Shown here: positions 1 through 64,000 of the stretch, piece by piece | How the letters are laid out: every line of letters starts with the position of its first letter | Position numbering within the stretch: position 1 is the first letter of the stretch | NCBI RefSeq assembly: GCF_002573715.1 | Contig: NZ_PDHM01000007.1 | Coordinates: forward strand, 67,809-131,808 | DNA: 64,000 nucleotides | DNA from: Paenibacillus sp. EZ-K15 | GTDB taxonomy: Bacteria > Bacillota > Bacilli > Paenibacillales > Paenibacillaceae | Reading direction: 5' to 3' | Position numbers and translations under genes: made by a program | The notes under the pieces: model-generated | Told to the model about the DNA's origin: nothing | The model's input: the letters and a program-made list of their open reading frames with translations, nothing else | Databases searched by the model: none

Positions 1-399
1 CTGAAGGAAATTCACATGGGGCTGTGGGAAGGACAAAGCGTACCAACAATACAGAATGAGCATACCGCTGAGTTTGATCATTTTTTGCATAAACCTCATT
101 TATACCGTCCAACAGGACAGGGAGAGACCTTTCCGGAGCTGCTGGATCGGGCGGTAATCGCTGTGGAAAGAATCCTGCTAAGCTGTCCGGGAGGAACCGT
201 TCTGATCGTAACCCACCGTATGACCTTAAAGACGTTATTGAACCATTATTCCGGAATGGAGTTGAGTGACATGGGGAATTTGCCGGATGTTCCTTCAGCG
301 AGCTTAAGCAAAATTGTATTTCATGATTCTCATCCATTCATCGAGCTGTACGGGGACACCTCTCATTACGAGGGAAGCGCAGAAGTGTTGCTGAAATAA
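1..399 (+). CDS. Histidine phosphatase family protein, 5' end outside window
   Basis: This is the last 132 codons of a phosphoglycerate-mutase-like (histidine phosphatase) protein; the frame is already open at base 1, so the start and the catalytic RHG motif lie upstream. Visible family marks are EIHMGLWEG near the beginning and VTHRMTLKTLL about 60 residues before the end, which carries the second active-site histidine. Members remove phosphate from small metabolites or phosphoproteins through a phosphohistidine intermediate; the substrate cannot be told from this fragment. The stop is 11 bases before the next gene, so the two are probably cotranscribed. Family assignment is fairly sure, function is not. 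Confidence 0.8.
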   Translation: MKEIHMGLWEGQSVPTIQNEHTAEFDHFLHKPHLYRPTGQGETFPELLDRAVIAVERILLSCPGGTVLIVTHRMTLKTLLNHYSGMELSDMGNLPDVPSASLSKIVFHDSHPFIELYGDTSHYEGSAEVLLK

Positions 400-410
400 A
401 GGGAGGATGC

Positions 411-1337
411 ATGAACACGAAGAAAAGGAAAGCTCTCTTGGCTTACACGATGGCTTTCGCCACGATTATCCTGATGGCCGGGGCTTCGGACCTTCGTCAT
501 AATCATGAGTTTATCCTGCCCGAAATCGCGGCCATGGTGATCGCCATGTGGGTCTACCGGGATCCGAATTGGCTCAGGCATCCGCTTCAGATTTGCCTTG
601 CTCCCACACTCACATCCGTGATCGGTTTTACCATTAATCATCTCCATGCTGCTTATCTCTGTAAAGTAGGTATCGATTTCATCTTGATTATGGCCTGTTT
701 GCGTTTGATCCAATCCAACTTCGCTCCGTCCCTTGCGACCGGCTTGCTCCCTCTGATCACCAACGCGCATGATTGGAAGCTTGTCCTGATCATTTTCCTC
801 GCCACTTTGATATTAATGCTGGTGGTTATATTCTTTCGAATGAATGCATCCCTGGAGAAGAAGGTGCAGATCCATTATAAATATACGTACTTTTTCCTGT
901 GTCTGATCTTTGTGTGGATCGGAATATGCTGGATCACCGGCTTCGGGAAGCTGGCCGTTATTCCGCCCATCATTGTCGTGGTATATGAGTCGATTCAAAA
1001 AAGTGAGTACAGCGGTAAGCTGGCATTGAAGCAGGGAGCTGCATTAACTGTATCCGCGACGATTGGGACACTGCTGTTTCTGGCTTTGGATTCTTTGGTC
1101 ATCATAACGGTACTGGATATGATGCTGATGCTGTTATTGCAGTGGATAGTTAAGATTCGTATGCCCGCGATATATGCTTTCCCGCTGCTTCCGTTCATCT
1201 TCACGCATGATGTCGTGCTGCTACTCCCGCTGGCAACAGTGTTCACTTGTTTGTTTATGTTTACAGCGGCTGTCGCTTATAAAAAAATTGAATCTGCTAT
1301 CCGACCGGAGCGGGTGGACGTGGATATCTCCATGTAA
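411..1337 (+). CDS. Multi-pass membrane protein of unknown function
   Basis: A 308-residue protein made almost entirely of hydrophobic segments, with roughly eight to ten predicted membrane spans and short charged loops. A GGGAGG ribosome site lies just before the ATG, and the gene follows the histidine phosphatase by 11 bases. The segment EIAAMVIAMWVYRDPNW after the first span loosely resembles HPP-type membrane proteins, but I cannot confirm that family. No transporter signature, catalytic motif or signal peptide is recognised. It could be a small transporter or membrane-organising protein. Confidence 0.65.
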   Translation: MNTKKRKALLAYTMAFATIILMAGASDLRHNHEFILPEIAAMVIAMWVYRDPNWLRHPLQICLAPTLTSVIGFTINHLHAAYLCKVGIDFILIMACLRLIQSNFAPSLATGLLPLITNAHDWKLVLIIFLATLILMLVVIFFRMNASLEKKVQIHYKYTYFFLCLIFVWIGICWITGFGKLAVIPPIIVVVYESIQKSEYSGKLALKQGAALTVSATIGTLLFLALDSLVIITVLDMMLMLLLQWIVKIRMPAIYAFPLLPFIFTHDVVLLLPLATVFTCLFMFTAAVAYKKIESAIRPERVDVDISM

Positions 1338-1498
1338 TTGAATCCATCTGAATCTATTAATTCATTAAGAAACGCACATATTCCCAATATAAGCTTGGGG
1401 ATCCCCTTTAATTCCTATAAATAGGTTTGCCTCGGATGCCGGAAATAAGCATCAAAATACCGCTCTCCCGATAAATCAAATCAAGCTATAATAGTGGT
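1338..1498. other. Intergenic stretch with possible promoter for downstream RNA
   Basis: No credible gene is present. A short self-complementary GGGGATCCCC followed by TTTAATT near 1396 could weakly end transcription of the preceding gene. A TATAAT hexamer at 1487-1492 has no good -35 partner, the sequence 17 bases upstream being pyrimidine-rich. It is the only promoter-like element seen in front of the structured block that follows. Confidence 0.35.
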
Positions 1499-1687
1499 AT
1501 TCGGGTTCTGTGGGGGTTCGGGCCACCAGTTGGGTGGCCCTTCTACCCGGAGGGGCAGAAAATTATCTGCCCTTTACTCTAGCACTGCTGCCTTCACAGT
1601 TCCGGCAGGACAAGTCTGGGAGATTGCGCAGCAATTAACTTAGAGATCATGTTTGCTCATTCAACTCCCTAACTGGTTGGGCAACCT
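1499..1687 (+). ncRNA. Candidate structured noncoding RNA
   Basis: This 190-base block holds consecutive stems and no plausible reading frame. CGGGT at 1502-1506 pairs with ACCCG at 1545-1549 and encloses GGGCCACC (1520-1527) paired with GGTGGCCC (1533-1540). A second hairpin pairs GGGCAGA (1553-1559) with TCTGCCC (1566-1572). A third pairs CTGCC (1588-1592) with GGCAG (1604-1608). A perfect TATAAT lies just upstream on the same strand. I do not recognise SRP RNA, RNase P, tmRNA, T-box or a known riboswitch. A 6S-type regulatory RNA is possible but unproven, and an elaborate 3' end region for the converging genes is the alternative. Confidence 0.35.
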
Positions 1688-2455
1688 CTACAGCAATAGA
1701 ATGGCAGCACCAATCATTGGGGTGAGGACCATGCAGGTTTTCAGCCAGACAACGGGTACCCGCTTCGTAAACTTTGCCCCCACATACGAGCCGGACATCG
1801 TACCGATCACAACAGCGACGAGCAGTTGAACATCCAGGTACCCGATCGAGAAGTACCCGGCTCCTCCGGCCAGTGCGATTGGTATAATGACCAGCATGGT
1901 CGTGCCGGCGGCAAAACGCATCGACATGCCGAGGATCAGCATAAGCCCTAACTGGATGAAAGGGGTGGAGCCGATTCCGAACAGCCCCGATAAGGCGCCG
2001 GTGATGAGTCCGATTAGCAGCGCCTGCAGCCAGTATCGGAAGTCATGGACGACGGATGGCATCGAGTCCCCGGAATCCTTCGACCGACGTGAGACGTACA
2101 GCATCCTGAACCATAAGGCTAGTCCAGAGGCGAACAGCATACCGGATGTCATGAAGCCCAGCTTATCCTCGGGAATAAGCGAGGACCAGCCTGAGCTAAC
2201 CCATGCCCCTGCCGCACCGGCCAAGCCGACGACGGCCCCCGTCTTCAGTACCATGTTCCCTTCCCGGTAATGGCTGACAGAACCGGAAAGCGACGAGAAG
2301 AACATCGCCGCCAGTGCGGTACCCAGCGCGGTATGAATGGGATAACCGAATACGACGGTTAGGATGGATATAATGAAACCTGAGCCGCCTGCACCTACGA
2401 AACCGAGAAGGAGTCCGAGCAGCACCATAACGAGGGCAATATCGACCAACTGCAT
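1688..2455 (-). CDS. TauE/SafE (TSUP) family membrane transporter
   Basis: A 255-residue membrane protein with about eight spans, the usual TSUP length. It opens with MQLVDIALVMVLLGLLLGFV followed by GAGGSG, and the second half repeats the pattern as LSGLFGIGSTPFIQLGLM; such paired glycine-rich repeats are typical of TauE/SafE proteins. Family members export sulfite, sulfoacetate or other small organosulfur or carboxylate anions. The ATG overlaps the esterase stop as TGATG with one shared base, so translation is coupled to the esterase. An open frame runs further upstream, but the coupled ATG is the better start. The cargo may be a product of the esterase; this is inference. Confidence 0.85.
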   Translation of the reverse strand: MQLVDIALVMVLLGLLLGFVGAGGSGFIISILTVVFGYPIHTALGTALAAMFFSSLSGSVSHYREGNMVLKTGAVVGLAGAAGAWVSSGWSSLIPEDKLGFMTSGMLFASGLALWFRMLYVSRRSKDSGDSMPSVVHDFRYWLQALLIGLITGALSGLFGIGSTPFIQLGLMLILGMSMRFAAGTTMLVIIPIALAGGAGYFSIGYLDVQLLVAVVIGTMSGSYVGAKFTKRVPVVWLKTCMVLTPMIGAAILLL

Positions 2456-3930
2456 CAGACCATCCTCCAAACCTGATGGGGAACGCCGATCCCAGCCGGA
2501 ACCGGCAGGTCTTCGCGAACGCAGCAAATCTTGTCCAGAACCATAGTGGCGTACCCGCTTCCATAGACGGGCCAAGCCGGCAGCGCATGGATATTCGGAT
2601 CTCCGCTTTGTATAAATGCAACCCATGCTTCCCGCATGGCGCCTGCCAGTGCATAACTCTCAGCTGTTACAGCATATGGATCCTCATTGGTGGGCAATGT
2701 GGACATAGGATTGTGGGGTAACGCCGCATGGATGAGACTGCCTTCATAACCGTGTATCGCGCCGAGTGTGCCGCCGCATTGAAGCCGATACATCCACACC
2801 GATGTTCCGGACGATGCCACGGCTTCTGCGAACTGCATCGCTCCAATCGTATATAGGTGCTCGGTTAACGCTTTGTTCCATGCATCACTCGATGACATCG
2901 ATTGATTATAACGACCATAAGCATCCCACACGACAGCGGCATTCGCTCCGAAGAATCGATCGAGCGTCTCGGAGGCCGGTGATTGAAGCAAGGGATCATC
3001 ATGAATGAAGATGGCCGCTTCATCCTCATTCGTTCCGATCAGCAGCGGCGGCAGATCGATGCTGCCGGTTATGCTCGCCAGGGGATCTACGGGGATAACA
3101 TGGCCATCGGATACCGGACCGAACATGTGCAGGCTGCGCGAGGTATCGGAACCGATCGTTGACTGTGCTTCGATTATTTTCTCCGCAGGAAGTTCAAGCA
3201 GCTGATGCGCCTGGGCTTGAGATAATCCCAGCTCTTCAAGCAACTGAAGACTCGTTACATTAGCGGTTTGACAATCTCGTATCGACTGCGTCGCGCCGCT
3301 CTGGGCGATAGCCTGGTGGAAAAGGCCACGTGTCGTCTTCATCACGTAAAGTGCGGCCGTGCATTTGGCCCCGGCAGAATTGCCGATGACGGTTACTCGC
3401 GACGGGTCGCCGCCGAAAGCGGTAATATTAAACTGAACCCATTGCAGCGCAGCTGCAATATCGAGCATTCCATTATTGCCCGAGGTTTCATAATCTTTGC
3501 CCAGCAGTCCTCCCAAATACAAGAAACCTAAAGCACCAAGCCGATAGTTGATCGATACGTAGACGATTCCATTCTCTGCTGCATATCGAGATCCATCGCA
3601 CTCCGCCCCCATGCCCGACACGAACCCGCCGCCATGAATATAGACCATGACAGGCTTTAAATTTTCACTTGCGTCTGATGTCCACACATTTAAATTTAAG
3701 CAATCTTCGGACTGCACAAGCTCCGGCATGCAGCCATGCGGATTATGCTTCTGCGGTGCGATAGGTCCGAATTGATTGCACTGCCTCACGCCCGGCCAGG
3801 AGAGCGGAGGTGCCGGAGGCTTGAATCTTCGCTTACCGATTGGCGGGGCAGCATAAGGGATGCCCCGGAATACATACGAGCCTTTTAATTTTACGCCTGC
3901 AACTTTTCCTGATAATGTCTGTACGATCAA
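2455..3930 (-). CDS. Type-B carboxylesterase/lipase
   Basis: A 491-residue alpha/beta hydrolase of the carboxylesterase (para-nitrobenzyl esterase) family. Family hallmarks are the N-terminal FRGIPYAAPPIGKRRF, EDCLNLNVW near residue 76, the oxyanion loop HGGGF at 99-103, and the nucleophile elbow GNSAG with Ser185. Likely partners are the Glu in GTNEDEAAIF and the His in IHGYEG. No signal peptide is seen, so it should be cytoplasmic. It starts with TTG, eight bases after an AGGAG site. It is divergent from a LysR gene about 125 bases away, its probable regulator, and coupled to the TSUP transporter downstream. The natural ester is unknown. Confidence 0.9.
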   Translation of the reverse strand: MIVQTLSGKVAGVKLKGSYVFRGIPYAAPPIGKRRFKPPAPPLSWPGVRQCNQFGPIAPQKHNPHGCMPELVQSEDCLNLNVWTSDASENLKPVMVYIHGGGFVSGMGAECDGSRYAAENGIVYVSINYRLGALGFLYLGGLLGKDYETSGNNGMLDIAAALQWVQFNITAFGGDPSRVTVIGNSAGAKCTAALYVMKTTRGLFHQAIAQSGATQSIRDCQTANVTSLQLLEELGLSQAQAHQLLELPAEKIIEAQSTIGSDTSRSLHMFGPVSDGHVIPVDPLASITGSIDLPPLLIGTNEDEAAIFIHDDPLLQSPASETLDRFFGANAAVVWDAYGRYNQSMSSSDAWNKALTEHLYTIGAMQFAEAVASSGTSVWMYRLQCGGTLGAIHGYEGSLIHAALPHNPMSTLPTNEDPYAVTAESYALAGAMREAWVAFIQSGDPNIHALPAWPVYGSGYATMVLDKICCVREDLPVPAGIGVPHQVWRMV

Positions 3931-4055
3931 GTTGATCGTCTCCTATCCTTACGATTTGAGACTATTATATCTTGTATATTTTATGAACCCTAATATATAT
4001 TGATTTATATTAATTATAACTTTTAGGTTATGTATTGTAGAAAGTGGGGATCGGA

Positions 4056-4952
4056 ATGGAACTGTTGCAATTAAAGTATTTTCAGACTGCCGCCCGAATG
4101 CAGCACATGACGAAAGCAGCCCATAGCCTACATATCTCTCAGCCGGCACTAAGCAAAATGATCGCGTCGCTTGAAGCCGAGCTGGGAACCAAGCTGTTCA
4201 AACGGGAGCGTAAAACGATACGGCTGAACGAGCACGGCAAGCTGTTTCTCCATCAAGTGAATATCGCGCTGCAAGCGCTGGAGGATGGAAAGCTGCAGCT
4301 GCAGGATGCTAATGGCAGCGCCCCCGCTGCCATCACGCTTGATGTTCGCGTCTCCTCGCATTTACTGCCGGATCTATTGGCCGATTTCCGCAAAGAATGG
4401 CCGAATGCAGAGTTTCAATTGCAGCAGCATGTTTCGTCATTCGAAGGTATGCCGAGCTTCGATCTGTGCCTATCCGATGGCGCAACACCACCAAAAGGAA
4501 CAGCGTCGGTCTGCTTGCTCGAAGAGGATATCGTGGTTGCCGTTCCCGCCGAGCACCCGCTTGCGGATCGGAACCATGTCAGCTTGCAGGAGCTCAAGGA
4601 AGAGAGCTTCATTACCCTGCCTCCGGGTAAATCGCTGCGTGAAACAACCGATGCCTTTTGCCGCCTTGCCGGATTTACCCCCCGTATCCGATTTGAGAGC
4701 GACGATCCCGCCACCGTCCGAGGGCTAATTCGAGCTGGTCAGGGAGTTGCCTTCCTGCCAGCCGTTACGTGGGGCGGATCAACCGGACCTGATGTCGTCC
4801 AACTGCGGCTCGAAGAAAGCTGGTGCAAACGCTCAATCTCCTTGTCTTGGCCCGAGGACCGATACCTCACGCATACTGCAGTACTGTTCCGGGATTTCAT
4901 CATTCGATACTTCGCAAGTCTGGCCGAATCGCACCGGCAGGACATCGCCTAA
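4056..4952 (+). CDS. LysR family transcriptional regulator
   Basis: A 298-residue regulator with the LysR N-terminal winged helix: MELLQLKYFQTAARMQHMTK, then SLHISQPALSKMIASLE as the recognition helix and LGTKLFKRERKTIRLNEHG as the wing. The rest is the two-lobed effector domain. The ATG at 4056 follows AGTGGGG; an in-frame GTG 12 bases earlier overlaps that ribosome site and is less likely. It is transcribed away from the esterase-transporter pair, the classical LysR arrangement, and probably activates that pair in response to a small carboxylate or ester product. The effector is not predictable. Confidence 0.9.
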   Translation: MELLQLKYFQTAARMQHMTKAAHSLHISQPALSKMIASLEAELGTKLFKRERKTIRLNEHGKLFLHQVNIALQALEDGKLQLQDANGSAPAAITLDVRVSSHLLPDLLADFRKEWPNAEFQLQQHVSSFEGMPSFDLCLSDGATPPKGTASVCLLEEDIVVAVPAEHPLADRNHVSLQELKEESFITLPPGKSLRETTDAFCRLAGFTPRIRFESDDPATVRGLIRAGQGVAFLPAVTWGGSTGPDVVQLRLEESWCKRSISLSWPEDRYLTHTAVLFRDFIIRYFASLAESHRQDIA

Positions 4953-5025
4953 GAGGATTCTAGCCTGTTCGCCCTTATCCGTGTTGGAATTATTGTGAAA
5001 TCAAAAGTGAAAAGGAGCGTCTTAA

Positions 5026-5904
5026 GTGGAAACCAAGCAGCCTCCCAGGCTAACCAATGAAGATTACCAATTGCAGCCCCACGCGCCTGTTCAGGTGTTT
5101 CATGGCATCCATCCGGGGACGATTCCGCTGCATTGGCATGAATTTTACGAGCTGAGTTATGTGGTTTCCGGGAAAGGTGAGCACAGGCTCAACGGTTCCT
5201 CGTATCCGCTGTCATCCGGAACCATCTTCTTGCTGACGCCAGCCGATTTTCATGAGCTGGTTTCGTTGAAAGAGGAACCTCTTGAAATTTATAATGTCAT
5301 TTTCACCGAGGCTATGATGGATGATAACGTCTACCATTGGTTATTCGGCGGGAAACGTCTGCTGCAAGCACAGCTTGAGGAGAAGCAGCTCCCGGGGGTA
5401 TTCGCCGACTACGAACGGATGAGGGAGGAAAACGGAGCTTGGCGGGAAGGCAGCGAGATCGTGATCCGGGCTACGCTTCAGCGGCTGTTGGTGGATCTGT
5501 ATCGTGGCAGCGCCGCAAATCGCATCCAGCCCACGAACGGGACGAGAGATCGGCAGCTCAACTTAAACCTGCAAAAGGCTCTGATCTACATTCATCATCA
5601 TTTCCGTGAGGATTTGAGATTGGAGGATGCAGCGGGTCAGGCCCAATACTCGGCTACTTATTTCAGCGAGTGTTTCTCGAAATCCGTGGGGCAGTCTTTT
5701 CAACGTTATCTGCAAAATGTCAGAATGCAATTCGCCGAATCGCTGCTTCAGGCCTCTTCGCTGCCTGTTACCGAAATTTGTTATGTCTCCGGCTTTAATA
5801 CATTGGGGCATTTTGAAAGGGTGTTTCGTCAGCGAAAAGGAATGTCCCCCCGACAGTACCGCAACAAGGCAGAGATAACCGAAGATATGCAGCATTTATC
5901 CTAA
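5026..5904 (+). CDS. AraC family regulator with cupin-like sensor domain
   Basis: A 292-residue regulator. The N-terminal 150 residues form a cupin-type ligand domain, with HWHEFYELSYVVSGKGEHR and the PADFHEL segment giving the usual metal or sugar pocket histidines. The C-terminal hundred residues hold two AraC helix-turn-helix motifs (LRLEDAAGQAQYSATYFSEC, then SLPVTEICYVSGFNTLGHF and RQRKGMSPRQYR). It begins with GTG after AAAGGAG. The next two genes follow in the same direction after 75 bases, so it probably activates the dioxygenase and isomerase genes. The inducer is unknown. Confidence 0.9.
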   Translation: METKQPPRLTNEDYQLQPHAPVQVFHGIHPGTIPLHWHEFYELSYVVSGKGEHRLNGSSYPLSSGTIFLLTPADFHELVSLKEEPLEIYNVIFTEAMMDDNVYHWLFGGKRLLQAQLEEKQLPGVFADYERMREENGAWREGSEIVIRATLQRLLVDLYRGSAANRIQPTNGTRDRQLNLNLQKALIYIHHHFREDLRLEDAAGQAQYSATYFSECFSKSVGQSFQRYLQNVRMQFAESLLQASSLPVTEICYVSGFNTLGHFERVFRQRKGMSPRQYRNKAEITEDMQHLS

Positions 5905-5979
5905 CGAATGCGCAGTATGGCTCTGACCGTCCGGGATATAATGACCACAGTTAACGAAATCCCTACTTGACTGGAGGTT

Positions 5980-6729
5980 ATGATGATGACAACGCAAGCC
6001 CTTTCGAAGCAAGAAGTTGAGTTTTATAAGGAAAATGGGTACTACTTGTACAAGAAGCCGCTCTTTAGTGACGAAAAAATGCAGGTTCTGACATCCATCT
6101 TTGAAGAGCAGCTGGAGGAGAAGGGCAGCAAATTATCCGACGAGCTGGATACGCCGCATTTCCGTGACGAAAGGCTGCTCGACTTTCTGTTATCCGATGA
6201 GGTACTGGATCTGGTTGAACCGATCATTGGTCCGAATATCGGGTTGTGGTCCAGCCACTTTATCTGTAAAGATCCGCTTGTCGGACGTGCTACGCCGTGG
6301 CATGAGGATTCGGCCTACTGGAACGGAAGATTAAGCAGCTTCGACAAGATTATCACCGTATGGCTGGCGATCGACCGCAGTTGGAAGGAAAACGGATGCA
6401 TGCGGGTCATTCCGGGTACGCATCGTAACGGTTTCTCGGATTATGAGGAAGTAGACCGGGCGAGCAATTTGTTCGACACCCAAATCAAGAGCGGTTCCGT
6501 CGATGAGTCTCAAGCGGTTTACTTCGAGTTGGAAGCGGGAGAATGCTCGCTTCACGATTCGCGGATCATTCATGGCGCGGAGCCGAATACTAGCCCGTAC
6601 CGTCGCTGCGGCTACACCATGCGGTATTTCTCGACGGAAGCGCTTGTCTACCCGGATAAGAACCCGGGCTTTAAAGTGTGGCTGGCCCGCGGAAAGAATA
6701 TAGCCGGAACGAAATTCGTCAACGAATAA
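5980..6729 (+). CDS. Phytanoyl-CoA dioxygenase (PhyH) family oxygenase
   Basis: A 249-residue Fe(II)/2-oxoglutarate oxygenase of the PhyH family. The iron triad is visible as His108 and Asp110 in TPWHEDSAYW and His198 in RIIHGAEPN, with an arginine shortly after (YRRC) suited to bind 2-oxoglutarate. Members hydroxylate lipids, sugars, ectoine or phosphonates, so the substrate is open. The start is the first of ATGATG after CTGGAGG. It sits between the AraC gene and an isomerase-like gene 28 bases downstream and probably forms an operon with the latter. A soluble cytoplasmic catabolic oxygenase is the most likely role. Confidence 0.85.
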   Translation: MMMTTQALSKQEVEFYKENGYYLYKKPLFSDEKMQVLTSIFEEQLEEKGSKLSDELDTPHFRDERLLDFLLSDEVLDLVEPIIGPNIGLWSSHFICKDPLVGRATPWHEDSAYWNGRLSSFDKIITVWLAIDRSWKENGCMRVIPGTHRNGFSDYEEVDRASNLFDTQIKSGSVDESQAVYFELEAGECSLHDSRIIHGAEPNTSPYRRCGYTMRYFSTEALVYPDKNPGFKVWLARGKNIAGTKFVNE

Positions 6730-6757
6730 CCTGAAGGGGAAAAGGAGAATTCGCGAA

Positions 6758-7558
6758 TTGAATATTCAGCTGTATAAAGCCTTATGGGGCATGGAAGGAA
6801 GCTACAGGGACCAATTGACGCGGGCTGCACAGGCCGGTTACACGGGGATTGAAGCCCCGCTGCCTCCTCGGGAATTGGAACACGAATTCAAAGACCTGCT
6901 TGCTGAGCTGCAGCTTCACTATATTGCCCAGGTGGTCACTTCCGTTCCCCATCAAGAAACCTTCGCCGAGCAGGTACGCCGGGCTGCCGATTTCGATCCG
7001 AAACTGATCGTGTCCCATAGTGCCCGGGATGGCATGAAGATAGAGGACCAGTTGCGTTTTTTCGAAGCCGCGTTGAAGATTGAGCAAGAGGTCGGCATTA
7101 CCATCGGCCATGAAACCCACCGATCGCGGGCGATGTTTACGCCATGGACAACGCGCCGCTTGCTGGAGGAGTTCCCCGAGCTGAGTATTACGGCTGATTT
7201 CAGCCATTGGTGCTGTGTGACGGAGACCATGCTGGAGGATTATGCGGAAGACATGGAGATCGCTATTCGCCGCGCCGTTCATATACACGCTCGCGTAGGT
7301 TACGCTCAGGGCCCGCAGGTTCCCCATCCCGGAGCGCCCGAATATAGCCGGGAACTGGCCGCATTTGAAACGTGGTGGAAACGAATTGTCCAATGCCGGA
7401 GAGAGCAAGGGTTCAGCTATACCAGCATAACGCCTGAATTCGGGCCTGCCAATTCCGGTTACATGCATACGCTGCCTTTCACAGGAGCTCCTGTTACTGA
7501 TCTATGGGAAGTAAACGAGTGGATGGCCAAGAGGATTTCGGAACGGATGACACCATAA
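6758..7558 (+). CDS. Sugar phosphate isomerase/epimerase-like TIM-barrel protein
   Basis: A 266-residue protein of the xylose-isomerase-like TIM-barrel superfamily. Strand-end motifs such as GYTGIEAPL near the start, TIGHETHRSRAMFTPW in the middle and ITADFSHWC and VHIHARVGYAQGP later place acidic residues and histidines where the family binds its metal and sugar. It starts with TTG after AAAGGAG, 28 bases behind the PhyH gene, so the two are probably cotranscribed. A perfect hairpin follows and should end this operon. The pair suggests oxidation and then rearrangement of a polyol or sugar-like compound, but no substrate can be named. Confidence 0.8.
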   Translation: MNIQLYKALWGMEGSYRDQLTRAAQAGYTGIEAPLPPRELEHEFKDLLAELQLHYIAQVVTSVPHQETFAEQVRRAADFDPKLIVSHSARDGMKIEDQLRFFEAALKIEQEVGITIGHETHRSRAMFTPWTTRRLLEEFPELSITADFSHWCCVTETMLEDYAEDMEIAIRRAVHIHARVGYAQGPQVPHPGAPEYSRELAAFETWWKRIVQCRREQGFSYTSITPEFGPANSGYMHTLPFTGAPVTDLWEVNEWMAKRISERMTP

Positions 7559-7572
7559 AAAAAGAAACCAAA

Positions 7573-7607
7573 ACAAGCCGGACCATGAAGGTGCCGGCTT
7601 GTTATTC
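7573..7607. terminator. Bidirectional Rho-independent terminator
   Basis: ACAAGCCGG at 7573-7581 pairs perfectly with CCGGCTTGT at 7594-7602. T-rich sequence follows on the plus strand, and the A-rich run before it gives a T-run for the minus strand. It lies between convergent operons and can serve both. Confidence 0.8.
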
Positions 7608-7667
7608 GTGCTTTGGAAAGGAAACCTTGTCCAATCCTTCACGCACGGCCGACAGCCATCCAACTTA

Positions 7668-8198
7668 TTAGAATAAAACAATACCGGCAGCGCCGGCCAT
7701 GAGGAGTATTAACAACGGGTGAAGTTTATACTTCAGCAAGAGAAATAAACAGGCTCCGCAAATCAGCAGCGTAGGAATGAGGCCCTGAATGAGCCCTTCA
7801 CCCTCATCGGGATACCCAAAATGAATAGCTGCATATACAATGAGTCCTGTCGTTACGGGACGCAGGCCGTATAAAGAAGATTGTACATATGGATTGCCCC
7901 GCATGCGATAGAAGAGGGCGGACAGCAGCACGATGACGACCAGCGACGGCAGGATGATGCCCGCAGTTGCGACGGCGGCTCCGATATAGCCGGCGGACTG
8001 ATAGCCAATCAGCGTAGCGGCATTGGTGGCGATCGAACCGGGCGCCATGCCGGCCAGCGCCACGGTCTGCTGGAATTCCGCGGCAGTCAGCAGCCCTTTT
8101 TCCGTTACCTCCTTCTGAATGACCGGGATTACCGCATAACCGCCGCCAAAGGACACGAGGCCTACACTTATGAACATCATGAACAAGTCCCAATACAT
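7668..8198 (-). CDS. CHR (chromate) family transporter, second half-size subunit
   Basis: A 176-residue, five- to six-span membrane protein of the short CHR class. The family signature SFGGGYAVIPVIQKEV is near residue 18 and a glycine-rich LAGMAPGSIATNAATLIGYQ loop follows. Short CHR proteins occur as adjacent pairs, each half of the long ChrA transporter, and this gene lies 26 bases after its partner. Characterised members move chromate, but the normal anion is often thought to be sulfate-like. Here the pair follows a sulfatase, which makes a sulfate or organic-sulfate anion an attractive alternative. The ribosome site is weak (GGGGCG), consistent with reliance on upstream translation. Confidence 0.85.
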   Translation of the reverse strand: MYWDLFMMFISVGLVSFGGGYAVIPVIQKEVTEKGLLTAAEFQQTVALAGMAPGSIATNAATLIGYQSAGYIGAAVATAGIILPSLVVIVLLSALFYRMRGNPYVQSSLYGLRPVTTGLIVYAAIHFGYPDEGEGLIQGLIPTLLICGACLFLLLKYKLHPLLILLMAGAAGIVLF

Positions 8199-8224
8199 GT
8201 TTCAATCGCCCCGATTCGTTTCGC

Positions 8225-8872
8225 TCAAATGTAATATTCCAGTTCCGGGCAGCTGTTGATCGCAGCTTTCTTCTCTGTATTCGCTTGAAGGCCCAGCCGT
8301 TTTTTGATCTGAATGACAGCCATTCCGCATAGTAAGCTTAGCGCAATAAGATAGAGGGGGTGCACGCTTGTAAACAGCATCACGGATACGGTGGCTAGGG
8401 CGGATATCGTTGTCGTTGCATCAAAGACGGCATGTTTGGCCATCCGGTAAGCAGCGACGGCGATCAACGCAATAACGGCGCCATGCATCCCCTTTAAAGC
8501 AGCTTCAACCTTGGGTTGATCCCGAAAAAAAATGGCGCCTATGCTGATCAGGATCACGATCAAAAACGTAGGGCATGTCACGCCAAGCACAGCCGAAACA
8601 GCCCCGGCAATGCCGGCTTGCCGGTGGCCGATCATCGCGGCCGCATTCACGCCGACTCCACCGGGAGCGGAACCGGCAAGCGAGATAAGCTCACCGATCT
8701 CCTCCTCGTTTACCCACTTTTTCTTGCTTACCACTTCGCGCTCAATAATGGGCAGCATCGCATATCCGCCTCCAAAGGTGGAAGGCCCGATGCGAAAGAA
8801 GGTCCAAAATAGCTGGGCCAGCAGCGTTAACCGTTCTTTCAGACTGCTAAAGTACGCGTTTATCCTTTCCAT
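8225..8872 (-). CDS. CHR (chromate) family transporter, first half-size subunit
   Basis: A 215-residue half-size CHR transporter with a short cytoplasmic N-terminus, the signature STFGGGYAMLPIIEREVV near residue 31 and the loop SLAGSAPGGVGVNAAAMIGH. The ATG overlaps the stop of the sulfatase as TAATG with a single shared base, so translation is coupled. A longer open frame upstream lies inside the sulfatase and is rejected. With the following half-size gene it should form an antiparallel heterodimer in the membrane. Placement directly after a sulfatase suggests it removes the anion released by that enzyme, which is inference. Confidence 0.88.
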   Translation of the reverse strand: MERINAYFSSLKERLTLLAQLFWTFFRIGPSTFGGGYAMLPIIEREVVSKKKWVNEEEIGELISLAGSAPGGVGVNAAAMIGHRQAGIAGAVSAVLGVTCPTFLIVILISIGAIFFRDQPKVEAALKGMHGAVIALIAVAAYRMAKHAVFDATTTISALATVSVMLFTSVHPLYLIALSLLCGMAVIQIKKRLGLQANTEKKAAINSCPELEYYI

Positions 8873-10410
8873 TAAGCGTGATGAATTCTCGGCATCGGCA
8901 TCGGCTCCTTGCCAAGCTCGGCCCAGATGTATTTGAGCAGAAGCTCCGCCTTCAGCGGCTCGTACCCCGGTTCGTCCCATAAATTGCGCAGCTCGCCGGG
9001 ATCCGCTTCTAAGTCAAAGAGCTCGCCGTAGGTTTGATTGTAATAAACGGTGATCTTATAGCGCTGCTCGATGTACGTTTTCTGATGAATCGTCGAAGGT
9101 TCATGCCGGAATTCGCAGAGCGCGTGCTGCCGCGCGGCGTTCGCGTTACCGAGCCACACTTCCTTTTGGTCGATGCCCGTCATCGCTGGCGGTATCGGTA
9201 TATTGCAGAAGGAGAGGAAGGTAGGGGCCAGGTCGACCAGGGACTGCATTGCAGTGGTCCTTTTTCCGGCAGGCACCCTCCCTGGATATCGTGCAATGAA
9301 TGGAAGCTTGATTAAATCCTCGTAATGGAACCCGCCCTTGGCTTGAAGGCCATGCTGGCCGAAGAAATGTCCATGATCAGTGGTGAAGACAACGATTGTA
9401 TCCTCGGTCAGTCCCAGTTCATCCAGTTTATCGAGAATGCTGCCGATATATTTATCCATCATGCTGATCATGCCGTAATACACGGCGACCAGCTTCTTCT
9501 TGTCGTACTCCGTTAACCTGGATTTCGAGCCGTATTCGTAATAATGATGGGAACGGTAGCCGTGAATGCCGAACCCGGTTTCAGCGAGATGCGAAAAATC
9601 CGGGTCTTCTTCCTGCGTCAAGCGGAAGTGCGGCGGATTGCGGTCATGCTCACCTCGCGTCAGGGATGGGATCGTGAGTTTATCCGGATCGTACATGGAA
9701 GCCCATGGTTCCGGCACCAGGTATTCCGGGTGCGGGTCGAAGAAGCTCGCCCACATAAAGAAGGAGTCATCCGCTTTCTTATATTCTTCCAAAAGAGAGT
9801 TGGTTCGCTCGGCGATCCAGGTGTTGTAGTGGTATTTTTCCGGGATGGGCCAGGTGTATGTTTGGGAAGGATCCATGGTTCCCGTAGGCGGTAGGAAATA
9901 CTCCCGCCAATTGGCGCATCCTTGCTCCTCCAGCCATAAGGCATAATGTTGTCCGACATGGGCCTCATTCGTATGGTTGCGGGCCAGCTCGACGTGATCG
10001 AATCCGTAAAAAGGGCCGTTAAAATTCCGCCAATACTCCAAATCTTGAAGAATCGGGTAGGCCTCTACGGATGGGTAATCTTCCGTTGATTTCAACGGCT
10101 GAAAATGCGCTTTTCCCACCAGCGCGGTCCGGTAGTCAGCGCCTTGGAAGCTTTCTCCCACGGTATGGCGGTCTTCCAGCAGCTTCGTCCCCAAGGTCCA
10201 TGCTCCATGCTGGCTCGGGTACTGCCCCGTAATGATGGAAGCTCGACTCGGCGTGCAGGTGGGATTGGGGCAATACGCCCGATCGAACGTCGTCCCTTGA
10301 CGCGCCAGACGGTCCAGATTGGGCGTAGAGATTTCAGGCTGAAAGGCTCCGATTGTATTCCAATGCTGCTGATCGCTTGTGATTAGCAAAATGTTAGGTC
10401 TTCTCGACAA
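8872..10410 (-). CDS. Sulfatase (formylglycine-dependent, arylsulfatase family)
   Basis: A 512-residue type-I sulfatase. NILLITSDQQHW at the start supplies a metal ligand (Asp13). The active-site motif CTPSR begins at Cys52, which must be oxidised to formylglycine by a maturase not present in this window. TTDHGHFFGQHG in the middle supplies the remaining calcium ligands. There is no signal peptide, so it should act on imported sulfate esters in the cytoplasm. Some relatives with this motif are phosphonate or phosphodiester hydrolases. It begins with TTG after AGGAGGGG, heads a three-gene operon with the CHR pair, and is divergent from an AraC gene. Confidence 0.88.
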   Translation of the reverse strand: MSRRPNILLITSDQQHWNTIGAFQPEISTPNLDRLARQGTTFDRAYCPNPTCTPSRASIITGQYPSQHGAWTLGTKLLEDRHTVGESFQGADYRTALVGKAHFQPLKSTEDYPSVEAYPILQDLEYWRNFNGPFYGFDHVELARNHTNEAHVGQHYALWLEEQGCANWREYFLPPTGTMDPSQTYTWPIPEKYHYNTWIAERTNSLLEEYKKADDSFFMWASFFDPHPEYLVPEPWASMYDPDKLTIPSLTRGEHDRNPPHFRLTQEEDPDFSHLAETGFGIHGYRSHHYYEYGSKSRLTEYDKKKLVAVYYGMISMMDKYIGSILDKLDELGLTEDTIVVFTTDHGHFFGQHGLQAKGGFHYEDLIKLPFIARYPGRVPAGKRTTAMQSLVDLAPTFLSFCNIPIPPAMTGIDQKEVWLGNANAARQHALCEFRHEPSTIHQKTYIEQRYKITVYYNQTYGELFDLEADPGELRNLWDEPGYEPLKAELLLKYIWAELGKEPMPMPRIHHA

Positions 10411-10530
10411 GTGTAATCCCCTCCTAGTATGATGATATTGAAAATAACGGGTTATAAAAATAGCGAGGTGTTATATTTTTGTTGTCATTTTGTTATTCTT
10501 GATGGAAAAATGAAGGAAGAGGAGGGAGTC

Positions 10531-11388
10531 ATGATGCAGGAATACGAATATGAATATGCGGAATTCATCTATTATACGCCGGGATATTTGGATAAAGAGG
10601 AGCAGATCTGGCCTGTCCGGGCTGGGCGAAGCATTGCCAAGCCCAATTACAGAGTCGGACCGAAGCGAATCGAGTGTTATAGCCTGCATTTTGTACATGA
10701 AGGCATGGTACGGCTAGAGTTCGATGACAAGCGAGTGGATCTGCAGAAGAATGATCTGTTCTGCCTGTTTCCGGGCCGGACCTATTATTATCACATGCTT
10801 CCCGCGGAAGCACCGCTTCAGATGAGCTGGTTGGCAGTGGACGGGTACAGGGTCAAGCCATTGTTGGAGCTGGCCGGCTTATTTCCGGAAAGCCCGTTCG
10901 GCAAACAAATGATATCCTCTAGAGTCAAAGAATCCTCCGAACGCGTGATTGATGCCCTGGCCGGTGTCGAGCGCTGGAAACCGGCGGTATCGCTGGAGCT
11001 GCACGGCTTGATTTATGGACTGCTCGCCGGCATGGTCCCGGATATGGCTTCCGCACAGCCGACGGAACTAGCGGGATGGATTCACGAGTGTTTGGATTAT
11101 ATGGAGCTGCATGCTACCGAGGGGATTTCCGTACAACAGGTTGCCGAATTCGCGGGGGTGCATCGGTCGTACTTCTCCAATATGTTCACCCATCAGGTAG
11201 GAATGCCGCCGTTAAAATACCTTCAGCGCATACGAATGGAAAAGGCAAAACGGTTGTTACAAGAAACGGACGCAACGATTACCGAGATTGCCTTGTCTCT
11301 CGGCTATCCGAATTTGTATTCGTTCACCAGGGCTTTCAAGATCTATTATAAGGTGCCTCCCATAACCATGCGCGGAGCTCAATGCTGA
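10531..11388 (+). CDS. AraC family regulator of the sulfatase operon
   Basis: A 285-residue AraC-type regulator with an N-terminal cupin-like effector domain (SLHFVHEGMVRLEFDDK, then FPGRTYYYHML) and a C-terminal double helix-turn-helix (ISVQQVAEFAGVHRSYFSN, then ATITEIALSLGYPNLYSF and YYKVPPITMR). GGAGGG precedes an ATGATG, and either ATG (10531 or 10534) may be used. An open frame extends about 100 bases further upstream without a ribosome site. It is transcribed divergently from the sulfatase-CHR operon and is the natural candidate to control it. The ligand may be a sulfated sugar. Confidence 0.88.
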   Translation: MMQEYEYEYAEFIYYTPGYLDKEEQIWPVRAGRSIAKPNYRVGPKRIECYSLHFVHEGMVRLEFDDKRVDLQKNDLFCLFPGRTYYYHMLPAEAPLQMSWLAVDGYRVKPLLELAGLFPESPFGKQMISSRVKESSERVIDALAGVERWKPAVSLELHGLIYGLLAGMVPDMASAQPTELAGWIHECLDYMELHATEGISVQQVAEFAGVHRSYFSNMFTHQVGMPPLKYLQRIRMEKAKRLLQETDATITEIALSLGYPNLYSFTRAFKIYYKVPPITMRGAQC

Positions 11389-11411
11389 CCGTACGGACGG
11401 CAATATGTTTT

Positions 11412-11425
11412 TGTAAACGTTTACT
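11412..11425. promoter_or_regulatory. cre site (CcpA binding) before the sensor kinase
   Basis: TGTAAACGTTTACT matches the cre consensus TGWAARCGYTWNCW at every position. It lies about 40 bases before the kinase start and predicts catabolite control of this carbohydrate locus. Confidence 0.75.
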
Positions 11426-11463
11426 ATCGATTTCTTCTGATCTGGAAAAAGGAGACACGCGCC

Positions 11464-13263
11464 ATGAAACTCTCTACGATTCAAAGGTGGATATCACCCA
11501 GACGAAGTATTCAGGGGAAAATCTTTATTGCGTTCAGTGCGGTTACGTTCGTGTCCATTGTCTCCATTACGGTCATCGTGTATATGAGCATGCGCGAGAC
11601 GATCATGCAAAATGCGATCACCTCGGTTTCGGACAGCATCAGGCAGGCGGATGAATCGCTGAATATGATGCTGGAAGAGATCGACCGGCTGAACACCGTC
11701 GTGGTGACCAACAAAAACACGGTGATCGACACCCTGCTGAGCCCTCATGAAGAAATAAGTTATGAATGGTTTCAAGAGCAGAAACGGATCGATGAGTTTC
11801 TATCCGTGCTGATTGATTACAAGCCTTATATTTCACGAATTGCCGTGGTCGGTTTGAACGGCAAGGTGTTTTTCTCGGGTGGTCCGTGGCTGGACAAGAC
11901 GGTCTTGGGGACCGGAATGATGGATTACATGCTCCAGAATGGATCGCGTCATGCGTATTTCAAGCAGACCGGGGTGTCGGATGCCATCACGATCGGGCGG
12001 GAGATCCGATATAACCGGGAACCGATCGGGGTTGTCATGGTGGATTTGAATTATGATTTCATCCAAAAAACATATGGCGTGAAGCCGACCACCGATAGCA
12101 TGGTCTATGTACTGGACAAGCAGGGCGGGTTTGTCTATGAGGCCGAATCGGCGCCGTCCTTTGCCCCGTCGTTCGAGAAGATTCTCAGCATCCACGGAGA
12201 ACTCGCAGGGAATGGGGATGCCATCAAGCAAGCCATTGACGGCAGAGACTACATCGTTGTCAGCCGCCAATCCGGTTATACGGGATGGACTACCCTAGCT
12301 TTGATACCGATGGATTCGTTGCTTAGCGAATCGACAAAGCTCCGTAAACTGTTGGCGGAGGTATCGGTTATCGTCTTCATTGTTGTCCTGATCGGTTCGC
12401 TGCAGGTATCTTCCCGAATCACCCTTAATATCCGGAGGTTGAAGTCCTTAATGATGTTTGTGAAGGAAGGGAATCTGACGTTTCCGAGAAAAGAGATAAC
12501 AAGCGAAGACGAGACCGGGCAGCTGTACCGCGTCTTTATCAGCATGGTGGAGGAATTGAAGCGACTGCTGGAAGGGATCCGGGTCAGCGAGAAGGAGAAG
12601 CGGGAGGCTGAGTTAACGGCGCTTCAGGCGCAAATTCATCCCCATTTTTTATACAACTCGCTGAACACGATCAAGTATTTGGCCAAGATGAATGGCGTGC
12701 CGAATATCGAAGAGGTGTCCGGATCGCTGATTGAGCTTATGCGCGGTGTTCTGGGCAATTCGAGTGAATTTCTGACGGTGAGGGAGGAACTGGATTATGT
12801 TGAACGCTATATCTCGATCGTGAAGTACAGGTATATGGAGCCGGTCCGGATGGTTACCCAGATCGAGGACGACATTTTGCTGGAATGCCGGGTGCTGAAG
12901 CTGATGCTGCAGCCCCTTGTGGAGAATGCCATCATTCATGGAATCGGAGCGATGGAGCAGGAAGGACTCGTGCTGATACGCGTATGCGATGAGGGCAGCG
13001 ATTTGAGGATTGAAGTGATCGACAATGGCAAGGGCATAACGGAAGGGCAAAGGGCACACCTGCTGGGTGGGACGGGAACGAAGGGAGAAACCTCCCGTTT
13101 TAGCGGTATGGGCGTGCGTAATGTGCATGAGCGGATCGTTCACATGTACGGCGATTCGTACGGCGTCAAGCTGTACAGTGAGCCGGGTTTATATACAAAG
13201 GCCGAGATCCGGCTGCCGAAAAAAATGGAGAGTTCGGACAAATCCCGACAAGAGGTGATATAG
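11464..13263 (+). CDS. YesM-type sensor histidine kinase
   Basis: A 599-residue membrane kinase of the carbohydrate-sensing YesM class. One membrane span lies at about 19-41, an extracellular dCache-like region at about 45-295, a second span at about 299-318 and a HAMP linker to about 370. The LytS/YesM-type phosphoacceptor motif QIHPHFLYNSLNTIKYLA follows, the histidine of PHF being residue 394. The ATP-binding part shows VENAIIHG and the glycine box GMGVRNVHER. The response regulator starts four bases after the stop. The pair should detect an oligosaccharide outside the cell and activate the transporter and arabinofuranosidase genes downstream. Confidence 0.9.
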   Translation: MKLSTIQRWISPRRSIQGKIFIAFSAVTFVSIVSITVIVYMSMRETIMQNAITSVSDSIRQADESLNMMLEEIDRLNTVVVTNKNTVIDTLLSPHEEISYEWFQEQKRIDEFLSVLIDYKPYISRIAVVGLNGKVFFSGGPWLDKTVLGTGMMDYMLQNGSRHAYFKQTGVSDAITIGREIRYNREPIGVVMVDLNYDFIQKTYGVKPTTDSMVYVLDKQGGFVYEAESAPSFAPSFEKILSIHGELAGNGDAIKQAIDGRDYIVVSRQSGYTGWTTLALIPMDSLLSESTKLRKLLAEVSVIVFIVVLIGSLQVSSRITLNIRRLKSLMMFVKEGNLTFPRKEITSEDETGQLYRVFISMVEELKRLLEGIRVSEKEKREAELTALQAQIHPHFLYNSLNTIKYLAKMNGVPNIEEVSGSLIELMRGVLGNSSEFLTVREELDYVERYISIVKYRYMEPVRMVTQIEDDILLECRVLKLMLQPLVENAIIHGIGAMEQEGLVLIRVCDEGSDLRIEVIDNGKGITEGQRAHLLGGTGTKGETSRFSGMGVRNVHERIVHMYGDSYGVKLYSEPGLYTKAEIRLPKKMESSDKSRQEVI

Positions 13264-13267
13264 AGCC

Positions 13268-14911
13268 ATGTTTCAAGTGCTGCTCGTTGATGATGAGCCG
13301 CTCGTGCGGCATGATCTGCGAACGTTATTGGACTGGAATGAGCATGGATTCGAATTATGCGGCCAAGCGCATAACGGATTGATGGCCTTGGCCATGATTG
13401 AGCAGTCTCCCCCGCATATTGCGATCATTGACGTGAATATGCCCGAAATGAACGGCGTAGAGCTCAACCGGGCGATTAAAGAACGGTTTCCGTTCATTCA
13501 GACGATTATGCTCAGCAGCTTTGATGATTATGACTACGTGCGGGAGTGCCTGAAGAACGGCTCCATCGATTATCTGTTGAAGCATCGGCTGGACGGTGCA
13601 GCGCTAGTCACCCTGTTAAATAAAGCGGTCCTGGAATTGCGGCAGGAAGATCGGTTGCTGGAAGTACGCATGACTCACGAGGTCGAGACCGAAGTTCTAA
13701 TTCCCGCACTGATCCGCGATTATATCGTTTACCTCGTTAGCGGGCAGAAGGATGCAACCACGGAGGTTAAGGCTTTCTCACAAAAAAACAGCCTGTACAC
13801 CCACGCGTTAAGCTATGCGGCAGCGGCCGTGCAGATTGTTCCGTTCCTGCTGCTGACGGAGTCATACAGCGACGTGCAAACGAACCGGCTGGTTCAGCAG
13901 GTGGTCGATATGATGCAGCAGAGCTTGGGTGATATTCAGGAGCGGACGGCGGCTTACGTGGAGGATGGACGGTTTATTGTCGTGTTTGCGTTCAAGGAGC
14001 GGAGCGAGCATGCCATCAATAACGAGATAGCCGGACGGATGAGAAAGCTTCAGCATGCGCTTGAGCTGTTCCTTAATTTAAAATGCGTGGTCTCCGTCGG
14101 ACATGTATGCACCAGCTTGTCACAACTCGGCTCAAGTTATATCTCCGCTGAGCGGGTGCTCGACGCTTCCACTGCAGAGCCGTCCGGAAGCAGTGCAGCT
14201 CCAAGGATACCGGGCCGGGCCGGGGGACTTGCGGGCGGAAACCATCAGCGCGTATCTTTGACGATCGAGGAACACAAACAGCTTCTGCTATCGATTGAAA
14301 GGCTGGACATTGAAGACGTGCACGGGTTAATCTTCTCCATCTTTGCTTCAATCCGTCATCTGCCAATCCATTCGCATACGGTCCAAATGATAGTCAGCGA
14401 GCTCATGCAAACCGGGGATAAGGCATGGAAGACATGGATGCAATCTGCGGAAGCCGCGAAGGAGAAGCTTCCTTCAAGAAGCGAGCTCGGAAGAATCGGC
14501 ACTGTTGGAGAGTTGGTGCAATGGCTGCAATCCTACTATGCGGACTTGCTTGGCCTGCTGAAGCAGCACCGTGCGGCGGGACCGTATTCCCGGCATGTCA
14601 CGCAGGCCGTTCATTTTATTCTGGAGAGGTATCCGGGTTATGTCACGCTGGAGCTTGCCGCCGGTGCAATCGGCCTGAACTCTTCTTATTTAAGCAGAAT
14701 ATTCAAGGAAGAGACGCAGCGGACGTTCTCGGAGTATCTGAATCGGGTTCGAATCGACGCAGGGCGGAAGCTGCTGGAAAGCGGCAAATACTCGATCAAG
14801 GAAATCAGCAATCAAGTGGGTTTCACGACCCATAACTATTTTTTTAAAGTATTCAAGGAAATAACGGGGGTAACCCCGCAGGAGTATTTGAACCGCTTGG
14901 GAAGAGAATAG
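13268..14911 (+). CDS. YesN-type response regulator with AraC DNA-binding domain
   Basis: A 547-residue response regulator. The receiver occupies the first 120 residues, with LLVDDEP giving acidic residues 8-9, Asp55 in IIDVNMPE as phosphoacceptor, and LSSFDDYDYVRECLKNGSID giving the switch region. A poorly conserved middle of about 300 residues follows. The C-terminal hundred residues carry the AraC double helix-turn-helix (VTLELAAGAIGLNSSYLSRI, then SIKEISNQVGFTTHNYFFK). It is paired with the kinase just upstream and probably activates the solute-binding protein operon that begins about 200 bases downstream. Confidence 0.9.
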   Translation: MFQVLLVDDEPLVRHDLRTLLDWNEHGFELCGQAHNGLMALAMIEQSPPHIAIIDVNMPEMNGVELNRAIKERFPFIQTIMLSSFDDYDYVRECLKNGSIDYLLKHRLDGAALVTLLNKAVLELRQEDRLLEVRMTHEVETEVLIPALIRDYIVYLVSGQKDATTEVKAFSQKNSLYTHALSYAAAAVQIVPFLLLTESYSDVQTNRLVQQVVDMMQQSLGDIQERTAAYVEDGRFIVVFAFKERSEHAINNEIAGRMRKLQHALELFLNLKCVVSVGHVCTSLSQLGSSYISAERVLDASTAEPSGSSAAPRIPGRAGGLAGGNHQRVSLTIEEHKQLLLSIERLDIEDVHGLIFSIFASIRHLPIHSHTVQMIVSELMQTGDKAWKTWMQSAEAAKEKLPSRSELGRIGTVGELVQWLQSYYADLLGLLKQHRAAGPYSRHVTQAVHFILERYPGYVTLELAAGAIGLNSSYLSRIFKEETQRTFSEYLNRVRIDAGRKLLESGKYSIKEISNQVGFTTHNYFFKVFKEITGVTPQEYLNRLGRE

Positions 14912-15032
14912 GCCAAAAACCAAGTATTCAGATCGGCAGAAGAGCCGTGCGGGGAGGACGCCGCTCACAAACCGTAAAATATGTGGAGTAAATGGTCATA
15001 TTTTTGTAATGGGCCGTCTTGAAGGGTGAATT

Positions 15033-15065
15033 ATAATAATCACACACCAATAGTAAACGCTTACA
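15033..15065 (+). promoter_or_regulatory. Promoter -10 and perfect cre site before the binding-protein operon
   Basis: A TATAAT element near 15032-15037 is followed at 15052-15065 by AGTAAACGCTTACA. Its complement, TGTAAGCGTTTACT, matches the cre consensus fully. A cre just downstream of the -10 is a roadblock position, predicting repression by CcpA when preferred sugars are present. The -35 is weak, as expected for a promoter that needs the YesN-type activator. Confidence 0.65.
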
Positions 15066-15107
15066 AATGGCGCTTGGTGAATGAAGGGATATGGGGGTCG
15101 CTTATTT

Positions 15108-16679
15108 ATGCGTAAACGCTGGGGAAGAAACGCGGTCATCACAATGATCGCTTCCAGCTTGATGCTGGCTGGATGCAGTTCCGATGGAGGTTCGAAGAAA
15201 GAAGCTGCACCCGAAGGTACAGAGAATGTGGTTCATGCTACAGGGTTTCCGATTGTAGGGCAGCCCGTGGATCTCAAGATGTTCACCCGGATTGCACCCG
15301 TGAACGGTCCGTTCAAAGAGATGCCGGTATTTCAGGACTACGAGAAATTGAGCAATGTGAAGGTTGAATTTATTGAAGCGCCGACGGATGGTTTTCAGGA
15401 GAAGAAAAATCTGTTGTTCGCCTCCAACGAGCTGCCTGATGCCTTGTTCCGTTCCGGCCTATCACCGCTCGAGGCCGTTCGCTACGGATCGGCAGGGCAA
15501 TTGATTCCGCTGGAAGGCCTTATCGATGAATATGCGCCGAATCTGAAAAAATTGATGGAGCAATATCCCGAAATTCGCTCGGGCATCACGACGCCGGAGG
15601 GGCATATCTATGCGATTCCGGGCATTGTAACACTGGGCGCGGCACGGACGGATAAGAAATGGATCAACCAGATGTGGCTGGAGAAGCTGAATCTGGAGGT
15701 GCCGGAGACGACGGAAGAATTGTATGAAGTGCTGCTGGCCTTCCGTGACGGGGACCCGAACGGCAACGGTAAACAGGACGAAATCCCGATGACGGCTCGG
15801 CTCGGATTGCCGGTTGTGGCCGCAATGAGCGGATCATTCGGACTGGATTCCCAGCTCGGCTATAACGTCAATATCGAGAATGACAAAGTTAGTATCTGGA
15901 TGGGCAGCGACAAGAATAAAGAGATGCTCATGTACTTAAACAAGCTTTACAAGGAGAAGCTTCTGGATCCCGAGATATTCTCACACACCGAAGCGCAATA
16001 TTTGGCCAAGCAGGGGTCGGGCAATGCGGGATTCTTCTTTGACCAGACTAACAATAATTTCTTGTCGATCCAGGACCAGTATACCGGAATCGCGCCTCCG
16101 GCTGGCCCGAACGGAGATCGGATGCAAAGCCAGGCCTTGCCGATTGCGCGGGATTTTGGAGCCTTTGCCATCACATCCATTAATAAATACCCGGACGTAA
16201 CGATGCGCTGGATCGACTATTTCTATAGTGACGAAGGATCGACGCTCCTGAGGTTCGGCAGGGAAGGGGAGCATTATGAACTTAAGGACGGGATTCCGTT
16301 CTATACCGAGGATTTCCTGAAGGATATTACCAATCAGGCCAAAATCACGCCTTACGCCGGGGGAGGGGCACCTCATCTCATCAGCGAGCAGGTTGCTTCT
16401 TTCATCAATCCGCCGCAGGTGCAGGAAGCGCAGCAGAAGCTGGATCCGTTCATGCCGGAGGTTCGTTATGCGGCTCCGATGTTTGATGAACAAACCGCAC
16501 AGCAGGTCAACATTCTGCGCAACGATATCGACAAATATTACGAAGAGCAAAGCACGAAATTCATTGTTGGCGCCCTTAGCTTCGACAAGTGGGGAGAATT
16601 CCAATCCACGCTCAAGAAGATGAAAGTAGGCGAGCTGGAGCAATTGTACCAGGGTGCCTATGACAAAATGCAGAAATAA
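15108..16679 (+). CDS. Extracellular solute-binding lipoprotein of a sugar ABC transporter
   Basis: A 523-residue lipoprotein of the family that pairs with LplB/LplC-type permeases. The N-terminus has basic residues, a hydrophobic stretch and the lipobox LAGC, then a short linker; the cysteine would be lipidated after cleavage. The first third contains KMFTRIAPVNGPFKEMP and the calcium-type loop DGDPNGNGKQDEIPMT, both typical of these large binding proteins. ATG at 15108 with a G-rich site is preferred over an upstream start that would spoil the signal peptide. It should capture oligosaccharides for the two permeases behind it. With GH51 in the operon, arabino-oligosaccharides are the likely ligand. 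Confidence 0.9.
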   Translation: MRKRWGRNAVITMIASSLMLAGCSSDGGSKKEAAPEGTENVVHATGFPIVGQPVDLKMFTRIAPVNGPFKEMPVFQDYEKLSNVKVEFIEAPTDGFQEKKNLLFASNELPDALFRSGLSPLEAVRYGSAGQLIPLEGLIDEYAPNLKKLMEQYPEIRSGITTPEGHIYAIPGIVTLGAARTDKKWINQMWLEKLNLEVPETTEELYEVLLAFRDGDPNGNGKQDEIPMTARLGLPVVAAMSGSFGLDSQLGYNVNIENDKVSIWMGSDKNKEMLMYLNKLYKEKLLDPEIFSHTEAQYLAKQGSGNAGFFFDQTNNNFLSIQDQYTGIAPPAGPNGDRMQSQALPIARDFGAFAITSINKYPDVTMRWIDYFYSDEGSTLLRFGREGEHYELKDGIPFYTEDFLKDITNQAKITPYAGGGAPHLISEQVASFINPPQVQEAQQKLDPFMPEVRYAAPMFDEQTAQQVNILRNDIDKYYEEQSTKFIVGALSFDKWGEFQSTLKKMKVGELEQLYQGAYDKMQK

Positions 16680-16712
16680 TGCTGCTACATCATGGATAAG
16701 GAGTGGATGCCC

Positions 16713-17675
16713 ATGAAGCGTGTCAAAGCCGATACATCGATGGCTCTGCCTCGAAGCGATTCGAGGCGGGGTCCCCGCCTTTTAAGGCAAATGGCCAAGC
16801 GATATGACCTGTATCTCATGCTGCTTCTGCCGGTTGTCTGGTATCTGGTCTTTCATTATGGTCCGTTGTACGGGCTGCAGATCGCGTTTAAAAATTTCAA
16901 TCCGGCAAAAGGAATCCTCGGCAGCAGCTGGGAGGGCTTCGGGCATTTCGAACGCTTCTTTGATTCGTATTATTTTTGGCGGCTGTTGTGGAATACACTG
17001 TCCATCAATTTGTTTTCCTTGTTAATCGCCTTCCCGATTCCGATCTTGCTGGCGCTGATCATCAATGAAATACGCAACAAGACTTTCAGCAAATGGCTGC
17101 AAAACATTACGTACATTCCACATTTTATTTCGGTGGTTGTGATTGTTGGCATTCTGAACGTGTTCCTCTCGCCCAATAGCGGTCCGATCAATCTGTTGAT
17201 TGAGGCCGTCGGCGGTACGCCGATCCGTTTTCTTGAGGAAGCTAGCTGGTTCAAGACCATCTTTATAGGATCTAACATCTGGCAGAACATGGGGTGGCAG
17301 TCCATCATCTATATTGCGGCGCTGAGCGGGGTGAACCCGCAGCTCTATGAGGCGGCCAAGATGGACGGGGCGTCGAGGCTGCGGCGCATTTGGCACATCT
17401 CTTTGCCGGGAATCGCGCCTGTCGTTATCATTTTGCTTATTTTGGATATCGGCCATTTCATGAACATTGGTTTTGAGAAAATATTGTTGATGCAGAACAA
17501 CTTGAATCTGGAATCGAGCGACGTCATTTCCACGTTTGTCTACACGACAGGCATTTTAAAGGGAGAATACAGTTACACGGCAGCGATCGGGCTGTTTAAT
17601 TCGGTCATCAATCTGATCCTGTTGCTGTTCGTAAACCGGATTGCGCGTAAGACGTCAGAGACAAGCTTATGGTAA
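16713..17675 (+). CDS. Sugar ABC transporter permease (LplB/YtcP type)
   Basis: A 320-residue permease with about six spans. The coupling-loop motif YEAAKMDGASRLRRIWHISL is clear at residues 217-236, matching the EAA motif that contacts the ATPase. The N-terminal FHYGPLYGLQIAFKNFNP is typical of the LplB class. The ATG at 16713, nine bases after AAGGAG, is preferred over one 21 bases earlier that precedes this site. It follows the binding protein by 33 bases and precedes the partner permease by 15. No ATPase gene is in the operon, so a shared multitask ATPase elsewhere probably energises it. Confidence 0.92.
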   Translation: MKRVKADTSMALPRSDSRRGPRLLRQMAKRYDLYLMLLLPVVWYLVFHYGPLYGLQIAFKNFNPAKGILGSSWEGFGHFERFFDSYYFWRLLWNTLSINLFSLLIAFPIPILLALIINEIRNKTFSKWLQNITYIPHFISVVVIVGILNVFLSPNSGPINLLIEAVGGTPIRFLEEASWFKTIFIGSNIWQNMGWQSIIYIAALSGVNPQLYEAAKMDGASRLRRIWHISLPGIAPVVIILLILDIGHFMNIGFEKILLMQNNLNLESSDVISTFVYTTGILKGEYSYTAAIGLFNSVINLILLLFVNRIARKTSETSLW

Positions 17676-17690
17676 AGGAGGGGACGCGCC

Positions 17691-18584
17691 ATGCCCAAGC
17701 CGTCGATAGTAAAAGAAGCCGCGAATGAGCGGGTATTCGATGTCATTATTTACGTGATCGCCGCGATCATTATCGTCATTGTGCTGTACCCGTTGATTTT
17801 TATTGTCAGCGCTTCGTTCAGTGATCCGACAAGGGTATTGAACGGCGAAGTTTGGCTGCTGCCGAAAAGCGTCACGCTGGATGCCTATACGAATATTTTG
17901 CAAAACGAAAAGATTTGGATAGGATATCGCAACACGATCTTCTATACGATCGTCGGTACAGTGATCAATATTATCATGACGATCTTGGCTGCCTACCCGC
18001 TATCGAGGCCTGACCTTCCGGGGCGCAATGCCATCATGGTGTTTATCACACTGACCATGTTCTTCAGCGGAGGGTTGATTCCAACGTATCTGCTGGTCAA
18101 GGATTTGGGAATGGTCGATACGATGTGGGCGCTGATTGTTCCCGGCGCCATCGCTACTTACAATCTGATCGTGATGAGGACCTATTTCCAATCGAGCATT
18201 CCCTGGGAGCTGCAGGAGGCCGCCCATATCGACGGCTGCTCCAACTGGAGGCTGCTTTTCAGTATCATTCTGCCTCTGTCCAAGCCGATCCTGGCAGTCA
18301 TGGTTTTGTTTTATGCGGTAGGTCACTGGAATTCATTCTTTAATGCGCTCATCTATATTCGTAACGAGAATTTGCACCCGCTTCAGCTGGTGCTGCGCGA
18401 AATTTTGCTGATCAGCCAATCCGCTTCCGTGGACGGCAGCGTTGGACTGGAGGATAAAATTTTACTTGCCGAGAGTATTAAATACGCGGTAATTATCGTC
18501 TCAAGTTTACCTGTGCTGTTGATGTATCCGTTCGTGCAGCGGCATTTCGTTAAAGGCGTCATGATTGGCTCGATTAAAGGTTGA
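17691..18584 (+). CDS. Sugar ABC transporter permease (LplC/YtcP type)
   Basis: A 297-residue permease with six spans and the EAA coupling motif WELQEAAHIDGCSNWRLLFS at roughly residues 165-184. FSGGLIPTYLLVKDLGMVDT is a strong signature of LplC-type subunits. An AAAGGAGG site precedes the ATG. It is the second membrane subunit of the importer encoded with the preceding binding protein and permease. The arabinofuranosidase gene begins 50 bases downstream and is probably on the same transcript, so imported oligosaccharide would be cut inside the cell. Confidence 0.92.
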   Translation: MPKPSIVKEAANERVFDVIIYVIAAIIIVIVLYPLIFIVSASFSDPTRVLNGEVWLLPKSVTLDAYTNILQNEKIWIGYRNTIFYTIVGTVINIIMTILAAYPLSRPDLPGRNAIMVFITLTMFFSGGLIPTYLLVKDLGMVDTMWALIVPGAIATYNLIVMRTYFQSSIPWELQEAAHIDGCSNWRLLFSIILPLSKPILAVMVLFYAVGHWNSFFNALIYIRNENLHPLQLVLREILLISQSASVDGSVGLEDKILLAESIKYAVIIVSSLPVLLMYPFVQRHFVKGVMIGSIKG

Positions 18585-18634
18585 TTTCCGATACCGATCG
18601 TACGGGCCAGCCTAAAATTCCTTTGGGAGGTTTT

Positions 18635-20653
18635 ATGTTGAATACGAACGCAACGATTACCATTGATTGCAGTCGAAAGAGCGAGCATACGATCAATCCT
18701 TATCTGTTCGGGCATTTTGTGGAGGATATTCGGGACCATATGGAGGCGATGCTTGCTTTTCCGCTGATGGACATGGATTTTGAAAGCGAGGCGGAGACCA
18801 AGACGCCGGTATCGGGAAGCTGGCGCGCCTATACCAACGGGCGGAACACCAGATACGCCATGGAAGCGCCGGCACCCCGGCATTCGGGACGCGCCCAGCG
18901 CATCCACATCCTGAGCGATGACGAAGCCTATGCCGGCATCGCGCAGAAAGCGGCATTAAAGGGTCCGATGAAGTATACGGTCCGGCTTGTTGCCCGCGCT
19001 TCCATTGAGCTTCAATACGTGAGGGTCGAAGCCGTGGACCGGCGCACGGAGGAGATGCTTGGTCAGCTTCGCGTGGAGCTGGGCAGCCACAACTGGCAGG
19101 AATACGAGGGAGAGCTGTCCATATCACGCGCTTGCAGCGATGCCGAGATCCGGGTGTATGTTCCGGCCGAGCATCCAAGGTGGATCGATCACGTATCCAC
19201 CGGGATGCTCTGGATCGATCACGTGTCCCTGCTGCCGATCGATAGCATCGCCATGGTGAAGCGTGAAGTGGTCGAGATGACGAGAGAGCTGAATGCGGGC
19301 ATGATGAGACTCGCAGGCAATTACATCAGCGCTTACCATTGGGAGCACGGCATCGGTCCGGTTCTGGAGAGACCGGTCATGTACAACGAGGCTTGGGGAG
19401 GATGGACCAGCAAATATTTCGGAACGGACGAATTCATCCGCTTTTGCCGCGAGCTGCAGGTGGAACCTTTGATTTGCGTGAATGACGGATCCGGTACGCC
19501 AGAGGAAGCCGCCCAGTGGGTCGAGTATTGCAATGGAAGCGTCGATACGCCGATGGGAGCTCTGCGAGCCCGAAACGGTTTCCCAGAGCCGTATAACGTC
19601 AAGTATTGGGAGATCGGCAACGAAGTATGGGGCCAATGGCAGGTCGGCACTTGTACGGCAGACCGGTTTGCGGAGCGGACGATCTCGTTTGCCAAGGCCA
19701 TGAAGGAGGCGGACGATTCCATCGTGTTGCTGGCCTGCGGGCATTACGAGCAGGAATGGAACCGAACCGTGCTGGATTTGGCAGGCGAGTATATGGATTA
19801 TTTGACGCTGCATTTGTATCATGGCTACGGACCCTTCGGCATGAACGGGGATACGCCGGCAGAGGAACGCTATAAAGCGATTGCCTCTTATCCCGAGTGG
19901 ACCCGGCACCATATCCGGCAGACGACGGAGCTTATTGAGTCCAAGGCGAAGCACAGCCACGTGAAGCTGGCGATCACCGAATACAACACAATGTACTATC
20001 CGAATACGGTGCGAAAAGGGCTGCCGAACGAGCATACGTTAGGAGCCGCGGTGGCCAATGCCGCCAACCTGAACGAAATGATTCGCTGCAGCGACATGGT
20101 GCATATCGGCAGCTTCTCCGATCTTGTGAATGGTTGGCTCGGAGGATGCATACGAGTCGGGGACTACTATGCGGATCAGTATTGCGGCAAGGAACCCGGA
20201 TGGAGCGGGCTTCCGCTCACGATATACGGGACGCCGACTTACGAAGTGTTAAAACTTTACGCGAATCGGGACGTCCGGCGTATTCTCCCCGTCCAAGCGG
20301 TATGCGGAACTTTCTCCGTGGCATCAAGCAAGAAGACGCCTGTGGAGCTTGACGCGCTTTTGGACCTGGACATTGTGGCCGGGACGAATGACGACGGTAG
20401 CCGAGTCACCGTATTTATCGTGAATCGTAGTCTGGAGGAGGTAACGGCCGTCCTGGATTTGCAGGCCTTCGAGGCTTCGGGGGAAACGATCCTTTATGAA
20501 ATCACCGGCAATTCTTACGATGATATTAACTCCGTATTCCAGCCGGATCATATTGTGTGCAAGGAAAGCAAGGTGCCGGTAGAAGCATGGCAGCGGGGGC
20601 ATCGGTTACGACCTTCATCTGTTTACGCACTTGAATTCAAAGCGCGTGTATAG
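18635..20653 (+). CDS. Alpha-L-arabinofuranosidase, glycoside hydrolase family 51
   Basis: A 672-residue intracellular glycosidase with no signal peptide. A carbohydrate-binding-like segment lies near residues 80-205. The catalytic barrel has the acid/base Glu330 in KYWEIGNEVWG and the nucleophile Glu449 in LAITEYNTM. The C-terminal beta domain ends the protein. GH51 enzymes release L-arabinofuranose from arabinan or arabinoxylan oligosaccharides. The ATG follows GGGAGG and is preferred to an upstream frame that overlaps the permease stop. It is the last gene of the YesM/N-controlled, cre-bearing locus and defines its probable substrate. Confidence 0.9.
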   Translation: MLNTNATITIDCSRKSEHTINPYLFGHFVEDIRDHMEAMLAFPLMDMDFESEAETKTPVSGSWRAYTNGRNTRYAMEAPAPRHSGRAQRIHILSDDEAYAGIAQKAALKGPMKYTVRLVARASIELQYVRVEAVDRRTEEMLGQLRVELGSHNWQEYEGELSISRACSDAEIRVYVPAEHPRWIDHVSTGMLWIDHVSLLPIDSIAMVKREVVEMTRELNAGMMRLAGNYISAYHWEHGIGPVLERPVMYNEAWGGWTSKYFGTDEFIRFCRELQVEPLICVNDGSGTPEEAAQWVEYCNGSVDTPMGALRARNGFPEPYNVKYWEIGNEVWGQWQVGTCTADRFAERTISFAKAMKEADDSIVLLACGHYEQEWNRTVLDLAGEYMDYLTLHLYHGYGPFGMNGDTPAEERYKAIASYPEWTRHHIRQTTELIESKAKHSHVKLAITEYNTMYYPNTVRKGLPNEHTLGAAVANAANLNEMIRCSDMVHIGSFSDLVNGWLGGCIRVGDYYADQYCGKEPGWSGLPLTIYGTPTYEVLKLYANRDVRRILPVQAVCGTFSVASSKKTPVELDALLDLDIVAGTNDDGSRVTVFIVNRSLEEVTAVLDLQAFEASGETILYEITGNSYDDINSVFQPDHIVCKESKVPVEAWQRGHRLRPSSVYALEFKARV

Positions 20654-20705
20654 TGGCGCGCAAGGTACAAAGAAATAAAGTAAGCTTCATAACGAATTGT
20701 TCATA

Positions 20706-20742
20706 AAAAGTCGGACTGCGCTGGCAGTTTCCGGCTTTTTTT
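20706..20742 (+). terminator. Rho-independent terminator after the arabinofuranosidase
   Basis: AAGTCGG and CTGC pair with GCAG and CCGGCTT in an imperfect stem, followed by seven T. It lies about 55 bases after the GH51 stop. Confidence 0.75.
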
Positions 20743-20882
20743 GGTGCAGGCGGATGGTTTAGGCTCTGCCTGGATCATGATAGATGACTCAGCAAAGGAA
20801 AACGGAATTATAAAGGATTCATCGTTTAACTTAATTATGGGAAGTGTAAATACAGACTAAATACAAGGATGGGGTGATTCAG

Positions 20883-21380
20883 ATGTCAAACGGAACTGTA
20901 GTGAACCAAGAAGCGGTCGAGACCGTGAAGGATATTATTAAGGATATTGAAACAGCGATGTTCTCCACGATATCGGAGGGCGGGATCAATTCCAGACCGA
21001 TGCAAACGCAGGATATCGAATTCGACGGCGATTTGTGGTTTTTAACGAAAAGGGACACCAGCAAATATCAAGAAATCATGGCCAATCCCAACGTCAATGT
21101 CGCTTATGTCGGCAACTCCTATGTATCGATTCGGGGAACGGCCCAAGTCGTGGATGACCTAGAACGGAAAAAGGCGCTTTGGAATGCGGCATATGAGAAA
21201 TTTCTGCAAACGTCCTACGATAATCCCAACATTATTTTGATCAAGGTGGATACGGATACCGCGGAGTATTGGGAAACCGGGAACAAAACCAAAACGGTGA
21301 AAGCCTTCTTCAAAAAAATGGTGGGCCAACAGCCGGAGGGTGACTCGGATATTAACAAAACCGTCGATCTGAATTCATGA
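20883..21380 (+). CDS. Pyridoxamine 5'-phosphate oxidase-like general stress protein
   Basis: A 165-residue protein of the general-stress-protein-26 type, a split-barrel flavin-binding fold. Family features are AMFSTISEGGINSRPMQTQ near residue 30, DGDLWFLTKRDTSK near 57 and VNVAYVGNSYVSIRGTAQV near 80. Members bind FMN or related cofactors, and their physiological role is mostly unknown. The ATG at 20883 follows GGGGTG; an in-frame GTG three codons earlier is the alternative. A strong hairpin follows, so it is probably monocistronic. Confidence 0.85.
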   Translation: MSNGTVVNQEAVETVKDIIKDIETAMFSTISEGGINSRPMQTQDIEFDGDLWFLTKRDTSKYQEIMANPNVNVAYVGNSYVSIRGTAQVVDDLERKKALWNAAYEKFLQTSYDNPNIILIKVDTDTAEYWETGNKTKTVKAFFKKMVGQQPEGDSDINKTVDLNS

Positions 21381-21407
21381 TGGCGGATAGAAAGTCATAG
21401 CACAAAA

Positions 21408-21440
21408 AGCAGCTTCTAAACTTAGAAGCTGCTCTTTGTA
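21408..21440. terminator. Bidirectional terminator between convergent genes
   Basis: AGCAGCTTCT pairs perfectly with AGAAGCTGCT across a six-base loop, with T-rich sequence on the plus side and an A-run before it. It separates the stress protein gene from the convergent beta-galactosidase. Confidence 0.8.
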
Positions 21441-21458
21441 TTTGTTTTATAGATGGGT

Positions 21459-24590
<3,132 letters not shown>

Positions 24591-24810
24591 CTAGATTATG
24601 GTTTCCTTCTACTGTCAGTATAGAGGTTAATTCGGTCCAAGAGTATAAAGAAGTTGCGTTTTTCTATTAAAAATGACAGCCGGATTATGCACTAGAGCGG
24701 TCAGCAGAGGGGGACAGAGTCTTTTTGCAGGAGGCAGGTCGTATTTTAATGTGCGTGTTCACCTCCAGGCATTTCACGGTTTACATTTGAAAAGGTTTAT
24801 GAAACAATGG

Positions 24811-24832
24811 TTAGTAAATGGTCATTCACTAA
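24811..24832. promoter_or_regulatory. TetR-type operator upstream of the TetR/hydrolase pair
   Basis: TTAGTAAATG at 24811-24820 and CATTCACTAA at 24823-24832 form an inverted repeat matching at nine of ten positions. It ends 20 bases before the TetR start, as expected for an autorepressor. Confidence 0.7.
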
Positions 24833-24852
24833 CTGTGGGGAGGCGATTACGT

Positions 24853-25458
24853 ATGGTAAGACCTCGCGAATTTCAAGATGAGGCTATCTTCTACGGTGTC
24901 TACCAGGCACTGTCCAAAAAAGGATACGGTCAAGCAACATTAACCGACATCACGCATGAAGTGAATATTTCGCCTGCAGCCTTAATGAAGCGATTCGGTT
25001 CGAAGAAGAATTTGTTCCTGGCCTATAGCGATTATGTTATTGAACTAACCAGGCATGCCTTCCAGGAGGCCAGCCTATCCGATCAATCCAGACTTGATGC
25101 ACTAAAGGCCGTGTTTAAACATGCGGTTTTACATATGAAAGATCCTGTTGAATTGGCTAACCATACTTCCTTCTATCTGGAAGGGACGAATGATCCGGAT
25201 TTGTTGGAGAAGACCCGGTACCGATTGCAGCTGATCGATGAGTTTACCCGGCAGATGCTCAGCCAGGCGATTACGAACAAAGAAATCGCTGAATGCGACG
25301 TAGCTATGGTTAGCAGGGTACTGCAAGCCGCCATCAGCGGGGCCATGATGATCTGGATTAAAGAGTCAAACCGAACGTTGGACGAACTGTTTGATGAGTG
25401 CTTTCAGGTGATATTTGCTCCGTCATGGAAAGCCGGTACGCAATCATTTCAAATATAG
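24853..25458 (+). CDS. TetR/AcrR family repressor
   Basis: A 201-residue TetR-type regulator. The N-terminal helix-turn-helix is clear in EAIFYGVYQALSKKGYGQAT followed by LTDITHEVNISPAALMKRFG and SKKNLFLAYS. The rest is the helical ligand domain. The ATG at 24853 follows GGGGAGG; a longer open frame upstream covers the operator and is rejected. It lies just behind a near-perfect inverted repeat that it should bind. The hydrolase gene begins 16 bases after the stop, so the two form an autoregulated operon. Confidence 0.9.
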   Translation: MVRPREFQDEAIFYGVYQALSKKGYGQATLTDITHEVNISPAALMKRFGSKKNLFLAYSDYVIELTRHAFQEASLSDQSRLDALKAVFKHAVLHMKDPVELANHTSFYLEGTNDPDLLEKTRYRLQLIDEFTRQMLSQAITNKEIAECDVAMVSRVLQAAISGAMMIWIKESNRTLDELFDECFQVIFAPSWKAGTQSFQI

Positions 25459-25474
25459 CAAGGAGGATGGTTAT

Positions 25475-26254
25475 ATGCCGATTTTCAAAGGAAGGGAAGT
25501 CGATCTGTACTATGAAGTAAAGGGAGAAGGAAAACCGCTTGTTTTTACGCATGGGGCCTCATGGAATCATGAACAATGGCGGCCGCAAGTCGATTATTTC
25601 TCTCGCCAGTACCAAACCGTGGTGTGGGATGTTCGGGGACATGGTTCGTCTTCCTTGCCGGGCGGCAAGGTGGATTCGGAGGATTTTAGCAGGGATTTGG
25701 CGGATCTGCTAAGTCATCTGGGCATCGAGAAAGCGATCCTTTGCGGGTTATCCCTGGGTGGGCATATCTCGCTGCAGACGGCCGTTCGCTATCCTGACAA
25801 GGTCGCAGCCCTGGTACTGATCGGCACTCCGTTCACGAATGCGTTCAATTGGTATGAGCGAATGTTCGTGCCGCTAAATCGCTGGTCAAGTTACTTGATG
25901 CCGATGTCCTTATCGGGAAAAATGCAAGGGAAAATGCTATCCAAGTACAATAAGAGCAATCAAGCTTATATAGAGAAAGCCTTTCGTTCCATCCCGCATT
26001 CCAACTGGGTTCGGATATGGGATGCGGTGACCCGGATGGAGAGCACGCAGGATCTGCATAAGATCCATTGTCCAACCTTGCTTCTCCAAGGAGAGAGCGA
26101 CACGATGATCCGAAGGCAGCAGGAATACATGCAGGAGAGAATTGCGGATTCGCGATTAAGAATCATCCGGAACGCTCACCATGCAACGAATTTGGATAAC
26201 CCGGATGAAGTCAATGAAGCCATCGCTTCATTTCTGACAGAGAACGCGATGTAG
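25475..26254 (+). CDS. Alpha/beta hydrolase
   Basis: A 259-residue alpha/beta hydrolase. The oxyanion segment FTHGASWNHEQW lies near residue 27, WDVRGHGSS near 56 and the nucleophile elbow GLSLGG near 91. The acid residue is probably in LLLQGESDTMI, and the base is the histidine in RNAHHATNLDNP. An AAGGAGG site precedes the ATG. It is cotranscribed with a TetR gene and would be derepressed by that regulator's ligand, which may be its substrate. Possible activities include esterase, lactonase or haloperoxidase-like; the exact one cannot be chosen. Confidence 0.88.
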   Translation: MPIFKGREVDLYYEVKGEGKPLVFTHGASWNHEQWRPQVDYFSRQYQTVVWDVRGHGSSSLPGGKVDSEDFSRDLADLLSHLGIEKAILCGLSLGGHISLQTAVRYPDKVAALVLIGTPFTNAFNWYERMFVPLNRWSSYLMPMSLSGKMQGKMLSKYNKSNQAYIEKAFRSIPHSNWVRIWDAVTRMESTQDLHKIHCPTLLLQGESDTMIRRQQEYMQERIADSRLRIIRNAHHATNLDNPDEVNEAIASFLTENAM

Positions 26255-26275
26255 ACTATTCTATTTGCGTCTTGG

Positions 26276-26308
26276 ATCCGCGTTGTTTCTGCAGCGCGGA
26301 TTTTTTTG
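26276..26308 (+). terminator. Rho-independent terminator after the hydrolase
   Basis: ATCCGCGTTG pairs with CAGCGCGGAT, one pair being G-U, across a six-base loop, followed by seven T. Confidence 0.8.
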
Positions 26309-26412
26309 CAAGAAAAACTTTATCTAAACGCGGTCTGTCTTCTATGATTCGGAATTCATACACTGGATATATCCGAACTAAAGGGGGGAGCGGCGATCGG
26401 TGAGCCCCCTCA

Positions 26413-26441
26413 TTGACACCCCAAAATAGGGTTGCTACAAT
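26413..26441 (+). promoter_or_regulatory. Strong vegetative promoter for the acyl-CoA dehydrogenase gene
   Basis: TTGACA at 26413-26418 and TACAAT at 26436-26441 are separated by exactly 17 bases, close to ideal for the housekeeping sigma factor. Transcription should start near 26448, about 45 bases before the gene. Confidence 0.75.
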
Positions 26442-26491
26442 TTCAAGTATATATCTATCGGAATACAAGGGTTAGCAAGGAGGGGACGAAC

Positions 26492-27676
26492 TTGAATCGA
26501 TCCGGTTCCACAGATCCATTCATACGTAATGCACGCGAAGCCATGATCGCAGCTCGGGCGGATAAGCTTGGGGCCAAATTCGCGGAAAGAGCTCCACGGC
26601 ACGACTTGGAGGGATCGTTTCCGTTCGAGAATTTTGATGACCTGAAGGAGTCGGGCTATCTGAAACTGACCGTACCGGCATCCTTTGGAGGAGAAGAAGC
26701 CTCCGTATACGAAATGGTGCTTGCCCAGGAAAGACTCGCCAGAGGCGACGGCTCTACGGCGCTGGCGGTCGGTTGGCATATCGGGCAAATACTCCAGCTG
26801 CGCCTATCCGGGGCTTGGCCGGAGCCTTTATTTGAGAGGCTGTGCAAGGACGTTGTAGCTGAAGGCGTGCTCATTAATGAACTGGCGAGCGAACCTGCGA
26901 CAGGGAGTCCCAGCCGGGGCGGAAGGCCGGAGACCACGGCACGGCGGGTGTCGGGCGGCTGGCGCATTACCGGACGCAAAACCTTCAGCACGTTAAGCCC
27001 GATCTTGAAGCAATTTGTGGTTACGGCCGGTATCGAGGATAGCGAGAAGGTTGGTGCATTCCTCGTTCGCAGCGGACCCGGGGTCAAGGTCGAGGAAACC
27101 TGGAATACGATGGGCATGCGGGCAACGGGAAGCCATGACATGATTCTGGAGGACGTCTTCGTTCCGGAGACGGAAGTGATTCGGGGACTCGATTATGAGA
27201 AACCTGAGTTTCCCGTGCCGACGGAAGGCATTCTGCTTCACATCCCGGCATGTTATATGGGGATTGCTTATGCCGCGCGTAATTTTGCCATCGATTTTGC
27301 CCGTCATCATAAACCGAACTCCTTGACGGTCCCCATTGCCGAATTGCCGAATATCCAAAGACACATCGCCGAAATCGAAGTGGATCTGCTTACGGCCCGC
27401 AGTTATTTGTATCAAACTGCCGACCGCTGGGACAAGGAAGTGGAGAACCGCGCTGCGCTCAAGCCTGAGCTGGGTCTTGCCAAATATGTCGTGACCAATG
27501 CAGCGGTCCGGATTGTTGATCACGCCATGCGGATCGTTGGAGGATTGAGTCTCTCCCGGCAGCTCCCGTTGGAACGAATGTACAGGGATGTCCGGGCGGG
27601 TCTTCATAATCCGCCGATGGACGATGTCGTGCTGACGAATCTCGCCCGTCGAGCCATTTCGGAAGTGGAGGAGTAG
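26492..27676 (+). CDS. Acyl-CoA dehydrogenase family flavoprotein
   Basis: A 394-residue flavoprotein of the acyl-CoA dehydrogenase fold: helical N-terminal domain with PASFGGEEAS and LARGDGSTALAVGWH, a central beta domain (ASEPATGSPSRGG, GGWRITGRKTFSTLS, MGMRATGSHDMILEDVFVP), and a C-terminal bundle ending in MRIVGGLSLSRQLPLERMYR with a conserved arginine for CoA or FAD. It starts with TTG seven bases after AAGGAGG; an ATG upstream would overlap the promoter. No beta-oxidation genes surround it and it has its own promoter and terminator. Relatives include flavin-dependent monooxygenases of sulfur metabolism, so oxidation of an acyl-CoA is not assured. Confidence 0.85.
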   Translation: MNRSGSTDPFIRNAREAMIAARADKLGAKFAERAPRHDLEGSFPFENFDDLKESGYLKLTVPASFGGEEASVYEMVLAQERLARGDGSTALAVGWHIGQILQLRLSGAWPEPLFERLCKDVVAEGVLINELASEPATGSPSRGGRPETTARRVSGGWRITGRKTFSTLSPILKQFVVTAGIEDSEKVGAFLVRSGPGVKVEETWNTMGMRATGSHDMILEDVFVPETEVIRGLDYEKPEFPVPTEGILLHIPACYMGIAYAARNFAIDFARHHKPNSLTVPIAELPNIQRHIAEIEVDLLTARSYLYQTADRWDKEVENRAALKPELGLAKYVVTNAAVRIVDHAMRIVGGLSLSRQLPLERMYRDVRAGLHNPPMDDVVLTNLARRAISEVEE

Positions 27677-27756
27677 GGGAACTAAAGCTCGATATGATGG
27701 GATGAGGCCATTTCGAGAATAGTTGCTTATTGAATCGTGAAGGAATAACAGACAGG

Positions 27757-27790
27757 AACCGCTGAAGAGGCTGCCTCCGGCGGTTTTTTT
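27757..27790 (+). terminator. Rho-independent terminator after the acyl-CoA dehydrogenase
   Basis: AACCGC and an inner GAGG pair with CCTC and GCGGTT, followed by a run of eight T. Confidence 0.75.
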
Positions 27791-27984
27791 TCGTTGTCTT
27801 TTTGATTGGGAATAGCTATAAACCGCGTCCGCGATCCTGGTGAACACGGTATGTTGTCTCTAGCATTCAGCAAACCTTCAGCTTAGCCTAAGCCTGGCAT
27901 AACGTTCCCCTAAGTTTACTTTCAGATTCCCTCTCTATACTTCAAATTGTAAGACAAACCATAACCCTAGAAGGAGAGATGAAG
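27791..27984 (+). other. Leader region before the secreted repeat protein
   Basis: With the terminator before it this makes just over 300 bases without a gene. A small palindrome GCTTAGCCTAAGC near 27881 may be an operator. No convincing -35/-10 pair was found. AAGGAG lies eight bases before the ATG at 27985. Confidence 0.35.
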
Positions 27985-28758
27985 ATGAATCCGATAAGTA
28001 AAAAAGTATTAGTAAGCAGCATGGCAGCAACGATTGTGCTGGGGGGAGCCGGGTACCTTCAGAACAAGGTTTTTGCAGCGGCGAGCACGGATGCTTCCAC
28101 CTCGGTATCCGAGGATGGACAGACGGGGACAGACTCATCGGCTGCGGATGCAGTGAAGAACCGAGCTGGAAAGTGGATGGATCGTAAAGCGGGTGGACCT
28201 CGGGGTGGTAACATCGTCAAAGAGACGGCCGAGGTCCTTGGGCTCACGGAGGCAGAGTTCCGGACGGCGCTTGAAGCGGGCAGCACATTTGCCGAAATTG
28301 CCGAAGGCAAAGGAATGACCCAATCCGTGTTCGTGCAGAAGCTGACCGAGCTGGAAACCGCTAAGATCGATGAACGCCTGAGTGAAGGCGGTATAACGGA
28401 AACCGAAGCAGCCGAGTGGAAAGAGGGGCTGAGTGCCCGCCTTACGCAAATGGTAGAGAGCAATGAAGTCGGTTTTGGAAAAGGTCATGGCAAAGGCGGC
28501 CGAGGTTTCGGCAAATTCGGTAATCCGGAGGAAATTGCAGCTTTACTCGGATTATCGGAGGACGAGTTGAAAGCGGAAATGAAGGAAGGGCAATCGCTAG
28601 CGGAGATAGCCACCTCGAAGGGGATTGCAGAGGAGCAATTGGTTCAGAAGCTGAAGGATCAAATGACCGAGCCCTTGAAGCAGTGGATTAACGAGAAGCA
28701 TACAGATGCCGATAAATCCGCAGCCGCTGCAGCGGATACGGAAGAGGAAGCGAACTAA
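27985..28758 (+). CDS. Secreted protein with two LGL-repeat domains, function unknown
   Basis: A 257-residue exported protein. Lysines, a hydrophobic stretch and KVFAAA near residue 32 form a signal peptide. After an acidic, Ser/Thr/Ala-rich linker come two related units of about 37 residues (about 85-121 and 188-224). Each reads L-G-L-(T/S)-E, then an E-x-G-x-(S/T)-x-A-E-I-A core, and ends V-Q-K-L. A glycine- and lysine-rich segment (GFGKGHGKGGRGFGKFG) separates them and an Ala-rich acidic tail ends the protein. Such repeats occur in Firmicute envelope proteins of unknown role. The ATG at 27985 is preferred to one six bases earlier because of spacing to AAGGAG. Confidence 0.75.
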   Translation: MNPISKKVLVSSMAATIVLGGAGYLQNKVFAAASTDASTSVSEDGQTGTDSSAADAVKNRAGKWMDRKAGGPRGGNIVKETAEVLGLTEAEFRTALEAGSTFAEIAEGKGMTQSVFVQKLTELETAKIDERLSEGGITETEAAEWKEGLSARLTQMVESNEVGFGKGHGKGGRGFGKFGNPEEIAALLGLSEDELKAEMKEGQSLAEIATSKGIAEEQLVQKLKDQMTEPLKQWINEKHTDADKSAAAAADTEEEAN

Positions 28759-28873
28759 CATACTGAATGGGATCGTTTTGGGAGACTGGGTGATATTCTG
28801 TTAAGAATACATTCAGTTTCTTTTTTATTTTGTATGCTGAGGATGGCGGGTATCATTTTTTTTGCGAATAGTG

Positions 28874-28904
28874 TTGACCTTAACGTTACGTAAAGGTGTA
28901 CATT
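28874..28904 (+). promoter_or_regulatory. MerR-type promoter with 19-bp spacer and central palindrome
   Basis: TTGACC at 28874-28879 and TACATT at 28899-28904 are 19 bases apart. The overlapping palindrome CCTTAACGTTACGTAAAGG (28878-28896) is mismatched at only one position per arm. An over-long spacer containing a dyad is the hallmark of promoters twisted into register by MerR proteins. The regulator gene starts 23 bases after the -10, so it is autoregulated. Confidence 0.85.
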
Positions 28905-28926
28905 GATGTTGTCAGGAGGTGAAACC

Positions 28927-29697
28927 ATGGAATACACGGTGCAGAAGCTTGGAAAGTTGGCAGGAATAAGTACCCGGACGCTCCGTTATTACGATGAGAT
29001 TGGCATTCTGAAGCCGGCCAGAATCAACTCGTCAGGATATCGGATTTATGGGCAGGAGGAGGTCGATCAATTGCAGCAGATCTTGTTTTACCGGGAGCTC
29101 GGACTTCCATTGGACGGGATCAAAGAGATTATGACCTCACCATCCTTCAACCGGGCCCAGGCGCTCCAGGAACACCATGCGCAGCTCCTAGACAAAAGAA
29201 GGCAATTGGATTTGCTGATTACCAATGTGGAGAACACGATCGCCTCCGCCGAAGGGAGAAAGACCATGAGTGACCAAGAGAAATTCGAAGGATTCAAGCA
29301 GAAGCTGATTGATGATAATGAGAAGAAATACGGGAAAGAAATTCGCGAGAAGTATGGCGAAGAGACTGTAAATAAATCCAATGCCAAGCTGAAAAATATG
29401 ACGCAAGCGCAGCATGAGGAAGTAACGCGTCTGGCTGATGAGCTGTACGAGACGCTGGCCGAAGCGTTTAAGCAAGGCGATCCTGCCAGTGAGCTGGCCC
29501 AGAAGGCGGCCGATCTTCACAAGCGTTGGCTCACCTATTATTGGAACGATTACAGCAAAGAGGCCCATGCAGGCCTCGCTCAGATGTACGTTGATGATGA
29601 GCGTTTTACCGCTCATTACGATGCGAAGCAGCCCGGAACGGCAGTGTTCCTCCGCGATGCGATTCTGATCTACACAGGCATGAACCCTTCATCATAG
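28927..29697 (+). CDS. MerR family activator with TipAS ligand domain
   Basis: A 256-residue regulator. The first 70 residues are a MerR winged helix (VQKLGKLAGISTRTLRYYDE, GILKPARINSSGYRIYG, LGLPLDGIKEIM). A coiled-coil dimer helix follows to about residue 110. The last 130 residues are a TipAS-like domain (EEVTRLADELYETLAEAFKQ, AGLAQMYVDDERFTAHYDA), which in TipA and Mta binds thiopeptides or other hydrophobic drugs. The start is ATG after CAGGAGG. Its own promoter carries the expected operator. No efflux gene is adjacent, so targets other than itself are probably elsewhere. Confidence 0.9.
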   Translation: MEYTVQKLGKLAGISTRTLRYYDEIGILKPARINSSGYRIYGQEEVDQLQQILFYRELGLPLDGIKEIMTSPSFNRAQALQEHHAQLLDKRRQLDLLITNVENTIASAEGRKTMSDQEKFEGFKQKLIDDNEKKYGKEIREKYGEETVNKSNAKLKNMTQAQHEEVTRLADELYETLAEAFKQGDPASELAQKAADLHKRWLTYYWNDYSKEAHAGLAQMYVDDERFTAHYDAKQPGTAVFLRDAILIYTGMNPSS

Positions 29698-29733
29698 AAA
29701 GGCTGGTTGTAGGTAGCCTGAACATGATGACTG

Positions 29734-29780
29734 GACCCTTTTCCTGCGCTTTAACGCGCAGAGGAGAGGGTCTTTTTTTA
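29734..29780 (+). terminator. Rho-independent terminator after the MerR gene
   Basis: GACCCTTTTCCTGCGC pairs with its near complement ending GAGAGGGTC, followed by seven T. Confidence 0.8.
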
Positions 29781-30005
29781 TATGGTATCCCTTGCAGGTC
29801 CATGCTCTGCTCACCCTGCTGCCGAGTAGGGAGTACCTAAACAATTGTCTCGACTTTCGGGAGGAGGGTTCCCGTCGAAACCATGTCCCCCAATTTCCAC
29901 AATTAACCTCTTGTTTCCGAAGGGGAAGTAATGGTTAGATGAAACGTGGACTATTTTACACAAAACCTACACCATGGGTGATGACTTATATAGCGAGGGT
30001 AGAGT
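29781..30005 (+). promoter_or_regulatory. Possible structured leader before the amino-acid symporter
   Basis: The region contains a nested hairpin at about 29851-29877, in which TCGAC and CGGGA pair with TTCCCG and GTCGA around a purine loop, and a second CCCT/AGGG stem near 29816. No glycine riboswitch or T-box consensus was found. It may be an untranslated leader or just spacer. Confidence 0.3.
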
Positions 30006-31430
30006 ATGGATCAAATTGTACAGCAGGTAGTGAATATCTTTAATGATTTTTTATGGTCTAAACTGCTCATCGTATTGCTGATTGCCGTTGGCCTGTATTT
30101 CACGGTGGGGACCAAGTTTCTGCAGTTTCGCCTGATCGGCGAGATGTTCCGGGTCATCCGCGAACCCAAGAGTAAAGCGAAGGGCAGCATTTCCCCTTTT
30201 CAGGCATTTGCCATCAGTATGGCAGCCCGTGTCGGGACAGGGAATATAACCGGGGTGGCTCTGGCCATCTCGCTTGGGGGACCTGGGGCCGTATTCTGGA
30301 TGTGGATTATTGCGCTTATCGGTTCGGCATCCAGCTTTATCGAGAGTACGCTGGCCCAGATCTATAAAGTAAAAGATGGGGCGGGCGGTTATCGCGGCGG
30401 TCCCGCTTATTACATGCAGCAAGGATTAAAGAAACGGTGGATGGGCGTGTTGTTTGCGATCCTGATCACCTTGTCCTTCGGGCTTGTCTTTAATGCGGTC
30501 CAGTCCAATACGATTACGATTGCTTTCGAGAATTCATTCGGAACCGATCGTTTAACTATCGGAATTATCATGGCGGTTATCTTCGCGGTTATCATCTTTG
30601 GCGGCGTGAAGCGAATTGCCAAAATGTCGGAACTGATCGTTGTTGTATTGGCTGTGGTGTATGTCGGTGCCGCGCTGTTTATCGTACTAGCCAACATCAC
30701 CAAGCTGCCGGAAGTTTTTGCTCTTATCGTCAAAAGCGCGTTCGGCTATGAGCAGGTCGTTGGCGGGTCGATCGGTGCCGCCCTCATGAACGGGATCAAA
30801 AGAGGGCTGTTCTCCAACGAAGCCGGCATGGGGAGCGCGCCTAACGCAGCAGCTACCGCAACAACAAGCCATCCTGCCAAGCAAGGATTGGTGCAGGCGC
30901 TGGGCGTAATGATTGATACGCTGGTCATATGTACAAGCACCGCCTTCATTATTCTTTTTACCGGTGCCTACCAGCAGACCGGACTTGATGGAATCGCCCT
31001 GACTCAGGCTGCGCTGGGCATGGAGATGGGGGCATGGGCGTCCGACTTCCTGGCGATCATGGTCTTCCTGTTTGCGTTCAGCACGCTGATCGGCAATTAT
31101 TACTACGGGGAAACCAATATCGAATTTTTGAAGTCGAATCGGGCATGGATATGGGTCTATCGGGCTTCTGTGCTGGCTATGGTCATTTTCGGCTCCGTTA
31201 CCAGCGTGAAGCTGGTGTGGGATTTGGCCGACCTGTTCATGGGATTGATGGTGATTGTGAATCTTGTGGCCATCACGCTGCTTTCCCGAACGGCTTTCGC
31301 CGCGCTTCAGGATTATTTGAAGCAGAAGCGGGCTGGCGTGAACCCTGTCTTCACCAAGGACAGCATCAAAGGGCTGCAGGATGTGGAATGCTGGGATGGA
31401 CACAACACCCCATCCACTGAAGCGAAATAA
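30006..31430 (+). CDS. Sodium:alanine/glycine symporter (AGCS family)
   Basis: A 474-residue carrier with about eleven spans. Family signatures are QAFAISMAARVGTGNITGVA near residue 70, the GGPGAVFWMWIIALIGSAS segment after it, and FSNEAGMGSAPNAAATA near 271. AGCS proteins import alanine or glycine with sodium. The ATG has only a modest ribosome site (GCGAGGG). The gene is alone between the MerR terminator and the next unit. Its leader may be structured, but no amino-acid riboswitch is recognised. Confidence 0.92.
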   Translation: MDQIVQQVVNIFNDFLWSKLLIVLLIAVGLYFTVGTKFLQFRLIGEMFRVIREPKSKAKGSISPFQAFAISMAARVGTGNITGVALAISLGGPGAVFWMWIIALIGSASSFIESTLAQIYKVKDGAGGYRGGPAYYMQQGLKKRWMGVLFAILITLSFGLVFNAVQSNTITIAFENSFGTDRLTIGIIMAVIFAVIIFGGVKRIAKMSELIVVVLAVVYVGAALFIVLANITKLPEVFALIVKSAFGYEQVVGGSIGAALMNGIKRGLFSNEAGMGSAPNAAATATTSHPAKQGLVQALGVMIDTLVICTSTAFIILFTGAYQQTGLDGIALTQAALGMEMGAWASDFLAIMVFLFAFSTLIGNYYYGETNIEFLKSNRAWIWVYRASVLAMVIFGSVTSVKLVWDLADLFMGLMVIVNLVAITLLSRTAFAALQDYLKQKRAGVNPVFTKDSIKGLQDVECWDGHNTPSTEAK

Positions 31431-31569
31431 TGTAGAATTTGATGTGATATGGAATCGTTACAGTAGTTGCGTGCTTTTAGCTGCTGTAGCGATTTTTCTT
31501 ATTTTACCGTAACATTTGCGCGATTAAACCGTTGTCTACATGAGAAGGTAGAGAGGAGATGGATACGGA

Positions 31570-32538
31570 TTGATTAATCGGATGACCTGGCGGACAAGGG
31601 TGAAGGAGCTTATATATGCTTTGTTAGTTGTATTAATATTGTTTTTTATTTATGCCGTATATAACTCAGCTATCCACATCTACCATTATAAAACCGGCCT
31701 AAATGATAAATTTCTAAGGACCGTCATAACAACGGTTGAATTGCATGAAAGTGGACTTATAGTAGATAAACGAAGCTCGTCTTTGGGTGAAGTGACGCCC
31801 TTCCTCACTCAGAAGACAAATCTGAAAGTGTATAAGAATGTGGGGGAATGGCAGGTAATTGTCGGAGAGCTTCACGCGAAGAAGCAATTAGGGGGAAAAC
31901 TTACGTATTCTATTGAGGAACTGAATCCTTATTTGAATCGTGAGGAAAGAAATCCTTATATCCTGAACTCTGCGCTGCTGGAGGGTAGGGGGATTAAAGA
32001 CGATCCTCACCCTACTGGTGCAATGAACCAGTTAGGGAGACTTGAAGACGGAAACGTAGCGGAATTATTCTTCTCGCTTCGAACGCTTAGATCACCGGAG
32101 GAGGTTTTGGAGCTCTTGTCGGACTATGATGTTAAAGCAACCAGTATGGCTGTTTTTGCAGGCGAACTGAAGGATTTCAAGCTGGGTAATTATAGCTCTA
32201 GTAGCGCTGGTCACACGATCCCCCATCTTACATTGAGGCCCAAGGTTCAGTTTAGCGATAATCATTTTCTTTCTAGTTGGCATACTTTCTTCTCACTGGA
32301 TGCCGGGATAACGGATCATGAGCAGCAACTGATCGCCGACGTTGAATGGATGACTAACAATATCAAATATAACGGTGTGGATGATGACAAACACCGGCTG
32401 GCCTACTTGAAGAAAAATGGAGTTCTAGTTTACGGAGCAACCGTTACGGGACCTGTGCGGGAGCTGGAGAAGCTGAAGGAGGAGTCGGAATTCTGGGGAT
32501 TCCGTTTGGGCCGCATCGAGGTATGGAATTGGAGTTAG
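31570..32538 (+). CDS. Sigma-factor-regulator (Sigma_reg N/C) domain membrane protein, orphan
   Basis: A 322-residue protein with a short cytoplasmic N-terminus, one membrane span at about 12-31 and a long extracellular part. The last 40 residues (KKNGVLVYGATVTGPVRELE then FWGFRLGRIEVWNW) look like the Sigma_reg C-terminal domain found in YhdL-type anti-sigma factors, and the middle fits the N-terminal partner domain. The cytoplasmic tail is very short, so it may lack the sigma-binding part. It starts with TTG after GAGGAG. No sigma gene adjoins it; the nearest, at 45300-45755, is truncated. Base composition is more AT-rich than its neighbours. Confidence 0.65.
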   Translation: MINRMTWRTRVKELIYALLVVLILFFIYAVYNSAIHIYHYKTGLNDKFLRTVITTVELHESGLIVDKRSSSLGEVTPFLTQKTNLKVYKNVGEWQVIVGELHAKKQLGGKLTYSIEELNPYLNREERNPYILNSALLEGRGIKDDPHPTGAMNQLGRLEDGNVAELFFSLRTLRSPEEVLELLSDYDVKATSMAVFAGELKDFKLGNYSSSSAGHTIPHLTLRPKVQFSDNHFLSSWHTFFSLDAGITDHEQQLIADVEWMTNNIKYNGVDDDKHRLAYLKKNGVLVYGATVTGPVRELEKLKEESEFWGFRLGRIEVWNWS

Positions 32539-32576
32539 GGCAGCTTATGTTCCGGAAACTCTACATATTAGATAGA

Positions 32577-32604
32577 AAAAAGGCCTCGACTGAGGCCTTT
32601 TTTT
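32577..32604. terminator. Bidirectional terminator
   Basis: AGGCCTC and GAGGCCT form a perfect stem with a four-base loop, flanked by A-runs and T-runs on both sides. It separates converging genes. Confidence 0.85.
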
Positions 32605-32652
32605 GGTAAAGAGAAGTGATATTAAACCATTTTGCTAAGCCATTTTCATAAA

Positions 32653-33168
32653 CTACGTTAAATATTTATCCCGCAGAATATTCAGGTGATGAAGCTCATG
32701 CCCAGCTATGACATAGGCGGCTGCCCGGGCGGAGAGCGGGTAATTATTGAATGTGCCTTGACGCAGCAGCGCTTCCTCCGTCAAGCTTCCAACCAGTGTA
32801 ATGGTAGACTGCCTGACGGCAGCATAATCCTTAAGGGCTTCCCGTAACGGGAGATGGCTGAAAGGAGAATTCTGGACAAAAATCTCCCGGTCGTATCCCG
32901 AAAATTCACGGGCATCCCCACGCGCGATGTAGAGAATGCGATAGTTCCATAAGCGCTCTACATCGGCGATGTGTCCGACCACCTGTTTTAGACTCCATTT
33001 CCCTTCCGCATAACGAACATTCGCTTGTTCTTCCGTCAGATCGCTGAGCGATCTCAACGTTTCATCATGCTGCCGCTGCAATACCTCGGCAATATGGCCT
33101 TCGGGGACAAGAGAGACGTATTTTTCGGCGAGGAGCAAATATTCATTAGAATCAGGCCTTGTATTCAT
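32653..33168 (-). CDS. DinB-like metal-dependent protein
   Basis: A 171-residue DinB/YfiT four-helix-bundle protein. The metal-binding histidines appear in VVGHIADVERLWNYR near residue 65 and AGHELHHLNILRDKYL at the end. Members with this trio bind a divalent metal; some are bacillithiol or mycothiol transferases, many are uncharacterised. In a Firmicute that probably makes bacillithiol, a thiol-S-transferase role is reasonable but unproven. The ATG has a GGAGG site. The gene stands alone after the malic enzyme-methyltransferase pair. Confidence 0.85.
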   Translation of the reverse strand: MNTRPDSNEYLLLAEKYVSLVPEGHIAEVLQRQHDETLRSLSDLTEEQANVRYAEGKWSLKQVVGHIADVERLWNYRILYIARGDAREFSGYDREIFVQNSPFSHLPLREALKDYAAVRQSTITLVGSLTEEALLRQGTFNNYPLSARAAAYVIAGHELHHLNILRDKYLT

Positions 33169-33229
33169 AACAAGTTCCTCCAGATCAATTTATAAGAGCT
33201 TACATTAAAATTATGCAGACAGGTCAAAA

Positions 33230-33847
33230 TCAATGAATGGATCCGGTTGCTTGTGCCCAGATTAGATGGACGATGCCGTTCCAATAGCGCTCCGTCTTCA
33301 TGATATTCAGTTCCGAGGCATTCGCGATCTGGATCATGTCCCTATTATAATGACAGCCGGATATCCGCCGTGCTGCGGGGTTGATCAGATGCTGCATGGC
33401 GCCAAGGAGCCGGTTCGTGCTCATGCCATGCTCCAGCAAGTAAACGCGGCCGCCGGGTTTGACCCAGCGGTTGATTTTATTCAAAGCTTTGACCGGATCC
33501 TCATAGCCGCATAGCGACAGGGTAGATACAACGCAATCATAGGAACGTTCCGGCAGCTCCAGCGTCTCGATATCCCGTTCCAGGAAATTGGCCCGAATGC
33601 CAAGCTCGGAGGCCATCCGCCGCGCACGGCTTAGCATCTCAGGACTGAAATCCACAGCCGTTACGTTCACCTTATCGCGATGATAAAAGGGGAAATTCGC
33701 GCCGGCGCCAACAGCTACCTCAAGCACGTCACCCTCTACATCCTGAAGCAGCCGCTGTCTCCATTCACCGAGCCTCCGTTGCCTGGTGTTCCTTTCATAT
33801 ATCGCTGCCTGTTTATTGAACTTCCGAATGAGGGATTTCTTATTCAC
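33230..33847 (-). CDS. Class I SAM-dependent methyltransferase
   Basis: A 205-residue methyltransferase. Motif I, VLEVAVGAGANFPFY, lies near residue 43; the acidic end of strand two is in VTAVDFSPEMLSRAR; motif post-II is YDCVVSTLSLCGYEDP; and GGRVYLLEHG follows. It resembles UbiE/PmtA-like enzymes, including phospholipid N-methyltransferases, but the acceptor is unknown. The best start is GTG at 33847, nine bases after GGAGA; it overlaps the end of the malic enzyme gene by eight bases, so translation is coupled. A TTG 18 bases upstream is the alternative. Confidence 0.87.
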   Translation of the reverse strand: MNKKSLIRKFNKQAAIYERNTRQRRLGEWRQRLLQDVEGDVLEVAVGAGANFPFYHRDKVNVTAVDFSPEMLSRARRMASELGIRANFLERDIETLELPERSYDCVVSTLSLCGYEDPVKALNKINRWVKPGGRVYLLEHGMSTNRLLGAMQHLINPAARRISGCHYNRDMIQIANASELNIMKTERYWNGIVHLIWAQATGSIH

Positions 33848-35255
33848 GCGGAATTCTCCGGGCAACGCCGGTTTTGATTGCTGCTTTCACGACAAGCTCC
33901 CGAATGGCTTTCACGACGTTCTGGTTAAACACGCTTGGAATAATATACGACGGGTTGCGTTCTTCGTCCGATACGGCGGATGCAATGGCTTCGGCTGCAG
34001 CCAGCTTCATCTCCTCATTAATCGTGGTCGCTCTGCAGTCCAAGGCCGCACGGAAAATACCCGGGAAACAGAGGACGTTATTAATCTGGTTCGGATAATC
34101 CGAACGTCCGGTTGCAATAACGCCTACAATATCCTCGACCTCTTCCGGTTTAATCTCGGGCGTAGGGTTTGCCATTGCAAACACGATCGGTTGATCGGCC
34201 ATGGCTTGTACGTCCTCACGGCGGAGCAGGCCGCCGGCAGAGAGGCCGATGAACACGTCGGCACCTTGGATCACTTCACGCAAGGAACCTTCGACTTTAT
34301 TCGGGTTCGTATGCTCTGCGTACCATTGCCACATACTATTGCTGTATGCATGTCCGCCAACCAGTGCACCCTCGCGGTCTACGCCAATGATGTCCTTGAC
34401 ACCGGCTGACAGGAGGATTTTGCTGCATGCTACGCCCGCAGCACCGATTCCACACACCACGACCCTAATGTTATCGATCGATTTCCCGACAATTTTCAAC
34501 GAATTGATCAGTGCCGCATACAGAACCACCGCCGTGCCGTGCTGGTCATCGTGAAACACGGGAATGTCCAGCTCATCCCGCAGTCGTTGTTCAATCTCGA
34601 AGCAGCGCGGGGAGGAGATATCCTCCAGGTTAATGCCGCCAAAAGCCGGAGCCATTGCTTTGATGCAGGCAATAATCTCTTCGGTATCCTGGGTATCCAG
34701 GCAGATCGGAAAGGAGTCTACTCCTGCAAACTGTTTGAAGAGCATCGACTTTCCTTCCATGACCGGCATGGCCGCATAAGGACCGATGTTGCCCAAACCG
34801 AGTACGGCGCTTCCGTCCGAGATGACGGCCACCGTATTTCTTTTAATTGTAAGCGTAAAGGCTTTTTTCGGGTCTTCTTGGATGGCTGAACATACGCGGG
34901 CAACATCTGGCGTATAGACGCGCGACAGGTCATCACGGTTTTGGATTGGGATTTTGGGCTGGGTTTCGATCTTGCCGCCGAGATGCAGCAGGAAGGTACG
35001 GTCCGAAACGTTGACGAGCCGGACGCCCTTTAGATTTTTCACTGAATTAGTAATTTTACCGATATCCACGCTGTCCGTAACCGTAATAGTAATATCGCGT
35101 ACGGTAATGTGGCCGCTCGCCTGAATGACGTCGATGGCGACCATGTCTCCCCCCGCCTCAAATATGGCGGATGCAACTTGACCGAATTTGATTTCTTGTG
35201 TATTCATTTCTAGTCTGAGGATAATGCTTTTTCCTCCGAGTCCGTTGTTTTCCAT
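33840..35255 (-). CDS. NAD(P)-dependent malic enzyme with N-terminal ACT domain
   Basis: A 471-residue malic enzyme that decarboxylates malate to pyruvate. The first 80 residues form an ACT regulatory domain (SIILRLEMNTQEIKFGQVAS onward), unusual for malic enzymes in general but known in Bacillus relatives. The catalytic part shows VYTPDVARVCSAIQ, VISDGSAVLGLGNIGP, the metal site in NLEDISSPRCFEIE, PVFHDDQHGTAVV and the nucleotide fold VVVCGIGAAGVACSK. The ATG at 35255 follows GGAGGT. The ACT domain suggests allosteric control by an amino acid or similar ligand. It is coupled to the downstream methyltransferase gene. Confidence 0.93.
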   Translation of the reverse strand: MENNGLGGKSIILRLEMNTQEIKFGQVASAIFEAGGDMVAIDVIQASGHITVRDITITVTDSVDIGKITNSVKNLKGVRLVNVSDRTFLLHLGGKIETQPKIPIQNRDDLSRVYTPDVARVCSAIQEDPKKAFTLTIKRNTVAVISDGSAVLGLGNIGPYAAMPVMEGKSMLFKQFAGVDSFPICLDTQDTEEIIACIKAMAPAFGGINLEDISSPRCFEIEQRLRDELDIPVFHDDQHGTAVVLYAALINSLKIVGKSIDNIRVVVCGIGAAGVACSKILLSAGVKDIIGVDREGALVGGHAYSNSMWQWYAEHTNPNKVEGSLREVIQGADVFIGLSAGGLLRREDVQAMADQPIVFAMANPTPEIKPEEVEDIVGVIATGRSDYPNQINNVLCFPGIFRAALDCRATTINEEMKLAAAEAIASAVSDEERNPSYIIPSVFNQNVVKAIRELVVKAAIKTGVARRIPRE

Positions 35256-35460
35256 TGCTACCTCCAAATGTTTGATCGATTTCGTCCTTCTGAGTGTATG
35301 TAACTGTGCAAAATGTTAACGTTATCATAGTTCGCTGAGCAGTGGTCAATTTCCTGTTTCATTGGAAATAAACCGTGATATATATAAGAAGAATTTATTG
35401 GAAATGCGAATGCCAGGGAAGTATAATCGAAAGCATCTTATTGTGAAGGAGAGAGCTGCC

Positions 35461-35760
35461 ATGAATGCTAGAATCGAGGAGCTTGAAAAGCGGTTGACGA
35501 CCCAGCATCATAAGGATTTGTTCCTTCAGATGAAACATACGTTGAAAGCCGTTGATGATTTGGCCGAACAGCACCGGGTTTACCAGGCCGTTCAGGCACT
35601 CAGCGGTACACGCATTGTGGGGACGGAGGAACATGTTTATTTCGACACCTTGAATCAGGTCAAGGAACAAATTGTGCATACCCTGGAGCTGACGATTGAG
35701 GATTTGGAGCACAAAGGGGATAAACATTATAAGAAGCATTTTAAGGACGGCGTGGAATAG
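35461..35760 (+). CDS. Small helical protein of unknown function
   Basis: A 99-residue, highly charged, mostly helical protein with heptad-like spacing (ARIEELEKRLTTQHHKDLF, then QVKEQIVHTLELTIEDLE) and a basic, His-rich tail (KGDKHYKKHFKDG). No membrane span or signal peptide is seen and I recognise no family. The ATG at 35461 has AAGGAG nine bases before it; an open frame continues upstream without a ribosome site. A perfect hairpin terminator follows. It is monocistronic and divergent from the malic enzyme gene. Confidence 0.65.
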   Translation: MNARIEELEKRLTTQHHKDLFLQMKHTLKAVDDLAEQHRVYQAVQALSGTRIVGTEEHVYFDTLNQVKEQIVHTLELTIEDLEHKGDKHYKKHFKDGVE

Positions 35761-35800
35761 GAGTCGTTCTGCCGAACAGAACGGATAAAATGTTTGAATG

Positions 35801-35836
35801 AAGCATAAATCCTGCAGGGGATTTATGCTTTTTTTG
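35801..35836 (+). terminator. Rho-independent terminator after the small helical protein
   Basis: AAGCATAAATCC pairs with GGATTTATGCTT around a five-base loop, followed by seven T. A second small stem, GTTCTG/CAGAAC, lies just before it. Confidence 0.8.
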
Positions 35837-36139
35837 TGATTATTTTCAGCAAACTCCACGTATTTTCATAACATTTCATGTTACATATTTATCCAATTTC
35901 GTTGAAATGTGTAACAAATCGTTGATTAGTATTATGGGATATGGCTTCCAGATGCTTTAAAATAATGATAGCACTGGTAAAGCTTGGACGATGGTTGTGT
36001 AAGGTTTCCAAGTTCAGTCAAGTTATCTAGTCAAGTTAAGAGGTAACTACTGTATCGAAGAAAGGGAGGTGGACTGAACAGCCGGAGGTTGTGTAAACGC
36101 TTTATTTATTATCTTTTATATTAAAGGAGGATTAATTGT
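35837..36139 (+). promoter_or_regulatory. Long leader before the LPMO gene with a cre-like site
   Basis: TGTAAACGCTTTAT at 36092-36105 matches the cre consensus except at one position and lies about 35 bases before the start, suggesting CcpA repression of chitin utilisation. The upstream half is AT-rich with no clear -35/-10 pair. AAAGGAGG lies just before the ATG. Confidence 0.5.
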
Positions 36140-37177
36140 ATGACTTTAAGTTTGCCGAACAAAGCTTGGCTCAAGCATCTAATCATTGCCGGTTCCACGA
36201 TGTTAGTGATGACCTTATTCATGGTTTTATTTGCGGATAAAGCTTTTGCCCACGGGTATGTCGATTCTCCAGGCAGCCGCGCCATTCTGTGTAAGCAGGG
36301 GCAAAATACCGATTGCGGCGCAATCGTGTATGAGCCTCAAAGCTTAGAAGCTCCTAAAGGCTGGCCGAATGCAGGTCCTGCCGATGGCAAAATCGCCAGT
36401 GCAGGCGGCGCGTTCCCTAAACTTGACGAGCAATCCGCAACTCGCTGGAGCAAAGTAAGCATTTCCCCGGGAACCACAACGTTCCAATGGCATTTGACAG
36501 CCAATCATGTGACGGCAAGCTGGAAATACTACATTACGAAAGACGGCTGGGATCAAAATGCTCCGCTGAGCAGAGCTTCGTTTGATCTGACGCCTTTCTG
36601 CTCCATTGACTACGGCGGTGTAAAACCTCCGACAAACTATGCGTCCACTTGTAACGTTCCTGCTAAATCCGGTTACCATGTCATTCTGGCGGTATGGGAA
36701 GTAGCTGACACACCTAACGCTTTCTATAACGTTATCGACGTGGACTTTGGCGGTGGCGGCGGAACTCCGAACCCAGGCGTACCGGCACCGACAGGACTTA
36801 CTTCCCCATCCCAAACCAACAACAGTGTTTCCTTGGCATGGGCAGCTTCCACAGGTGCTTCCAGTTACGAAATCTACCGTGACGGATCCCTTGTGGGTAC
36901 ATCCACTACAACCTCCTATACCAATACGGGGTTAGCCGAAGGAACGTCCTATACGTATACAGTGGTAGCTGTAAGCAGTACGGGCAGCAAATCTTCAGCA
37001 TCCGCTCCCCTCACCGTATCAACATCCGGAAGCGCAACGACCTATCCGGCATGGAATGCAACCGCCGTTTACTTAGGTGGCAGCAAAGTCAGCTACAACG
37101 GCGTGAACTATGAGGCAAAATGGTGGACTCAAGGCGAAACTCCTGGATCTGCCGATGTTTGGAAGGTCATCCCTTAA
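36140..37177 (+). CDS. Secreted chitin-active LPMO (AA10) with Fn3 and CBM5/12 domains
   Basis: A 345-residue secreted oxidative enzyme. The signal peptide ends at DKAFA, so mature residue one is His38 of HGYVDSPGSR. With His123 in TANHVTASWKYY this forms the copper histidine brace of auxiliary activity family 10. The AA10 domain runs to about residue 205. A glycine-rich linker, a fibronectin type III domain about 215-297 and a C-terminal chitin-binding CBM5/12 module with YPAWNATAVYLGGSKVSYNG and WWTQGETPG follow. It should oxidatively open crystalline chitin outside the cell. It is a single-gene unit with a cre-like site upstream and a strong terminator behind. Confidence 0.93.
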   Translation: MTLSLPNKAWLKHLIIAGSTMLVMTLFMVLFADKAFAHGYVDSPGSRAILCKQGQNTDCGAIVYEPQSLEAPKGWPNAGPADGKIASAGGAFPKLDEQSATRWSKVSISPGTTTFQWHLTANHVTASWKYYITKDGWDQNAPLSRASFDLTPFCSIDYGGVKPPTNYASTCNVPAKSGYHVILAVWEVADTPNAFYNVIDVDFGGGGGTPNPGVPAPTGLTSPSQTNNSVSLAWAASTGASSYEIYRDGSLVGTSTTTSYTNTGLAEGTSYTYTVVAVSSTGSKSSASAPLTVSTSGSATTYPAWNATAVYLGGSKVSYNGVNYEAKWWTQGETPGSADVWKVIP

Positions 37178-37191
37178 TCGAATAGTGTGAG

Positions 37192-37226
37192 AGATCCGGC
37201 GTCTAATGACTGCCGGATCTTTTTTT
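37192..37226 (+). terminator. Rho-independent terminator after the LPMO gene
   Basis: AGATCCGGC pairs perfectly with GCCGGATCT, followed by seven T. Confidence 0.88.
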
Positions 37227-37747
37227 AAGCAGCTTTTTGGGCAGGGAATGAGAGAGTGGGGTTCATGAATAAGTGTAGAGGAAATAGCTTCCGTCGGCTA
37301 CGCATTGACCCTGGTGGCTCTTGGAATTACCTATCGAAATGTTGTGGGTTCACTGACTGTCGATGTTCTTCATTCGATGATTTCATGGCCTTCGTCAACT
37401 TTAACGGACCCTAGTTCCGTTATTTAAGATCATAACCCGATTTTTCACAATGTACCGGACTCCAGATCCGCTATTATGAGAATTACGGGAGCAAATACCG
37501 ATTAAAACAGCAAATAAGGTCCGCTGGGTCCGCTAAAGTTACTAAAAGGGCTGTTTTCTATGAAATAAGGTATTCTGAGTCCGTTAGGAAGTCCTCACAC
37601 CAAAGAACAAGTTGAGTTTTGGACATATTGAATGATATGGCGATCGTATTTTTGGACGTACAGTGAATTTCTGCTTATTGCCCTTTTGGTCTAAGCGGGG
37701 GGATCGCGAAAAAAGAGCGAGTATGGATGGTAAACATAGTAGTGGAA
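37227..37747. other. Noncoding region with degenerate repeats
   Basis: No believable gene was found. The central part carries four diverged copies of a TCCG-containing unit, listed separately. The rest has no recognisable promoter, RNA or mobile-element feature. Confidence 0.5.
37401..37589. repeat. Four diverged copies of a TCCGYTA-type intergenic repeat
   Basis: Related segments lie at 37401-37425, 37452-37480, 37512-37540 and 37562-37589. Each has a purine-rich AATAAGG-like or mirrored TTATTT edge, then CCGGA- or GTCCGCTG-like sequence and TCCGYTA. The first, AACGGACC-CTAGTT-CCGTTA, is itself an imperfect palindrome. They look like decayed members of a dispersed repeat family. Confidence 0.55.
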
Positions 37748-37781
37748 TAGAAATAAATAAGCTGCCAGCATGCAGCAGCTT
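37748..37781 (-). terminator. Terminator for the DeoR gene
   Basis: On the minus strand AAGCTGC pairs with GCAGCTT across a nine-base loop, followed by ATTTATTTC. It lies about 120 bases after the DeoR stop, beyond the decamer array. Confidence 0.6.
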
Positions 37782-37787
37782 GATCAG

Positions 37788-37816
37788 GGCACCCCGAGGG
37801 TGCCTTTTGTGTTTTC
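37788..37816 (+). terminator. Plus-strand hairpin terminator
   Basis: GGCACCC and GGGTGCC form a perfect stem with a three-base loop, followed by TTTTGTGTTTTC on the plus strand. No plus-strand gene directly precedes it, so it may insulate the regulator locus from readthrough. Confidence 0.6.
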
Positions 37817-37832
37817 TGTAAGAGGTATTTCC

Positions 37833-37900
37833 AGGTATGCCAAGGTGCGCAAAGATGCGCAAAGGTATGCAAAGTATGAAAAGTATACAAAGAGTGCAAG
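37833..37900. repeat. Tandem array of 9-10 base units
   Basis: Seven consecutive units follow AGGTATGCAA: four decamers (AGGTATGCCA, AGGTGCGCAA, AGATGCGCAA, AGGTATGCAA), then three nonamers (AGTATGAAA, AGTATACAA, AGAGTGCAA). The array begins three bases after the DeoR stop and so lies in its 3' untranslated region. Confidence 0.75.
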
Positions 37901-37902
37901 CC

Positions 37903-38664
37903 TCAAACCCTGTACACGGTAATGCCCCGTTCCTGAAACGGCCTGATATCCGAGTCGGAAGCCTCAGTACCGGTGACGAGGGTATGTATCGCGCTGTTGG
38001 GAGCGACCGTGTGCAGTGACAGCTTGCCAATCTTGCTGTGGTCGGTGACCACGACAATTTCGCCGGCGGCTTGAATCATGTTCTGTTTGGCCGGGACGAG
38101 CAGCGCTTCCGGGTGCATGAGGCCATGCTGAGGATGCAGGGCAGGGGTACCGATGAACGCTTTCTCGACATGCAGGGATTTCAGCACATGGTCGGTAAAC
38201 ATGCCGTTTAGCATATAACTCGATGGGTACAGCTCCCCGCCGGTCAGAATGACTTTGATTCCCGGAGCATCGCGAAGCTCAACAGCGACGTTCATATCGT
38301 TCGTAATGACCGTAATGTCCGAGCGGTGCACAAGATGCGTCGCAATATGAAGGGTGGTTGTTCCCGAATCAATGATGATATTCTCCCCGTCTTCCACAAG
38401 CGAAGCCGCAAGCTGACCGATGCGTATTTTCTCGTCCCGGTGAAAGTTGGTTCGCTCATTAAAGGATGGCTCGTTATGCGTCCATTGCTCCATGATGACC
38501 CCGCCATGTGTGCGCTTCAAAGCGCCTTCCTGTTCAATCTCCGCCAGATCACGGCGAATGGTGGCCGTGTGAACACCGAATTCCGATGCCAGCGCAGCAA
38601 CCGTTGCTGTTCGGTATTGCCTTACGTAATCAATGATCCTTTTCTTTCTTTCATGTGCCAGCAA
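37903..38664 (-). CDS. DeoR family regulator of the glycerophosphodiester operon
   Basis: A 253-residue DeoR-type regulator. The helix-turn-helix is TATVAALASEFGVHTATIRR followed by DLAEIEQEGALKRTHGG. The sugar-phosphate-binding domain shows IIIDSGTTTLHIATHL and VITNDMNVAVEL, and CID-like VVVTDHSKIGK near the end. It starts best with TTG at 38664 after AAGGGAG; another TTG ten codons earlier lacks a good site. It is divergent from the importer operon 360 bases away, so it probably represses that operon until a glycerol-phosphate type ligand binds, as GlpR does. Confidence 0.9.
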   Translation of the reverse strand: MLAHERKKRIIDYVRQYRTATVAALASEFGVHTATIRRDLAEIEQEGALKRTHGGVIMEQWTHNEPSFNERTNFHRDEKIRIGQLAASLVEDGENIIIDSGTTTLHIATHLVHRSDITVITNDMNVAVELRDAPGIKVILTGGELYPSSYMLNGMFTDHVLKSLHVEKAFIGTPALHPQHGLMHPEALLVPAKQNMIQAAGEIVVVTDHSKIGKLSLHTVAPNSAIHTLVTGTEASDSDIRPFQERGITVYRV

Positions 38665-39026
38665 TCGATAATTTCTCCCTTCCTGAATGGACAATGAGCT
38701 GTAGAGGTGTGTTTATACATACAATGCGCACTTTTGCTCTTTTATGCTTAAGGATTCCATGTCTTAATAGTGTACTCCCATTATGTTAATTCCATGTTAA
38801 ATCCCTTGATGCGAAGCGAATTTACAAAATCCGTACGAAGGTCTAACACTCTCCTAATATTGCACATCTACAATCAAATTAAATAAAAATGAACAAAAGT
38901 GATCATTACATGTGCATTTGATGCGTACTTATTATCAGGTGCATGTAAGGGATTTCATTTTTATGGATTCATTGATTTTTCGCTTGTCATGACAACATCA
39001 TTACACTTTCGTGAGGGGGATCGCTC
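38665..39026. promoter_or_regulatory. Divergent control region between DeoR gene and importer operon
   Basis: AATGAACA at 38888-38895 and TGATCATT at 38900-38907 form an inverted repeat with seven of eight matches and a four-base spacer, a plausible DeoR operator. A looser dyad, TACATGTGCA with GTGCATGTA, lies at about 38906-38947. Promoter hexamers are not clear. Confidence 0.5.
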
Positions 39027-40082
39027 TTGGCATCCATTGAATTTGTGAAAGTAAGCAAGTCGTTTGATCGTCAAACCGTCATCCAGGACCTGGATCTTAC
39101 CATCGAAGACGGAAAATTCACCGTGCTGGTCGGTCCGTCAGGCTGCGGGAAAACAACGCTCTTAAGGATGATCGCGGGCATTGACCCTCAAACCTCCGGT
39201 TCCGTTCTTATCGATGGCAAGGATGTTACGCGCATTGCACCGGGGAAGCGCGGCGTGGCCATGGTATTTCAGAATTACGCGATTTACCCGACGATGTCGG
39301 TCCGCGAGAATATCGAGTTTGGTCTCGTGAACAACAAAGTTCCCAAAGCCGAGCGTACACGTTTGGTGGAGACCATAGGGGCAACCGTTGGACTGAACGA
39401 TTACTTGGATCGTAAGCCTTCCACCTTGTCTGGCGGACAACGGCAACGAGTGGCTTTGGCCCGGGCGATGGTTAAAAATCCGTCCGTATTCCTGATGGAT
39501 GAGCCGCTGTCCAATCTGGATGCCAAGCTGAGAGTTCAGATGCGGATCGAGCTGATTGAGCTGCACAAGAAGCTGGGAACGACCTTTGTCTATGTGACTC
39601 ATGACCAAATCGAGGCGATGTCGATGGCAGATACCATCGTGCTCATGAACAAAGGCGTCATTCAGCAGGAAGCTCCGCCTGAAGTGGTGTACCGCGAGCC
39701 TAGCAATCTGTTTGCGGCCCAGTTTATCGGGGTTCCCCCCATGAACATTGCGCCGCTGGGCGACGATCGCACCACATTCGGATTCCGACCGGAGAGCGTT
39801 GTGATCGGAACAGAACCGGAGTCGTTCCATTATAGGGCCAAGGGTGAGGTCATCACGCGCGAAATGCTGGGCTCCGAGACAATTTATCAGGTAAGGACGA
39901 CGGAGGGCCAGGCCTTCATGGTGAAGTGCCAGGATGACAAATTCCATGTCGATCAGGAGGTATATCTCGGCGTGCCGGCGGATAAATTGTTTTTCTTCGG
40001 GGCGGATGAGAATCGGGTCGAAGAGCAGGACGTCCGCTATAGGGAGTTTATGGAGCGGCTGAGAGGGCTGGCTCATGGATAA
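39027..40082 (+). CDS. ABC transporter ATPase, UgpC/MalK type
   Basis: A 351-residue ATPase. Walker A is GPSGCGKT at 36-43, the signature LSGGQ at 134-138 and Walker B VFLMDEP at 154-160, with a switch histidine in [14 protein letters not shown]. The C-terminal third is the TOBE regulatory domain of the MalK/UgpC class. It starts with TTG eight bases after GAGGGGG. Its stop overlaps the next permease start by eight bases. A dedicated ATPase here contrasts with the Lpl-type operon in this window, which has none. Confidence 0.93.
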
Positions 40083-40953
40083 GAAGCGGATTTGGGAAGG
40101 GATCAGGCCCTATGTGCTAATCGCGCCGGCCATGGCGGGTATTATGCTGTTTGTGATGTATCCGGTAGGTTATCTGGTTTACTTAAGCCTGTTCAAATAC
40201 AACCTGATGAACAAAGACAAGAGCAAGTTTGTCGGACTGGACAATTTCACCCAGATTCTGGGTCGCGGGGATTTCTACAAAGCGTTATGGAACACTTCCA
40301 TCTATACAGTCGGCGTCGTGATTCTAACCATGCTGCTGTCTCTGTTGATTGCGGTGTGGCTGAACAAGAAGGGCCGTTTCAATTCGGTCGTTCAGGCCGG
40401 GATTTTCACGCCGCACGTCGTTTCCATTGTATCGATCTCGCTGGTCTGGCTGTGGCTGATGGAGCCGAATCAAGGACTTCTCAATTATCTGTTCAAGCTG
40501 GTGGGGCTCCCGCCGTCCGCATGGCTGCAAAGCTCCAAGACCGCATTGATATCCGTCATTATCGTATCGGTCTGGCAGGCCATCGGTTATTACACCCTGA
40601 TCATTGTGGCAGCCCTGCAGAGCATATCGCCAAGCATTTATGAAGCGGCGGCCCTGGATAATGCCAGCAGGTTCAAGGTGTTTTACAAAATCACATTGCC
40701 GATGATTTCGCCGCAGCTGTTTTTTATCCTGATCATCATGACGATCGGTTCCTTCAAAGTATTCGATACCGTTCAGGTGATGACAGGCGGAGGACCGAAT
40801 AATGCAACGACCACGCTTGTGTATTACATATACGGCTTCCGAACGACCAACATCGGTTATTCGGCTGCGACAGGCGTCGTGCTCATGGCCATTATCGGAT
40901 TGCTTACGTTCATCTATTTCCGGCTGCTGTCCAAGAAGGTCCATTATCAATAA
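40075..40953 (+). CDS. ABC transporter permease, UgpA/MalF type
   Basis: A 292-residue permease with six spans. The ATPase-contact EAA loop is IYEAAALDNASRFKVFYKIT near residue 196, and VMTGGGPNNATTTLVYYIY near the end is typical of UgpA/MalF-class subunits. The ATG overlaps the ATPase gene by eight bases, so translation is coupled. With its partner permease and the lipoprotein downstream it forms the membrane channel of the importer. Orthology to glycerol-3-phosphate systems is suggested mainly by the enzymes in this operon. Confidence 0.92.
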   Translation: MDKKRIWEGIRPYVLIAPAMAGIMLFVMYPVGYLVYLSLFKYNLMNKDKSKFVGLDNFTQILGRGDFYKALWNTSIYTVGVVILTMLLSLLIAVWLNKKGRFNSVVQAGIFTPHVVSIVSISLVWLWLMEPNQGLLNYLFKLVGLPPSAWLQSSKTALISVIIVSVWQAIGYYTLIIVAALQSISPSIYEAAALDNASRFKVFYKITLPMISPQLFFILIIMTIGSFKVFDTVQVMTGGGPNNATTTLVYYIYGFRTTNIGYSAATGVVLMAIIGLLTFIYFRLLSKKVHYQ

Positions 40954-40983
40954 GGCTTTGGCCATGCAGAAAGGAGGCACAGT

Positions 40984-41817
40984 TTGAAGACCTTTGACTT
41001 AAAAATCGTATGGACTGCGCTGGGCTATTTGCTGAAGGCCGCAGTGCTCATGATTTTCATCTTTCCGTTTCTGTGGATGATCTCCACATCCCTCCAGACA
41101 TTCCGGGAAACGATGACGTTTCCACCGACGTGGTTTCCGGCCTCGCCGCAATGGGGCAACTTCGCTGAGGCGATGAATGCAGGTCCTTTTCTTACCTATT
41201 TCAGGAACTCGGTTGTCGTTACCGGATCCATCATCGTTCTGCAGTTTCTGATCATGATCCCGGCCGCGTATGCATTTGCGAAGTATAAGTTTCCGGGAAA
41301 AACGCTGCTGTTCGGCATGATCCTTCTGGCATTCATGATCCCGGGTCAGGTTACGTTCATACCGGTCTATCTGATGATGGCAGATTGGGGATTAGTCAAA
41401 ACCCTGCTGCCGCAGATCATCCCGTTCATCTCGAATGCCTTCGGCATCTTCCTGCTGAGGCAGTACTTCATGCAGATTCCGGAGGAAATCATTGAAGCGG
41501 CCCGTCTTGATAATGCGAGCGAATTCAAAATCATTCGGAAAATCATGGTTCCCATGTCGAAGCCGGCACTTGCGACCATTGCGCTGTTCAGCTTTGTCAG
41601 TCACTGGAATGACTATTTCTGGCCGCTCGTCATGACCGATTCAGCTTCCGTCCGGCCGCTGACCCTGGGGATCGCCATGCTAAGGGAGACCGAGGGCATC
41701 AGCAACTGGCATATCATCATGGCCGGCAATGTGATTCTGGTGGTGCCCATCCTGCTTGTGTATGTATTCTGCTCGAAGCACATCGTGAAGGCTTTTGTTT
41801 ATTCAGGCATTAAATAA
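40984..41817 (+). CDS. ABC transporter permease, UgpE/MalG type
   Basis: A 277-residue permease with six spans. The EAA loop is EEIIEAARLDNASEFKIIRK near residue 165, and FLWMISTSLQTFRETMTFPP near the start is standard for the UgpE/MalG class. It begins with TTG directly after AAAGGAGGCACAG. It is the second membrane subunit, 30 bases behind the first permease and 62 bases before the binding lipoprotein gene. Confidence 0.92.
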   Translation: MKTFDLKIVWTALGYLLKAAVLMIFIFPFLWMISTSLQTFRETMTFPPTWFPASPQWGNFAEAMNAGPFLTYFRNSVVVTGSIIVLQFLIMIPAAYAFAKYKFPGKTLLFGMILLAFMIPGQVTFIPVYLMMADWGLVKTLLPQIIPFISNAFGIFLLRQYFMQIPEEIIEAARLDNASEFKIIRKIMVPMSKPALATIALFSFVSHWNDYFWPLVMTDSASVRPLTLGIAMLRETEGISNWHIIMAGNVILVVPILLVYVFCSKHIVKAFVYSGIK

Positions 41818-41879
41818 TTACAGGAAATAACAGGGTTCGGCAAGTCATAATCGAATGATTAATGGAGGAATGAGTCAAT

Positions 41880-43196
41880 ATGAAATCCAAATGGTATACA
41901 CTGCTGTCCGTCATTATGCTGTTCAGTTTGCTTGCCGCGTGTGGTAGTGGGGGAACTTCCGGTGATACGGGCAAAGCGCCGGGAAGCGGGGGAACCGAAG
42001 CCCCGTCCGGAGACAAAGGGAAAACTACAGTTCAGTTCTGGCACTCGCTGGGTGGCAAGAACGGGGAATACATGGACGCGCTCATCCAGCGTTTTAATGC
42101 ATCCCATGAGGACATCGAAGTGGTAGGCACCTTTCAGGGAAGTTATGACGAGACGGTAACCAAGCTGCAGCAAGCGATAGCCTCCGATACCGGTCCGGAT
42201 GTCAGCATGCTGGAGCGAGCCTACGTCCAGATGTTCGCCGATTCCGAAGTGCTTGAGGATCTGACGCCTTATCTTGAAGGCTCTGGTATCAGCGCCGATG
42301 ACTTTACGCCGGGGCTGATGGGACACTCCGTCTTCAATGATCAATTGGTATCGCTGCCGCTGAACCGTTCCACCCCGATTCTGCATGTGAACAAAACATT
42401 GCTGGATGAGCAGGGGCTGCAAATTCCGACCACATGGGAGGAGCTGAAGGAGGTCGCAAATGCGCTTGTAGTCAAGGAAGGCAGCGAGTATAAGCGATAC
42501 GGCGTTACGATGCCCTATGACACTTGGTATCCGATTGCCATGATCTCGCAGGCGGGCGGCACTTTCTTCAATGATGACAATACGTCGATCGGCTTTGGGG
42601 ATAACGGTGTCGGCGCCAAGATGTTCGCTTACCTTAAAGAACTGCAGAGCACAGGCGCCTTGTATTATCCGCCGGCTCAGGATTCCGGCAACATTGTGAA
42701 CAGCATGTTTGTGGAAGGCAAGGTCGGAATGATGTATCAATCTACGGGATCGATTGGCGGGTTGTCCAGCGCGGTGGATTTTGATTACGTGACAGCGTTC
42801 TTGCCTAAGGACGAAGTGTATGCGAATCCGACCGGAGGCGCGAATGTGACGATGCTGTCCTCTTCCAAGAACAAGGAAGCGGCATGGGAATTCATCCGGT
42901 GGATGGAGATGGAAGAGGAAGGCGGTCTTGAATTTATTTTGCAATCTGGCTACCTGCCATTCACGAAGAAGATGGTGGAGTCGGAGCAGATCCAAGAGCT
43001 GTGGGCCAAAGAACCGAACCGCAAAGTCGCTTATGATCAGCTGGAATTTGCCGTCGATACCAATAAGGACGTGGCATGGCCGGAGATTATGCATGAGTTC
43101 TTCTCGGCTATGGAAGCGATCATGTACGACAGCAAGGATATTCCGGCTACGCTGGATACCTTCAAGAAAGAGACGGAACGGATTTTGGCCCAATAA
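41880..43196 (+). CDS. ABC transporter solute-binding lipoprotein, UgpB-like
   Basis: A 438-residue lipoprotein. The lipobox LLAAC places the lipidated cysteine at residue 21, followed by a Gly/Ser/Thr linker. The mature part is a type-I sugar-binding fold, with TVQFWHSLGGKNGEYMDALI near residue 51 matching UgpB-like proteins and FMQSTGSIGG-like text (MMYQSTGSIGG) near 283. It is expected to capture glycerophosphodiesters or glycerol phosphate for the permeases upstream. The ligand is inferred from the next two genes, not from binding residues. A general oligosaccharide role remains possible. Confidence 0.9.
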   Translation: MKSKWYTLLSVIMLFSLLAACGSGGTSGDTGKAPGSGGTEAPSGDKGKTTVQFWHSLGGKNGEYMDALIQRFNASHEDIEVVGTFQGSYDETVTKLQQAIASDTGPDVSMLERAYVQMFADSEVLEDLTPYLEGSGISADDFTPGLMGHSVFNDQLVSLPLNRSTPILHVNKTLLDEQGLQIPTTWEELKEVANALVVKEGSEYKRYGVTMPYDTWYPIAMISQAGGTFFNDDNTSIGFGDNGVGAKMFAYLKELQSTGALYYPPAQDSGNIVNSMFVEGKVGMMYQSTGSIGGLSSAVDFDYVTAFLPKDEVYANPTGGANVTMLSSSKNKEAAWEFIRWMEMEEEGGLEFILQSGYLPFTKKMVESEQIQELWAKEPNRKVAYDQLEFAVDTNKDVAWPEIMHEFFSAMEAIMYDSKDIPATLDTFKKETERILAQ

Positions 43197-43222
43197 CAAC
43201 TGGTAAAGGAGTGGCAGGACAT

Positions 43223-43990
43223 ATGATCGAACGACTACGGGAACCATCCTGTACGATGGTGGCTGCACACCGCGGGTATAAATCAGCTTATCCGGAAAAT
43301 ACGCTGCTGGCCTTTCGCAAGGCGCTGGAGTTAGGCGTAGATATGCTGGAGTTTGATCTCCGGCTGACGCTTGATAAGGAAGTGGTGGTTATCCATGATG
43401 CAACGGTTCAGCGTACGACGAGCGGCGCTGGCGAGGTGAGGGATTTTACGCTGGAGGAACTGAAATCGTTGGATGCGGGCGGCTGGTTCGCTCGGGAGTT
43501 TGAAGGATTGAAGATCCCGACGCTTGCGGAGCTATGCGAGCTGCTCCGGGAATATCCCGAAGTTCTGTGCAACGTGGAGATTAAGCCAAGCCCTGATGCC
43601 AAAGAGGCCGCAGACCTGGCGGTTGATGTGCTGAACCAATACGGGTACCTGCCGCGCTGTGTATTCACCTGTTTCGATGCAGAAGTTCTGACGCATATTC
43701 ATGATACGCATGGTCTGAAGACACAGGGCTTCCCGGGTGGGAAAATGTCCCGATTTGTCTTCGAGGAGGATGGAACCTACTCCAAGATGTGGGCAATCGG
43801 CGTAGAGATGTCGCTGCTTACGCCGGAGCTCGTTGCCCGGTTCCAGGAACAGGGGCTGCTGGTCTGGAGCTATTGCCCGGACGATGAGGAGGGTGTCCGC
43901 TATTCGCTGGAATGCGGGGTTACCGGCATGACCTGCAATAACCCCCTTCCGGCGCTGGCGATGATCGGAAAGAAGGGCACGCGGATATGA
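43223..43990 (+). CDS. Cytoplasmic glycerophosphodiester phosphodiesterase (UgpQ type)
   Basis: A 255-residue TIM-barrel phosphodiesterase. The catalytic His16 is in VAAHRGYKSAYPENT, the metal ligands are in DMLEFDLRLT, and the second catalytic histidine is in VVVIHDATVQRTT. There is no signal peptide, so it acts on imported glycerophosphodiesters, releasing glycerol phosphate and an alcohol. The ATG at 43223 is used here; an in-frame GTG lies too close to AAAGGAG. The next gene overlaps by four bases. Which glycerol-phosphate enantiomer it releases cannot be read from sequence, but the next gene suggests glycerol-1-phosphate. Confidence 0.93.
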   Translation: MIERLREPSCTMVAAHRGYKSAYPENTLLAFRKALELGVDMLEFDLRLTLDKEVVVIHDATVQRTTSGAGEVRDFTLEELKSLDAGGWFAREFEGLKIPTLAELCELLREYPEVLCNVEIKPSPDAKEAADLAVDVLNQYGYLPRCVFTCFDAEVLTHIHDTHGLKTQGFPGGKMSRFVFEEDGTYSKMWAIGVEMSLLTPELVARFQEQGLLVWSYCPDDEEGVRYSLECGVTGMTCNNPLPALAMIGKKGTRI

Positions 43991-45207
43991 CCTCCATTTT
44001 ATCGAATATCCGAAGTTTGGCGGCGCATTTACCTGCTAGGCAGCTTTCGAATCTGGACGAAGTGGAGTCGATTCAGATCCAGTCCGGAGCTCTACGCGAG
44101 GTCGCGGGTTACCTTGAGACGAAACAGTGGACCTCGGTGGTGATGGTCGTAGACGGCGATACTTATGACGTCGCGGGCCAGCCGCTTGCAAACCTGCTCA
44201 CGAAATCCTCGATTCAGGTCCAAGTTACCAAGCTTCTTCCTGATCGGAAGGGAGATGTTATCGCGGATGAGGTTTCCCTGATTCAGGTCATCCTGGATAT
44301 CCAGCAAAGCAGGGCGAAGGCGGTGCTTGCGGTAGGCGGGGGAACGATTCACGATATTAGCCGGTACGCCGCTTATACTGCGGGTATCCCGTTCATCTCG
44401 GTACCCACGGCCGCTTCGGTGGATGGATTTAATTCCAAGGGAGCGCCCATCATTATACGGGGCGAGAAGAAGACGATTCCAGCTATTGGACCGAGCGCGA
44501 TTTTTGCGGATGTCGATATTCTCATGTCGGCTCCCCCGCAGCTTACCGCGGCCGGGTTCGGGGATATGCTGGGCAAGTATACGTCCCTGTTCGACTGGAA
44601 ATTCGGCAGTCTGGTGGCCGATGAACCCTATTTGCAGATCTCGGCGGATATTACGCGATCCGCGCTCAACCAATGCGTGAACGGGGTTGAGCAGATTGGG
44701 AAGCGAACCGAGGAGGGTGTACGCATCTTAATGGGGGCGCTCGTCGAATCCGGCTTAGCCATGCTGCTGTTCGGTCAATCCCATCCGGCTTCAGGCTCGG
44801 AGCATCATCTGTCCCACTATTGGGAGATGGAGTTTATTCGGCTAGGGGAGAAGCAGCTGCTGCACGGAGCCAAGGTGGGTGCCGCTTGCGTGGAAATCTC
44901 GAAGCTGTATCACCGTCTTGGGGAACAGGGGCTTGAGATGAACAGAGGCGCCTCCGGAGGTGCGAATGACATTGCACTTCGGATCACGCAGCATTGGAAC
45001 GAAATCCGGTCGCATATAATGCAAATCCCGCAACCTGCAGAGCTGGCCGATCTGATGCGCTCGGTTGGCGGACCAGCCGGGGTATCGGAGCTTCCGATCA
45101 AGAGCGAATTGCTGAAGCGGAGCCTGGGTGAAGCCCACAAGGTTCGAAACAGTCGGTACACGCTGCTCCATGCCTATAATGAACAGGGAGCCCTATTCGT
45201 AAACTAA
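43987..45207 (+). CDS. sn-Glycerol-1-phosphate dehydrogenase-like protein (AraM/EgsA family)
   Basis: A 406-residue metal-dependent dehydrogenase. The NAD-binding motif VGGGTIHDISRY begins at residue 117, PTAASVDGFNSKGAP follows at about 140, and metal-binding residues include the histidines of GSEHHLSHYWEME near 273 and Asp in GFGDMLGKY. These fit the AraM/EgsA group, which interconverts dihydroxyacetone phosphate and sn-glycerol-1-phosphate, rather than the G3P enzyme GpsA or GlpD. The start overlaps the phosphodiesterase stop as ATGA. In an uptake operon it may run in the catabolic direction, oxidising G1P for glycolysis. Confidence 0.87.
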   Translation: MTSILSNIRSLAAHLPARQLSNLDEVESIQIQSGALREVAGYLETKQWTSVVMVVDGDTYDVAGQPLANLLTKSSIQVQVTKLLPDRKGDVIADEVSLIQVILDIQQSRAKAVLAVGGGTIHDISRYAAYTAGIPFISVPTAASVDGFNSKGAPIIIRGEKKTIPAIGPSAIFADVDILMSAPPQLTAAGFGDMLGKYTSLFDWKFGSLVADEPYLQISADITRSALNQCVNGVEQIGKRTEEGVRILMGALVESGLAMLLFGQSHPASGSEHHLSHYWEMEFIRLGEKQLLHGAKVGAACVEISKLYHRLGEQGLEMNRGASGGANDIALRITQHWNEIRSHIMQIPQPAELADLMRSVGGPAGVSELPIKSELLKRSLGEAHKVRNSRYTLLHAYNEQGALFVN

Positions 45208-45223
45208 GGGTCCACATGCAATG

Positions 45224-45280
45224 AAATAAGGCTGTTCCCTCAAGCAGATCATTCTGCTTGATAGGGGACAGCCTTATTTG
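45224..45280. terminator. Large bidirectional terminator
   Basis: AAATAAGGCTGTTCCC pairs with its near complement ending in GGGGACAGCCTTATTT, with an inner AGCAGA/TCTGCT stem. It ends the importer operon and lies against the convergent sigma gene. Confidence 0.8.
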
Positions 45281-45299
45281 CTTCTATCCAGCTGTGCTT

Positions 45300-45755
45300 T
45301 TATTCGGACTGGTCTTCTGGAGTTGGCCAGCCGTTCCAAGCCCCCTCCGTACTATGGATAAGTTGGGCCGCTTCTTTGGCTGTATAGGAGAAGAAATCGA
45401 CAAGGATGATAAGGACGGTCTGAAGGGCGGTGAGTTGGGATGCAAGCAGCTCCAGCGATTCCCTAACCAAGAAGCGATGGTCATGATATGCCTCGCGTTC
45501 GCCAGCATCTGCCTGTAGAACGGGCTTTTTGTTCTGCTTACGGTACATATTAATCCAGGTGGTCTGTGCTATCCGGTATAGATAGGCTTTGGTGACCTTG
45601 CGATTAGGCGACTGTTCAAGAGCATGATGGACCTTGATCAGCGATTCTTGCACGATATCCTCAGCGTCCCACTTGGAACCGGATGCAAGCTGCATGCAAT
45701 AGCTCCTAAGGTCGGGTAACAGCTGGGATATATTATCGTTGAATGTAAATGTCAC
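45300..45755 (-). pseudogene. ECF-type sigma factor, C-terminally truncated
   Basis: A 151-codon open frame with a normal region 2 (LPDLRSYCMQLASGSKWDAE, then DIVQESLIKVHHALEQS) and most of region 4 (LLASQLTALQTVLIILVDFF, SYTAKEAAQLIHSTEGA). After STEGA, where the recognition helix would continue VKAALHRAR-like, the frame reads WNGWPTPEDQSE and stops. The +1 frame there gives LERLANSRRPVR and another 11 residues before its own stop, so a frameshift or deletion is likely. The DNA-recognition helix is lost and function is doubtful. GTG with TAGGAG is the best start; an ATG 13 codons earlier lacks a site. Confidence 0.6.
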
Positions 45756-46141
45756 AAGCGGCTCACTCCTACTTAGGGTGCTGATACATTCCATATAAAC
45801 TCAAGAAATTCCTGCAACATGTGAGCAACGACTAAAGATATATGAAAATATTGATATACATTTATGTCTTTTGGACTAGATAAACCCCTGAATAATTCGC
45901 GTTTCCACGATGATGGCGAATTGTGTAAAATGTCTCATTAACCTCTCAAAAAACGAACATACCCCACCGATAACTATAAAGTGGAGTCTTATTTCACCAT
46001 TTTATACCATAATTTTTCGACGTAATTTGTTCATTTTTGTTTGTAGAGAGAAAGTCCTTACAGGAAAAAGAGCACCTGCAAAAATTTTTGGACGAATGAT
46101 CAGATAGGACCCGAGCACTATTTTTGGGGAGGGTTTACAGC
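45756..46141 (+). promoter_or_regulatory. AT-rich region with a candidate motility-sigma promoter for the MCP
   Basis: CAAA at 45947-45950 and ACCGATAA at 45966-45973 are 15 bases apart, resembling the flagellar sigma-D pattern TAAA-N15-GCCGATAT. The match is three of four plus six of eight. The leader to the MCP start would be about 160 bases. Nothing else was recognised. Confidence 0.4.
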
Positions 46142-48109
46142 ATGCTTAAGAGTCTCAAGCAAAAAATGATTACAATGATTTGTTTGCTCTTGCTCGTCAG
46201 TCTTGGATCCGTCTTTGCCGTAACTTACAACCGGTCATCTGACTTGCTGCAGGAGAGCTTAGACAAGGAAGCACAGCTTAGCGCGGAGAAGCTGGCGCTT
46301 CAGATCGACCAATTTCTGGACGTGGAAATTGCCAAGGTTGAAAGCGTGGGCAAATTCGTTACAGGGAATAAAGAGCAAGATTTGCAATTGATACAAGCGG
46401 CGCAGGAAGTGAACCCGGAATTTGAAACCTTTTTCTTCTCGTACGATTTGACAGGGAAGAATGTCATTAACTTTCTGGGCGAAGTGACCGACGTATCCGA
46501 TCGCGTTCACTATCAGGAGGCCGGGAAGGGCGAAGGCAAGCTGGTTGTATCGGAGCCCGTGCTTTCCAAGCGTACGGGCAACAACATCGTAACGATGATC
46601 ATTCCGCTGATGAAGGACGGGAAACAGTACGGATACATGGGCTCTACCCTTCCGATCAACGAGGTGCAGAAAAAAGTATCCTCCCAAACCTTCGGTGATA
46701 CCGGATACGCTTTTCTTTTGAGTAAAGCGGGAACGTTCATGTGGTATCCAACCAAGGAATTCGTCCTTCAGAAGAAAGTCGAAGATGTGGAAAGCGCGGA
46801 ATTATCGCAGGCTTTTGACAAGGTTCGTCAAGGCGAGTTAGGAGAATTCGACTATACACTGGATAACGTTGAGTACTCGGCTGCCTATGCACCGTCCAAC
46901 TTGAACTGGGGGGTATTCGTGACGGCACCGACCCAGGAGCTGAATGCTCCGATCGAGGAGATGTCGGCTACGTTAGTCATTATTTCGGTTGCCGCGCTGG
47001 TCGTTTCCGCCTGTGCAGCGGTTTGGTTCACGGCCCAGATCGTCCGACCGATCCGCAGGCTCAACACGGCAGTTAAGGAAGTTGCGGCAGGCGATTTGAC
47101 CAAGACCATTCAGGTTAGCGGCAAGGATGAGGTTGCCGTCCTTTCCGGCGATTTTAACCAGACGGTATCGCATCTGAAACATCTGGTCCTCGGTGTGAAC
47201 GATTCCTCCCGCCAGGTCATGTCCGTCACGGAAATCGTTTCGAGCGGGGTAGAGACGGCTACGGACAGCGTGGATCGTATCGGCACTTCCATTCGTCAAA
47301 TTGCAAGCGGCGCGAATGCTCACGCCTCAAGCTCCAACGAAATCGCAGTATCCATGAGTGACATGGCCAGCGGGATCGTCAAAATTGCTGAAACGTCCTC
47401 CATGGTGTCCGAAGCTGCACAGGAAGCGGCAAGTCAAGCAGAGACCGGATCGGTTGTCGTTGAACAAGCCGTGAAGCAGATCGGCAACATCGGAGTGGGC
47501 ACAACCAAGGTCGGAACGGCGATTGAGCGCTTGAATGAGCGTTCTTCCGAAATCGAGCAGATTCTGAGCTTCATCACGGAAGTGACCTCCCGGATTCGCT
47601 TGCTGTCCTTGAATGCCTCCATCGAAGCAGCCAGAGCTGGCGAGCATGGACGCGGCTTTGCAGTCGTGGCTGAAGAAGTCAAGAAACTGGCTGGACAGTC
47701 CGAGGTATCGACTGATCAGATTGCGAAGCTGATTACAGAAATACGCGAAGACACGATTAACGCCGTACAGGTCATGGACGTCAGCCGGAAGGATGTACAG
47801 GATGGAATTGCGCTGATTGAAGAGGTGCGCGAGAAATTCGACAACATTCTGAGTGCGACACGCAACGTGGCTGATCACATCCTGGAGGTATCGGCGGCAT
47901 CCGAGGAAATGTCCGCGGGATCCGAACAGGTCAGTGCTTCGGTGGAAGAGCTGAAATCCATTGCGGATTTGACTTCTAATGACGCACAGAATGTGACCGC
48001 TGCCGTGGAAGAGCAAATTTCAACCATCAAGGAAATTTCGAACTCCGTTAAACATCTGGAGACGGTCGCTCAGGAGCTTAGCAAAGAGCTTGGCAAATTC
48101 AGTCTGTAG
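46142..48109 (+). CDS. Methyl-accepting chemotaxis protein with dCache sensor
   Basis: A 655-residue transmembrane chemoreceptor. Membrane span one is at about 8-28, a dCache-type extracellular sensor at about 35-275, span two at about 277-300 and a HAMP domain to about 353. The long signalling coiled coil has its conserved tip in ASIEAARAGEHGRGFAVVAE with VKKLA following. The ATG at 46142 has GGGAGGG before it. dCache receptors often bind amino acids or carboxylates directly. A periplasmic-fold protein gene follows on the same strand and might cooperate with it or be unrelated. Confidence 0.93.
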   Translation: MLKSLKQKMITMICLLLLVSLGSVFAVTYNRSSDLLQESLDKEAQLSAEKLALQIDQFLDVEIAKVESVGKFVTGNKEQDLQLIQAAQEVNPEFETFFFSYDLTGKNVINFLGEVTDVSDRVHYQEAGKGEGKLVVSEPVLSKRTGNNIVTMIIPLMKDGKQYGYMGSTLPINEVQKKVSSQTFGDTGYAFLLSKAGTFMWYPTKEFVLQKKVEDVESAELSQAFDKVRQGELGEFDYTLDNVEYSAAYAPSNLNWGVFVTAPTQELNAPIEEMSATLVIISVAALVVSACAAVWFTAQIVRPIRRLNTAVKEVAAGDLTKTIQVSGKDEVAVLSGDFNQTVSHLKHLVLGVNDSSRQVMSVTEIVSSGVETATDSVDRIGTSIRQIASGANAHASSSNEIAVSMSDMASGIVKIAETSSMVSEAAQEAASQAETGSVVVEQAVKQIGNIGVGTTKVGTAIERLNERSSEIEQILSFITEVTSRIRLLSLNASIEAARAGEHGRGFAVVAEEVKKLAGQSEVSTDQIAKLITEIREDTINAVQVMDVSRKDVQDGIALIEEVREKFDNILSATRNVADHILEVSAASEEMSAGSEQVSASVEELKSIADLTSNDAQNVTAAVEEQISTIKEISNSVKHLETVAQELSKELGKFSL

Positions 48110-48327
48110 CATTCCCTAAATCTTATGGACCGCACGTATGGGTACTTGAGAGGGGGGAGGCCTGGAAGGAATGAGGATCGAGCATTAGATGTGTAAGGCA
48201 AGGAAGTAAGAGGTAGTAAGCAGCAAGGGAAAGGCTAAGGTCTTTCAGAGTGGGAAGGCAGACCAATGCCACCGCCGATCAAGGCATTAGGATGTACAAC
48301 TAGAAGAAAACTGGAGGAAACAAAAAC
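48110..48327 (+). other. Spacer between MCP and PheC-like gene
   Basis: The region is purine-rich with a small TGCC/GGCA stem near 48268-48285. No gene, terminator or clear promoter was found. The next gene has CTGGAGG nine bases before its start. Confidence 0.3.
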
Positions 48328-49188
48328 ATGGCTAAGAATTGGAAAAAGGTATTACTAGCAGGGGTAGTCAGCTTATCATTGGTAGCAACGGGTTTTGCTG
48401 CAAACGAGGTGCTCACATCACCGGAGGTATCCGCTAAGTCGGCTTCGACCAATGCACCCGGGCAACTAAAGAAACAAGCGGCTTCCCAGCTGGATGAAAT
48501 TATCGAAAGAGGCTACATCCGAGTTGGTATGACAGGGGATTACAAACCGTTTACATATTTGAATCCTGTTACAAAAGAGTATGAAGGTTATGATGTCGAC
48601 GCTATGGAAGAGCTTGGTAAAGATCTTGGCGTGGAAGTTCGCTACGTCAACACCACTTGGTCCAACATGTTGAAGGACCTGCAGGCTGATAAATTCGACA
48701 TCGCAGTGGGCGGCGTTACCCGTAACACGGCTAGACAAAAAACGGCTTATGTGTCCCAAGGGTACATTTCCTTCGGTAAAGCACCGTTGATCCGTGCTGA
48801 AGACAAGGACAAATACCTGACGATCGAAGACATTAATAAACCTTCGGTACGCATTGGCGTCAATCCGGGCGGAACGAACGAAGTGTTCGTACGCGAGCAT
48901 CTGACGAAAGCTAATGTGACCGTCGTTCCAAATAATCTGGATATCCCGCATTTGGTAGCGGACGGTACGTATGACGTGATGATTACCGATACGATCGAAG
49001 CGATTACGTATGCAAAAGCAGACTCTAGACTGTACGCTGCATTGACGGATAAGCCTTTCACTAACAGCGAAAAAGGCTACATGATTCCTCGCGGTGACTT
49101 TGAATATGCAAGCTATCTGGAAATGTGGATTGATGAAATGAAGCTGCAAGGCAAGTTTGCGGACATTCATAAGAAATGGTTGGAGTAG
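48328..49188 (+). CDS. Cyclohexadienyl dehydratase-like protein (PheC/periplasmic-binding fold)
   Basis: A 286-residue exported protein with a signal peptide (LLAGVVSLSLVATGFAA) and no lipobox. Its fold is family-3 periplasmic binding protein, but it resembles the Pseudomonas cyclohexadienyl dehydratase PheC: LDEIIERGYIRVGMTGDYKP, WSNMLKDLQADKFDIAVGG, GVNPGGTNEVFVREHL and MITDTIEAITYA. Four residues I recall as catalytic or substrate-binding in PheC (Asp21, Trp60, Asn128, Glu173) align with Asp71, Trp111, Asn179 and Glu224. It may therefore convert prephenate or arogenate outside the membrane. No permease or ATPase is nearby. A soluble or chemotaxis binding protein is the alternative. Confidence 0.7.
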   Translation: MAKNWKKVLLAGVVSLSLVATGFAANEVLTSPEVSAKSASTNAPGQLKKQAASQLDEIIERGYIRVGMTGDYKPFTYLNPVTKEYEGYDVDAMEELGKDLGVEVRYVNTTWSNMLKDLQADKFDIAVGGVTRNTARQKTAYVSQGYISFGKAPLIRAEDKDKYLTIEDINKPSVRIGVNPGGTNEVFVREHLTKANVTVVPNNLDIPHLVADGTYDVMITDTIEAITYAKADSRLYAALTDKPFTNSEKGYMIPRGDFEYASYLEMWIDEMKLQGKFADIHKKWLE

Positions 49189-49223
49189 GTTGAATCGGGC
49201 TATGAAATGATAGCCGATCCTCG

Positions 49224-49265
49224 CCAGCAGATCAGGACGAAGACCCTGATCTGCTGGTTTTTTTA
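49224..49265 (+). terminator. Rho-independent terminator after the PheC-like gene
   Basis: CCAGCAGATCAGG pairs perfectly with CCTGATCTGCTGG, followed by seven T. Confidence 0.88.
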
Positions 49266-49405
49266 TGTTCATGGAATTGCCGCTCATCATCTGCGAAATA
49301 AGGAAGGGCCGGTCCGATCCCAGTTTCTTTCGACGGAGCCTGATCGGGCGCTATAGGATAGAAGTACGCCAGAGGTTAGCCGTGTATGTGCGGTCCGTAA
49401 TAACG

Positions 49406-49462
49406 AAAAGCTGTATTCCAGCATGATATCCATGATGTCATGCCTGGAAATACAGCTTTTTT
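49406..49462. terminator. Second large hairpin, likely terminator for the esterase side
   Basis: AAAAGCTGTATT, CCAG and CATGA pair with TCATG, CTGG and AATACAGCTTTT around a central loop, followed by T-rich sequence. The minus strand also has a T-run, suiting the convergent esterase. The 140 bases between it and the preceding terminator hold nothing recognisable. Confidence 0.65.
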
Positions 49463-49517
49463 GCTGCCATAAGAGTTCCCTCCGGCGAAAGGGCACCTTG
49501 CTTATGGCTTGTCCATA

Positions 49518-50981
49518 TTATAATTGCAGCATTTCCCGCTTCTCCGCATCCGGGTCCTCGATGATCCTGCTGTCGTTGTTGAATATCATCGTTGAACGCG
49601 ATGCTGAATCATAAGCAGGCCACGGCAGTGCCTCCGTATCCGGTGAGCCATTGCGTGCAAATGCAATCCAAGCCTCCTGCATCCGGTCGGACAGGGCTTG
49701 TGTGGCGGCATCGACTTGCACACCGATGTTCTGAAACAGCCCCAGCGTGTTGAATACAAACGGTATTTCCAGGGCGTGCATCGCTTTGCCGAGAACCGGA
49801 TGATTCGGTAGCGTCCAATCGAATCGGTACATCCATACCGGCGTGTGCTTACTCTGAGCGGAAGCGAACTGCAGGGCCGAGCGCCAGAAATACAGGTCGG
49901 TCATAATCTGGGCATGTCCGTCGATGCTGTACGGATATTCCTTGGTGATAGGCGCAGCATCCTGGATGCCGGTCATCATTTCAACGGTGCGGACAAGATC
50001 GTCCTCCTTCACAAGCGGCATGTCCGGCCGGAAGAACAAGGCACCTTCATCGAGATTCGTTCCGATCAGGATTGGCACGTCCTTCGCCCAGCCCGATTGA
50101 ATAGCCTGCAGCGGATCATGAGGCAGCGTGTGGGGTTCCAGCACTGGTTGGAAGATCATGCTGACGCCGGGACCGATCCGTTTCTTCAGCCGTTCCCCGG
50201 CTTCAAATATTTGCTCACCTGTGAGGGATTCAAGCTGATGGGCCTTATCCGGGGTTATGTCCAGCTCTTTAAGCAAACCAGCCGTTATCATCTGTGCCTG
50301 CTCCGGAGCCATCACCTGGGCAGCACCGCTTTCCATGATGGCTCGCTGAAACAACCCTTTGGCTGCCGGCATTGCAAGTAAAGCTGCAATGCTCATGCTG
50401 CCGGCCGACTCTCCGAATACCGTAACCCGTTTGGGGTCGCCGCCGAAGGCCGCGATATGATCTCGTACCCATTGCAGGGCCGCAATCTGGTCCAGTAAAC
50501 CGATATTGGAGGAAAAGGATTCGCCGTATGGGGAGAGATGGAGAAAGCCTAGCGGACCCAGCCGGTAATTGATGGTTACCACAATCACGTCGCCTCGGAG
50601 TACGAAAGATGTACCGTTATAGCTTGGCAAACTGCCGGAGCCCGTGATGAAAGTGCCCCCGTGAATCCATACCATGACGGGTAGAGGCTCCGCTGGCGTG
50701 TTCAGGGGTGCCCACACATTGAGGTAGAGACAATCCTCGGACACCGTTTTGGTCACTCCTCCGCCAAGCATGCTTGACGTGGATTCTAGTGGCTGAAGGC
50801 ACATGGGGCTGAAAGCGGTGGTATCTTTTATCCCGTCCCATGAATCGGGGGGAACAGGAGCACGGAATCGAAGCGGGCCTACCGGGGGCTTCGCATAAGG
50901 GATTCCCTTCCATACACGTACTCCGTTTTCCGAACTGCCTTGAATACGCCCGTCTTTCGTTTGAACGACAAGTTCTGACAT
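49518..50981 (-). CDS. Type-B carboxylesterase (second copy)
   Basis: A 487-residue carboxylesterase, related to but distinct from the one at 2455-3930. WKGIPYAKPPVGPLRFRAP, SEDCLYLNVWAP and the oxyanion HGGTF precede the nucleophile elbow GESAGS with Ser192. GTNLDEGALFF holds the acid residue. No signal peptide. The ATG at 50981 is chosen; an open frame extends 35 codons upstream without similarity to the family. Unlike the first copy it has no cotranscribed transporter and no adjacent regulator. The two show conserved ends but clear differences, so they are probably old paralogues with separate substrates. Confidence 0.9.
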   Translation of the reverse strand: MSELVVQTKDGRIQGSSENGVRVWKGIPYAKPPVGPLRFRAPVPPDSWDGIKDTTAFSPMCLQPLESTSSMLGGGVTKTVSEDCLYLNVWAPLNTPAEPLPVMVWIHGGTFITGSGSLPSYNGTSFVLRGDVIVVTINYRLGPLGFLHLSPYGESFSSNIGLLDQIAALQWVRDHIAAFGGDPKRVTVFGESAGSMSIAALLAMPAAKGLFQRAIMESGAAQVMAPEQAQMITAGLLKELDITPDKAHQLESLTGEQIFEAGERLKKRIGPGVSMIFQPVLEPHTLPHDPLQAIQSGWAKDVPILIGTNLDEGALFFRPDMPLVKEDDLVRTVEMMTGIQDAAPITKEYPYSIDGHAQIMTDLYFWRSALQFASAQSKHTPVWMYRFDWTLPNHPVLGKAMHALEIPFVFNTLGLFQNIGVQVDAATQALSDRMQEAWIAFARNGSPDTEALPWPAYDSASRSTMIFNNDSRIIEDPDAEKREMLQL

Positions 50982-51358
50982 GTTCTCTCTACACCCTTTC
51001 TCTCTGGATATTTCTTGGAATGTCGAAATTCTTCGAATCTGCAGCGGTGCTTCTATGTACACCTTGGCTCTGCTCCTTGTACGCATGGTGCTTGGTCTGG
51101 GGCGTGCTTGGATGGCTGTCGACCCTATCCGAATGTTATTTATAAATGGCTGAGGCGTGATAATAGAAGATTTATACTACTCTCTATATACACTTTACCA
51201 AGTTAGCGGCATAAGTTCAAAAAAGCACGAATCATGCGAAATAGAGGCAGGAATGTTATGTTATATGAAGAATGTAACAGGGTGGGTAGTATTCGCGGAC
51301 AACGGATACGGCATCACTTTTTGGTCCAAGTCATTATAGGTATACTGGAGGGATAAGC
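50982..51358. other. Divergent intergenic region
   Basis: About 375 bases between the second esterase and the oxidoreductase pair. No gene, repeat or RNA was recognised. A weak TATACT-like element at about 51340 lies close to the next start, and several TATA-like hexamers at 51170-51200 could serve the esterase. CTGGAGGG precedes the next gene. Confidence 0.35.
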
Positions 51359-52357
51359 ATGAACATTGCGATTTTGGGCTGCGGAACGATGGGGACAGCC
51401 TATGCGCATAATTTGGCGAAAATGCCGGGAGTAACAGTGACGGGTGTGGTCGATATTAACGCCGGGCGTGCTGAGCGGGCTGCAGCTTTGACCGGGGCGA
51501 AGGCATACACGGATGTAGAGTCGCTGTTTGAACAAAAAGATTTGGAAACGGTTGCGGTGTGTCTGCCCACCTATCTCCATAAACCGTTTGTATTGAAACT
51601 AGCTGAAAAAGGGCTGCACGTCATCTGCGAAAAACCGGCTGCATTGACCCTGGAGGATGCACAAGAGATGAAAGCGGCCTGCGAGAAGAACGGAGTCCGG
51701 TTGTTTATCGGACATGTCGTCCGATTCTTCCCGAACTATCATGATGCCTATCGGCAGGCCCACGCCGGGAGCATCGGAACACCGAAGATGGCTCACTTCA
51801 AGCGGTACGGTTCGTATCCGCAGGGTATGGATGGATGGTATAACGACCCGGGCAAGAGCGGCGGTGTTATCATGGATCTCATGATTCACGATATCGATTT
51901 TGCCTGCTGGCTATTCGGGGAAGTGGAGTCGGTATATGCTTCCATCGTTAAGCGGGATGAGCCTGAGATGGAGTATGCTCAGCTTACGCTTCATTTTAAA
52001 AATAGCGCAATCGCCAGTCTAACCGGCTATTGGGGGTATCCCGGACCGTTTACGACGCAGTTCGAGATTTCGGGTGACCAGGGAATCATAAGATTTGATA
52101 GCAATCAGGTGCAGTCTTTGGACATTAAACTGGTCAATGCGGAGGCAGGGGAGGGAGCAGCTGTACAGGTTCCTTCAAGCCCAAGTCTGTATGACCCTTA
52201 TTATAACGAGGTGCAGCATTTTATCGAGTGCATCCGAAACGGCAGCGAGCCGCTCGTAAGTATTAAGGATGCTTGCTATGCCGTTGAAATCGCTCAGGCA
52301 GCGGAGCAATCGGCTCAGACTGGACAGCCCGTGATGATCGGAGGGACGGTTTCATGA
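51359..52357 (+). CDS. Gfo/Idh/MocA family oxidoreductase 1
   Basis: A 332-residue NAD(P)-dependent sugar or inositol dehydrogenase. The Rossmann motif ILGCGTMGTAYAHN begins at residue 4, EKPAALTLEDAQEMK near 92 is the family signature, and GGVIMDLMIHDIDFACWLFG near 168 supplies the catalytic Asp/His. It probably oxidises a cyclic polyol or sugar. The next gene, of the same family, overlaps by four bases (ATGA). Tandem unlike members usually act in sequence or as partners on one substrate. No transporter adjoins them. Confidence 0.9.
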   Translation: MNIAILGCGTMGTAYAHNLAKMPGVTVTGVVDINAGRAERAAALTGAKAYTDVESLFEQKDLETVAVCLPTYLHKPFVLKLAEKGLHVICEKPAALTLEDAQEMKAACEKNGVRLFIGHVVRFFPNYHDAYRQAHAGSIGTPKMAHFKRYGSYPQGMDGWYNDPGKSGGVIMDLMIHDIDFACWLFGEVESVYASIVKRDEPEMEYAQLTLHFKNSAIASLTGYWGYPGPFTTQFEISGDQGIIRFDSNQVQSLDIKLVNAEAGEGAAVQVPSSPSLYDPYYNEVQHFIECIRNGSEPLVSIKDACYAVEIAQAAEQSAQTGQPVMIGGTVS

Positions 52358-53349
52358 AGAAAGTTAAAGTAGGCTTTATCAGCTTTGCCCATATGCATGC
52401 AGCGAGCTATCTCCTAGGCATGCTGAAGCGGGATGATGTCGAGGTGGTCGGAGTCGCCGATGAAAACGCGGAGCGTGTGCGTCCATACTCTGTGGACCGA
52501 GGTATCCCGTACTATGCGGACTACAATGAATTGCTGGCACAGGAACTGGATGCTGTCGTCATCTGCTCGGAAAATGCGCGTCATGCGGAATTTACCAAGC
52601 TTGCCGCTGCGGCGGGCAAGCATGTGCTGTGCGAGAAGCCGTTAGGTTTGTCCGAGTCCGAGATGCTGGAGATGATTCAAGTGTGCAAGGATCATGGCGT
52701 GCAGCTTATGACGGCTTTTCCTTGCCGTTATATTACGTCCGTTCGTCAGGCGAAGGAAGCGATTGACGCAGGACAGATCGGCGAAATTTTGGCCATGAAG
52801 GGAACCAACCGGGGAAGCATGCCTGGCGGCTGGTTTATCGAACGGGAGAAATCGGGCGGCGGAGCCGTATTGGACCATACGGTCCATGTGATGGATCTGA
52901 TGCACTGGTTTACCGGCAGCAAGGCAGAGGCAGTATACGCCCATGCGGAAACGCTCTTCAATGACACGGAGATTGACGATGCCGGCATGGTCCACGTCAA
53001 GTTCGCGAATGGCGTTGTTGCCGTACTGGACCCAAGCTGGTCCCGTAATCGCACCTTCCCGACCTGGGGGGATGTCACGCTTGAGATCATCGGCACCAAG
53101 GGTGTGCTGAATATTGATTCTTTTGCCCAGAAGAACGATGTCTACAGCGATGTAACTGGGAAAGCGGCGTGGAGCTTCTGGGGCGATGATATGGACGAAG
53201 GTCTCGTCAACAGCTTTATCGACAGCATTCGCGATGGCAAGCCGGTCGAAATAACAGGGGAAGACGGCTATTACTCTGCCCGTGTTGCCATTGCAGCGTA
53301 CGAATCCGCAAGCACCAAGCGCACCGTTCAGCTGAAGCCGCTGGGGTAA
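52354..53349 (+). CDS. Gfo/Idh/MocA family oxidoreductase 2
   Basis: A 331-residue relative of the preceding enzyme. VGFISFAHMHAASYL replaces the normal GxGxxG of the Rossmann entry, an atypical feature: the glycine-rich turn is changed, so cofactor binding may differ. CEKPLGLSESEMLEMIQVCK near 91 and GGAVLDHTVHVMDLMHWFTG near 167 are the usual signature and catalytic segment. It overlaps the first gene as ATGA and is followed by a hairpin terminator. It may depend on the partner enzyme or use the cofactor differently, which is inference. Confidence 0.87.
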   Translation: MKKVKVGFISFAHMHAASYLLGMLKRDDVEVVGVADENAERVRPYSVDRGIPYYADYNELLAQELDAVVICSENARHAEFTKLAAAAGKHVLCEKPLGLSESEMLEMIQVCKDHGVQLMTAFPCRYITSVRQAKEAIDAGQIGEILAMKGTNRGSMPGGWFIEREKSGGGAVLDHTVHVMDLMHWFTGSKAEAVYAHAETLFNDTEIDDAGMVHVKFANGVVAVLDPSWSRNRTFPTWGDVTLEIIGTKGVLNIDSFAQKNDVYSDVTGKAAWSFWGDDMDEGLVNSFIDSIRDGKPVEITGEDGYYSARVAIAAYESASTKRTVQLKPLG

Positions 53350-53417
53350 TGGGGTTTTAGCTTCTCCATGGCAGGGAGCCTTTCCTGTGATCCATAACGA
53401 GAATCGTATCATGGCAT

Positions 53418-53454
53418 AAGCCTCTTCGATCTTTGTAATCGAAGGGGCTTTTTT
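53418..53454 (+). terminator. Rho-independent terminator after the oxidoreductase pair
   Basis: AAGCCTCTTCGAT pairs with ATCGAAGGGGCTT, one pair mismatched or G-U, with six T behind. Confidence 0.8.
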
Positions 53455-53525
53455 GATGTTGGCAAAAAAGATCAAAAACGCTTTTCTCCCTTTTGGTATT
53501 CTTAATAACAAAGGAGGGCCTAACC

Positions 53526-54425
53526 TTGAGTACCCAGCGTATCATCCAAAAAAGTATAGCGTACATGGAGCAGCATCTGGAGGAGCAGCTGACCCTCGCG
53601 GATATTGCATCCTATGCCGGTTTTTCGCCATATCACTTCCACCGCTTGTTTCGGAAGGAGGTCGGTATGAACATCGCGGATTACCTTAGAAAACGAAGAC
53701 TCTGTTATGCAGCACAGCTCCTACTGCACTCCGAGGCTGCGATTATCGACATTTCCCTGCACTGCCACTTCGAGAGTCAGGAGTCGTTTACGAGAGCATT
53801 CAAAAAATTATACGGCATGCCGCCGGGGCGTTACCGGAAAATCTTTGCGGTTCACGCTCATCACTCAAATTACCAAAAAGGAGAGGATCATATGCAGCAG
53901 CAATCTCAATCCGCATTAAAAGGCTGGTTTCTGAGCGGAAGTCACCCGCATGATTATGAAATTGGCGTCGACCGGTTCACCGTCCACCAAGGAAGCACTT
54001 CCGGTTACCTAAAAGCCCTTACCCCAATGGAGGCAGACGCTTTTGCGACCATGATGCAGCAGTTCAAAGCCGATAAGTATGCGGGCAAACGGATGCGGTT
54101 CTCCGGATTTGTCAAAACCGAGAACGTCAAAGAATACTGCGGGCTGTGGATGCGTGTTGACAATCGTGCGGAAGACGTGCTTCAGTTCGATAATATGAAT
54201 GATCGGCGCATTGTCGGCAGCACGCATTGGAATCACTATACCATCGTGCTCGACGTACCCGAGGACAGCGCCACGATTTCGATCGGTGTTCTGTTGATGG
54301 GGGCAGGCAAGGTGTGGCTGGACAGCCTCCGCTTTGAAGAGGTGGATCTTAGCGTACCGACGACGAACTTCGATTTTCACTATGAGCTGCTGGAGGAGCC
54401 TACCAATTTATCGTTTGAAGAGTGA
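53526..54425 (+). CDS. AraC family regulator with N-terminal HTH and C-terminal ligand-like domain
   Basis: A 299-residue regulator in the reversed order: the double helix-turn-helix comes first (LTLADIASYAGFSPYHFHRL, then AAIIDISLHCHFESQESFTR and FKKLYGMPPGRYRK). The C-terminal 170 residues form a beta-rich domain (GWFLSGSHPHDYEIGVD, AGKRMRFSGFVKTENVKEY, SISIGVLLMGAGKVWLDSLR-like) that resembles a carbohydrate-binding jelly roll. It starts with TTG after AAAGGAGG. No target gene is obvious; the oxidoreductase pair upstream is separated by a terminator. Confidence 0.85.
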   Translation: MSTQRIIQKSIAYMEQHLEEQLTLADIASYAGFSPYHFHRLFRKEVGMNIADYLRKRRLCYAAQLLLHSEAAIIDISLHCHFESQESFTRAFKKLYGMPPGRYRKIFAVHAHHSNYQKGEDHMQQQSQSALKGWFLSGSHPHDYEIGVDRFTVHQGSTSGYLKALTPMEADAFATMMQQFKADKYAGKRMRFSGFVKTENVKEYCGLWMRVDNRAEDVLQFDNMNDRRIVGSTHWNHYTIVLDVPEDSATISIGVLLMGAGKVWLDSLRFEEVDLSVPTTNFDFHYELLEEPTNLSFEE

Positions 54426-54519
54426 GGCGTAGGGCTCCTGGCTTTCACACACCATTATAGAAATGAAATGATCCTAGCGTGCTGATGGATAGGGGAAGCT
54501 CTCATTCAACTATAACCTG

Positions 54520-54557
54520 GAAGTCTCTCCAAAAGCGGAGGGCTTCTTCTTTTTTCT
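54520..54557 (+). terminator. Rho-independent terminator after the AraC gene
   Basis: GAAGTCTCTCC pairs with GGAGGGCTTC imperfectly, followed by a T-rich tract. Confidence 0.6.
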
Positions 54558-54639
54558 TCATGGATGGATGGTGGTTGCGCTGCATCATGTCTATTCCTAT
54601 GATTGGTCTTGAGCAATGCTCCCTATCATAGCAATAATA

Positions 54640-54668
54640 TTGAATCCGTATGCTTTTTTTGTTATAAT
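54640..54668 (+). promoter_or_regulatory. Promoter of the RpiR-family gene
   Basis: TTGAAT at 54640-54645 and TATAAT at 54663-54668 are exactly 17 bases apart. The start would be near 54675, which makes the ATG at 54693 the first usable one. Confidence 0.75.
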
Positions 54669-54692
54669 TCCCAAATGGCGGTGGTGGATTCA

Positions 54693-55505
54693 ATGGATAT
54701 TTATATGGTTATTCAGCAGTTATATCCGAGTTTCTCGAAGAAAGAACAGTTGGTAGCGAATTATATTCTTCAAGAAGGTCAATCGATTAATAACATGAAT
54801 ATATCTGTGCTCGCGAACCATGTTGGTGTCTCGAATGGAACAATCACGCATTTTTGCAAGAAGATTGGTTGCAATAATTTTGCCGAATTAAAGGTTCAGT
54901 TAGGCAGGCTACGTACTGCGACGGCTCCTTCGGTGGAGGACGATCTTCTCATACAAGTATCTAAATTCTATCAGACAGTCATTGAGCGTTCGAATCAATT
55001 ACTGGATATTACATATTTGCATCGGCTTGCTGAAGCGATTAAGGGTGCAGCACGGATTTTCATATACGGGATCGGAAGCTCGGGACTTTCAGCGAAGGAA
55101 ATGATGCTTCGTTTGCTGCGTATGGGCTTCAATGTGCAGAGTATTACGGATTCGCATTTAATGCTGATCAATAGTTCGATAGTGAATGAGAATGATTTCG
55201 TTATTGCGATTTCCAGTTCAGGGGAAACGTCTGTCATTGTCGACGCAACCAGAATTGCAAAGAATAATCGGTGCAAAGTCATCTGTCTGACCAGCTTCTC
55301 CGAGAGTACGCTGGCGCAGCAAGTGGACTCTTTTATTCTGGTTCCCAATACATTGTTTGTTGATAAAGAAAGGTTTGTAAATAGTCAATTTTCCGTCATG
55401 TATGCGATCGATATTTTATGTATGATCTTACTCGCGGATACGGATTTGAATAGTCGTATGCAAATTACAGTGAATACGATTCTTGATCATAATCGAACGG
55501 AATAA
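54693..55505 (+). CDS. MurR/RpiR family regulator
   Basis: A 270-residue regulator. The N-terminal RpiR helix-turn-helix includes YPSFSKKEQLVANYILQEGQ and NISVLANHVGVSNGTITHFC. The C-terminal SIS domain carries IFIYGIGSSGLSAKEMMLRL and AISSSGETSVIVDATRIAK, the phosphosugar-binding loops. The start is fixed by the promoter just upstream. It has its own promoter and terminator but lies directly before the PTS-epimerase operon, which carries an inverted-repeat operator. It should sense an amino-sugar phosphate. Codon use and AT content stand out from the surroundings, as in the next two genes. Confidence 0.9.
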   Translation: MDIYMVIQQLYPSFSKKEQLVANYILQEGQSINNMNISVLANHVGVSNGTITHFCKKIGCNNFAELKVQLGRLRTATAPSVEDDLLIQVSKFYQTVIERSNQLLDITYLHRLAEAIKGAARIFIYGIGSSGLSAKEMMLRLLRMGFNVQSITDSHLMLINSSIVNENDFVIAISSSGETSVIVDATRIAKNNRCKVICLTSFSESTLAQQVDSFILVPNTLFVDKERFVNSQFSVMYAIDILCMILLADTDLNSRMQITVNTILDHNRTE

Positions 55506-55523
55506 CCATAAAGCTTTCATCGT

Positions 55524-55582
55524 ACCTGTGAACCACAGAAGTTGACGTACTTTTCGTCTACTGGAGGGTCACAGGTTTTTTT
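55524..55582 (+). terminator. Rho-independent terminator after the RpiR gene
   Basis: ACCTGTGA pairs with TCACAGGT across a long loop containing a weaker stem, followed by seven T. Confidence 0.7.
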
Positions 55583-55636
55583 ATTGTATTTGTCCGTATT
55601 AAGGGTTGTTATGGATTTAATTGCCAGGCGATAATA

Positions 55637-55687
55637 AAATTATTTTAATTAAATTATATTTACTAAAATAATTTCATGATGTAGAAT
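55637..55687 (+). promoter_or_regulatory. Inverted-repeat operator and promoter of the PTS operon
   Basis: AAATTATTTTA at 55637-55647 and TAAAATAATTT at 55664-55674 are perfect inverted arms 16 bases apart. The right arm overlaps a promoter with TTTACT at 55659-55664 and TAGAAT at 55682-55687. This is where the RpiR-type regulator would block or guide transcription. Confidence 0.65.
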
Positions 55688-55737
55688 CGACATATCGCGA
55701 TGGAAGTACAATGCTTGATCTAATAGGAGGAAAATCC

Positions 55738-57228
55738 ATGTTTAAACAGTTGCAAAAACTTGGTAAGTCATTTATGTTACCGATTGCAATCCTACCTGCT
55801 GCGGGTTTGCTGCTTGGGATTGGCGGATCCTTATCGAATGCGAATACGATTGCGGCATATCCGATTCTGAATACGCGGTTTTTACAAGCTATTTTTCAAA
55901 TTATGTCAGCAGCCGGCAACGTTGTGTTTACCAACTTAGCGCTAATCATGTGTATTGGTCTTGCCGTGGGATTAGCGAAAAAAGATAAAGGTACTGCCGC
56001 GCTGGCAGCAGCCGTCTCGTTCATGGTTATGAATGCATCGATTGGTGCTATGATTACGGTATTCAATCCAAGCGTTGAATCCATTGACACCGGGGTTGTA
56101 GGGGCTATTGTCATTGGTATCCTGGTAACTTTTTTGAATAATCGATACCGGGGGATTCAATTACCTTCCTTTTTAGGATTTTTTGGGGGCTCGCGGTTTA
56201 TTCCAATCGTCTCATCGTTTAGTGCTATTTTTGTAGGCGGGATCTTCTTCTTAATCTGGCCTACGTTTCAAGGCTGGCTGGTAGCGGCAGGAACTGCTAT
56301 TGCCGGAATGGGATATTTCGGAACCTATTTATACGGATTCTTGCTTCGTCTTACAGGTGCTGTCGGTTTACACCATATGATTTATCCGATGTTCTGGTTC
56401 ACTGAGCTGGGCGGTGTCGCCACGGTTGCAGGTCAGCAAGTGGTGGGCGCGCAGAAAATCTTTTTTGCCGAACTGGCTGATCCGAATCATGTTGGAATGT
56501 TCTCCGAAGGAACCCGTTTTTTTGCAGGACGTTTTGCTACGATGATGTTTGGTCTTCCTGCGGCATGCCTTGCGATGTATCATTGCGTACCGAAGAACCG
56601 TCGCAAACTTGTGTTTGGTTTGTTCTTTAGTGCAGCGCTTACATCGTTCCTGACAGGGATTACGGAGCCGATTGAGTTTATGTTCTTATTCGTCGCTCCT
56701 TGGTTATATGTGATTCATGCGGCTCTAGACGGTCTATCCTTTATGATCGCGGATATGTTATCCGTTCGTCTCGGGAACACCTTCTCTGGCGGGGCCATCG
56801 ACTTCTTGCTCTTCGGGGTTCTGCAGGGGAATGCCAAGACTAATTGGATCTATGTCATCATTGTGGGGCTCTTCTGGGCGATCATCTATTACCTTGTGTT
56901 CCGCTTCTTAATTACGAAATTCAATGTGGCGACACCTGGACGTGAAAGTGATGGGGAGAGCGTATCGGTTGAATCCAAGGACAGTATTGGAGAGACGGCG
57001 ATGAAAGTGCTGAGTGCGCTTGGCGGCAAGGAGAACCTGGAAGATGTCGATGCATGTATTACAAGACTTCGTGTTGCCGTCAAAGATGTATCAAAAGTAG
57101 ATAAGGATACAATCAAAGAACTGGGTGCTACCGCAGTATTGGAAGTAAAAGGTGGGATTCAGGCTGTATTTGGCGCCAAAGCTGACTTAATTAAACAAAA
57201 GATAAATGAGACTATTGGAGAAGAATAA
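55738..57228 (+). CDS. PTS transporter EIICB, glucose/N-acetylglucosamine family
   Basis: A 496-residue fusion. The first 395 residues are a ten-span EIIC channel (MLPIAILPAAGLLLGIGG, GLHHMIYPMFWFTELGG, LTSFLTGITEPIEFMFLFVA). An EIIB domain follows from about 415, with phosphorylated Cys440 in DVDACITRLRVAV. There is no EIIA domain, so a shared EIIA must phosphorylate it. The ATG follows TAGGAGG. The epimerase downstream argues that the cargo is N-acetylmannosamine or a related amino sugar, entering as its 6-phosphate. Glucose-type specificity is still possible from sequence alone. Confidence 0.9.
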   Translation: MFKQLQKLGKSFMLPIAILPAAGLLLGIGGSLSNANTIAAYPILNTRFLQAIFQIMSAAGNVVFTNLALIMCIGLAVGLAKKDKGTAALAAAVSFMVMNASIGAMITVFNPSVESIDTGVVGAIVIGILVTFLNNRYRGIQLPSFLGFFGGSRFIPIVSSFSAIFVGGIFFLIWPTFQGWLVAAGTAIAGMGYFGTYLYGFLLRLTGAVGLHHMIYPMFWFTELGGVATVAGQQVVGAQKIFFAELADPNHVGMFSEGTRFFAGRFATMMFGLPAACLAMYHCVPKNRRKLVFGLFFSAALTSFLTGITEPIEFMFLFVAPWLYVIHAALDGLSFMIADMLSVRLGNTFSGGAIDFLLFGVLQGNAKTNWIYVIIVGLFWAIIYYLVFRFLITKFNVATPGRESDGESVSVESKDSIGETAMKVLSALGGKENLEDVDACITRLRVAVKDVSKVDKDTIKELGATAVLEVKGGIQAVFGAKADLIKQKINETIGEE

Positions 57229-57257
57229 ATCAGGATAGGGCATGGAGGGAACATATT

Positions 57258-57902
57258 GTGAATCGAGGATTAATTGTATCATGTCAGGCTTTGCCAGGCG
57301 AACCGTTGCATAGTTCATTTATTATGGGGCGTATGGCCATTGCGGCTGCCGAAGCCGGTGCGGTGGGGATTCGTGCGAATAGCGTTGAAGACATCGAAGA
57401 GATTAAGAAGCAAGTTGAGTTGCCCATTATTGGCATTATCAAAAAAGAATATCCGGGTATGCAATCGTTCATTACAGCGACCATGACCGAAGTGGATGCG
57501 CTTGTTGGTACGGGGGTTGAAATTATCGCTGTGCAAGCAACGATGGATCAGGATGAGGCATTCCTGAAATCGATCTTTACAAAATACCCTTCGCAGAAGT
57601 TCATGGCGGATATCTCCACCACGGAAGAGGGGTTGCGAGCAGATCGATTGGGGTTCCACTACATTGGAACGACACTCATTGGTTATACACCGCAGTCTCA
57701 GCAAGTGGAGAAGTTCACCGTGCTGGAAGAACTGATTAAGCAGTGTAAGAAACCAGTCATTGCAGAAGGCAACTTCAACACACCGGAGCAGGCTGCAAAA
57801 GCGATCAAAATGGGGGCTCATTGTGTGGTTGTAGGCAGCGCCATAACAAGGCCGCAAATCATCGCGAAATGGTTCTCTGATGAGGTAAACGAAGTTCTAT
57901 AA
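57258..57902 (+). CDS. nanE: Putative N-acetylmannosamine-6-phosphate 2-epimerase
   Basis: A 214-residue TIM-barrel enzyme of the NanE family, which converts ManNAc-6-phosphate to GlcNAc-6-phosphate. Family motifs are LIVSCQALPGEPLHSS at the start, AAAEAGAVGIRANSVEDI, PIIGIIKKEYPG, the catalytic lysine and glutamate in VIAEGNFNTPEQAAKAI, and GAHCVVVGSAITRPQ. It starts with GTG after GGAGGG, 30 bases behind the PTS gene. The downstream deacetylase and deaminase needed to reach fructose-6-phosphate are not in the window and are presumably shared with GlcNAc metabolism. Confidence 0.92.
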   Translation: MNRGLIVSCQALPGEPLHSSFIMGRMAIAAAEAGAVGIRANSVEDIEEIKKQVELPIIGIIKKEYPGMQSFITATMTEVDALVGTGVEIIAVQATMDQDEAFLKSIFTKYPSQKFMADISTTEEGLRADRLGFHYIGTTLIGYTPQSQQVEKFTVLEELIKQCKKPVIAEGNFNTPEQAAKAIKMGAHCVVVGSAITRPQIIAKWFSDEVNEVL

Positions 57903-57975
57903 CAAAAGAAGCATAGAGGAAAGATTTGTTATATAGTCCGTTAGTACCGTAGCATTCGCGCACTTTTAATAAAAC

Positions 57976-58024
57976 GGGGCTGTCCCAAAAGTCATTAAAG
58001 ATGACTCTGGGACAGCCCCTTTAC
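57976..58024. terminator. Strong terminator between convergent operons
   Basis: GGGGCTGTCCCA pairs perfectly with TGGGACAGCCCC, with an inner GTCAT/ATGAC stem and T-rich sequence behind. It can end nanE and the UppP gene. Confidence 0.82.
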
Positions 58025-58070
58025 GTGCGCGAGCGCCTCTAGGACTATATACGGTACTTGTAGAACGGTA

Positions 58071-58913
58071 TTACAGATAAAGCACCAACGCAATAATAGC
58101 AGCGAGCACGATCCGGTAGATCGCAAACGGCACCAGCTTGATCCGGTTAATCAGCTTCAGGAAGAAGCGGATGGAGATCAAGGCGAAGACGAAGGCGGCC
58201 ACGAATCCGGCGATGAAGAACGGTAGAGCCTCCAGCGTGAAGTATTCCCAGTTCTTCAGCAGCGACAGTAAGCTGGCTCCGAACATGATCGGCACCGCCA
58301 TAATGAAGGTGAAGTCCGCCGCCGCACGGTGACTCATACCGAGCATGACGCCTCCGGAGATGGTGGAGCCGGAGCGGGAGAAGCCTGGCCAGAGCGACAA
58401 ACACTGAATCAATCCGACGCTGAATGCCTGTTTGTACGTTATTTGGTCGACAGTGACCACGTTCGGCTCTCTTTTCGAGCTGACTTTATCGGCAACGATC
58501 ATGAAGATGGCCCCGATCACGAGGCCGATAAGCACCGTTTCGGTAGAAAATAAATGCTCGTCAATGAGGTCTTCGAACAAGACGCCCAGAACACCGGCCG
58601 GAATCAAACCGACGATAACCTGGCTGAGCTTCAGTCTGCCCGTAACCGCCGGTACGCCGGCTTCAGGCTTTTTGCGCTTGAGGCCCAAGAGATCCAGGAA
58701 GCGGTCCTTAAACACAACGAGGACGGCTAGAATGGAGCCAAGCTGAATGACAACCTTAAAGGTGTTGGCTACGTATTTCGTCAGAAACTCCTCGGATCTC
58801 AGCCACATATCATCAACGATGATCATATGACCGGTAGAGGATACAGGAGCGAACTCGGTCAGTCCCTCGACGATACCCAGAATAATTGCTTTGAGGATGG
58901 TTAAAAAATCCAT
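58071..58913 (-). CDS. uppP: Undecaprenyl-diphosphate phosphatase (UppP/BacA)
   Basis: A 280-residue membrane phosphatase with about eight spans. The first catalytic segment GIVEGLTEFAPVSSTGHMII lies at residues 13-32 and the second, SLWPGFSRSGSTISGGVMLG, in the C-terminal half; these hold the glutamates, serines and arginine of the active site. It removes a phosphate from undecaprenyl pyrophosphate to recycle the lipid carrier of cell-wall synthesis, and extra UppP protects from bacitracin. The ATG follows GGGAGAG; an open frame far upstream is rejected. It lies 74 bases behind DedA, downstream of the Bce module. Confidence 0.95.
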   Translation of the reverse strand: MDFLTILKAIILGIVEGLTEFAPVSSTGHMIIVDDMWLRSEEFLTKYVANTFKVVIQLGSILAVLVVFKDRFLDLLGLKRKKPEAGVPAVTGRLKLSQVIVGLIPAGVLGVLFEDLIDEHLFSTETVLIGLVIGAIFMIVADKVSSKREPNVVTVDQITYKQAFSVGLIQCLSLWPGFSRSGSTISGGVMLGMSHRAAADFTFIMAVPIMFGASLLSLLKNWEYFTLEALPFFIAGFVAAFVFALISIRFFLKLINRIKLVPFAIYRIVLAAIIALVLYL

Positions 58914-58987
58914 GACCCACAGTCTCTCCCTTACAAAAAAATGAGAAATATAATGATATGAATGATAAGTGGCATGACATGCGTGAT

Positions 58988-59599
58988 TTAAGCTGACTTT
59001 CTCCGCTTGCGGAAGAAAAAGAACAGGAACGCAATTACGGCCACAGCTATTACAGCATAAGCGATATTGGAATAGACGTCCATGAAGGCTACGATTTTTT
59101 CCCATGAATCGCCGACAGCGGCTCCCACGCATACCAGAATAATGTTCCAGATCAGGGTACCGATGGTCGTGAAGAGGAGGAACATACCGAACTTCATGTT
59201 GGACATCCCTGCCGGGATGGAGATCAAGCTTCGGATCAGCGGAATCATGCGGCAGAACAGCACGGTCCAGTAGCCGTATTTATCAAACCACGCATCCGCC
59301 TTGCGGATGTCTTCTTTTTTGACACGGAGGATATGACCCCAGCGATCAACGATTTTTTCAAGCCGCTCGACATCGAGCAGACGGCCAATCCCGTACAGAA
59401 TGACGGCACCGACCACAGACCCAACGGTAGCTGCAATAATGACACCGGGCACCGTCAGTTTCGTGTAGGTGGTCATGAATCCGCCGAAGGTAAGAATGAC
59501 CTCGGAGGGGATCGGAGGAAACACATTTTCCAGGGCAATCATCAGCAGGATGCCGATATAGCCGAACTGCTCCATAATATCCGTAATCCAGTTTTCCAA
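58988..59599 (-). CDS. DedA family membrane protein
   Basis: A 203-residue DedA protein with about five spans. GYIGILLMIALENVFPPIPS with EVILTFGGFM following is the family's N-terminal signature, and FCRMIPLIRSLISIPAGMSN contains the conserved Arg/Pro motif. DedA proteins include lipid-carrier flippases that return undecaprenyl phosphate across the membrane. TTG after GAGGTG is the likely start. Placement between BceB and UppP suggests that this copy acts in undecaprenyl-phosphate recycling, since UppP produces that lipid on the outer face. Confidence 0.9.
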   Translation of the reverse strand: MENWITDIMEQFGYIGILLMIALENVFPPIPSEVILTFGGFMTTYTKLTVPGVIIAATVGSVVGAVILYGIGRLLDVERLEKIVDRWGHILRVKKEDIRKADAWFDKYGYWTVLFCRMIPLIRSLISIPAGMSNMKFGMFLLFTTIGTLIWNIILVCVGAAVGDSWEKIVAFMDVYSNIAYAVIAVAVIAFLFFFFRKRRKSA

Positions 59600-59641
59600 A
59601 AGTTACACCTCTTTCAAAGATAAGGATGCTGCTTTCATCCT

Positions 59642-61591
59642 TTATATAAGGGTCTGCTTCAGCTTGCGCAGATATTGACTGCGGATGAAGAAGAAATACA
59701 GGACCTGCATCATCAGGAAGCTGATCAGCACGATGCCCATTTCAGCCGCAATGGATAAATAGAAGTAGCTCTGCAGCGCGACAAAGGCAAAGATGCTGTG
59801 CACAATCGCAAGGCTGATCGGTACAAAAAACAGCAGCGCCAGCTGTCCGGTGACGATCCGCCGGAACTCCTTATCGGTCATTCCAAGCCGGGATATCGTG
59901 GCATAATGCCTGCGGTCATAATCCAGATCGGCATAGAGGCGGAAGTATAGGAAGCTTCCTGCCGCGATAAAAAACACCGTGCCCACAAGCAGTGCTGCGA
60001 AGAGCAGCATATTGTATAGGCTGTCCCGAAGGGCAAAGAGCGTGCCGCTGACCGCCAGCGCATAAGGCTGGTCCATTTCATAACGCACCGCCCCGCGCGG
60101 GGCCAGATGAGGGACGATGCCCTCCGTCTCTGTGAAATCATCCACATAGAAGCCGGTGTATCGCTCTAGTCGGACCGGATTCGTGATGGCGGCGAAGGCT
60201 TCGTCACTGACTACAAGCCCGCCGAAGCGAGAATCGTCGTCCATTTCCGGCAGCAAATATTCCGGTACGCCGACATGATCGGAATAACCGATTTCATGCA
60301 GGAGGATTTCGGAATCATGGATCCGGTACGAAGCGTGCTCCCGGTCGCGGATATAAGCCCTGTCATTTTGCGAAGCAATGAGGACAAGCGCATCCTCACC
60401 GCTCAGCGGCTGTTCATCAAATGGCAGTCCCGCCATTAGCACCGCAGCCTTATAGTCGGAGAAGGAGATCAGTGCCAACGGATTTTGCAACTGCCCGACC
60501 TGTGCGGAAGCCGGCTGGGCTTCCGTATATTTAACGCGAAACGATAGCGTTTCAAACGGTATTTTCTTCGATTCAAGCTCCTGTCGGATTTCGCGTAAAT
60601 GCTGCTTCTCGGAGGTATCTCCCGTTTTGGCAAGATAACCGATGGCGGCAGGGAAATCCTCGTTGAACTGCTTCGTGAGCACCGGGATGGAGGCAAATAC
60701 GCCTACCGAGCAAAAGGAAACAGCCAGTACGATTGTCACCATCGAGAACATCTGTGCGTGATCTCTAAGCCGGTAATGCAGGCTGGAGAGCGAGATCAGC
60801 TTAGTCTTTCTCCAGGCTAACCGGCGGCTCTGCTTCAACCTTCTCACGAGAGCAACCCCTAGCTGCGTATACAACAGATAAGTGCCGATCATCGTCATTA
60901 ACGTAACCGGGAACATGCGCAGCGCCAGGGTCGACGCGCTTGTCGTGGCGGCCAAGCTGTAGCTGACCACCAGCAGCACGGCTGCCAATATCGATAACCA
61001 GGGCGATGTCCTGGGCGCGGTTTTCGGCCGCTGTCCGGATTGGAACAGATCGATCAACGCTTTAGGACGCAGCAGCCTAGAGGTGCACAGCGAGATAATG
61101 ATAAACAGCAGCACATAACTTGCAACCGTCAGTCCAAGCGCACACAGGGGCAATCGAAACGGCAGAGGCGGGATTCCAAGAAAGACCGAGCCTGCCATCA
61201 GAAATAGCTTGCCTGTAATGATGCCGAACAGAATGCCTGTAGCAATGGCGCTTACGCCGATGATCATATTTTCGAGAAACAACATCTTGTTAAATTGGCG
61301 ATCCGTCATACCATGCATGAACAGAATGCCGAACTCGCGCTTACGTGTCTTTAGAAAAGCCCCCACGGAATACAGCACGAAGAAAAACGAGAATACATAC
61401 ATGATCAGCTCGGCCCCGAGCATCGCCTGGATAACAACCGGGTAGAACATCTCGTTCGCTATCGAAGGGTGGAACAGGAACAGCGCGCACACAAAGAAAA
61501 TCATGACGGAGAATGCGCTGCTTAAGAAATAGGCAGCATAGGTCCGCTTATTCCTCAGGACATTCCTAAATGCGAATTGTCGAAAGGTCAT
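59642..61591 (-). CDS. BceB-type ABC transporter permease (peptide antibiotic resistance)
   Basis: A 649-residue FtsX-fold permease with about ten spans and a large extracellular domain between spans seven and eight (about residues 310-525), the hallmark of BceB proteins that sense and detach bacitracin-like antibiotics from undecaprenyl pyrophosphate. FAFRNVLRNKRTYAAYFLSS starts the protein and RKREFGILFMHGMTDRQF is the conserved cytoplasmic loop. The ATG follows GAGGAGG and overlaps the ATPase gene by 26 bases. It should form one complex with the BceA-type ATPase and the BceS-type kinase upstream. The antibiotic recognised is not predictable. Confidence 0.92.
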   Translation of the reverse strand: MTFRQFAFRNVLRNKRTYAAYFLSSAFSVMIFFVCALFLFHPSIANEMFYPVVIQAMLGAELIMYVFSFFFVLYSVGAFLKTRKREFGILFMHGMTDRQFNKMLFLENMIIGVSAIATGILFGIITGKLFLMAGSVFLGIPPLPFRLPLCALGLTVASYVLLFIIISLCTSRLLRPKALIDLFQSGQRPKTAPRTSPWLSILAAVLLVVSYSLAATTSASTLALRMFPVTLMTMIGTYLLYTQLGVALVRRLKQSRRLAWRKTKLISLSSLHYRLRDHAQMFSMVTIVLAVSFCSVGVFASIPVLTKQFNEDFPAAIGYLAKTGDTSEKQHLREIRQELESKKIPFETLSFRVKYTEAQPASAQVGQLQNPLALISFSDYKAAVLMAGLPFDEQPLSGEDALVLIASQNDRAYIRDREHASYRIHDSEILLHEIGYSDHVGVPEYLLPEMDDDSRFGGLVVSDEAFAAITNPVRLERYTGFYVDDFTETEGIVPHLAPRGAVRYEMDQPYALAVSGTLFALRDSLYNMLLFAALLVGTVFFIAAGSFLYFRLYADLDYDRRHYATISRLGMTDKEFRRIVTGQLALLFFVPISLAIVHSIFAFVALQSYFYLSIAAEMGIVLISFLMMQVLYFFFIRSQYLRKLKQTLI

Positions 61592-62336
61592 GACTGCCTC
61601 CTCCGAGTAAAGCCAGCATATCGATGATTTTCTGGAAAAAGGCTTGGCGGTTGTCACCGCAGTACATTTCATTATATAGTTGTCCGTCTTTGATGAACAA
61701 GACGCGGTCACAGTAGCTGGCTGCCACCGGATCATGAGTGACCATGAGAATCGTTGCGGAAGCCTCTTTACTCGAAGCAGAAAGCGTCTGCATCACCTCT
61801 TTGGAGGCTTTGGAGTCCAGGTTGCCGGTGGGCTCGTCAGCGAGAATTAGAGAGGGCTCCTGAATGAGCGCCCTGGCAATGGCGGTGCGCTGCATCTGTC
61901 CGCCGGAAATTTCATAGGTATGCTTGTGCAGAATGGACTCGATGCCGAGTCGATCTGCGATTCGACTTAGCCGGATGCCCATTTCGTCAAGCGGCATGCC
62001 CTCCAGCGTCAATGGGAGAACGATATTTTCCTCAACGGTTAGCGTATCCAGCAGATTGAAGTGCTGGAAGACGAAGCCCAGCTCCCGGCGCCGGAACAGA
62101 GCGGTCTCGCTTCTGCTGAGAAGATGAGGATTGCGCCCGCCTATGATCACTTCTCCGGCCGTGGGCTGATCAATGGTTGCAATCAGATTGAGGAGCGTGG
62201 TTTTTCCGCTGCCGGAAGGACCCATAATGCCGACGAATTCCCCTTTGGTGACGTTGAAGTGAATATTGTTCAGCGCTTGGAACGCCACTTTGCCCTCATA
62301 GATTTTAGATAGATGCTTGACGCTCAGGATGGGCAT
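61566..62336 (-). CDS. BceA-type ABC transporter ATPase
   Basis: A 256-residue ATPase. Walker A is GPSGSGKTT at about 39-47, the signature ISGGQMQRTAIARAL and Walker B LILADEPTGNLDSKAS, with switch His in MVTHDPVAASYC. This is the MacB/BceA pattern. The gene has a GAGGAG site and its own promoter region behind the kinase gene, which carries palindromes likely bound by the BceR-type regulator. Its 3' end overlaps the permease gene by 26 bases. With BceB it drives removal of peptide antibiotics from lipid targets. Confidence 0.95.
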   Translation of the reverse strand: MPILSVKHLSKIYEGKVAFQALNNIHFNVTKGEFVGIMGPSGSGKTTLLNLIATIDQPTAGEVIIGGRNPHLLSRSETALFRRRELGFVFQHFNLLDTLTVEENIVLPLTLEGMPLDEMGIRLSRIADRLGIESILHKHTYEISGGQMQRTAIARALIQEPSLILADEPTGNLDSKASKEVMQTLSASSKEASATILMVTHDPVAASYCDRVLFIKDGQLYNEMYCGDNRQAFFQKIIDMLALLGGGSHDLSTIRI

Positions 62337-62364
62337 ATCTTCACTCCTCTATAACGATGATATC

Positions 62365-62432
62365 ATTGTAAAAGATTCGTTCCCGTTCATGCCATATTCG
62401 TAACTTACAGTTACCTTACAACCTTGTAAGGT
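62365..62432 (-). promoter_or_regulatory. Candidate BceR-controlled promoter of the transporter genes
   Basis: The palindrome CCTTACAA-CC-TTGTAAGG (62415-62432) is perfect, and an adjoining GTAAC-TTACA-GTTAC lies at 62401-62415. About 30 bases downstream, on the minus strand, is TACAAT as -10 (62365-62370) with a poor -35. Activator sites ahead of a weak promoter fit stimulus-induced bceAB genes. Confidence 0.6.
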
Positions 62433-62520
62433 TTCTTTAACTGCCGTAAGTTAGATCAGGAACTGCCACTGCTATCGTTTCCTAATGGGCAAAAAGTGCT
62501 GCCCTACCTGCCGTTGAACA

Positions 62521-63528
62521 TTATTGTGCAATCTGGCCTGAAGAATCTGTAAATATGATGCGGACCGTCGTTCCTTCATCGACCTTGGATTCGATCTCAA
62601 AGGCATGTCCAAGTTTATCGCATATTTGTTTGACAAGAAACAGCCCCATGCCTGTAGATTCTTGGAACCTGCGCCCGTTCTCTCCGGTAAAATAGGGGTC
62701 GAACACGCGCGGCAGGTCGCTCTGGGGAATGCCGATGCCTTCGTCCCGGATTTCAAGCACAACTTGATTCTCCCGGGTGTAGCCGTTAAAAAAGAGGGTG
62801 CCTTGTTCCTTCAGCGTATAGCGAACCGCATTGGTCAGCAGCTGTGTCAGCACAAAAGAGAGCCATTTCTCGTCCGTGGCCACCGTTAGTCCGGAATCGA
62901 TCCGGATGGACGGGTAAATTCTCCGCCGGATGAACAGACGCTTTTGCTCGGAAGTGACATGACGGACGATTCGCTGAAGCGGCAGATTCTCCACGTGAAA
63001 GTCATGCTCGAACGTATCAAGCCTGGCGGTGTACAGCACCAGATCAAGCCCTTTTTTGAGTCGATCCAGCTCGTCGCCGATCGCGGCAAAACGGGGATCA
63101 TCGTCATCCTGAAGGATCAGGTGAATGACCGAAATCGGGGTTTTCATCTGGTGGGCCCATTGGTTGATGAACTGAAGATGGCCTTCAATCTTATGCTTAT
63201 AGTTATGCAGATCCGTGGTGTAATGCCGGAACTGGGTTTTCAGCAGTTGATGAAGCGCTTCGGCGAGCGGAGTATGGGAGGATTCTGCCGAGGATTCGCC
63301 GGTGAGGGATTCTCCCGGGAGCGGCTGTTCTAATCGTTTATAGAATGAACGGTTGGCAATAAATCGGAAGGCCAGATAGCCGAGAAGCAGCAGCAAGCTG
63401 ATGATGCCTGCGTACAGACTAACCATCAAATTGCGATAGCCATCCAGTCTGTAAATGAGTGTTATTACGAGAAGCTGGGCTATGTAGATAATCATTAAGG
63501 GACGCTGTTCTTGCAGAAATAGCCTCAT
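62521..63528 (-). CDS. BceS-type intramembrane-sensing histidine kinase
   Basis: A 335-residue kinase. Two spans at about 11-27 and 36-58 leave almost no external domain, the intramembrane-sensing layout of BceS, which gets its signal through BceAB. The phosphoacceptor His126 is in NQWAHQMKTPISVIHL; the ATP site shows LTQLLTNAVRYT, LEIRDEGIGIP and STGMGLFLVKQI. It overlaps the response regulator gene by four bases (ATGA). About 185 bases with a regulated promoter separate it from the transporter genes, so the transporter can be induced separately. Confidence 0.93.
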   Translation of the reverse strand: MRLFLQEQRPLMIIYIAQLLVITLIYRLDGYRNLMVSLYAGIISLLLLLGYLAFRFIANRSFYKRLEQPLPGESLTGESSAESSHTPLAEALHQLLKTQFRHYTTDLHNYKHKIEGHLQFINQWAHQMKTPISVIHLILQDDDDPRFAAIGDELDRLKKGLDLVLYTARLDTFEHDFHVENLPLQRIVRHVTSEQKRLFIRRRIYPSIRIDSGLTVATDEKWLSFVLTQLLTNAVRYTLKEQGTLFFNGYTRENQVVLEIRDEGIGIPQSDLPRVFDPYFTGENGRRFQESTGMGLFLVKQICDKLGHAFEIESKVDEGTTVRIIFTDSSGQIAQ

Positions 63529-64000
63529 GCTTCGTCCCCCCAGTTCGGTACCAGTCGATAGCCGCGACCGCGCACGGTTTGAAGGCCATCCTCGATCCCG
63601 AGGGCAGCAAGTTTCTTGCGGACGCGGGTGATGTATACGTTCAGCGTATTATCGTCCACGAAGGCCTGATCATCCCATATTTTCTCCAGAAGCCGGTCCC
63701 TGCTGATGATCTGCTCGGGCTTCTTCATTAACTCGTCCAATATTTTGGCTTCAGTATGGCTGAGCTCCGTCTGGTTCTGCCCAAGCGACAGGGAGAGACG
63801 TTCAACGTCCAGCGTGAGTCCGGTGACGCTAAGCACGCGCTCATTCTGAGCGACAGCATAAGAGCCGTAGGCACGCCGGAGCTGGCTCTTGATTTTGGCC
63901 ATGGCAATCTCGTAGTCAAAGGGTTTGGTTATATAATCATCGGCACCGTTCTCCAGCGCCATCACCTGATCCATCTTCCCGTCGCGGGCGGAGATGAAGA
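63525..64000 (-). CDS. BceR-type OmpR-family response regulator, 5' end outside window
   Basis: The last 158 codons of a response regulator whose start and phosphorylated aspartate lie beyond base 64000. The end of the receiver is visible as FISARDGKMDQVMALENGA followed by DDYITKPFDYEIAMAKI. The winged-helix output domain shows LSHTEAKILDELMKKPEQII, then DDNTLNVYITRVRKKLAALG and the C-terminal VRGRGYRLV. It is translationally coupled to the BceS-type kinase. It should activate the bceAB-like genes when antibiotics engage the transporter. Confidence 0.92.
   Translation of the reverse strand, partial: FISARDGKMDQVMALENGADDYITKPFDYEIAMAKIKSQLRRAYGSYAVAQNERVLSVTGLTLDVERLSLSLGQNQTELSHTEAKILDELMKKPEQIISRDRLLEKIWDDQAFVDDNTLNVYITRVRKKLAALGIEDGLQTVRGRGYRLVPNWGDEA

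What the first reader, a model, noticed from the sequence alone, without database searches (positions are those of the whole stretch)
37903..45207. Operon pairing glycerophosphodiester uptake and hydrolysis with a glycerol-1-phosphate dehydrogenase
Seen: DeoR gene divergent from UgpC/A/E/B-like importer, a signal-less glycerophosphodiesterase, and an AraM/EgsA-type dehydrogenase, the last two overlapping by four bases. Known: Ugp systems normally feed sn-glycerol-3-phosphate, while AraM/EgsA acts on the opposite enantiomer, sn-glycerol-1-phosphate. LTA and phosphatidylglycerol head groups carry that stereochemistry, as do archaeal lipids. Inference: the operon salvages G1P units, cleaving imported diesters and oxidising G1P to dihydroxyacetone phosphate, a catabolic use of an enzyme usually seen as biosynthetic.
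Basis: partly seen in the sequence, partly recalled or inferred. Interest (0 to 1): 0.75.

Follow-up and report, generated by a model that had tools for sequence, protein, structure and literature searches.

The report
Operon for salvaging mirror-image glycerol phosphate
A Paenibacillus carries a conserved, locally regulated gene set that looks built to import glycerol-phosphate compounds, cut them, and feed the mirror-image glycerol phosphate found in bacterial lipoteichoic acid and archaeal lipids into central metabolism; this would be a catabolic use of an enzyme known for biosynthesis, but no step has been tested at the bench.

Summary
In detail: DeoR diverges from UgpC-A-E-B-like importer genes, a signal-less GDPD and an AraM-type glycerol-1-phosphate (G1P) dehydrogenase overlapping it by four bases. 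The linkage is real: 19 of the 80 nearest AraM loci carry DeoR-UgpCAEB-GDPD, in three gene orders; 0 of the other 61 has a GDPD recognisable by BLAST within 8 kb. Three of the 19 have a non-orthologous GDPD. A tandem TTGNTCA operator is shared. The binding protein keeps the four phosphate contacts of a UgpB shown to bind G1P and G3P (PMC12718374). New in this check: in 7 of 12 loci carrying a TarJ-like ribulose-5-phosphate reductase, that enzyme takes AraM's place in the same kind of cluster, with no AraM in any of the 12. The dehydrogenase slot is exchangeable, and the two enzymes fit the repeating units of lipoteichoic (G1P) and ribitol teichoic acid. Best reading: salvage of glycerophosphate or teichoic-acid-type diesters, G1P being oxidised by AraM. 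Not shown: substrate, AraM direction, GDPD stereochemistry. Ugp plus GDPD is known; the exchangeable polyol-phosphate dehydrogenase is the new part.

The parts
37903..38694 (-). DeoR-family regulator, divergent from the operon
   Evidence: Pfam DeoRC 168.8 and HTH_DeoR 57.2 bits; orthologues 71-100% identical in 19 of 19 AraM-linked loci
38887..38906 (-). putative DeoR operator, tandem TTGNTCA-like half-sites
   Evidence: motif of 20 control regions scores 331 against 204-213 in ten equal-effort dinucleotide shuffles; exact match by design of the pattern, no other exact match in the genome
38724..38743 (+). second, weaker operator-like site
   Evidence: 2 mismatches to the pattern, same intergenic region
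39027..40082 (+). UgpC-like ABC ATPase
   Evidence: NCBIfam UgpC model 383 bits, below its cut-off of 432
40075..40953 (+). UgpA-like permease
   Evidence: best NCBIfam model UgpA, 173 bits, below its cut-off of 335
40984..41817 (+). UgpE-like permease
   Evidence: best NCBIfam model UgpE, 125 bits, below its cut-off of 297
41880..43196 (+). UgpB-like lipoprotein, substrate-binding protein
   Evidence: best solved relative 9lff; phosphate-contact residues Y89, S164, S288, Y358 in 23 of 23 relatives over 50% identical
43211..43990 (+). GDPD, predicted cytoplasmic glycerophosphodiester phosphodiesterase
   Evidence: Pfam GDPD 139.8 bits; H20, E47, D49, H62 and K125 invariant in 22 rows; no signal peptide
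43987..45207 (+). AraM/EgsA-type sn-glycerol-1-phosphate dehydrogenase
   Evidence: Fe-ADH_2 120 bits; PDB 9h4x, glycerol-1-phosphate dehydrogenase, E 9e-84 over residues 25-402; D193, H273, H274, H293 invariant in 16 rows
45208..45295 (+). terminator-like hairpin
   Evidence: -43.6 kcal/mol, z -6.4

Best explanation
A locally regulated catabolic operon that salvages glycerophosphate esters whose breakdown yields sn-glycerol-1-phosphate. The UgpB-like lipoprotein captures glycerophosphodiesters (glycerophosphoglycerol, lipoteichoic-acid fragments) and/or free glycerol phosphate (inferred), UgpC-A-E imports them, and the cytoplasmic GDPD splits diesters into a polyol phosphate and an alcohol (inferred from family). 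AraM oxidises G1P, which G3P-specific enzymes cannot use (recalled), to dihydroxyacetone phosphate (inferred direction). G1P reaches AraM either because the GDPD leaves phosphate on the sn-1 glycerol, or because free G1P made outside, for instance by phospholipase C on phosphatidylglycerol, is imported. In sister clusters a TarJ-like ribulose-5-phosphate reductase stands in AraM's place, so the module seems to pair one importer and diesterase with the polyol-phosphate dehydrogenase that suits the product. Where present, a HAD-IIA phosphatase may be a second outlet. DeoR probably acts through tandem TTGNTCA sites. Shown: genes, conserved linkage, shared operator sequence, binding-site residues, dehydrogenase exchange. 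Inferred: substrate, direction, stereochemistry.
For: Linkage in 19 of the 80 nearest AraM loci, in three orders: DeoR<>CAEB-GDPD-(HAD)-AraM in 6, (HAD)-AraM-DeoR-CAEB-GDPD in 11, DeoR-AraM-CAEB-GDPD in 2. In 15 of the 19 I listed the flanking ORFs: alike among near relatives, unlike between groups, by eye. A GDPD-family gene follows UgpB in 19 of 19; three are non-orthologous, 21-24% identical, all three confirmed by Pfam; 0 of 61 other AraM loci by BLAST, 50 of them with 8 kb on both sides. Converse: 7 of 8 UgpB orthologues in 148 genomes have GDPD and AraM, the eighth a TarJ-like enzyme in AraM's place. AraM rows of this context cluster: 3 label changes against 18.3 shuffled. Operator: scores above the 99th percentile of random stretches (18.2) in 8 of 12 TarJ-like loci that took no part in building the motif. 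UgpB contact residues Y64, E88, S143, S266, Y342 (numbering of PMC12718374) kept; the Y/S/S/Y set in 23 of 23 relatives, 1 of 21 other CUT1 proteins. A separate AraM lies in the arabinose operon.
Against: No activity is known for any of these proteins. The best NCBIfam models all score below their cut-offs. Arg393 of the G1P-binding UgpB is not conserved, and its Trp clamp aligns as Tyr213/Trp216 in one alignment and in an insertion in another, so a larger ligand is possible. The binding proteins of AraM-linked and TarJ-linked clusters show only one near-fixed difference (residue 343, E against M), which suggests one shared substrate and leaves open which dehydrogenase fits it. B. subtilis GlpQ is strictly G3P-specific (PMC7086022). 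PcrB, a G1P user, is in 148 of 148 family genomes. The AraM linkage has one main origin, in a cluster of modest support (86/74), and 3 of its 23 rows lack the transporter; two of these have no operator. None of 20 loci outside the family has the Ugp-GDPD cluster.
Confidence: 0.6

Rival explanations
1. Ordinary Ugp/UgpQ-type uptake giving G3P, with AraM working in the biosynthetic direction: imported carbon becomes DHAP and AraM makes G1P for PcrB lipids.
For: PcrB is in 148 of 148 family genomes. Related Ugp-GDPD clusters without AraM exist (L081, L082). AraM/EgsA is described as the G1P-synthesis enzyme (PMC5059525, passages read).
Against: AraM occurs in only 78 of 148 genomes, and this genome has another AraM. 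A TarJ-like enzyme in the same slot is not explained by PcrB. I lowered this from 0.17 for that reason.
Confidence: 0.13
2. The true substrate is another polyol phosphate diester (for instance ribitol-phosphate teichoic acid or a mixed glycerol-ribitol compound), and AraM here oxidises something other than G1P, or AraM and the TarJ-like enzyme are interchangeable on one substrate.
For: TarJ-like enzyme in AraM's place in 7 of 12 loci, binding proteins nearly indistinguishable, Arg393 lost. 14 of the 80 AraM loci are arabinose-type, and L185 pairs AraM with ribulokinase and RpiB.
Against: Core motifs and likely metal ligands are invariant between this AraM and arabinose-type copies; the nearest solved relatives are G1P dehydrogenases.
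Confidence: 0.14
3. AraM plus the HAD-IIA phosphatase form a DHAP-to-G1P-to-glycerol relief route for excess triose phosphate.
For: A HAD-IIA gene is near AraM in 7 of 19 linked loci and in 15 of the 61 others that are not arabinose-type; HAD-IIA includes glycerol-3-phosphate phosphatases (PDB 7po7, 4i9f).
Against: HAD is absent from the window operon and from 12 of 19 linked loci. B. subtilis AraL, same subfamily, showed no activity on glycerol 3-phosphate (PMC3207120, passages read; G1P not in the list seen).
Confidence: 0.08
4. Chance neighbourhood or plain synteny without functional meaning.
For: One main origin in one family.
Against: Three gene orders, unlike flanks between groups, non-orthologous exchange of both GDPD and dehydrogenase, shared operator.
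Confidence: 0.03

Closest known systems
E. coli ugpBAECQ (recalled)
   Same: CUT1 importer for glycerol phosphate and glycerophosphodiesters with a cytoplasmic GDPD
   Different: No dehydrogenase, DeoR or HAD in the operon (recalled); Ugp models score below cut-off here
Phaeobacter UgpB and GpxB G1P/G3P transporters (PMC12718374)
   Same: UgpB-type binding protein, five contact residues kept; growth on G1P shown there
   Different: Parts 1-4 of 6 and a term search name no G1P-oxidising catabolic enzyme and no AraM; marine Gram-negative host
B. subtilis ara operon araABDLMNPQ-abfA (PMC3207120, PMC5059525, passages)
   Same: G1P dehydrogenase beside a HAD-IIA phosphatase and a CUT1 importer
   Different: Arabinose genes, AraR control; no GDPD (recalled); AraM described as G1P maker
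TarJ ribulose-5-phosphate reductase of ribitol teichoic acid synthesis (PDB 6xh9)
   Same: Best solved relative of the enzyme that replaces AraM in sister clusters
   Different: Not in the window; its usual partner TarI (recalled) was not recognised by eye near the six loci listed, no profile search was made
GlpQ (PMC7086022)
   Same: GDPD superfamily, releases glycerol phosphate from teichoic-acid-type diesters
   Different: Strictly G3P-specific, acts on the cell wall; here cytoplasmic, stereochemistry unknown

Membership tests
Ugp/UgpQ glycerophosphodiester uptake system | UgpC, A, E and B subunits with a cytoplasmic GDPD in one operon | tested here: met
Ugp/UgpQ glycerophosphodiester uptake system | subunits above the NCBIfam Ugp cut-offs | tested here: not met
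   Ugp models are the best hits but below cut-off; filed as Ugp-like
Ugp/UgpQ glycerophosphodiester uptake system | phosphate-coordinating Tyr, Ser, Ser, Tyr in UgpB | tested here: met
   23 of 23 relatives against 1 of 21 other CUT1 proteins, which form 11 clusters at 60% identity
Ugp/UgpQ glycerophosphodiester uptake system | two-Trp clamp on the glycerol moiety | tested here: inconclusive
   Tyr213/Trp216 or unaligned; the model was too weak to decide
Ugp/UgpQ glycerophosphodiester uptake system | Arg on the glycerol hydroxyls (Arg393 of the G1P-binding UgpB) | tested here: not met
   aligned to Met403
AraM/EgsA glycerol-1-phosphate dehydrogenase | Fe-ADH_2 family with conserved Asp/His/His metal ligands (ligand roles recalled) | tested here: met
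AraM/EgsA glycerol-1-phosphate dehydrogenase | NCBIfam NF002022 curated cut-off | tested here: not met
   205 of 413 bits; the arabinose-operon AraM also fails, 209, so this cut-off does not separate the two
AraM/EgsA glycerol-1-phosphate dehydrogenase | activity on G1P or DHAP | not testable with these tools
   needs enzyme assay
GDPD | Pfam GDPD with catalytic His, Glu, Asp, His (roles recalled) | tested here: met
   139.8 bits; H20, E47, D49, H62 invariant in 22 rows
GDPD | G1P or G3P stereospecificity | not testable with these tools
   no sequence rule known to me
DeoR-regulated operon | common DNA site in front of the leading gene | tested here: met
   protein binding not shown

The most novel reading that the evidence does not exclude
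A teichoic-acid salvage module with an exchangeable dehydrogenase: one importer and one cytoplasmic diesterase are paired either with AraM, which oxidises G1P from lipoteichoic acid or phosphatidylglycerol, or with a TarJ-like enzyme run backwards on ribitol 5-phosphate from wall teichoic acid. In the AraM form the GDPD releases G1P, the opposite handedness to GlpQ, and a lipid- or wall-synthesis enzyme is turned into a degradative one in both forms.
Probability: 0.3. Interest if true: 0.85.

Novelty: new variant of a known kind. Interest (0 to 1): 0.68.

Why it matters
Bacteria shed G1P-configured material from phosphatidylglycerol and lipoteichoic acid, and archaea build their lipids on G1P. 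G1P transporters were reported in 2025 (PMC12718374), but in the parts read and a term search that paper names no enzyme that brings G1P into central metabolism. This operon offers a concrete candidate, with regulator and transporter, in cultivable Paenibacillus. The sister form with a TarJ-like enzyme suggests a general design for recycling teichoic-acid units, and recasts AraM/EgsA, usually discussed as a lipid-synthesis enzyme, as possibly catabolic.

Tried and rejected
AlphaFold2 model of the UgpB-like protein: mean pLDDT 67.6, too weak to settle the clamp; no fold search was run.

Phylum sample: AraM at E <= 1e-40 in 30 of 299 genomes. 20 of the 34 places outside the family were fetched: by BLAST none has GDPD nearby, several are arabinose-type, one (L188) has divergent DeoR, AraM and HAD, one (L185) has AraM, a kinase and UgpCAEB. 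I first took L185 for an independent glycerophosphate case; its kinase is a ribulokinase and it has RpiB, so it may be a pentose system. Its binding protein was found in 1 of 299 genomes, its own.

AraM existing only to feed PcrB: weakened (148 of 148 against 78 of 148 at E <= 1e-22, 76 at 1e-40 with the single protein). Promoter scan: 7 found, 6.6 expected. Operator as a mark of unlinked AraM: L119 and L126 have none (5.1 and 2.1).

Limits of the counts. The named set is the best 80 of 318 confirmed relatives, so it favours this clade, and it overlaps the family sample (for example L041 and L103). The family tally covers 55 of the 85 AraM places, mostly the higher ranked, with 6 linked, window not counted. 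The 0-of-61 count uses BLAST with the window GDPD and would miss a divergent one, as it missed that of L111; 11 of the 61 have less than 8 kb on a side. The motif run forces one site per region, dropped L099 and L100 as near-copies, and its first shuffles had less search effort than the real run, so I repeated it with equal effort. L130 and L151 took part in motif discovery. Random stretches reached 29.3 at most, 18.2 at the 99th percentile, and were drawn from the same loci, so they may hold true sites. Of the 12 TarJ-like loci, L220, L224, L225 and L227 stay below 18.2. The 23 UgpB relatives include L079, L081 and L082. L106 (UgpB split in two ORFs) and L118 dropped out or were merged by the script's choices. 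In L079 UgpA and DeoR are broken up and UgpC was not found; UgpC was also not found in L218 and L220.
Full report
WHAT IS THERE. The window lies in a 7.26-Mb genome whose AraM is 93% identical to that of Paenibacillus lautus NBRC 15380. UgpB has a lipobox; GDPD has no signal sequence.

IS THE LINKAGE REAL. In 148 family genomes UgpB relatives at E <= 1e-120 occur at 10 places in 9 genomes. Eight are orthologues (at least 69% identity); 7 of the 8, the window included, lie in a cluster with GDPD and AraM. The other two (57-58%; L081, L082) are Ugp-GDPD clusters without AraM. One GDPD orthologue (G105, L083) has no other member of the set in the 19 kb read.

From one genome per species (84,980 species), the best 80 of 318 AraM relatives were kept. 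Nineteen have DeoR and UgpCAEB beside AraM, in three orders: 6 as in the window, 11 with AraM first, 2 (Cohnella) with AraM between DeoR and UgpC. Flanks, listed for 15 of the 19, are alike among near relatives and unlike between groups. All 19 have a GDPD-family gene after UgpB (18 by BLAST, L111 by Pfam). In L104, L105 and L111 it is only 21-24% identical to the window's, yet Pfam GDPD in all three: the activity seems to matter more than the gene's ancestry. Of the 61 other AraM loci, none shows a GDPD by BLAST within 8 kb; 14 are arabinose-type, 15 have a HAD gene, 1 has the same DeoR only, 31 are other.

TREE. AraM rows of linked loci fall in one cluster of 23 rows (support 86/74, modest), 20 of them linked, with 3 label changes against 18.3 for shuffled labels. 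The association mainly arose once and survived reshuffling. The exceptions are L119, L126 and L130. The genome's other AraM (50% identical) lies in an operon with AraA, AraD and AraB, each above its NCBIfam cut-off, and groups with arabinose-type copies.

THE DEHYDROGENASE SLOT IS EXCHANGEABLE. Checking the eighth UgpB orthologue (L079) showed that between an operator-like site (7603-7624) and DeoR lies a 365-aa zinc dehydrogenase whose best solved relative by far is ribulose-5-phosphate reductase 1, 6xh9 (E 1e-55, 193 bits, next 58). The same enzyme (58-73% identical) is in 12 of 394 family genomes, L079's included. I read all 12 neighbourhoods. Seven have it in a cluster with the same UgpAEB (UgpB 61-75%) and a GDPD: L079, L218, L220, L221, L222, L223, L228; in four of these UgpC is also present, in three it was not found. 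L219 has it with the same DeoR and GDPD beside another transporter, L226 with GDPD at a contig end, L224 and L225 with DeoR only, L227 with none. DeoR of the same subfamily (68-78%) is in 9 of 12, a GDPD in 9 of 12, AraM in none. No such enzyme was found by BLAST in the 19 AraM-linked loci. AraM and a TarJ-like enzyme thus alternate in otherwise matching clusters. AraM fits G1P, the lipoteichoic unit; TarJ fits ribitol 5-phosphate, a wall teichoic unit (recalled). The binding proteins of the two forms differ consistently at one position only (343). Either the importer takes both kinds of fragment, or both enzymes act on one substrate. The seven clusters' own enzymes were compared with solved structures in two cases (L079, L222).

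REGULATION. A motif search in 20 control regions gives tandem TTGNTCA-type half-sites about one helical turn apart, score 331 against 204-213 in ten equal-effort dinucleotide shuffles. The run forces one site per region. Independent test: of the 12 TarJ-like loci, 8 score above 18.2, the 99th percentile of random stretches (up to 31.2), before their leading gene. In the own genome a pattern fitted to the lautus-type site has one exact match (38887-38906, by design) and six with two mismatches, one of them (38724-38743) in the same intergenic region; the reversed control has none.

SUBSTRATE. The nearest solved relative of the binding protein is 9lff. Its numbering (paper number plus 20) matches the Phaeobacter UgpB of PMC12718374, which binds G1P (Kd 2.36 uM) and G3P (0.80 uM). 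Tyr64, Glu88, Ser143, Ser266 and Tyr342 are kept as Y89, E112, S164, S288 and Y358. The four phosphate contacts are together in 23 of 23 relatives and 1 of 21 other CUT1 proteins, which form 11 clusters at 60% identity. The exception, L185, lies beside an AraM, but also beside ribulokinase and RpiB. Against a pure glycerol-phosphate pocket: Arg393 is not kept and the Trp clamp is uncertain. A diester is at least as likely a ligand as free glycerol phosphate.

MECHANISM. AraM resembles glycerol-1-phosphate dehydrogenases (9h4x, E 9e-84); D193, H273/H274 and H293 are invariant between this copy and arabinose-type copies. LTA and the phosphatidylglycerol head group carry G1P, WTA carries G3P, and GlpQ cuts only the latter (PMC7086022). 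The simplest pathway is import, hydrolysis, and oxidation of G1P to DHAP. It does not need a G1P-specific GDPD: phospholipase C on phosphatidylglycerol would release G1P outside. The genome has one Zn_dep_PLPC match (39.8 bits) and seven GDPD matches, roles unknown.

WHAT IS NEW. Ugp plus cytoplasmic GDPD is known (recalled); G1P uptake was reported in 2025; AraM beside a HAD phosphatase is known from the B. subtilis ara operon. Ten searches of the held open-access library (those closest to the point are 11, 12, 75, 76) listed no paper whose title or abstract describes AraM in a Ugp-GDPD operon. One listed paper with single mentions of the terms (PMC9880548) was not opened, and most subscription journals are not held.

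The TarJ-like exchange raised interest from 0.62 to 0.68, lowered the biosynthetic rival from 0.17 to 0.13, raised the other-polyol rival from 0.08 to 0.14 and lowered the HAD relief rival from 0.10 to 0.08. The main reading stays at 0.6.

Noticed in passing
148 family genomes: PcrB is in 148 of 148 genomes but AraM in only 78 (E <= 1e-22); where the other 70 get G1P is unexplained, perhaps from phosphatidylglycerol or LTA turnover.
   Followed up: partly
L221, L222, L223, L228, L218, L220, L079: Sister clusters with a TarJ-like ribulose-5-phosphate reductase in AraM's place beside the same Ugp importer, GDPD and (mostly) DeoR.
   Followed up: yes
L043, L049, L054, L108, L130, L138: A HAD-IIA (NagD/AraL-type) phosphatase lies directly before AraM in many Paenibacillaceae, often with a DeoR gene and no transporter.
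   Followed up: partly
L185:1120-9142: In a phylum-level relative RpiB, AraM and ribulokinase precede a UgpCAEB importer (UgpC 62% identical) whose binding protein has the phosphate-contact residues.
   Followed up: partly
G000:C20:11773-16929 and G000:C10:85406-96187: A weak GDPD match (41 bits) lies about 4 kb from PcrB, and another GDPD about 9 kb from the arabinose-operon AraM.
   Followed up: no
window 36140-37177: Secreted LPMO_10-type polysaccharide monooxygenase with fn3 and CBM5/12 domains, also upstream of DeoR in L099, L101 and L102.
   Followed up: no
window 45300-45794: Protein with sigma-70 region 2 only (164 aa); similar ORFs in L101 and L102 (by eye) are about 250 aa, so this copy may be truncated.
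   Followed up: no
L106:14422-15758: UgpB is split into two ORFs in Cohnella sp. REN36; gene damage or a sequencing error.
   Followed up: no
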